A stretch of DNA of 23,735 nt from a virus: positions 1 to 23,735 of IMG/VR virus record IMGVR_UViG_3300006874_000143. One strand, 5' to 3'. Below the pieces are notes generated by a model. That model had not been told where the DNA came from and did no database searches. It saw only the letters and a list, made by a program, of their open reading frames with translations. Each line of letters opens with the position of its first letter. The first letter of the stretch is position 1. A program made the translations under genes and the position numbers. Positions 1 to 23,735 of this stretch are shown piece after piece.

Positions 1-318
1 TTCTTCATCTCCTAATACTAAGTTACGATACTGCCCGTATACTGTTGAAGATGGGGCTTTACCTACTACATTCGTATTATATAAAAGCGAACCACTTCCT
101 TGCTTATCTGCATAAGCTATAGAAAACTGTACTCTTGCTTCATCTCTTGTCGAAGAAGTATTATAAATATCGTAGTAAAAATCAGCAGACGTTCCTCCAA
201 TTTGTACTGATGAAGTAAAAAACGCTGTTAGTGTACTAACATCATTACTCCATACAGGTGCAGTAACTGATTCTGCACTTACTACTATATCATCTGTATC
301 AAATCTTTTGTATGACAT
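1..318 (-). CDS. Virion structural protein, partial (C-terminus beyond left edge)
   Basis: A minus-strand reading frame starts with ATG at 318 and stays open for 106 codons to the window edge. The protein begins MSYKRFDTDDIVVSAESVTA and continues with a Ser/Thr/Tyr-rich, probably beta-rich sequence. It is the last visible gene of the structural block, and its start lies two bases after the stop of the preceding gene, which suggests translational coupling. No enzymatic motif is visible. Position and composition suggest a tail, baseplate or fibre component of the virion. That role is inferred from context only, and the missing C-terminal part could change it. Confidence 0.75.
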   Translation of the reverse strand, partial: MSYKRFDTDDIVVSAESVTAPVWSNDVSTLTAFFTSSVQIGGTSADFYYDIYNTSSTRDEARVQFSIAYADKQGSGSLLYNTNVVGKAPSSTVYGQYRNLVLGDEE

Positions 319-320
319 AA

Positions 321-977
321 TTAGTTAGTTTTAGTTATAGTTACTGGAATAGTTAATCTCGCTCCTGATCCTCTACCTACAACAGTTATAGTTGTGTTTA
401 ATTGTGTTCTTGAACCAAATAAAGTATTTACGGCAGTAGCTGTTAAGTTAATTGTAGTACCAATTACATTCTTAGAAACATTTGTTCCGATGGTTGTAGT
501 AGTATTTAATCGTTCTGCTTCTTCTGTGTTAATACCTACACCTGAGAATGAATTTAACACTCTAACATCTGCAATAGTTGCTGTGTATCCATCTGTTTCA
601 AATATTGTTGTAGCACCTAAGTAATTTAATGTCTGAGGGGTAATAGCAACTGAGGCGCCTTGTTTTAATGAAATTGAAGAATAACCTAAATCTAACACTG
701 GAAGTTTAGAAGTACCTCTCGGTAGCGTGGTTAATTTATATTTCATTATTTGAGTTTCGTCAGGGAAAGCTTCTAACAATGGCATGTTTTCGATAGCTTC
801 ACCATAAAAAGCAGAACCTGAGGGATGTGATGGATTGTATAAGGTGTAATCAATCTCATCGTCCGAAAGAGCGAATTGAGTAATTTTAAAAGAACCATCC
901 CCTCTGGCTAATAGCTCTCTTCCTTTTTTTGTTAGGATCGCATCCACCGTCACGATCGAATTATCTAAGTATCCCAT
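321..977 (-). CDS. Virion structural protein (218 aa)
   Basis: The 218-residue protein has a charged N-terminal segment (MGYLDNSIVTVDAILTKKGR, then a Gly-Asp-Gly turn and an acidic patch at about residues 38-45). A Thr/Val/Ile-rich C-terminal half follows, typical of a beta-sandwich. From memory, the N-terminal segment resembles a conserved structural protein of large marine tailed phages, but I cannot name its role. It has no signal peptide or membrane segment. The gap of 44 bases to the upstream gene is one of the few real gaps in this block. It is extremely AT-rich and contains an AT octamer. Confidence 0.8.
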   Translation of the reverse strand: MGYLDNSIVTVDAILTKKGRELLARGDGSFKITQFALSDDEIDYTLYNPSHPSGSAFYGEAIENMPLLEAFPDETQIMKYKLTTLPRGTSKLPVLDLGYSSISLKQGASVAITPQTLNYLGATTIFETDGYTATIADVRVLNSFSGVGINTEEAERLNTTTTIGTNVSKNVIGTTINLTATAVNTLFGSRTQLNTTITVVGRGSGARLTIPVTITKTN

Positions 978-1021
978 TTTGTATTTAGTGTTTTATATAA
1001 ATATATGTTAATTATAGTTTT

Positions 1022-1996
1022 TTATGTTACAGATGTCACCTCGGCATCTAAATTACTTAAAAATACTTCATCAGTATCAATTGCATAAACTTTTCTATCT
1101 GGTAGTCTGATAAGTCTATTCCCAGGTCCGTCAATATATAAAATACTACCGACGAATGGAAAATCAGGGTATGACTTATTAGGGTGAGTTCCTGTTATTA
1201 CTGAGTTAAAGTATACTGTTACTATTTCTCTATCAGATTGGCTAATAGCTTTAATTGCCGCGGTTGCTGAATCACGAGCATGTAGACTTGCTTTAAACTC
1301 TTTAAAGGACAGAGCAGGTTCATTTCCTGCTATTGCCCCAGCTTGTATTCGTGTTGTAAATTTTTGTTTATTATACTCTCTTGCTACAGGACCTGCTGCG
1401 GTTGCTTTACCTCCGTTATACTTACTATTAAGTATACCTGCCTTGGTATATGAACAGTTTTGAATTTGAGCGTATTGAGCACTTCCATTAATTATAGCGT
1501 CAAGATTAGAAGGTACATACTGACTGGTTAGTTTATCTGCTACACGGCGGGTAGAGCTGAGTTTACTTATAGAAGAGTTGTTTAGTAGTGGATTATAATC
1601 ACTATTAATAAACCCTGTTGTTACATAAGGAAGAAAAACAAACTGAGAGTTGTTGTAGATTGTGTTGCCTCCTGCATCTACTCCTGTTGGAAGAGTAGTA
1701 GTTACTATTTCTTCAAATGTAAAATAAAAATATTCTGTTTTTTTCTGTCTTCCAGTTATTTTAGTAGAAATTTGACCAATATTAAAATCAAATTTAAATT
1801 CATCTACCTCTTTTAGTGCAGCGGCAACATTAACTCCTTCTTTAGATAAGAAAGGAATTGCAATACCTTGTAAAGTAAACGGTGGTACAGGAGTGTCATC
1901 TATACCTGGATTAACTACACTACTGCTATATAGTAAGTTGGCATTACCTGCTCCGTAGGATTGCGGTCTTGTAGCTATGAAATCTTGTATAGTCAT
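1022..1996 (-). CDS. Virion structural protein (324 aa)
   Basis: The 324-residue protein begins MTIQDFIATRPQSYGAGNAN and has no membrane segment or catalytic motif that I recognise. It is rich in Ser, Thr, Asn and Val, with a long helical stretch near residues 58-72 (AAALKEVDEFKFDF). It follows the 975-residue tail protein with a two-base gap and precedes other structural genes, so a tail or baseplate function is likely. The closing segment (about residues 265-320) is beta-rich and contains YPDFPFVGSILYIDGPGNRL. The family is not identified. Confidence 0.78.
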   Translation of the reverse strand: MTIQDFIATRPQSYGAGNANLLYSSSVVNPGIDDTPVPPFTLQGIAIPFLSKEGVNVAAALKEVDEFKFDFNIGQISTKITGRQKKTEYFYFTFEEIVTTTLPTGVDAGGNTIYNNSQFVFLPYVTTGFINSDYNPLLNNSSISKLSSTRRVADKLTSQYVPSNLDAIINGSAQYAQIQNCSYTKAGILNSKYNGGKATAAGPVAREYNKQKFTTRIQAGAIAGNEPALSFKEFKASLHARDSATAAIKAISQSDREIVTVYFNSVITGTHPNKSYPDFPFVGSILYIDGPGNRLIRLPDRKVYAIDTDEVFLSNLDAEVTSVT

Positions 1997-1998
1997 CT

Positions 1999-4926
1999 TT
2001 AATTAAAAATAGCGTAATATTTGTTTCCTTTAGTCAATTCATCCTCATAGTATACTGTGAGTATTGATCCGGTTGTTATTAATGTGCTGCCAGTGTTAGG
2101 TCCTAAATACCATCCTTGGAAAACTCCTCCGTAGTATGATACTTCTGCTTCTACAGTAAAGAACTCATATGTATCGTAATCATGTCCAAATTTCAACGTA
2201 CTAACAGATGGTCCAAGAGTTGATGGGTATGTTAACTCAATAGAACCACTAATTGCATCTCCTTCACTACCTGTAGCAAAAATTTCAAAATACTCTCCTT
2301 GATACGTTGCTTCTAAAGCAATAATACAGGCAGGAGGTAAAGGGAGTGATAAGTTAAACAGGGTTAAATCAAACGTAATGTTTGGTTGAGCTTGTTGTTT
2401 AAAAGGGTTTTCTGTATTTAATTCACCTGTTGTGGTTATAACAGCAGAACCGCTTAACTCTCCGTTAAACATTGCTGACTCATCATAAAGAATTTTTGTA
2501 GTTCTACCTTTAGGAGTTCTTATTGATTGAGTGTATGCGGTTGTATAATTATAGCTTCCTGAGGAGTCGTAAGAGCCACCCTGACTACCAGTATATGATC
2601 CAATTCTTAGTGAACCAGATTTTGTCTCATCAGTCCATGATGTTAGTACTTGGGGTGCTTTACTTCTTGCTAATTTATGTGAGTCAAGTATAACACCTGT
2701 ATTAACTTGCGCTCTTGCTGGTACGAAGTCTTTTATTAGTCTAAATAAGCTTCCATCAAAAAAGTTTAAAAGTCTAATAAATGCTTTTGGTGATCTTGTA
2801 TAGGCGAGTAAAGTATCCCAGTCCCAGTTTGCATCTTCCCACAATGTAAATATATCATCCCACCAGTAACTATCATCTGTTACTGTTCTCCCTAACACGC
2901 TTAATCTTTCATACTTATAATCTCTCGATGTTCTTGGATCACCAATATAGTCATCAATATCAAAACTACCAGTAACGTGTATATCTATAAAGTCATTAGT
3001 AGCTTTCGAAATATTAAATCCTACTTCTACGACATGCTGGTCATCTGTATATTTTCTTGGTTTTTGCTTTACTATAGAAGTATACTTCGAAAGTGTACTT
3101 CCGCTTACTATACTACCGGTATTATCAAGCCTTATTTGTTCGGTACTGCTCGCAGTTGTAAAAAATGCTGGTCCCCAGAACGGTCTGGTATTAACATTGA
3201 CTCCTCCAAAAGTCTTTATACTTAGCAGGGTATCAGGAATACCAAAAGTGGTTATAAGAGCTCTTAACCCTCTTTCAGTACCTTTTGTTTTTAGTAGATA
3301 AGGTAGGTTATGATAAAGTCTTTTATATATTTCCTTTTCATAATTATCTTTAGGCATAGGCTGCAGATAATCATGCTCACTACCCGAAGTAGCTATAGAC
3401 ATTGTGGTAATATATTCACTCCCAGTATTATACCTTTCACCAATAAACATAGAGAACAAATTGTCTATGTTTTGATTACTGTTGTATAGGTTTATTCCAA
3501 AAGATTCTATAGCTGATCTAACTATATCTTTAGATATACCAAAGTCTAATCTGTTGTCTGCATCATACTTATCAGATACTGATTTAAAATAAACCCATAG
3601 ATTATCAAAATGATGTGCTAACATATGAACAAACATTAGGTACTGTTCATTGTTAGAATCTTCTCTAATAAAACTTGGAATAGTATTAGTTAGAAGATCA
3701 AAGTTCGTACTGTCGTACTGATATGCTGATTCTATTATATTATTAAACCAGACTGATGCTGATGGATGATCACTTGGTAAATTTTGATATGGTCTGCTGT
3801 TAGCAGAGCCTGATTTAGGCCAAGCGTATGAACTGCTTTCATAATAAAGATACCTATCATAGTGATCAAAATTATTTACTACACCTTTAATTAGACCTTC
3901 ATAGTATTCTTTACTTCCAGTTATACCGTAGTCAGTATAGGAAGAAGATACAATAATTCCTAAGTTAGTTTCATAACTATGAAGTAGATCTAATTTATAT
4001 TTAAAGTTTCTTAATCTCTCTTCTACTGAGCTAAAATGAATAAACTCGCTAAAATCTTCATGATTAATTGCTATTTGTGCGCTTTTTTCATTAAAGAGAG
4101 AGTATAGCTGGTAATAAGAACTTGTAGTAGGGTACGAAAAAAGCTCATTATAGTTGAAAAATTCAGTAGGGTTATTATTTTCGTATTTCTCTTCTATAAA
4201 GAAGTTTGGACCTTGTAAAGATCTTGCCTGTTCCTCTTCGAATATAGGAGTAGCGTTTATACTAAATGCCTTGTCTCTGCTTACTTTTGACTCAACAGTA
4301 AAGACAGAATTAGTAGAGGTGCCAGGTGGTAGCCCTTCATATAGTTTTATTGCCAAAGCAACACCTTTGTCAGTATTTTGAAAATCTATATTTAATCCTA
4401 TAGAAAATCTTTCTTCACCAAACGCTAAGTAAAAACTATCAAAAGAAGAATTTGTGTTTAGTTCATTCTTTAATTTAAATGCAATATTACGAATGTCTTC
4501 GTCAACAACTTGATGAGATAGAGCTAATATTTCAGTACCATCAGGAGAGATATCACTAATAAAAAATTCTCCACCGAATTTACCCTTACTAAATAAGTTG
4601 TTTAAGAATCTATAAACTAAAACTACATCCCCACTTTCGTAGCCCAATTCTACTGCATCCGTCTCCGGGTCAATTGTTACAGTAGATTCACCTTCTTTTC
4701 CCGCACCTGCTGATAAGATACCAGCTGTGTACTTTCTATAGTCGGGAATTGTCTCTAATAAAATTTGATCAGCAGTTAAAATAGAAAGTTCAACCCTGTT
4801 TTTCTCAGGAGAGATTAAAGAATTAACCGAGAAACTTTCTATAATACTTGCTTCCTCTAAATTAATAGAGGTAGTATCCAAAGTATCTGGTGCTAATTCT
4901 TCTACTAAATAACTATATTTAACCAT
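1999..4926 (-). CDS. Large tail/baseplate structural protein with C-terminal InlB-repeat-like domain
   Basis: This 975-residue protein is the largest in the window. Around residues 530-580 it contains YKRLYHNLPYLLKTKGTERG followed by LRALITTFGIPDTLLSIKTF. That pattern is typical of baseplate/tail proteins of the phage tail protein I type, where a helical segment anchors the protein in the baseplate. The middle is rich in aromatic residues and Ser. The last ~85 residues (FFTVEAEVSYYGGVFQGWYL to the end, YYAIFN) resemble an InlB B-repeat/Listeria-Bacteroides repeat domain, an adhesion-type beta-grasp module. It lies downstream of the gp6, DNRLRE-like and coiled-coil genes and abuts the latter by one base. 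A gp7-like or receptor-facing wedge role is likely but not proven. Confidence 0.82.
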   Translation of the reverse strand: MVKYSYLVEELAPDTLDTTSINLEEASIIESFSVNSLISPEKNRVELSILTADQILLETIPDYRKYTAGILSAGAGKEGESTVTIDPETDAVELGYESGDVVLVYRFLNNLFSKGKFGGEFFISDISPDGTEILALSHQVVDEDIRNIAFKLKNELNTNSSFDSFYLAFGEERFSIGLNIDFQNTDKGVALAIKLYEGLPPGTSTNSVFTVESKVSRDKAFSINATPIFEEEQARSLQGPNFFIEEKYENNNPTEFFNYNELFSYPTTSSYYQLYSLFNEKSAQIAINHEDFSEFIHFSSVEERLRNFKYKLDLLHSYETNLGIIVSSSYTDYGITGSKEYYEGLIKGVVNNFDHYDRYLYYESSSYAWPKSGSANSRPYQNLPSDHPSASVWFNNIIESAYQYDSTNFDLLTNTIPSFIREDSNNEQYLMFVHMLAHHFDNLWVYFKSVSDKYDADNRLDFGISKDIVRSAIESFGINLYNSNQNIDNLFSMFIGERYNTGSEYITTMSIATSGSEHDYLQPMPKDNYEKEIYKRLYHNLPYLLKTKGTERGLRALITTFGIPDTLLSIKTFGGVNVNTRPFWGPAFFTTASSTEQIRLDNTGSIVSGSTLSKYTSIVKQKPRKYTDDQHVVEVGFNISKATNDFIDIHVTGSFDIDDYIGDPRTSRDYKYERLSVLGRTVTDDSYWWDDIFTLWEDANWDWDTLLAYTRSPKAFIRLLNFFDGSLFRLIKDFVPARAQVNTGVILDSHKLARSKAPQVLTSWTDETKSGSLRIGSYTGSQGGSYDSSGSYNYTTAYTQSIRTPKGRTTKILYDESAMFNGELSGSAVITTTGELNTENPFKQQAQPNITFDLTLFNLSLPLPPACIIALEATYQGEYFEIFATGSEGDAISGSIELTYPSTLGPSVSTLKFGHDYDTYEFFTVEAEVSYYGGVFQGWYLGPNTGSTLITTGSILTVYYEDELTKGNKYYAIFN

Positions 4927-5270
4927 TAGCTAATTTGGGGTAAACTTAACTGTATAATCTCTTCTTGCTGTGCAAGTATAGTTTCTCTCAACTGGGCGAT
5001 TTCATCCAGTAGTGGTTGAATATCTTCAGTGTCTTTTTCAAACGATACAAGCTCAGAACTCTTTTTTACTAAATATTCATGAGATAAATCTTGTCCTTGA
5101 ATAGGTATTTCATAAAACAGTTCTTCATATAGATTAAAAAATTCTTCTACTGAAGGAGTATCGTCGTCTAAGATAGGTTGAGCAAAGGTATTAAATGAGC
5201 GATCTATTACCTTATCGAACTGTTCTTTATTAAAGACTGTTTTTTGAAGTCTAATTTCTCTTTTAGCCAT
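4926..5270 (-). CDS. Small coiled-coil baseplate-associated protein (114 aa)
   Basis: The 114-residue protein begins MAKREIRLQKTVFNKEQFDK, is acidic in the middle, and ends in a Leu/Glu/Gln-rich helix (about residues 84-110, LDEIAQLRETILAQQEEIIQ) with heptad spacing, so a C-terminal coiled coil is likely. Its start overlaps the end of the DNRLRE-like gene by eight bases, and its stop overlaps the start of the 975-residue protein. This indicates translational coupling inside the baseplate cluster. An assembly, scaffold or connector role between its two neighbours is plausible. The family is not recognised. Confidence 0.78.
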   Translation of the reverse strand: MAKREIRLQKTVFNKEQFDKVIDRSFNTFAQPILDDDTPSVEEFFNLYEELFYEIPIQGQDLSHEYLVKKSSELVSFEKDTEDIQPLLDEIAQLRETILAQQEEIIQLSLPQIS

Positions 5271-6315
5271 TTCTTACTACCTTGAATACGTTTTTGTTAT
5301 CGATAATAACAGTGCTTCCATTCAATGTAGTTTTGACTAACAGTCTATAATATCTATTTGGTTGAAAAGAATCCATATAAACGTCAAAAAAACTACTTGT
5401 ATTATCTGCACTTATTTTTGTGTATGATGTATCAAAATCTACTATCATCTCATTACTATACTCATCTTTTATACCCCAGTAGGAATTTTGCGGAAGCTTA
5501 TATTCTGTAAGGTATATAGAGCTTGTAGTAAAGGTTCTTGTTGGATATTTAGGTCTTGCTGATAGACGAAATCTTACTATATCACTATCGACATACTGTT
5601 CTTTATGGTTCTTAATTGAAACAGTTGCTATATCTGTATCTAAAGCTGATAAAGTGCTTGAGTAGCTACTATCATCCCATTTAAATTCAAGATAGGGAGG
5701 GAAAATAGTATTAGTATCACCTCCGTAAAATTTAAGATTTATACTTGATGATGTATAGTTTTCATAACTATCATCTATTTTAACTATAACACCATTATTA
5801 GGTATTGAGCCTGAATAATGAGAGTTAATTATAGAAGTAATATCTATACTTGTGTCCTTTGTACTGCTTAAATTAAAAGTTTGACTTCCGGATACACTTG
5901 AAGTAATAAAATCGCCTCCTAAGTTACTCCAAGGATTTTCTTGTGCACCTCTGTATTTCCAAGATACTCCGGTTGAATTAATAGGTTGATCGTCTCGTTT
6001 TCCTGTACCGTTAACCCATGATTGAGAAACGGGGTAAACATATAATGTATATGTAGTAGGTAGTTCCCCAGCAGTAGCTAAATACATATTAAGAGAAGCA
6101 GAATAAATACCAGTGACTTTGTCTTCTAAAGTATTAGTAATATCATCTGTATTAAATTGAAGTAGAGCTCTATTTGTTCTACCTACTAAATACGCGTCTG
6201 GGTATCCTCCTATTTCGAGTACTTGATCTTTGCCGGCATTACCGTAAAGTCCAGCAGTATTAGGTTCTGACCAAATAAATGTATCTTTTTCAGGGTATAT
6301 TCTAAATATTGCCAT
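5263..6315 (-). CDS. Structural protein with DNRLRE/CBM96-like beta-sandwich
   Basis: The 350-residue protein opens with MAIFRIYPEKDTFIWSEPNT, followed by a Gly-rich turn and NRALLQFNTDDITNTL. That order (a start resembling the yPsaDtyI motif, an N-rich loop, then a RALLkFdl-like strand) resembles DNRLRE-domain/CBM96 beta-sandwiches. These domains are found in secreted carbohydrate-associated proteins and in structural proteins of large phages. The C-terminal part (residues ~215-350) is a second beta-rich region, with Tyr-rich segments that resemble Ig-like folds. It sits directly between gp6 and a coiled-coil protein, so it is probably part of the baseplate periphery or the base of a fibre. 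Saccharide binding is inferred from fold resemblance only. Confidence 0.8.
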   Translation of the reverse strand: MAIFRIYPEKDTFIWSEPNTAGLYGNAGKDQVLEIGGYPDAYLVGRTNRALLQFNTDDITNTLEDKVTGIYSASLNMYLATAGELPTTYTLYVYPVSQSWVNGTGKRDDQPINSTGVSWKYRGAQENPWSNLGGDFITSSVSGSQTFNLSSTKDTSIDITSIINSHYSGSIPNNGVIVKIDDSYENYTSSSINLKFYGGDTNTIFPPYLEFKWDDSSYSSTLSALDTDIATVSIKNHKEQYVDSDIVRFRLSARPKYPTRTFTTSSIYLTEYKLPQNSYWGIKDEYSNEMIVDFDTSYTKISADNTSSFFDVYMDSFQPNRYYRLLVKTTLNGSTVIIDNKNVFKVVRNG

Positions 6316-6317
6316 TT

Positions 6318-8132
6318 CTATAAGGTTGTTACACGTCCTTGAATATCTACATCAGGGAATTTAACTTCAAAAATACATGGATCGTACGAAGGATATACTA
6401 CATTACTTTTAGTGGCTCCTCTTACGTCGTAAGCAAATTCTGAGTAGTCTCCTTGTGCTTTGTTATCTATGACTACTGATTTTACTGTTTGAACTCCATC
6501 AACTTGATCTAATAGTGTATAGAGTTTCGATAGGTTTATTGTCTGATTAATATTCCATTTTTTAATATCAAAATAATCTTTAAGTGTATTAGTACATTTA
6601 AGTAGCACATCTCTTGCAGCATAGCTTGGGAGAGTTATAACTTCATACTTTACACCTATATTAACTACAAAAGCATCTTTTATATCTATAGCGTCAGTGA
6701 GCATCATATATTGAGATAGATATGTTTTTAGGTTTTCTTTTAAAGATAAAGACGCTGTGGTTAGTTTAGAATCAACATCATATGCAAGACAATATAAAGA
6801 AAGTGCTAATGGGTTTTTTTCAAGCACGCTTGCTCTCTCTGATACACTTTCTTTAGTTACGTATACTTTAGCAAGGGTACCAAATTGCGGTGGCAGCGTT
6901 AATGCTCTTACAGTAATATCACTAATAGTTACTGCTCTTTTTTGTTCAGAAAAAGACTTCAATGCATTTTGTCTAATTTCATCTACTGTATCAGCGTCTT
7001 TACCCCCTATGGCGGGTAGTAGGTTAGTACAGGTTAAAGTTTGAGAATAAACACCATCGTCGGGTGTTGGTGTTGTTGATAGTGAAGTAATAGTACCAGC
7101 GGGTACATTAGATGCTATGCCGCCTCCTGAGAGGTATCTAACAGTTAAAGTAGTGTTTGATGGTGCTAAACCGTACGCTTTGGTAAATAGAAAGTTTGTA
7201 GGATCAAATGCTTGATCTAAAGAATCCACTAACGATTGATCACCGAACTTATGTACATAGGTAGGGTCAGGTAGGAACTCTTCATCATCTTGGCTCAATA
7301 TACCACTTCCAAATTGTATTTGAAGCACTCCTTTAGATGTTACTCTTGTAACAAATCTTCGTGGAACTTTTTCTAACTTTAATAAGTTAGGTACTAATTG
7401 ATTGTCTTGAGTAGTATTAGTCTCTTCTTTGAAGATAGTGTCTTGTGCAAGGTAGGGAACTTCATACCACAAATTGCCGTCAGAGTCTACGATGTCTAAT
7501 ACTTTTATTATATTATCATCTGCTATACTAACAGTCTTGAATCTCTCAGCCGATGTAAAGGTGAATGATGTAGTATTAATAGTAGCTGATGATGCTTTTA
7601 CTCTTTTAGTTAGTAGGTAGGTTGAGGGGTTACCGTTAGTAAGTTCTGATATAGTAATATCGGTTGGATCGTAAGAGCTACTAAAGGTAAAATCAATTGG
7701 TCTATCTAATAGAAAAGTGGTGTTCCCTGCTGTATCTGCAGTAGCAGTAGAGTTGTCGCTAAGTTTTACTGCATAAGAAAAGTCTGGCTTAAAGCTTGAT
7801 CCAGAAGCAATTGCTGGGATAGTCTGAGTGATGTTTAGTTCGGTAGTAGATGCAGAAGTAACTTTTGGTCTATACCCCATCATATATGCTAATGAGTATA
7901 GATTTGCAGGGTTTTTAGCGTGTTGTAGAAATGTCTCTTGTAGTTGTGTATCTTGATAGAAAGATAGAACGTCTCCTACGTAGGCAGCCATTTCGATAAA
8001 CATCTGTCCTGGAGAGGTTTCATTAAAGTCGTTGTATGTATCAGGAAAATAGTTTTTAGCGTGCTCTATAAGTGCAGACTTAAAGTCACTAAATTCCCTA
8101 TTAATATACTTTATATCTCTTTTTTCTGCCAT
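6318..8132 (-). CDS. 6: Baseplate wedge protein, T4 gp6-like (Baseplate_J type)
   Basis: The 604-residue protein has the N-terminal block typical of T4-like gp6: SPGQMFIEMAAYVGDVLSFY at about residues 40-59, then QETFLQHAKNPANLYSLAYM and GYRP to residue 89. A Gly-rich turn (GGGIASNVPAG, about 336-346) and the GGKDADTVDEIRQNA segment (about 376-390) match the baseplate J/gp6/gp47 organisation. In T4, gp6 dimers form the inner ring of the baseplate wedge around the hub, and T4 gp6 is about 660 residues. The gene overlaps the gp25-like gene by one base, reproducing the usual gp25-gp6 order. The family assignment is strong. Confidence 0.92.
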   Translation of the reverse strand: MAEKRDIKYINREFSDFKSALIEHAKNYFPDTYNDFNETSPGQMFIEMAAYVGDVLSFYQDTQLQETFLQHAKNPANLYSLAYMMGYRPKVTSASTTELNITQTIPAIASGSSFKPDFSYAVKLSDNSTATADTAGNTTFLLDRPIDFTFSSSYDPTDITISELTNGNPSTYLLTKRVKASSATINTTSFTFTSAERFKTVSIADDNIIKVLDIVDSDGNLWYEVPYLAQDTIFKEETNTTQDNQLVPNLLKLEKVPRRFVTRVTSKGVLQIQFGSGILSQDDEEFLPDPTYVHKFGDQSLVDSLDQAFDPTNFLFTKAYGLAPSNTTLTVRYLSGGGIASNVPAGTITSLSTTPTPDDGVYSQTLTCTNLLPAIGGKDADTVDEIRQNALKSFSEQKRAVTISDITVRALTLPPQFGTLAKVYVTKESVSERASVLEKNPLALSLYCLAYDVDSKLTTASLSLKENLKTYLSQYMMLTDAIDIKDAFVVNIGVKYEVITLPSYAARDVLLKCTNTLKDYFDIKKWNINQTINLSKLYTLLDQVDGVQTVKSVVIDNKAQGDYSEFAYDVRGATKSNVVYPSYDPCIFEVKFPDVDIQGRVTTL

Positions 8133-8542
8133 TACTGTTCAAAATTTATTACTACTTCATCTTCTATATTGCTCTGTTTTACTATATAGCTCATACTAAA
8201 TTGTACTGTATTAGTATCTGGTATCCCTGTAATACTTATCTCGACAGGCTCTACTCGGGGAAAGTATATTTCTACTTCTCTTCTAATAGTTGTATCGATT
8301 AACGCTACTTTATCCTGTGTTAGTTGTTCAAATAGTAAATTTCTTAAATCCGTGCCAAAAGTAGGGTTTAAAAATCTCTCTCCTTTACCGGTTAAGAAAA
8401 AATTAATTAAATTAGTTCTAATAGCATACTTAGTTTCGTAAGTAGAGTTAAATACAGCTCTTCCACTAAAGGGTAATTTTACTCCTATAGCCTTACGGGG
8501 CTGGAGATCAAGTGGATCTATTTTCTGTATATTAAATGCCAT
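8132..8542 (-). CDS. 25: Baseplate wedge protein, gp25/GPW family
   Basis: The 136-residue protein matches the GPW/gp25 family in length and layout. A short N-terminal segment is followed by a helix, the signature GERFLNPTFGTDLRNLLFEQ (residues 54-73) and a C-terminal beta segment with IRREVEIYFPRVE. In T4-like phages gp25 nucleates sheath assembly at the baseplate and contacts gp6. This fits its position directly before the gp6-like gene with a one-base overlap. Despite the historical name, family members are structural and not active lysozymes. Confidence 0.92.
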   Translation of the reverse strand: MAFNIQKIDPLDLQPRKAIGVKLPFSGRAVFNSTYETKYAIRTNLINFFLTGKGERFLNPTFGTDLRNLLFEQLTQDKVALIDTTIRREVEIYFPRVEPVEISITGIPDTNTVQFSMSYIVKQSNIEDEVVINFEQ

Positions 8543-8982
8543 TATAAACTTATTCTGTTTTTATCTTTTTTATATGATGCATCTAAAACATTTTTTGCTT
8601 TAGCTACAAAATCTAACTTACTAATATCTATCCCAGGCATTGGTCCTTGATTCTCCATAGTCATTTGGGTTGCCATAGACTGTGCAAAATTAGGTTTATG
8701 TACACCAGATCCGCCGATTATGTGATTTAAATCTTCTTTAGTCATTCTCTTTTGAGTATCGGCAAGCATTTCTTCTAAAGGAATAGTACCAGGATTCATT
8801 CTACCTGTTGACCAGGTTTGAGAGATATCTTTTTGTTTTATCGGTTGATATTCCGTTTTAGCTGGCTGTATATCGGGAGTAGAAGCAAATTTTACTGCTT
8901 CATTCATTACTTCTTGTAACTCCTCCTTAACAGCTGCTCTTACTTCTTCTCGTATGATTTTTCTTAATTGATCGAGTTTCAT
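8542..8982 (-). CDS. Small phage protein with N-terminal amphipathic helix (146 aa)
   Basis: The 146-residue protein starts MKLDQLRKIIREEVRAAVKE, a strongly amphipathic charged helix. This kind of N-terminus recurs in small proteins of large marine T4-like phages (from memory). The remainder is low in predicted order, rich in Gln, Pro and Met, and contains a Gly-Gly-Ser-Gly turn near residue 90. Its stop overlaps the gp25 start. It could be a virion protein or an assembly factor, and no function can be assigned. The 17-base gap upstream is AT-only except for one G and contains an AT octamer. Confidence 0.75.
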   Translation of the reverse strand: MKLDQLRKIIREEVRAAVKEELQEVMNEAVKFASTPDIQPAKTEYQPIKQKDISQTWSTGRMNPGTIPLEEMLADTQKRMTKEDLNHIIGGSGVHKPNFAQSMATQMTMENQGPMPGIDISKLDFVAKAKNVLDASYKKDKNRISL

Positions 8983-8999
8983 ATATATAAATAGTTTAG

Positions 9000-10310
9000 T
9001 TATGGAAGTTGATTATCTAATCTGAATTTTAGTTCCTCTATGAGGATATCTGTAGATGAGCTAAAAGATTTTGGTCCTTGTAAAACTACAACACCTTCTT
9101 TATCTTCAGCTACAGCAAAACGTCTTGGAGCTATTTTAGGAGAATTACGGTCCTCTACTATCTTTAACTTATATACCTCCCCGTTTGGGGCAGTATAAAA
9201 AATATTACCAGAGCTGTCGGTGCCGGCTAAGCTACCATTTGCTGGGGTATATAATGTATTGAAAGATTTTAAAAGCTTACTAACGTTGTCTTTTACTTTG
9301 TCGTCTATAGTACTTGTTTCAAGTTTTAAAAGTATGTTTTCTAAAGTCTTAATAGCATTTTCGTAATCACCGTTAAGTTCAAAATTACTATCGAGTTGAC
9401 CGAAATCACCGCCTGCTAAAACTATATTGGATTCAACCCATGGTCCAATTCCGGGGGGTCCATCATTTTTACCTCCGTTAATATTGCTAATATGTTCTTT
9501 AGAGCATACCCAGATTTTTTCTTGATATAGTACCTTGTCTTTAACGTAATACCTTATACCCGTCGTCCATTTACCTCTATAGAGAGGGTCATTGTTATTA
9601 GTAGCAGTAGTACTATTAGCTAACAAGTTTCCATCTTGTGCAATATTATTACCCCCTACAAATGAGGGTAAAAGTTTAGATGTAATAAAAATTTCTTCAA
9701 TATCACCGTTATCATCACTATCGTTTATCAGGCCTATATCTAATAACTGTTGTCTATCTACAGCTCCAGATTCTAACTGATTTCTTAATTCATTTTCAAG
9801 TTCACAGGCTCTAACAGCTCCATCTAAATTAGCAAGCTGTTTCGTTAGTGATGTGGTTAAATTATTAGGAGTATCTAAAATTGCGTTTATAGCATCAATA
9901 TCATCACTAATCTGTTTAATAAACTCTTTTAATAAGTGCATTATATCTGCAAACTTAGTAGTTATTCCTACAGGTATACCGAAGCCGGGGGGTACGGATT
10001 GAGGAATAGGAAGTAAAATGATTAACTTTAACGCTGCTTTTAGTCCTTTTACTGGACCGGTTAATTTTTTAGCTAATCTTCTAAATTTTTCAAGTCTCCT
10101 GTTAATATTCGAAACATTTTTTGAAAGTTGAGCTTGTTTACTTCTTGCTCTATTAGTAGGTCCTGATGCAGGACATCCTTCTCTTCTAAACTGCTGTGTT
10201 AGGTCAAGTTGAGATTTAACTACCTGGTTGGCAAGTCTCCCTTGTAGTTTTCCTACTATCTTAGCAATTCCGAGTGCTAACTTACTATCTGGTATATTAA
10301 CGTATGGCAT
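9000..10310 (-). CDS. Helical baseplate/hub-associated protein with inserted CBM5/12-like module
   Basis: The 436-residue protein begins MPYVNIPDSKLALGIAKIVG and is basic and helical through about residue 90. A hydrophobic, Pro-rich segment follows (LKLIILLPIPQSVPPGFGIP, 95-114), then a long helical region to about residue 190. Residues 244-294 form a distinct module. It starts YRGKWTTGIRYYVKDKVLYQ, continues with IWVCSKEHIS and ends with GPWVE. The pattern (W, Y.....Y..KD.V.Y....W.C...H.S, W) is that of a carbohydrate-binding module family 5/12 (chitin-binding type 3) domain. The C-terminal part resumes with a helix and a beta-rich end. Its place between the spike and gp25 genes suggests a hub or wedge component. 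Confidence 0.8.
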   Translation of the reverse strand: MPYVNIPDSKLALGIAKIVGKLQGRLANQVVKSQLDLTQQFRREGCPASGPTNRARSKQAQLSKNVSNINRRLEKFRRLAKKLTGPVKGLKAALKLIILLPIPQSVPPGFGIPVGITTKFADIMHLLKEFIKQISDDIDAINAILDTPNNLTTSLTKQLANLDGAVRACELENELRNQLESGAVDRQQLLDIGLINDSDDNGDIEEIFITSKLLPSFVGGNNIAQDGNLLANSTTATNNNDPLYRGKWTTGIRYYVKDKVLYQEKIWVCSKEHISNINGGKNDGPPGIGPWVESNIVLAGGDFGQLDSNFELNGDYENAIKTLENILLKLETSTIDDKVKDNVSKLLKSFNTLYTPANGSLAGTDSSGNIFYTAPNGEVYKLKIVEDRNSPKIAPRRFAVAEDKEGVVVLQGPKSFSSSTDILIEELKFRLDNQLP

Positions 10311-11470
10311 TACTCTGTAAATACTTTTTTAGACAAAAGTGTCTTTAGTCTTGTTTTCAAAGGAGGAAGTTGAGGTAAAACTGAGTTAGCCACTGCTGCT
10401 ACTTGTGCTACGTAAGCAGGAGGGGGTAAAGGTTTTGATAGTGCTTGAGTTAATAGTTCAACTTGAGTTATGAACTGATTTAAAAGCTCTATTGTTGTCT
10501 GGCCAAGTAGAACAGGTTCATCTTCTCTTTTGAGAGCGACTCTACCTAAGTAAATTTTTTTAGAATCCAATGTTATATACTTATCAGAATCTATACCTAT
10601 GTACTTAGAGTTCAACCCGATATTTTCAATAGCAGATAAATATACTCCTTCTTTCTTTGAATTCAAAAATATTCTATCTGAGTTAAATAAAATCTGTGCT
10701 CCTTCGAATTTATTAGAAAGTTCAGGCTTACTGTCCCAGGCTTCTTGTTTTGTATTAGCTTGATCTAAGTCAATTTTATGGTTAGATGTGAGATATATAG
10801 AACTCATATCCTTATTAATATCTTCTATAATAGTCTCATCACCGTCTCTTGTTTCATCGTGTTGTCCGTTTCGAAGAATTGTAAAAGGTTTGCCGTTATT
10901 AGAAGATGTAGAGATTTTATTTGAATCGTACTTAGTTCCGCTGAAGCGTATAGAGCTTCCGTATCTACTTTGTAATACTGTATCGCCTGGGAAGAGTTGA
11001 AGTGTATTAATTTTGTTCTGCTCTTTGAAATCTTTTCCTAAATCTGCTGCTCCTTCACCTACCTGTATAGTATCTGGATATGCGTTATGATGCGGATGAT
11101 TCCATAGGTTAACTATATCTACCCAATAAGCTTTAGTAGCGTCAGATGTAGCATCTCTTGCTTCTCCAGTATTAGGTCTATTCTCTATTACAACGAATTC
11201 GTTTTTTAAAGGTAGTCTAATAAAATCACTTCTACCGCAGTAAGCAAATTTTTTGGGTGCTTCCTCTTCTTCAGGAGTAGCAAGAGCTACTTCTCTATAT
11301 ATGACCCCGTACAGTCCTATACTTTTTTGAAAAGTATCGTATTCAGGATGAAAGGCATCTGAGATAATATCTATAACTCGGCCAAAGACAATTTTAGACG
11401 TTTTCGAACTATTCGAACCGCCGGAACTACTTCTCCCTAAACTCTGTCTGTTACCGTAGCTAATCGCCAT
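10310..11470 (-). CDS. Baseplate central spike/hub protein, gp5-like without lysozyme domain
   Basis: The 386-residue protein has a Ser/Gly-rich N-terminus, then a region compatible with an OB fold (KIVFGRVIDIISDAFHPEYD, residues ~27-46, and onward). It then has GDTVLQSRYGSSIRFSG (about 183-199) and short repeated beta strands (ILFNSDRIFLNSKKEGVYLS and following, residues ~275-330). The last contain regularly spaced I.L.S units, as in the triple-stranded beta-helix of gp5/VgrG-type spikes. The C-terminus is helical and Pro-rich. No lysozyme domain sits between OB fold and helix, unlike T4 gp5. The gene overlaps its upstream neighbour by eleven bases. A membrane-piercing spike role is well supported by layout, less by direct sequence identity. 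Confidence 0.8.
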   Translation of the reverse strand: MAISYGNRQSLGRSSSGGSNSSKTSKIVFGRVIDIISDAFHPEYDTFQKSIGLYGVIYREVALATPEEEEAPKKFAYCGRSDFIRLPLKNEFVVIENRPNTGEARDATSDATKAYWVDIVNLWNHPHHNAYPDTIQVGEGAADLGKDFKEQNKINTLQLFPGDTVLQSRYGSSIRFSGTKYDSNKISTSSNNGKPFTILRNGQHDETRDGDETIIEDINKDMSSIYLTSNHKIDLDQANTKQEAWDSKPELSNKFEGAQILFNSDRIFLNSKKEGVYLSAIENIGLNSKYIGIDSDKYITLDSKKIYLGRVALKREDEPVLLGQTTIELLNQFITQVELLTQALSKPLPPPAYVAQVAAVANSVLPQLPPLKTRLKTLLSKKVFTE

Positions 11471-11828
11471 CTTCTTCTGATTGGTCTTCTATACTTTGTA
11501 TTTCTTCTCTAACTTCTTCTTGCTCCATAAGTAAGTCTTGAAGATCAGAAAAGTCAAACTCTCCTCCATCTCCTTTAGCTTGCGCTGTTTCTATACGTTG
11601 AATTACTGTCGCTAATTTAATTAAATGCTCATCGTTCTTTACTCCTATTTCCATATATTCTTTTATCATAGGAACAATGAGAGTAGCGTCCCCAATGTTT
11701 TCTATAAGGGGTTTAAGTTCATTAATTAACGCTCTTACTTGATGCTTGGTTTCGTTAGAGTTATCGTATATTTCACCAAATAAATCAGATAGAGTTTTTC
11801 CTTTGAAAATTTCTTTATCTAAACTCAT
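11460..11828 (-). CDS. Small acidic helical protein (122 aa)
   Basis: The 122-residue protein begins MSLDKEIFKGKTLSDLFGEI. It is predicted to be almost fully helical and ends in a strongly acidic tail (EEVREEIQSIEDQSEEDGD). It lies between the late sigma factor and the spike gene, overlapping the latter. Such acidic proteins can be chaperones, transcription co-factors (T4 gp33 has an analogous position in function, not in sequence) or assembly factors. I see no diagnostic motif and do not choose between these. Confidence 0.75.
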   Translation of the reverse strand: MSLDKEIFKGKTLSDLFGEIYDNSNETKHQVRALINELKPLIENIGDATLIVPMIKEYMEIGVKNDEHLIKLATVIQRIETAQAKGDGGEFDFSDLQDLLMEQEEVREEIQSIEDQSEEDGD

Positions 11829-11850
11829 ACTAAGTTTTATTATAAATAGA

Positions 11851-12555
11851 TTAGGGTTCTTTATTGTAGACTAAACCTAAATCGTATACTCTCTGATGGA
11901 GTTCTTTAAAATCATCTTTTAGTATGGTTATGACTTTAGTAAGGTTTGGGGTATCGCAGTCAGTCATTTCTCTAATGTAGATATATAATGCTTTTTTCTT
12001 AAATATATCTAAATCATTTCTTGTTTTAAAAACCGTTAGTACTGCATCTGCTATCTTACAATCTATTTCTTTATTGAAAAGCTCATCAAACCTATCGTAA
12101 ACACTCTCTACCCATTTATCAATCAATTGACTTAAAGAGATACTTGCTTCTCGATTTGGTAGCTCAGTAGTTTCATATGATTCTTCAATATCAGTAAAAG
12201 ATCCAATTTGCTTTAATTTTTTATAATTTTTGTTATTATAATTAATCAGCCATCTTTTTACTATAGTACCGAAATAAGAATATGCTTTCGCACCATTAGT
12301 AGAATCGAACTTCATAATCTTTTCTTCTAATAATATTGAAACTATTTCATGTTTTAGATCTTCTATTTGATCTACATCAGTATAATAAAACTTAAAAGTA
12401 TGTATAATGTTTTCTGCTAACTTGTAAAAAGGTAGGTATATGTGATCTGTGAAGATCTTATTTCGATATTCAACATCAGTAGAGTTGTTATACTTAACTA
12501 TATACTCCTCAGTTTCTGCAGTAAAGTAATTAGCTTTGCTTTTCTTCCTTGCCAT
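11851..12555 (-). CDS. 55: Late transcription sigma factor, T4 gp55-like
   Basis: The 234-residue protein resembles the divergent sigma-70-like late factors of T4-type phages. Residues ~52-110 (FKFYYTDVDQIEDLKHEIVS, then KIMKFDSTNGAKAYSYFGTI and KRWLINYNNK) correspond to a sigma region 2, which binds the RNA polymerase clamp helices and the -10 element. The KFD..NG.KA..YF segment is typical of sigma region 2. In T4, gp55 directs RNA polymerase to the octamer TATAAATA without a -35 element, and several exact copies of this octamer occur in gaps of this window. The gene overlaps the small membrane protein gene by 26 bases. No gp33- or gp45-like partner is visible here. Confidence 0.8.
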   Translation of the reverse strand: MARKKSKANYFTAETEEYIVKYNNSTDVEYRNKIFTDHIYLPFYKLAENIIHTFKFYYTDVDQIEDLKHEIVSILLEEKIMKFDSTNGAKAYSYFGTIVKRWLINYNNKNYKKLKQIGSFTDIEESYETTELPNREASISLSQLIDKWVESVYDRFDELFNKEIDCKIADAVLTVFKTRNDLDIFKKKALYIYIREMTDCDTPNLTKVITILKDDFKELHQRVYDLGLVYNKEP

Positions 12556-12841
12556 AATTTTCGGGGAGCATGTATCGGTTTAGCTCGTCTTGTACGTATT
12601 TCATTTGTTCAAAGAACTGACCTACTTCATCGTCAGATTGGAAAACACCTTTTTCATCTAACGTCTTTAAGTGTTCACTCCCCTCTCTAATAGAGTTAGA
12701 TATATTTTGAAGATATTTAGTTTGATCTTGTAATACGTCTTCATAGCGTTCTACTTTAAGTAAAAGGTTGCGAATGGCGTATAGTGATATAGCTATTAAT
12801 ATTCCTAATACTCCACTAATTATGTAACTTAGTTCTAACAT
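12530..12841 (-). CDS. Small membrane-anchored coiled-coil protein (103 aa)
   Basis: The 103-residue protein has one N-terminal transmembrane segment (about residues 5-25, LSYIISGVLGILIAISLYAI). A hydrophilic helical region with coiled-coil character follows (LLLKVERYEDVLQDQTKYLQ and on), with an acidic Gln-rich C-terminus. It probably sits in the inner membrane with the helix in the cytoplasm. Its start overlaps the radical SAM stop (TAATG), and its end overlaps the sigma factor gene. It could be a holin-like or membrane-remodelling factor, but nothing in the sequence settles that. Confidence 0.75.
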   Translation of the reverse strand: MLELSYIISGVLGILIAISLYAIRNLLLKVERYEDVLQDQTKYLQNISNSIREGSEHLKTLDEKGVFQSDDEVGQFFEQMKYVQDELNRYMLPENYGKEEKQS

Positions 12842-13992
12842 TATATAACTGTTTCTTTGGCGATTATTGCATCAAGTTCAGGCCAAAGCTCGTTAAATTT
12901 ATACTTTGTCTGATTATATTTTGATTCATGTCGCTCAATATATTGTCTAAAGTTTTTATCCGCTATATACCCTTCTGAGCCGTTCTGTATATGTTTAATA
13001 GATTCAGAAATAAAATCAGCGTTTAAGACCATATTAAGATTATTTTTCCTACTTTCCAACTTTTCAAGTATAAAGTTTCTAACTTTCTCGCTAAAGCATG
13101 CTGGATCTAATACTTCTGCATCGGATTTTATAGTTTGCCATAGAACCGGTACTTCTATTTGTTCTGAAAATGATAAAAATTTATCTATATCGTTAGCACT
13201 AAATAAATTAAAGACGGATAAGAAGGCATATGTATGTTCAGTTTCTGATTTTACTATGTCAAAATTTCTCTTTACGATATCCCAACTGCCTCCTTGTCTT
13301 ATATATTCAAACTGTTGACCTATATTCTCTAAGCTTGCCGTCCATTTTACATTCTTTCTTTTCCTTAATTTTTCAAATATTGATGATTTACTTAAATCAA
13401 CACTGAAGTTAGTAATAATATCTATTTTACAGTCTTGAGGTAATATGTCAAGGAGAGTGTTATTTTGTACCTGTACGAGGGGTTCACCACCTGCTATAAT
13501 AGCTTGCTCTATACTATCAGAGCCGTATTCTTTAATATAGTCAAGTATTTTATTAACTTTTTTTAAGTTTTCGGATTTGCTATAAGGAATACCTTTTAGT
13601 TTACTCCAAGTACTACTCCAATTTTCATCACAGTAGATGCAAGCAAAATTACATACTGTGCTCCATCTTAAATCAAGTGCTTTTAATTTAAATTTTTCCG
13701 GTTCTTCAGACTCTATAGTTCTGAACCAATCACGTTGGCTTGTACCTGACATTCTTTCGTCTCGAAGACATGTAGTGCAGAAACTGTCTAATTTACCATT
13801 TAGAATATTATTTCTCAACTCTTTTACACGAGGGGAGTTAACAATATAGTCTATAGTGGAGTTGTCTGTTATATCCCCAAATTTAAAAGTACCTGAGCAG
13901 CAAGAGGAAATATCGCCATTTGGACCTACAAATAGAGCAGATGATGGAGAGGTACAATAAAATGGCGACTCAAAAGATTTCGCCTGCTTCAT
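12841..13992 (-). CDS. Radical SAM protein, twitch-domain type (copy 1)
   Basis: The 383-residue protein carries the radical SAM cluster motif CNFACIYC (C114, C118, C121; CX3CX2C), which binds the [4Fe-4S] cluster that cleaves S-adenosylmethionine. It also has GGEP (168-171), which contacts the SAM amino group. Five further Cys precede the motif (C13, C31, C32, C72, C75), suggesting a second N-terminal metal or cluster site as in twitch/SPASM-like relatives. The substrate is unknown. It shares Cys layout with the radical SAM protein at 18117-19340. It lies inside the late structural block between an HD hydrolase and a membrane protein, with spacing of a few bases, so it is probably expressed with virion genes. 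Confidence 0.88.
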   Translation of the reverse strand: MKQAKSFESPFYCTSPSSALFVGPNGDISSCCSGTFKFGDITDNSTIDYIVNSPRVKELRNNILNGKLDSFCTTCLRDERMSGTSQRDWFRTIESEEPEKFKLKALDLRWSTVCNFACIYCDENWSSTWSKLKGIPYSKSENLKKVNKILDYIKEYGSDSIEQAIIAGGEPLVQVQNNTLLDILPQDCKIDIITNFSVDLSKSSIFEKLRKRKNVKWTASLENIGQQFEYIRQGGSWDIVKRNFDIVKSETEHTYAFLSVFNLFSANDIDKFLSFSEQIEVPVLWQTIKSDAEVLDPACFSEKVRNFILEKLESRKNNLNMVLNADFISESIKHIQNGSEGYIADKNFRQYIERHESKYNQTKYKFNELWPELDAIIAKETVI

Positions 13993-13995
13993 TTA

Positions 13996-14727
13996 TTAAA
14001 GGTTTTTCAAGATATTAGAAAGACCTTGAGAGGATTTTACGTTTTTTCCTGTAGTAGTAGCTGTTTTACTAACTTTAGGTGTAGAGTCACCTCCATTGTT
14101 TTTCCACATATCGTATTCAACTTTAGATGCGAGAAAATCGGCAGAGTGTAAAACAGAAATTAGACTTGTTTTTTGTCTTGATGATTCTTGATGACTAAAG
14201 AAATAAGATTCATTTGCTTTATCAAAAACACCATCGTGAAGACGAATACCTAAAAACTCTTTCTGTGAAACTTTTATACCAAACTTCTGTAGTATAAATA
14301 GAGAGCGATCCGGTATTAACATAAAATCGAGATCTGGGTTAAACGTGTACATCTCTGAGAGTTTATCTTGTCTCCATTTATCTGTCTGGGGTATATAGTT
14401 AGGTTTATCTCCGTCTCCAAGTTTACCAAGGTCATGGAATAATGCAGCAAAAACCAGTTCTTCTTGGGAATAGTCTATACTACCACCCATCTCTTCATAC
14501 AACCTTGACTGTTTTACTGCATACTCCACAACTCTATTCACGTGATCTACATACCCGCCAGGAAATGCACTATGATACCACGTTTTACCACTTGCAGGGG
14601 CCATAACATAAACCTCCTCCATATGTTCAAGCATAGAAAAAATACTATCTTTTCTTTCTCCAATATAAGTACTTATGATTTTTTTATGTTTTTCGAAATT
14701 AGATTGAATTTTCTCTGCTGTTAACAT
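13996..14727 (-). CDS. HD-domain phosphohydrolase
   Basis: The 243-residue protein shows the metal-binding pattern of HD hydrolases: H62 in GGYVDHVNRV, H98-D99 in LFHDLGK, H164-D165 in RLHDG and D197 in LHSADFLA. H52 and H194 lie nearby. HD proteins cleave phosphoesters such as nucleotides, dNTPs or cyclic dinucleotides using divalent metals. Phage versions may act on nucleotide pools or host second messengers, and the substrate here cannot be read. The C-terminus (from ~205) is Lys/Ser/Thr-rich and probably disordered. It is the first gene of the minus-strand block, with a TATAAATA octamer 66 bases upstream. Confidence 0.88.
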   Translation of the reverse strand: MLTAEKIQSNFEKHKKIISTYIGERKDSIFSMLEHMEEVYVMAPASGKTWYHSAFPGGYVDHVNRVVEYAVKQSRLYEEMGGSIDYSQEELVFAALFHDLGKLGDGDKPNYIPQTDKWRQDKLSEMYTFNPDLDFMLIPDRSLFILQKFGIKVSQKEFLGIRLHDGVFDKANESYFFSHQESSRQKTSLISVLHSADFLASKVEYDMWKNNGGDSTPKVSKTATTTGKNVKSSQGLSNILKNL

Positions 14728-14793
14728 ATTTAACCTTATTAATATTATATCTGTTATATTATTATTATATATTTTTATATATTTTATATTATA

Positions 14794-14801
14794 TATTTAT
14801 A
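14794..14801 (-). promoter_or_regulatory. Candidate T4-type late promoter (TATAAATA) before the structural block
   Basis: The minus strand reads exactly TATAAATA, the T4 late promoter -10 octamer, 66 bases before the HD gene start. The surrounding gap (14728-14862) is almost pure A/T, so a chance match is quite possible. The presence of a gp55-like sigma factor in the same window makes the assignment more credible. Confidence 0.45.
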
Positions 14802-14862
14802 TATCTATATATTAGTTATATAACATATATTGAAGATATATAAAATTTTTCTAAAAAGCAAC

Positions 14863-15447
14863 TTATTCCAAGATTATTTTCAAGTTATTAAAAACTTTAT
14901 ACTTAGAAGCACTTCCTGCCTCCCAAAAAACCTCGGGCTCTATATAGATTGTATCTCCTTGCATCTCTGGAGGGATAGGCCCTACAATACGCTTACCTAC
15001 CATTCGAGTGGAAGTTTCTTGAGATAAGTAAATTCTGGTAGGTTGAACTACCGGGAGTATATCATTCTGAAACTCCCATGTATTTTCCGTAAAAAAAGAA
15101 GCTTGAACTACAGGAACATCGTTATACCACCACCAAGGATCTGTAGGGTTGGCGTTTATAAAGATATTAAATCTTGGATAGTATTGAGAATTATAGTCTA
15201 AATCTACATGGTAGTACCCATTAGTATCTAACCATCCATCTACTTCAAATGTAGCATTACACTCACCTCCGTAGCAAGTAGGAGGATTTAATTCCTCTTC
15301 TATAGAGCAAGAAACAAGTAATAACGCAAGAATGAGAGCTGCAAGATGAGGTAAGATATCAACCCCATGAAGCTTCCACATCATAGCAACTATTCTAAGT
15401 TGGAAAGCAAGAACAAAGAAACAAATAATAATAGCAATATACAACAT
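14863..15447 (-). CDS. Predicted surface lipoprotein with two hydrophobic segments (194 aa)
   Basis: The start at 15447 (MLYIAIIICFFVLAF) is chosen because a host-type promoter ends 18 bases upstream. A longer frame from 15540 would run through that promoter. Residues 2-24 form a transmembrane segment. A second hydrophobic stretch, LPHLAALILALLLVSC (32-47), ends in a lipobox-like LVSC, and after C47 comes S-I-E-E-E. In flavobacteria, Ser followed by acidic residues just after the lipidated Cys is a surface-export signal. An internal start at residue 22 or 23 would give a standard lipoprotein signal peptide. The rest is a beta-rich, Trp/Tyr-rich domain with two Cys near its start (CYGGEC). Superinfection exclusion is one possible role. 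The family is not identified. Confidence 0.72.
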   Translation of the reverse strand: MLYIAIIICFFVLAFQLRIVAMMWKLHGVDILPHLAALILALLLVSCSIEEELNPPTCYGGECNATFEVDGWLDTNGYYHVDLDYNSQYYPRFNIFINANPTDPWWWYNDVPVVQASFFTENTWEFQNDILPVVQPTRIYLSQETSTRMVGKRIVGPIPPEMQGDTIYIEPEVFWEAGSASKYKVFNNLKIILE

Positions 15448-15465
15448 AACCTTGATTTTTATACT

Positions 15466-15496
15466 TAAATATAAGAAGAAAAACTCGGAGAGGCAA
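15466..15496 (-). promoter_or_regulatory. Host-type (Bacteroidota) promoter for the lipoprotein gene
   Basis: On the minus strand TTG (15496-15494) is followed by 20 bases and TATATTTA (15473-15466). This fits the Bacteroidota -33 TTG/-7 TANNTTTG layout. The same spacing and near-identical -7 boxes occur at three other sites in the window. The predicted transcript starts about 14 bases before the ATG at 15447. Confidence 0.7.
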
Positions 15497-15513
15497 CTGT
15501 TTTTATAAAAAGC

Positions 15514-15548
15514 TTTAGCACGCCGCGCGCAAACGCGCAAGTTGCACC
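15514..15548. other. GC-rich palindromic island in gap
   Basis: The stretch between the SGNH1 stop and the lipoprotein promoter is strongly GC-rich in an otherwise AT-rich window. It contains GCGCG-CAAA-CGCGC, a five-base-pair stem with a four-base loop. On the minus strand the hairpin is followed, after about a dozen bases, by a run of five T. It may be a weak terminator for the SGNH1 operon or a protein-binding site. Confidence 0.35.
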
Positions 15549-15553
15549 GCGAT

Positions 15554-16423
15554 TTACTTTTTAACTTTATCTATAGTCTTTCTTTCGTAAGCTTTATTAA
15601 GATAATCTAAAAGATTATTTTGATCCAACCATACATTTCCATCCAGTAAACATTCATAAGCAGCCTTACCTATTAAATGGTGACCGAATTCATTCCAATG
15701 CCCACAATGACAGTGAGCCTCTTGATGGAGATACCCGGCATTTACATACTTTTTCTTCTTAACCTCTACTTTTAATTCCTCCCATAGTCTATTATGAAGT
15801 ACTACCGTACTCACTCCTTTATGATGTAACAGGTTAACGGTAAGGTTCATTAGATTGGTATAGTAGTTATTGTAGTTATTCCACTTGGGGGCCACTACAT
15901 GTAAGAAGAAGTTTCTGATACCTTTTTCTATATTGTCTATAGGCTGGCCTACCCATGTACCTTCTTGGTGTAAACGCCAATCATCATTATCGAGATCAAG
16001 CATCTCTGGACCAGTAAGTGATTTAAGAGTGGGGTACCATAGGTCCGACTCTGTAAACTCCTTGATCAAAGGTAGCTTAGTACCATCTACTACTCTATCA
16101 AATGGAAGTAAAGTTCTTTCAGGAGTTGTGTAAGTAAGGATAGCTACATCTCCTCTACGCATCTTTGAGTAATGCTTCATAACCATTGATACTACATCTA
16201 AGTTACTACAGCCCGGATAACCGAATCTTTGCACATTATTTTTAGACTCGACAGAATCCTTTAATGACTCAGCATAAGTATACTCTACTATTCTATACGG
16301 GTTTGGATTTCCTTCAGAATCCGCTAACTCTTGATCCCAACACAGACCCGCAGCAAACGAATCTCCTATTGACCAAACAGTATTAAAGCGAACTTGCTCT
16401 TTTTCTTGGATGGGCTTTTTCAT
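15554..16423 (-). CDS. SGNH/GDSL-type hydrolase (copy 1, 289 aa)
   Basis: The N-terminus VWSIGDSFAAG (residues 16-26) is block I of the SGNH family, with S22 as the predicted nucleophile. A block II-like YPGCSN follows at about 69-74, and the C-terminal HWNEFGHH (242-249) supplies a His in the position of block V. SGNH enzymes remove or transfer acyl groups from carbohydrates, lipids or peptides. The segment between is larger than in minimal SGNH proteins and rich in Trp and Tyr. There is no signal peptide, so it acts in the cytoplasm or on the virion. The start overlaps the preceding gene by 41 bases, and the next in-frame ATG would remove block I, so the overlap looks genuine. Confidence 0.8.
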   Translation of the reverse strand: MKKPIQEKEQVRFNTVWSIGDSFAAGLCWDQELADSEGNPNPYRIVEYTYAESLKDSVESKNNVQRFGYPGCSNLDVVSMVMKHYSKMRRGDVAILTYTTPERTLLPFDRVVDGTKLPLIKEFTESDLWYPTLKSLTGPEMLDLDNDDWRLHQEGTWVGQPIDNIEKGIRNFFLHVVAPKWNNYNNYYTNLMNLTVNLLHHKGVSTVVLHNRLWEELKVEVKKKKYVNAGYLHQEAHCHCGHWNEFGHHLIGKAAYECLLDGNVWLDQNNLLDYLNKAYERKTIDKVKK

Positions 16424-16847
16424 ATAACTCTTCTACAGGCTTTAATAGTAAGTCTTGAAATCTTTTAATAACAGCACACTTCTCATATTGCTCTAAACTT
16501 TCATAATATTTAAGCATATAATCTAAAGATACGAAACATTGTCCTTTTTCGAAACTTTCTCCCACTTTATATATACTATCAAAATGCTTACTATCTATTT
16601 TCTCTAAGTAAGAATATAGTTTATTAAAGTATTTGTACTTAATTGCTTTTCTAACGTTTTTATACTGCTCTGGATACTGTCTAAGATACATCATATCCAT
16701 CATATGGTAATTATCCACTCCTCTAACAGTCATTCCCATTAATACATAAGGATTCTTAAGAGCATCATCTACTCCATGCTCTCTATAGATTTGCTCATCT
16801 CCTTGTTCAAAGATTGCAAATAGCGTGTTAGGATCCAAGTATTGCAT
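16383..16847 (-). CDS. Phage protein of unknown function (154 aa)
   Basis: The 154-residue protein is helical and rich in Tyr, Met and charged residues. Its C-terminal part (MLKYYESLEQYEKCAVIKRF and on, residues ~110-136) resembles the helical hairpin seen in UvrB/UvrC-like motifs (YE.CA.IK). It has no catalytic motif or signal. It lies between the SPASM-type radical SAM gene and SGNH copy 1, 16 bases after the former, and overlaps the latter by 41 bases. This suggests one transcript and possibly a partner or adaptor role. The function is unknown. Confidence 0.72.
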   Translation of the reverse strand: MQYLDPNTLFAIFEQGDEQIYREHGVDDALKNPYVLMGMTVRGVDNYHMMDMMYLRQYPEQYKNVRKAIKYKYFNKLYSYLEKIDSKHFDSIYKVGESFEKGQCFVSLDYMLKYYESLEQYEKCAVIKRFQDLLLKPVEELYEKAHPRKRASSL

Positions 16848-16863
16848 TTCTAATAAATAGATA

Positions 16864-18060
16864 CTATATGACCTTTGCAGATTTTAACTTTTTATAAGCC
16901 TGTATATCTTTATCTAACCCGTTTCTTATACCGCAAACCATACTACATTGTATAGACCTACCACACTCATGAGTAGTATTCCACTTAGAAGCAACCTGCC
17001 GATCCAGTATCTCCATGATACGGTAAAAACTATTATTCTGTAACTTAAGCTCTTCATATGGAAGTATTTGAGCTTGCTGATTATATATACTTTCATTATA
17101 CTTTCTCTTAACCTCAGCACCCATATAACAGCACGGCAGAATCATTCCCTGAGCAGAAATATATAGATCCGATAAAGTACCTCCGGTAAATCTATCAGGC
17201 TTAACCATTTTACATTTAATATCGTATTTCTCCGCCTCCAAGAAAGCAGGTGTTTGATAGTCTATTTCACTCCCATATGTTCCCTCTGCATCCTCCTCAG
17301 TAAAACTCAACGGCGACGGCACACCATAACCAAGATCAACCTCCCAATCTTTCCAACGATGCATATCAGCAAGCTGTAACGAGTACTCCGCATTACCATC
17401 TTTATCTCTAACCCAAAACGGACCATGTTTTTTATTAAACATGTCATCCATACCATTAGGCCTTTTAAAAACTATTGTATCTATACCAAACTTTGCTGCT
17501 AACTCTCTTGCAGGTAAAGTCTGGTGCTGGTTATGTTTAAACACTAAATACTCCCATTGCGTACTACGACCATACTCCTTCGCTCCCCTTGCACACTCTC
17601 TCATATTAGCAACTAATTTATCCCACCTTACATTTCTTCTATATAGATGATTAGTATCCTGTAATCCATCTACACTAAAAACTGTTAAAGTTACTAATCT
17701 GCCCACATCAAACCAGAACTGAGTATCTCTCGGCCCACCGTTAGTCCTCATAACAATAGGAGCAAAATGACCAGTAGAGTTACCTCTAATATACTCAAGT
17801 ATTTTGATAAAATCTGGATTCATTGCAGGATCGCCAAAATTACCACAAAAGCTATACTGCCCGACTTTATTAAGGATGTCGTACGGGAACCATTCTACAA
17901 ATTGTTCATAAGATATATTATCTTGCTGTAGCTTAGGATGAAGCTTTGTACTACCTAAATAATGACGAGGACAGACTGGGCATTTAGCATTACAGTAAGA
18001 AGATATTTCAAAATCTAAACCCCATTTAAGATCGTGACCTTCGAAAGGTGTTGTCCACAT
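16864..18060 (-). CDS. Radical SAM protein with SPASM-type C-terminus
   Basis: The 398-residue protein has CNAKCPVCPRH at residues 23-33 (C23, C27, C30), the [4Fe-4S]/SAM site. In place of GGEP it has CGNFGDPAMNP (72-82), a form seen in several SPASM-type radical SAM proteins. C-terminal Cys form a SPASM-like set: C283, a G-X4-C element (G305-C310) with C311, and C-X5-C-X3-C (C366, C372, C376). These would hold auxiliary clusters. SPASM enzymes usually modify peptides or proteins, but no precursor peptide is evident next to it. It heads a minus-strand unit with the 154-residue protein and SGNH copy 1, with TATAAATA 27 bases upstream and AAGGA just before the ATG. Confidence 0.88.
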   Translation of the reverse strand: MWTTPFEGHDLKWGLDFEISSYCNAKCPVCPRHYLGSTKLHPKLQQDNISYEQFVEWFPYDILNKVGQYSFCGNFGDPAMNPDFIKILEYIRGNSTGHFAPIVMRTNGGPRDTQFWFDVGRLVTLTVFSVDGLQDTNHLYRRNVRWDKLVANMRECARGAKEYGRSTQWEYLVFKHNQHQTLPARELAAKFGIDTIVFKRPNGMDDMFNKKHGPFWVRDKDGNAEYSLQLADMHRWKDWEVDLGYGVPSPLSFTEEDAEGTYGSEIDYQTPAFLEAEKYDIKCKMVKPDRFTGGTLSDLYISAQGMILPCCYMGAEVKRKYNESIYNQQAQILPYEELKLQNNSFYRIMEILDRQVASKWNTTHECGRSIQCSMVCGIRNGLDKDIQAYKKLKSAKVI

Positions 18061-18087
18061 TTCCTTTTTAAATAAATATCTATCAAC

Positions 18088-18095
18088 TATTTATA
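18088..18095 (-). promoter_or_regulatory. Late promoter (TATAAATA) for the SPASM radical SAM operon
   Basis: The minus strand reads exactly TATAAATA 27 bases before the ATG at 18060, in the 56-base gap between two divergent radical SAM genes. No TTG-N20-TATNTTWA site is present in this gap. For the opposite gene the plus strand has AATAAATA (18071-18078), one mismatch to the octamer and 38 bases before its ATG. Confidence 0.55.
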
Positions 18096-18116
18096 TATAA
18101 AGTCAAATAAGTTTTA

Positions 18117-19340
18117 ATGGCACATCCAAGTAAGACAATCTGTCCTCTCCCCTTTAGTAGTATATCTTACAGCATGACAGGGGAAATGGGACCCTGTACT
18201 CAATGTAATAAACTAACCGAATACCAGACTATTGAAGAGTACTGGGAATCACCTCAAGTTAAGAAGCTTCAAGACGACATGAAAGCAGGCATCAGAAACT
18301 CTGCCTGTAATGAATGTTATAATAGACAAGATGCCGGAGCTTGGAATACTCGAGAATGGTTATTAGAACAGATGCCTGAATATGATTATAACGAAGACCC
18401 TAAATTAAAAATGTTATGGTTAAGATTCAGTAACATATGTAACTATAAATGTATAGACTGTAACCCAACTACGTCTTCTCTTATATTTCAAGAGATGTTA
18501 AAAAGAGGAGTAATAGATCCTAACCGTAGTGCAGTAATACACTCAGGAGGAGACGAACACCATCTCTTAGAGCAAGTAAAAAAACACGTACACAACCTAC
18601 AACAGATAAGTTTTTCAGGAGGAGAACCACTACTACACTGGCAGCACTGGGATGCTTTAGAGTATATTGTACAACAAGGGATATTTCCTACTATTAGATA
18701 CTTTACTAACTTAAGTATTCTTTCATATAGAAAGAAAAGCTTAATAGAACTATGGAGTCATTTCCCTAAAGTAACTGCAAACGTTGGTTTTGATGCTATG
18801 GGAGAAGGGTGTAACTACTTTAGAGGTAATATGAGTTTCGAGAAAACAGTAGCTAACTGTGATAAAGTTATAGAAGCCTTGCCACAAACAGAAATCATAG
18901 TAACTGTTACTTTTACCTGGCTTAATGCTATTAATGCTATTGATATGATACTATGGTTTATGGAAAATAGGCCAAACTTAATAATATCCCCCAATCAAGT
19001 AATACATAGATACTTAGACCTACGTACTGCACCGTTAAGTAAGAAAAGACAAATAGAAAAAGCTATTTTAAAAGTTTTAAACCACGACGCTACAAGAAAT
19101 GACGGTAATATGTACAAATTTTACTCAGGAATGATAAAGTTAATGTACAGTAACGACTTTTCAAGTGAGTTTCCTGCAGCATTAAAGTGGTTGAGAGACA
19201 TGGATAAGTGGAGACAGACTGATTTTAGAGTAGTATTCCCCGAACATCAAGACATAGTGTACGAAGATTACGATGTAGATAACGTTGAAACTGCAAGCGA
19301 ACACCTAATTATGGATTATCTCCCAGTTGGAGACCAGTAA
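18117..19340 (+). CDS. Radical SAM protein, twitch-domain type (copy 2)
   Basis: The 407-residue protein has CNYKCIDC (C108, C112, C115) as the SAM-cleaving cluster motif and SGGEP (167-171). Upstream Cys are C9, C27, C30, C64 and C67. This layout parallels copy 1 at 12841-13992: a lone Cys, a Cys pair near 30, CX2C near 65-75, the cluster near 110, GGEP at 168. The two are therefore probably paralogues. The substrate is unknown. It is transcribed away from the SPASM-type gene, with no Shine-Dalgarno but an A/T-rich leader. Its 3' end overlaps the convergent SGNH copy 2 by 32 bases, tail to tail. Confidence 0.88.
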   Translation: MAHPSKTICPLPFSSISYSMTGEMGPCTQCNKLTEYQTIEEYWESPQVKKLQDDMKAGIRNSACNECYNRQDAGAWNTREWLLEQMPEYDYNEDPKLKMLWLRFSNICNYKCIDCNPTTSSLIFQEMLKRGVIDPNRSAVIHSGGDEHHLLEQVKKHVHNLQQISFSGGEPLLHWQHWDALEYIVQQGIFPTIRYFTNLSILSYRKKSLIELWSHFPKVTANVGFDAMGEGCNYFRGNMSFEKTVANCDKVIEALPQTEIIVTVTFTWLNAINAIDMILWFMENRPNLIISPNQVIHRYLDLRTAPLSKKRQIEKAILKVLNHDATRNDGNMYKFYSGMIKLMYSNDFSSEFPAALKWLRDMDKWRQTDFRVVFPEHQDIVYEDYDVDNVETASEHLIMDYLPVGDQ

Positions 19341-19992
19341 ATTGACCGTAATCAGTAGTTTTTATAAATTCTAACAGTTTTTTAGCAAAAATTTCATGAT
19401 ATTCTTGAGTCCAATGCTGGCAGCTTGTTTGGTACTTCTCATTCGGGTACCATAACTCAGGAGTCCACCAGTAAAACTTAGTTCCTCTCTCTCGAAATAT
19501 ATCTTCCCAATACATCACCCATGTTTCATAGTAATGTTCATAATGGTGTCTATAAGGTCTTATTATATTTTCATGAAATTCTATAACTTTTTCATTAATT
19601 CTTGCACCTTCCTCTTTTGTTACGTGCGGTAAATAATGATCCTTTATATATTTTCCATCAATATCAAGATGACCAGCCGCCAAACCTGTTAAAGTCCCGT
19701 ATTCACCCTGTCTGTTATGAAAATTATTAAAAGAATACTGGTGTTTTGTAGGAAACGGTATGCGGATCGGTGTAGTACACCCTAAAATTACAATATCATC
19801 TTCAGAAATTTTAGTAAAGTAACGCGTCATAGCCATGAAAATGTCATTCATAGTGCTACCATAATGAGCTATTTTACTATGATGCTGTGCTAAATAAGAA
19901 GCTATTATATCTCCATAGGTAAAATCAACAAAATTACCTGGTAAATCAGCATTACACCCCTGTGTAAAACTATCTCCAAAAGTCCAAACCAT
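19309..19992 (-). CDS. SGNH/GDSL-type hydrolase (copy 2, 227 aa)
   Basis: The protein begins directly with block I, MVWTFGDSFTQG, so S8 is the predicted nucleophile. YGSTMND (44-50) fits block II, and CQHWTQEYHE (191-200) carries the likely block V His (H193). Its size is close to that of a minimal SGNH domain. Aromatic and His residues are abundant (YRHHYEHYYETW), as in copy 1. It is preceded directly by SGNH copy 3, with the stop and start sharing one base. The 3' end overlaps the convergent radical SAM gene. Confidence 0.8.
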   Translation of the reverse strand: MVWTFGDSFTQGCNADLPGNFVDFTYGDIIASYLAQHHSKIAHYGSTMNDIFMAMTRYFTKISEDDIVILGCTTPIRIPFPTKHQYSFNNFHNRQGEYGTLTGLAAGHLDIDGKYIKDHYLPHVTKEEGARINEKVIEFHENIIRPYRHHYEHYYETWVMYWEDIFRERGTKFYWWTPELWYPNEKYQTSCQHWTQEYHEIFAKKLLEFIKTTDYGQFTGLQLGDNP

Positions 19993-20891
19993 TATTTTCT
20001 TTTAGTATTTCCTACTTCCCACGCCATTTTAAAGAAATCAAAGACTTCAGGGTCGTATACTTTTTTATTTTCAATCATTTCTATAAACCTTAACCCTATA
20101 AACTCCTGTTGAAAAGGAGAACAGTGAGAAAAATCCCGTGCATGTACAGGAATAACAGCCGGATCTTCCCAAAACGCTACCGGCAACGTTGTATTTACAT
20201 AAAGATTCATATCAAACCTATCACAGACAGCTTTAATAGCATCTAACTGTGACCTCATTAACCAAAACGTAGATCTATCTGAGAATAATAAGTCGTTTAA
20301 CATGCCTACTATACCTTTAAACTCTCCAGGCACATACCCAGGCAGTCCAACAGCCGTTAAAGGATTCCACTTCTGAGAATCTTGTCCGTAAAACTCCCAC
20401 CTGTAAAAATGAGGTATTAACAAACAAACACTTTTAGCTTTTAATCTTCTTTCTTTCTGCGTCCAAAGTACTAAGTTCCTATATGCTGTCTGTATACCCA
20501 TCCCACCAATAGCTAAGTTCCACGCCTTTAATCCATAGTGGTTAACAACATAACTAACCCATGTCTGATACCAGTGCAACGCCACACCAGCAGTATGAGA
20601 ACAACCTAAAAAGATAATTCCCTCATCGGTAGTATTAAAATCATCTGGAGTTCTAAAGTTATAGTTATTAAACTCGTATTCTATAGGATTATTCTCCCAC
20701 CACTCAATATCAGGATGATCTTTATGTAGTTGTTTATTTTGCTCCCAACGCTCAGGATTATCCGTACCCAGCCATTTCCCCTTATAGTTTCTTATATCCT
20801 TAAGGTAGTAGTCTATTTCATTACCCTTTAAGTCGTAAAACTCCTTTACTTCTTTAACCTTATAGAAGTTTCTGTCAGTCGGCTTCCGCAT
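19992..20891 (-). CDS. SGNH-type hydrolase, GCSHT variant (copy 3, 299 aa)
   Basis: The 299-residue protein has a ~90-residue N-terminal region rich in Asn, Trp and Tyr, then FLGCSHTAGVAL (94-105). In that block I variant GCSxT replaces GDSx, and S98 is the predicted nucleophile. NLAIGGMG (125-132) is block II-like, and ARDFSHCS (251-258) gives the D253/H256 pair of block V. The combination of nucleophile, Gly turn and Asp-Xaa-Xaa-His supports an active enzyme. It is the first gene of a minus-strand pair with copy 2 and is divergent from the sulfotransferase. Its N-terminal extension is unlike the other three copies and may bind substrate or partner. Confidence 0.8.
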   Translation of the reverse strand: MRKPTDRNFYKVKEVKEFYDLKGNEIDYYLKDIRNYKGKWLGTDNPERWEQNKQLHKDHPDIEWWENNPIEYEFNNYNFRTPDDFNTTDEGIIFLGCSHTAGVALHWYQTWVSYVVNHYGLKAWNLAIGGMGIQTAYRNLVLWTQKERRLKAKSVCLLIPHFYRWEFYGQDSQKWNPLTAVGLPGYVPGEFKGIVGMLNDLLFSDRSTFWLMRSQLDAIKAVCDRFDMNLYVNTTLPVAFWEDPAVIPVHARDFSHCSPFQQEFIGLRFIEMIENKKVYDPEVFDFFKMAWEVGNTKRK

Positions 20892-20902
20892 CTATGTTTT
20901 TC

Positions 20903-20910
20903 TATAAATA
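20903..20910 (+). promoter_or_regulatory. Late promoter (TATAAATA) for the sulfotransferase
   Basis: The plus strand reads exactly TATAAATA 43 bases before the ATG at 20954, in the 62-base divergent gap. A TATATTTA (20922-20929) with TTT, not TTG, 20 bases upstream also lies here and could serve as a weak host-type site. Confidence 0.5.
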
Positions 20911-20923
20911 TTAACTCTCTTTA

Positions 20924-20931
20924 TATTTATC
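20924..20931 (-). promoter_or_regulatory. Late promoter-like octamer (GATAAATA) for SGNH copy 3
   Basis: The minus strand reads GATAAATA, one mismatch to the T4 late octamer, 32 bases before the ATG at 20891. It mirrors the exact octamer on the other strand of the same gap, so the gap may be a bidirectional late promoter. Confidence 0.4.
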
Positions 20932-20953
20932 ATAGTAAGCAAATTAAAAATAA

Positions 20954-21532
20954 ATGACGGTTTTAATATTAGCTGAACCAAGAAGCGGTTCTACACACTT
21001 AGCAGGGTATTTAAGATTCTGTGGCTTTTATACTTTTTATGAACCATTCAATAAGCTCTCACAATTTTTCTTTCCAGAGATTGAAACCTGCCAAGGTTTA
21101 GACCATCATATAGGTAAAAAAATACTTGTTAAGGAATTATTCTGGGGAAGCGCAGCAGGTTCTAATATTCATAAGTTTGATTATCAAAAATTTATCAGTA
21201 GATTTGATTATACTATTTTCTTGCATAGAGGTAATTTTGAGGAACAAGTTAGTTCTTATGATTTCTGTAATGCTAACAACGTACATTTACAGAAACCTTA
21301 CTCTATACCCCGTGATTATAAATCCTCAGAGCTAAGTCTACTGTTATTTCAGCAGCTAAAAGACGAATTTAAAGAACTTAGAGCTAACCATACACAAGGA
21401 CGTTACATTGATATAAGTTATGAAGAATTATATCAGTTTAAAAAGATTGATTTAATATTTGAGTTCCTTGGGATAGAGAAACCCTTAGGGGTTACTTGGC
21501 CGTATGCAAACAGGTTGAGGAGGATTGTCTAA
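20954..21532 (+). CDS. Sulfotransferase-family protein
   Basis: The 192-residue protein starts MTVLILAEPRSGSTHLAGYL. The PRSGST segment (9-14) is the 5'-phosphosulfate-binding loop of PAPS-dependent sulfotransferases. FLHRGNFEEQVSSY (89-102) fits the 3'-phosphate-binding block, with R92 and S100/S101, and the early YEPFN (29-33) is also typical. It would transfer sulfate from PAPS to a hydroxyl or amine on a sugar, peptide or lipid. It is shorter than most family members, with a compact C-terminal half. It lies in the accessory island between SGNH copies. The leader is A-rich without a Shine-Dalgarno. Confidence 0.85.
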   Translation: MTVLILAEPRSGSTHLAGYLRFCGFYTFYEPFNKLSQFFFPEIETCQGLDHHIGKKILVKELFWGSAAGSNIHKFDYQKFISRFDYTIFLHRGNFEEQVSSYDFCNANNVHLQKPYSIPRDYKSSELSLLLFQQLKDEFKELRANHTQGRYIDISYEELYQFKKIDLIFEFLGIEKPLGVTWPYANRLRRIV

Positions 21533-21547
21533 AACCCCCTTACGCGC

Positions 21548-21569
21548 GAAATTTTTCCGCAAAATTTTC
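21548..21569. repeat. Inverted repeat after the sulfotransferase gene
   Basis: AAATTTT and AAAATTT are separated by five bases (TCCGC), just after a short GC-rich stretch (ACGCGCG) and within 40 bases of the sulfotransferase stop. It could act as a transcription stop or a protein site before the next promoter. Confidence 0.35.
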
Positions 21570-21579
21570 CCCACATTTC

Positions 21580-21610
21580 TTGTTTTTCCACCAAAAAGTT
21601 CTTATATTAA
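21580..21610 (+). promoter_or_regulatory. Host-type (Bacteroidota) promoter for the Kazal-like protein gene
   Basis: TTG (21580-21582), 20 bases, then TATATTAA (21603-21610), with the ATG only three bases later at 21614. Transcription would start at about the ATG, giving a leaderless or nearly leaderless mRNA. The CTTATATT context is shared with the site upstream of 23317. Confidence 0.68.
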
Positions 21611-21613
21611 AGT

Positions 21614-22003
21614 ATGAGTCAAAGCTTTATAATTAGCGCCGTAGTATTTCTCATTGTAATGGTTACCTTTCACTTGATAAAGGATATTATTATAAGAGGA
21701 CACAATATAACTCCAGATATGAGGAGTAAGATAAATAATAGATGGCTTGTAAGTACGGCTATCGGGCTGATATTACTGTTTTTCTTTTACGGATGTGTTA
21801 CTGAAGTAGATATATGTAATAAAGGCGAGCCTAATAACGGTGTTACATGTATAGAGATATATCAACCGGTAAGAGCACCAGATGGTACCATATATAGTAA
21901 TTCATGCTTAGCAGAAGCTGATGGATGGGATAATGGTTGTTTAGAATTAGAACCAGTATATAGTAAGTATGACTCCAAACAGATACTTATTACTACAGGA
22001 TAA
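21614..22003 (+). CDS. Kazal-like membrane protein or lipoprotein (129 aa)
   Basis: The protein has a first transmembrane segment at about residues 5-25 and a second hydrophobic stretch (45-60) ending FFFYGC, with C61 in a lipobox-like position. After it come CIEIYQPVRAPDGTIYSNSC (79-98) and a GW turn. This matches the core of Kazal/follistatin-type domains (C..IY.PV...DG..YSN.C.A...G), with C68, C79, C98 and C109 as possible disulfide partners. The usual Cys after PV is replaced by Arg, so inhibitory activity is uncertain. Kazal domains inhibit serine proteases or bind partners outside the cytoplasm. The membrane layout parallels the lipoprotein at 14863-15447. The 3' end overlaps SGNH copy 4 by 35 bases. 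Confidence 0.75.
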   Translation: MSQSFIISAVVFLIVMVTFHLIKDIIIRGHNITPDMRSKINNRWLVSTAIGLILLFFFYGCVTEVDICNKGEPNNGVTCIEIYQPVRAPDGTIYSNSCLAEADGWDNGCLELEPVYSKYDSKQILITTG

Positions 22004-22652
22004 GAAGCTTCTTGTTAATAGCCCTTCGGTATTTAGTATATTAGGGTACCTGAATGGCTTTGATAAGGATATATGCTGGATTTTTGGTGATAGTTTTATG
22101 GATACACCGGCAAACTACATTCTCCACTATCTTGAAAAGTACAATAAAAGAGGAATAATATTAAGTAGAGGCGGTACTGGGGTTGATTATTCGTATCTAA
22201 GATTTCTTGAAGTAGAAAAATATATTAAGCCTTACCATTCTATGCTTGTTGGTATTAGTGCTGTATCAAGGTTTTATTGGAATGATTATCATATAAATTC
22301 TACAGGAAAGATTAGACCTAAAAATAATAATCAAGAACCCACAAGTAGATTTAAAAAAGCCGTTGAACTATTCTTCTTAGAGCTTTATAATGATGAAGAT
22401 CAAATCCAACTCAAAAGCGCTATAGTAGATACGTTTGTGCGAAGAGTTAGGGATAGAGTAGAAAAAGCCATTATAATACCCACAATACATCCATATGACG
22501 TGTTAGGTAATATTCCCAGTATGATGTCTATCCTCTCTCAATGGTATAAAGACGATACACTACCTCCAGGTAATAACCATTGGCCGGATGATAGGCAATT
22601 TAGTGATAACTTCTATAAGTACTACGATAGTACATTTGAGGTATGGTCTTAA
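21969..22652 (+). CDS. SGNH-type hydrolase (copy 4, 227 aa)
   Basis: Block I is ICWIFGDSFMDTP (35-47), with S42 as nucleophile. GGTGVDYSYLR (68-78) gives the block II Gly/Asp region, and NNHWPDDRQFSDNFYKYY (202-219) holds the block V His (H204). It differs greatly from the other three copies outside these blocks. The start at 21969 overlaps the Kazal-like gene by 35 bases and is the only ATG before block I, so the two genes are probably translated from the same transcript. The C-terminus ends shortly after block V, as usual for the fold. Confidence 0.77.
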   Translation: MTPNRYLLLQDKKLLVNSPSVFSILGYLNGFDKDICWIFGDSFMDTPANYILHYLEKYNKRGIILSRGGTGVDYSYLRFLEVEKYIKPYHSMLVGISAVSRFYWNDYHINSTGKIRPKNNNQEPTSRFKKAVELFFLELYNDEDQIQLKSAIVDTFVRRVRDRVEKAIIIPTIHPYDVLGNIPSMMSILSQWYKDDTLPPGNNHWPDDRQFSDNFYKYYDSTFEVWS

Positions 22653-22678
22653 TATATAAATATATAAATATATATAAC
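22651..22678 (+). promoter_or_regulatory. Tandem late promoter octamers in AT repeat
   Basis: Two exact TATAAATA octamers stand head to tail at 22655-22662 and 22663-22670, both reading toward the non-coding region downstream. They begin at the stop codon of SGNH copy 4, so no following protein gene explains them. The AT-only 8-base repeat also makes chance possible. Confidence 0.45.
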
Positions 22679-22690
22679 CTATATCACGAA

Positions 22691-22812
22691 AGTTAGCCGG
22701 GAGAGGGAAATTAGATAGGCCGCAGCCACGACCACGAGCCCACTATAGGGAACTATACCGGCAGTGTTATGGCAAGGTGACCTAAAGGTGACATCCTCCT
22801 GACCAAATCTTT
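22691..22812 (+). ncRNA. Candidate structured RNA of unknown family
   Basis: This stretch is much richer in G and C than the neighbouring gaps and lacks an ORF. GCCGG (22696-22700) can pair with CCGGC (22758-22762). Inside, TATAG (22744-22748) pairs with CTATA (22753-22757) across a GGAA loop of GNRA type, directly stacked on the closing stem. GGC-CGCA-GCC can form a further small hairpin near 22718. Two GGTGAC hexamers follow (22776-22798). Tandem late-promoter octamers precede it. It matches no RNA family that I recognise, and it is not a tRNA. It could be a small RNA or a long terminator between convergent units. Confidence 0.4.
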
Positions 22813-22823
22813 ATATGGGATGG

Positions 22824-22854
22824 TTGGTAGTTCGAAATAAATTTCTTATCTTTA
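22824..22854 (+). promoter_or_regulatory. Host-type promoter inside the non-coding region
   Basis: TTG (22824-22826), 20 bases, then TATCTTTA (22847-22854). The start of the spacer (GGTTGGTAGTT) is identical to that of the promoter of the 101-residue gene at 23341-23371. Transcription would begin near 22860 and run toward the 3' end of that gene. Confidence 0.6.
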
Positions 22855-22859
22855 TGATT

Positions 22860-22961
22860 ATGTTTTATAAAGGCCATATGATGTTATCTTCTTATCCTGC
22901 CCACCTATCTTCTTATGGGCAATATATGGCTATATGTTTACCAGGCAATACTAACCGATAG
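22860..22961 (+). CDS. Possible leaderless small ORF (33 aa)
   Basis: The ORF has 34 codons including stop and starts MFYKGHMMLSSYPAHLSSYG. Its ATG falls at the expected transcription start of the host-type promoter just upstream. That is the same arrangement as for the Kazal-like gene. The frame is open upstream to an ATG at 22815 (48 residues in all), but the promoter lies within that extension, so the shorter form is preferred. It contains two SSY units, encoded by an 11-base direct repeat. No homology is recognised, and it could be an untranslated RNA. Confidence 0.3.
   Translation: MFYKGHMMLSSYPAHLSSYGQYMAICLPGNTNR
22885..22920. repeat. 11-base direct repeat with overlapping hairpin
   Basis: TATCTTCTTAT occurs at 22885-22895 and again at 22906-22916, a spacing of 21 bases (two helical turns). 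GCCCA (22899-22903) can pair with TGGGC (22916-22920), enclosing most of the second copy. This could be an operator, a transcript hairpin, or a coding repeat of the small ORF. Confidence 0.4.
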
Positions 22962-23011
22962 AAGGGCCAATAGTGTAATAGAGTCTATAAGGCTATATAT
23001 GGCTGGTACTA

Positions 23012-23317
23012 CTATACCTCTTTGATAGGTTCTAATTCCGGAACGATAGAGCAGTCTAATAAAGACATACGATAGGTAGTACGTTGCTTCATCATATCAT
23101 ATGAATAAAGATCCATAGAGGTCTTACCAACCTTACTAACATTCATACCATTATAACCACTCCAGACACTATATGATAATTTATCATCATATGACTTATA
23201 AGCCTTTACCTTATAGGTCTCTCCTTTATATACAATACCAATAGATTGATCATCTGAAAGGCCGTTAATAGCGTTAAGGATGGTAGATGCTTTCTTTACT
23301 TTTTCTGAATATGTCAT
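23012..23317 (-). CDS. Small phage protein of unknown function (101 aa)
   Basis: The 101-residue protein starts MTYSEKVKKASTILNAINGL, a charged helix. A beta-rich part with IGIVYKGETYKVKAYKSYDD and a Tyr/Ser-rich stretch follow, and a helical end closes it. It is well separated from its neighbours and has its own host-type promoter and a leader without a Shine-Dalgarno. This resembles early host-takeover genes of phages, which are typically small and unassigned. The 3' end faces the candidate RNA and small ORF convergently. No function is suggested by motifs. Confidence 0.7.
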   Translation of the reverse strand: MTYSEKVKKASTILNAINGLSDDQSIGIVYKGETYKVKAYKSYDDKLSYSVWSGYNGMNVSKVGKTSMDLYSYDMMKQRTTYRMSLLDCSIVPELEPIKEV

Positions 23318-23340
23318 AACCTTTATTAATTAATTACATC

Positions 23341-23371
23341 TAAATATAAGAACTTTCTACCAAACTACCAA
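23341..23371 (-). promoter_or_regulatory. Host-type promoter for the 101-residue protein gene
   Basis: On the minus strand TTG (23371-23369), 20 bases, then TATATTTA (23348-23341), 24 bases before the ATG at 23317. The predicted leader is about 20 bases and A/T-rich. Confidence 0.7.
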
Positions 23372-23568
23372 CCCTTCCCCCATTTATTTCCCCTTTTTTT
23401 ATCGGTTTTTTCTTGCGTAATAAAGGCAGGCTGGAAGGAAAGGATGGTCTATATAGAAAAAAAAGAAGAGAGGGACACACGAACCTATCTATTCCTTCTC
23501 ATTATCCACACACAACCCTATCATCATTCTATACAAACATATGTAATTTATAGCTCACTCGTTACTCG
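23372..23568. other. Non-coding gap with homopolymer runs and CTCGT repeats
   Basis: No reading frame of useful length is seen on either strand. The segment holds runs of T and A (around 23392-23413 and 23456-23466) and a purine-rich stretch to about 23473. Near its right end are repeated CTCGTTA units flanked by two TAGCTC hexamers (23551-23580). The repeats run into the end of the next ORF. It may hold the terminator of the gene at the right edge and upstream control of the 101-residue gene. Confidence 0.4.
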
Positions 23569-23727
23569 TTAATAGCTCGTGATACACGCTAATTCATTAA
23601 GAGATACTTTATGTATCTTCCATCCCTTCTTATACCTTCTCTCCATTTTATAGCTTATCTCTCCTTTATTATCTTCCTTCCCATTATTAGAGTTGTTGGT
23701 AAAGTCATTAACTACTTCAGACACCAT
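23569..23727 (-). CDS. Possible small protein at right edge (52 aa, may extend beyond window)
   Basis: A minus-strand frame from ATG at 23727 to TAA at 23569 gives 52 residues, polar at the start (MVSEVVNDFTNNSNNGKEDN) and basic in the middle (KMERRYKKGWKIHKVSLNEL). The frame is open upstream to the window edge, so the true start could lie outside. Composition is protein-like, but no family is recognised. Confidence 0.4.
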   Translation of the reverse strand: MVSEVVNDFTNNSNNGKEDNKGEISYKMERRYKKGWKIHKVSLNELACITSY

Positions 23728-23735
23728 TAAACCCA

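Follow-up and report, generated by a model that had tools for sequence, protein, structure and literature searches.

Exchangeable radical SAM, SGNH-type and sulfotransferase-like genes in a hypervariable cargo region of an Immutovirus-like marine phage

Results

The window (the whole stretch of DNA that was analysed, 23,735 nucleotides) corresponds to positions 1–23,735 of IMG/VR record IMGVR_UViG_3300006874_000143, from an uncultured marine virus. No near-DNA relatives were found among phage records. Core proteins are 56–57% identical to those of Flavobacterium phage Immutovirus immuto, and the virus is an uncultured relative of this phage, most likely with a host in the Bacteroidota. A preliminary description had termed the phage 'T4-like', a label that applies loosely, on the basis of PHROG matches to gp6 and gp25 in the window. 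It had also placed four divergent SGNH-type genes, two radical SAM genes and one sulfotransferase-like gene between 15554 and 22652, with a third radical SAM gene at 12841–13992, and all of these are found there:

rSAM0: 12841..13992, minus strand; N-terminal-twitch/SPASM radical SAM enzyme, between HD and u103 and outside 15554–22652
HD: 13996..14727, minus strand; conserved HD-domain phosphohydrolase, a frame gene
u225: 14863..15450, minus strand; lipoprotein-like frame gene with the lipobox LLVSC, found in 65 loci
SGNH1: 15554..16423, minus strand; SGNH-type, esterase-like, in the u154/u225 slot, with GDSF and GHW
u154: 16383..16847, minus strand; frame gene conserved in 56 loci
rSAM1: 16864..18060, minus strand; radical SAM enzyme with a SPASM-like C-terminal Cys
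rSAM2: 18117..19340, plus strand; N-terminal-twitch radical SAM enzyme, divergent from rSAM1
SGNH2: 19309..19992, minus strand; SGNH-type, esterase-like
SGNH3: 19992..20891, minus strand; SGNH-type
ST: 20954..21532, plus strand; sulfotransferase-like
u129: 21614..22003, plus strand; membrane/lipoprotein-like frame gene conserved in 13 loci
SGNH4: 21969..22652, plus strand; GDSF protein paired with u129

The u225 reading frame is listed from 15540, with a likely start near 15450. All radical SAM, SGNH and ST genes have open frames and intact core motifs. They had been portrayed as an island packed into 7 kb; the genes are present, but they do not form one uninterrupted block. The cargo of 15554–22652 is not contiguous because two core genes of the phage, u154 and u129, interrupt it, and it is not one operon because the strand switches several times within the interval. 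The largest gap between island genes is about 115 bp. No convincing open reading frame was found in 22653–23011, no glycosyltransferase or nucleotide-sugar gene lies within the window, and a scan for sigma-type promoters gave a site count no higher than in shuffles. A Kazal domain considered for u129 (E 0.04) was too weak for any claim.

All three radical SAM proteins carry the CX3CX2C cluster motif (CNAKCPVC in rSAM1, CNYKCIDC in rSAM2 and CNFACIYC in rSAM0). Against NF033640 (N_Twi_rSAM, curated cut-off 170 bits), rSAM0 scored 191.6 bits (best family E 2e-56; PF04055, E 1.1e-9) and rSAM2 scored 252.9 bits (best E 5e-75), both above the cut-off, whereas rSAM1 fell below it at 51.6 bits, with the radical SAM core alone covered (Pfam/NCBIfam radical SAM, E 1.9e-5). 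rSAM1 belongs to a family of its own, in whose alignment the cluster motif, VFKHNQHQ and the C-terminal Cys are invariant. Relatives of rSAM1 occur in 208 viral loci, the closest (35% identity) being in locus L005, where it stands alone among replication genes, and 26 of 45 rSAM1-type loci lack an adjoining twitch-type radical SAM gene. A search of viral contigs with rSAM2 returned no relatives. Around bacterial rSAM1 homologues the commonest neighbouring Pfam family is the GT2 glycosyltransferase (8 of 108 genes scanned). Peptides are common substrates of SPASM/twitch radical SAM enzymes, whose architecture is typical of peptide maturases, and several RiPP-maturase models match the rSAM1 relatives.

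Direct Pfam evidence for the SGNH assignment is weak and comes from SGNH2 only (Lipase_GDSL, E 9e-4), but iterated profiles seeded with SGNH2 or SGNH3 recovered all four proteins. In the alignment of 22 family sequences G6, S8 and H193 are invariant (G-x-S plus C-terminal His), and the block I nucleophile Ser and block V His are seen as GCSHT/ARDxxH in SGNH3 and GDSF/NHW in SGNH4. The active-site motifs had been reported as intact throughout; this is true of the core motifs, but not of SGNH2 at the positions of the Asp expected three residues ahead of the His and of the GxND block III, which read SCQH and GCTTPIR, so hydrolase activity is not assured for every copy. SGNH3 retains ARDxxH. Profile–profile alignment (hhalign) linked SGNH3 to the SGNH1/2 family at 98% (1.7e-13) and SGNH4 to the SGNH family at 63% (7e-5), and SGNH4 is the least certain assignment of the four. 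The family profile matches solved carbohydrate esterases (2wao, 5e-6). The predicted SGNH2 structure (pLDDT 84) placed SGNH acetylesterases first in the PDB, weakly (E 2.5e-3, TM 0.3–0.4), and matched viral models from E 3e-7 on, SGNH-annotated ones among them. Profile and predicted model both seem to resemble carbohydrate acetylesterases.

Homologues of SGNH1 (21–29% identity) occupy the matching slot of L170, L173 and L174, and a profile connects SGNH1 to SGNH2. SGNH2 has relatives in L115, L116 and L122, its subfamily search yielding 6 loci; SGNH4 is 39–41% identical to proteins of L086 and L129 that likewise adjoin u129. Searches of viral contigs with SGNH1 and SGNH3 returned no relatives. 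Recent duplication was rejected, as SGNH2, SGNH3 and SGNH4 are nearer to SGNH proteins of other phages (31–41%) than to each other. On SGNH pairs of relatives dN/dS was 0.20–0.93, the top value belonging to a pair whose dS is only about 0.02. On the open frames, motifs and these ratios below 1, gene decay was rejected, in agreement with the preliminary description.

The ST protein matched PF13469 at E 7.4e-5 and 23.5 bits, under the curated cut-off of 27. Both the 5' and 3' PAPS-binding motifs are present (PRSGST and R92...S100/S101), and the PRSGST and R...S motif is common to array genes of L070, L015 and others. The predicted structure is of very low confidence (pLDDT 33), and a search of viral contigs gave no relatives. 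We describe ST as a sulfotransferase-like protein with a putative PAPS fold.

To place these genes in context we compared about 100 related contigs, about 90 HD loci and, for gene counts, 40 dereplicated relatives. HD homologues occur in at least 600 viral loci, the best 80 at 78–86% identity. A fixed frame of u101, u129, u154, u225, HD and u103 recurs, and exchangeable genes sit in preferred slots between. In 85 of 88 relatives HD and u103 lie no more than 50 nt apart; this slot holds rSAM0 in the window and an SGNH gene in L124, and is empty in most relatives. Other cargo in the relatives' regions includes a GT25 glycosyltransferase, PhyH, SDR, QueC, methyltransferases, a thioesterase and AAA proteins. 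SGNH genes are concentrated upstream of HD (19 in 169 kb, against none in 290 kb on the structural side) and occur, one to three each, in 11 of the 40 relatives, six of which have two or three. Only 1 of the 40 has a radical SAM gene, and most SGNH-positive relatives lack one; a recognisable sulfotransferase was absent from all 40 and from the HD/gp6 loci. Given these counts, close relatives do not keep the cargo genes together as a set, and none of those compared has the combination seen in the window. The interval 15554–22652 belongs to an Immutovirus-like phage and is its region of hypervariable cargo.

A different picture emerges in distant marine phages. Operons of overlapping genes in L015, L017 and L024 mix radical SAM, SGNH and sulfotransferase genes, one such order being rSAM-rSAM-ST-rSAM-SGNH-rSAM-rSAM; in L015 the operon runs on into sugar-epimerase, DegT aminotransferase and C-methyltransferase genes. 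Together with L010, L012 and L020, these uncultured marine myovirus arrays resemble the window in combining radical SAM, SGNH and sulfotransferase-like genes, except that a sulfotransferase was not seen in L012 or L020 and SGNH was not detected in L010. They differ in forming long single-strand operons and in having no HD gene, and their gp6 similarity to the window is just a 23–28% stretch in records with any match. L010, L015, L017 and L024 carry arrays that seem to share a common origin and therefore do not count as separate instances. Sulfotransferase-type ORFs were found in 6 of 45 dereplicated radical SAM loci. SGNH genes adjoin radical SAM genes in rSAM1-type loci 7 times against 5.9 expected by shuffling, which is not significant.

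Discussion

The preliminary description had argued for a functioning joint pathway, and against one should relatives carry the genes singly at random positions. Positions are not random, and the three gene kinds recur together in L015, L017 and L024; a pathway is nevertheless not established in this phage, because the genes are not a set in its close relatives. With roughly even confidence, we regard the island as a hypervariable slot region whose present cargo serves glycan tailoring and alters the host envelope. Small-molecule-modifying enzymes are exchanged into slots of a fixed phage-gene frame; the radical SAM enzymes might alter a sugar or sugar-bearing carrier, the sulfotransferase could sulfate it with PAPS as the donor, and the SGNH proteins may take off O-acyl groups or move them to an acceptor. 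A changed host envelope polysaccharide would result, which would affect the adsorption of competing phages. We infer the carbohydrate substrate, the host surface as target, superinfection exclusion as benefit and joint action of the genes in this phage. The occurrence of all three gene kinds together beside nucleotide-sugar genes favours a glycan pathway. The likeness of the SGNH proteins to carbohydrate acetylesterases, the GT2 genes near bacterial rSAM1 homologues and the radical SAM cassettes in the host-recognition cluster of pelagimyophages (PMC7029224) also speak for this reading. The missing set in relatives, the rSAM1-type loci with no adjoining twitch-type gene, the lone rSAM1 relative in L005, the shuffle-level adjacency of SGNH and radical SAM genes, the lack of glycosyltransferase and nucleotide-sugar genes in the window and the common action of SPASM/twitch enzymes on peptides speak against it.

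It is unlikely, although to be taken seriously, that the island is a mosaic of unrelated cargo, with separate arrivals and separate small roles (nucleotide metabolism, lipid/thioester hydrolysis, host takeover) and no common pathway. Such a mosaic explains the close-kin data at least as well as one pathway in this phage: kin keep no set, strands switch, SGNH genes mostly occur without radical SAM genes, the lone rSAM1 relative lies in a replication module, and thioesterase and AAA proteins are among the other cargo. Against this, SGNH genes are over-represented, two or three of them being present in 6 of the 11 clusters that have any, and the same three gene kinds share overlapping operons elsewhere.

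Similarly improbable in our estimate is protein or peptide modification, in which the radical SAM enzymes would act on a phage fibre or baseplate protein or a host peptide, with SGNH and sulfotransferase sharing the target. The SPASM/twitch architecture, the RiPP-maturase matches and the adjoining baseplate genes fit this account, but the likeness of the SGNH proteins to carbohydrate esterases and the nucleotide-sugar partners in the array viruses do not. With island gaps of at most about 115 bp and no convincing open reading frame in 22653–23011, a locally encoded RiPP precursor was rejected and a local peptide precursor is unlikely; a peptide or protein substrate encoded outside the island is possible.

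We are doubtful that the radical SAM, SGNH and sulfotransferase genes are modules of a dedicated pathway that distant marine myoviruses share and that yields a radically rearranged, sulfated, acyl-edited surface glycan on infected cells, with the phage of the window carrying it in reduced and rebuilt form. Least probable by far is that the enzymes modify glycans on the phage's own tail fibres and thereby change adsorption, for baseplate genes are nearby but the region is variable family-wide, takes unrelated cargo too and, in the window, has no glycosyltransferase.

Host-surface alteration by phages is already known; we found no literature demonstrating radical SAM and sulfotransferase chemistry in it, nor any on the combination of radical SAM, SGNH and sulfotransferase genes in phages. 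If the arrays make modified glycans, this would explain the up to ten radical SAM genes in some marine phages, the reason for many phage radical SAM genes being a question that dates back to the genomes of Campylobacter phages (PMC2853527). The arrays would in that case also be a source of new sugar-modifying enzymes. Slot analysis provides a concrete route to testing which cargo genes act together.

Among known systems, vB_FspM_immuto (Immutovirus immuto, NC_055915) shares the gene order around HD, baseplate and u154 (HD 57%; HD and gp6 together 56–57% identity), but has a T5orf172 gene at the SGNH1 position, and the annotation of that stretch lists none of the three enzyme kinds (radical SAM, SGNH, sulfotransferase). 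In Campylobacter phages CP220 and CPt10 five radical SAM genes form a block that is interchangeable, for which its authors proposed a role in metabolic fitness, and CP220 has two sugar-transferase-fold genes nearby (PMC2853527); unlike the window, the block has an amidinotransferase partner and no SGNH or sulfotransferase annotated. Pelagimyophages are of another lineage with a SAR11 host, and sulfotransferases are unmentioned in the text describing them (PMC7029224). Like the window, however, they are T4-like marine phages with a hypervariable region, here the host-recognition cluster, in which two related phages differ by radical SAM cassettes, and their sugar genes were interpreted as modifying the host O-chain (PMC7029224).

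Gene content and family assignments

The island at 15554-22652 is hypervariable phage cargo, probably for surface modification. The window, an incomplete virus fragment of 23,735 bases, carries its gp6- and gp25-like baseplate genes in the left half. Rightwards of these lie, in order, rSAM0 (a radical SAM gene at 12841-13992), HD (an HD-domain phosphohydrolase gene), u225, SGNH1, u154, rSAM1, rSAM2, SGNH2, SGNH3, ST, u129, SGNH4 and u101, where SGNH1-4 encode SGNH-type esterase-like proteins and ST a sulfotransferase-like protein. The gene list of the preliminary description is correct, with open reading frames found where it had placed them. Judged from their sequences, the three rSAM genes are firmly assigned to the radical SAM family, rSAM0 and rSAM2 being of the N-terminal-twitch type.

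The main grounds for the SGNH assignments are iterated profiles, conservation of Ser and His residues, a match of the SGNH profile to family-2 carbohydrate esterases and a good model of SGNH2; the assignment of SGNH4 is weaker. Foldseek comparison of the SGNH2 model with the PDB returned matches that are individually weak (E 2.5e-3, TM 0.3–0.4) yet consistent in kind. SGNH2 is without the canonical Asp that precedes the catalytic His, and hydrolase activity is therefore not assured for every SGNH copy. ST scores under the Pfam cut-off and retains the PRSGST motif and a downstream R...S motif.

Relatives of the window virus

The nearest cultured phage is Flavobacterium phage vB_FspM_immuto (57% for HD and 56% for gp6), whose gene order agrees with that of the window: a u154-like gene, a T5orf172 gene, a u225-like gene, HD, a u103-like gene and the baseplate genes. 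The relationship to this phage suggests a Bacteroidota host. One contig (L083) has gp6 and adjoining baseplate genes identical to those of the window and ends short of the island, and the viral contigs searched contain no close relative of it.

A constant frame with exchangeable cargo

Across 90 loci holding HD, grouped at 95% identity into 54 clusters, a frame of genes (u101, u129, u154, u225, HD and u103) is constant and the remainder varies. The slot between u154 and u225 is usually occupied by a member of a T5orf172-type family that spans 47 loci; the window has SGNH1 at this place, and 7 of 43 loci have an SGNH gene there. In nearly every relative HD directly adjoins u103, and between them lie rSAM0 in the window and an SGNH gene in locus L124, so that radical SAM and SGNH cargo share one slot. 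The pairing of u129 with SGNH4 is seen in the window and in two related loci (L086 and L129). With genes called mechanically in the relatives, 19 SGNH genes were counted in 169 kb upstream of HD, against none in 290 kb of the structural side. A radical SAM gene was found in one of 40 clusters (L134), adjoining a QueC-like gene. One Immutovirus-like contig has in its cargo region a gene (L145:1728-4520) for a 930-residue protein that by eye resembles glycine dehydrogenase.

Upstream motifs and lipoprotein-like genes

Two recurrent motifs and two lipoprotein-like genes were located in the window.

Upstream motifs and lipoprotein-like genes of the window
8987-8994, minus strand, CTATTTAT
11842-11849, minus strand, CTATTTAT
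16853-16860, minus strand, CTATTTAT
18087-18094, plus strand, CTATTTAT
15467-15478, minus strand, TTCTTATATT-type motif
21598-21609, plus strand, TTCTTATATT-type motif
23342-23353, minus strand, TTCTTATATT-type motif
14863-15450, minus strand, u225, lipoprotein-like (LLVSC)
21614-22003, plus strand, u129, lipoprotein-like (LLFFFYGC)

The first motif stands 4–13 nt ahead of the starts of gp146, gp122 and u154, with a further copy 22 nt ahead of rSAM2. It is kept in related loci before gp146 (57/59), gp122 (76/84) and u154 (24/53), and is absent before other core genes in the related loci compared; its position seems too near the start codon to be that of an ordinary promoter. The second motif precedes u225, u129 and u101, and in relatives 32 unassigned genes as well; it is a candidate for a second promoter class. 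Phage lipoproteins can block superinfection. From their sequences u225 and u129 look like lipoproteins, and such a blocking role would fit the surface theme.

Radical SAM arrays in other viruses and in bacteria

Relatives of rSAM1 were found at 208 viral loci, many of them within arrays of 4–10 radical SAM genes. Among 45 dereplicated loci, an rSAM1-type gene lies directly beside a twitch-type gene in 19, SGNH genes are present in 11 and sulfotransferase-type open reading frames in 6; the window's rSAM1 and rSAM2 also adjoin, in divergent orientation. Radical SAM, SGNH and sulfotransferase genes occur together in overlapping frames in L015, L017 and L024, whose arrays, with that of L010, look homologous to each other. 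Adjacency of SGNH to radical SAM genes within array loci was not above shuffling, partly because radical SAM genes occupy much of these loci. Four marine virus contigs (L012, L020, L066 and L069) have 8–10 radical SAM genes per array, with mostly overlapping frames.

The array viruses are distant from the window virus. Unlike it, they are without HD, and in seven of the array records searched gp6 similarity to the window is limited to a stretch of 23–28%.

Bacterial homologues of rSAM1 also lie in arrays; many of these homologues come from Bdellovibrionota assemblies, and the commonest Pfam family beside them is glycosyltransferase family 2. Radical SAM arrays were seen at L205, L211, L216, L223 and L226, in genome assemblies of Bdellovibrionota and related groups.

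A proposed role in carbohydrate tailoring

Downstream of the L015 array lie genes for an NAD-sugar epimerase and a DegT aminotransferase, together with a second epimerase gene and one for a C-methyltransferase. The combined evidence favours carbohydrate tailoring. Because no signal peptide is visible by eye in the SGNH and ST proteins, these should act in the cytoplasm, where their substrates would be nucleotide sugars, lipid-linked intermediates or proteins.

The joint radical SAM, SGNH and sulfotransferase pathway proposed earlier, modifying a surface molecule, is supported as a recurrent theme in other marine phages but not as a property of the window's own phage group. Similar clusters in pelagimyophages have been read as modifying the host O-chain against co-infection (PMC7029224). 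Such tailoring may extend to the window phage, a step that we infer: the window contains no sugar-nucleotide gene, and the closest relative of rSAM1 (L005) has DNA polymerase, gp32, exonuclease and DnaB genes as its neighbours.
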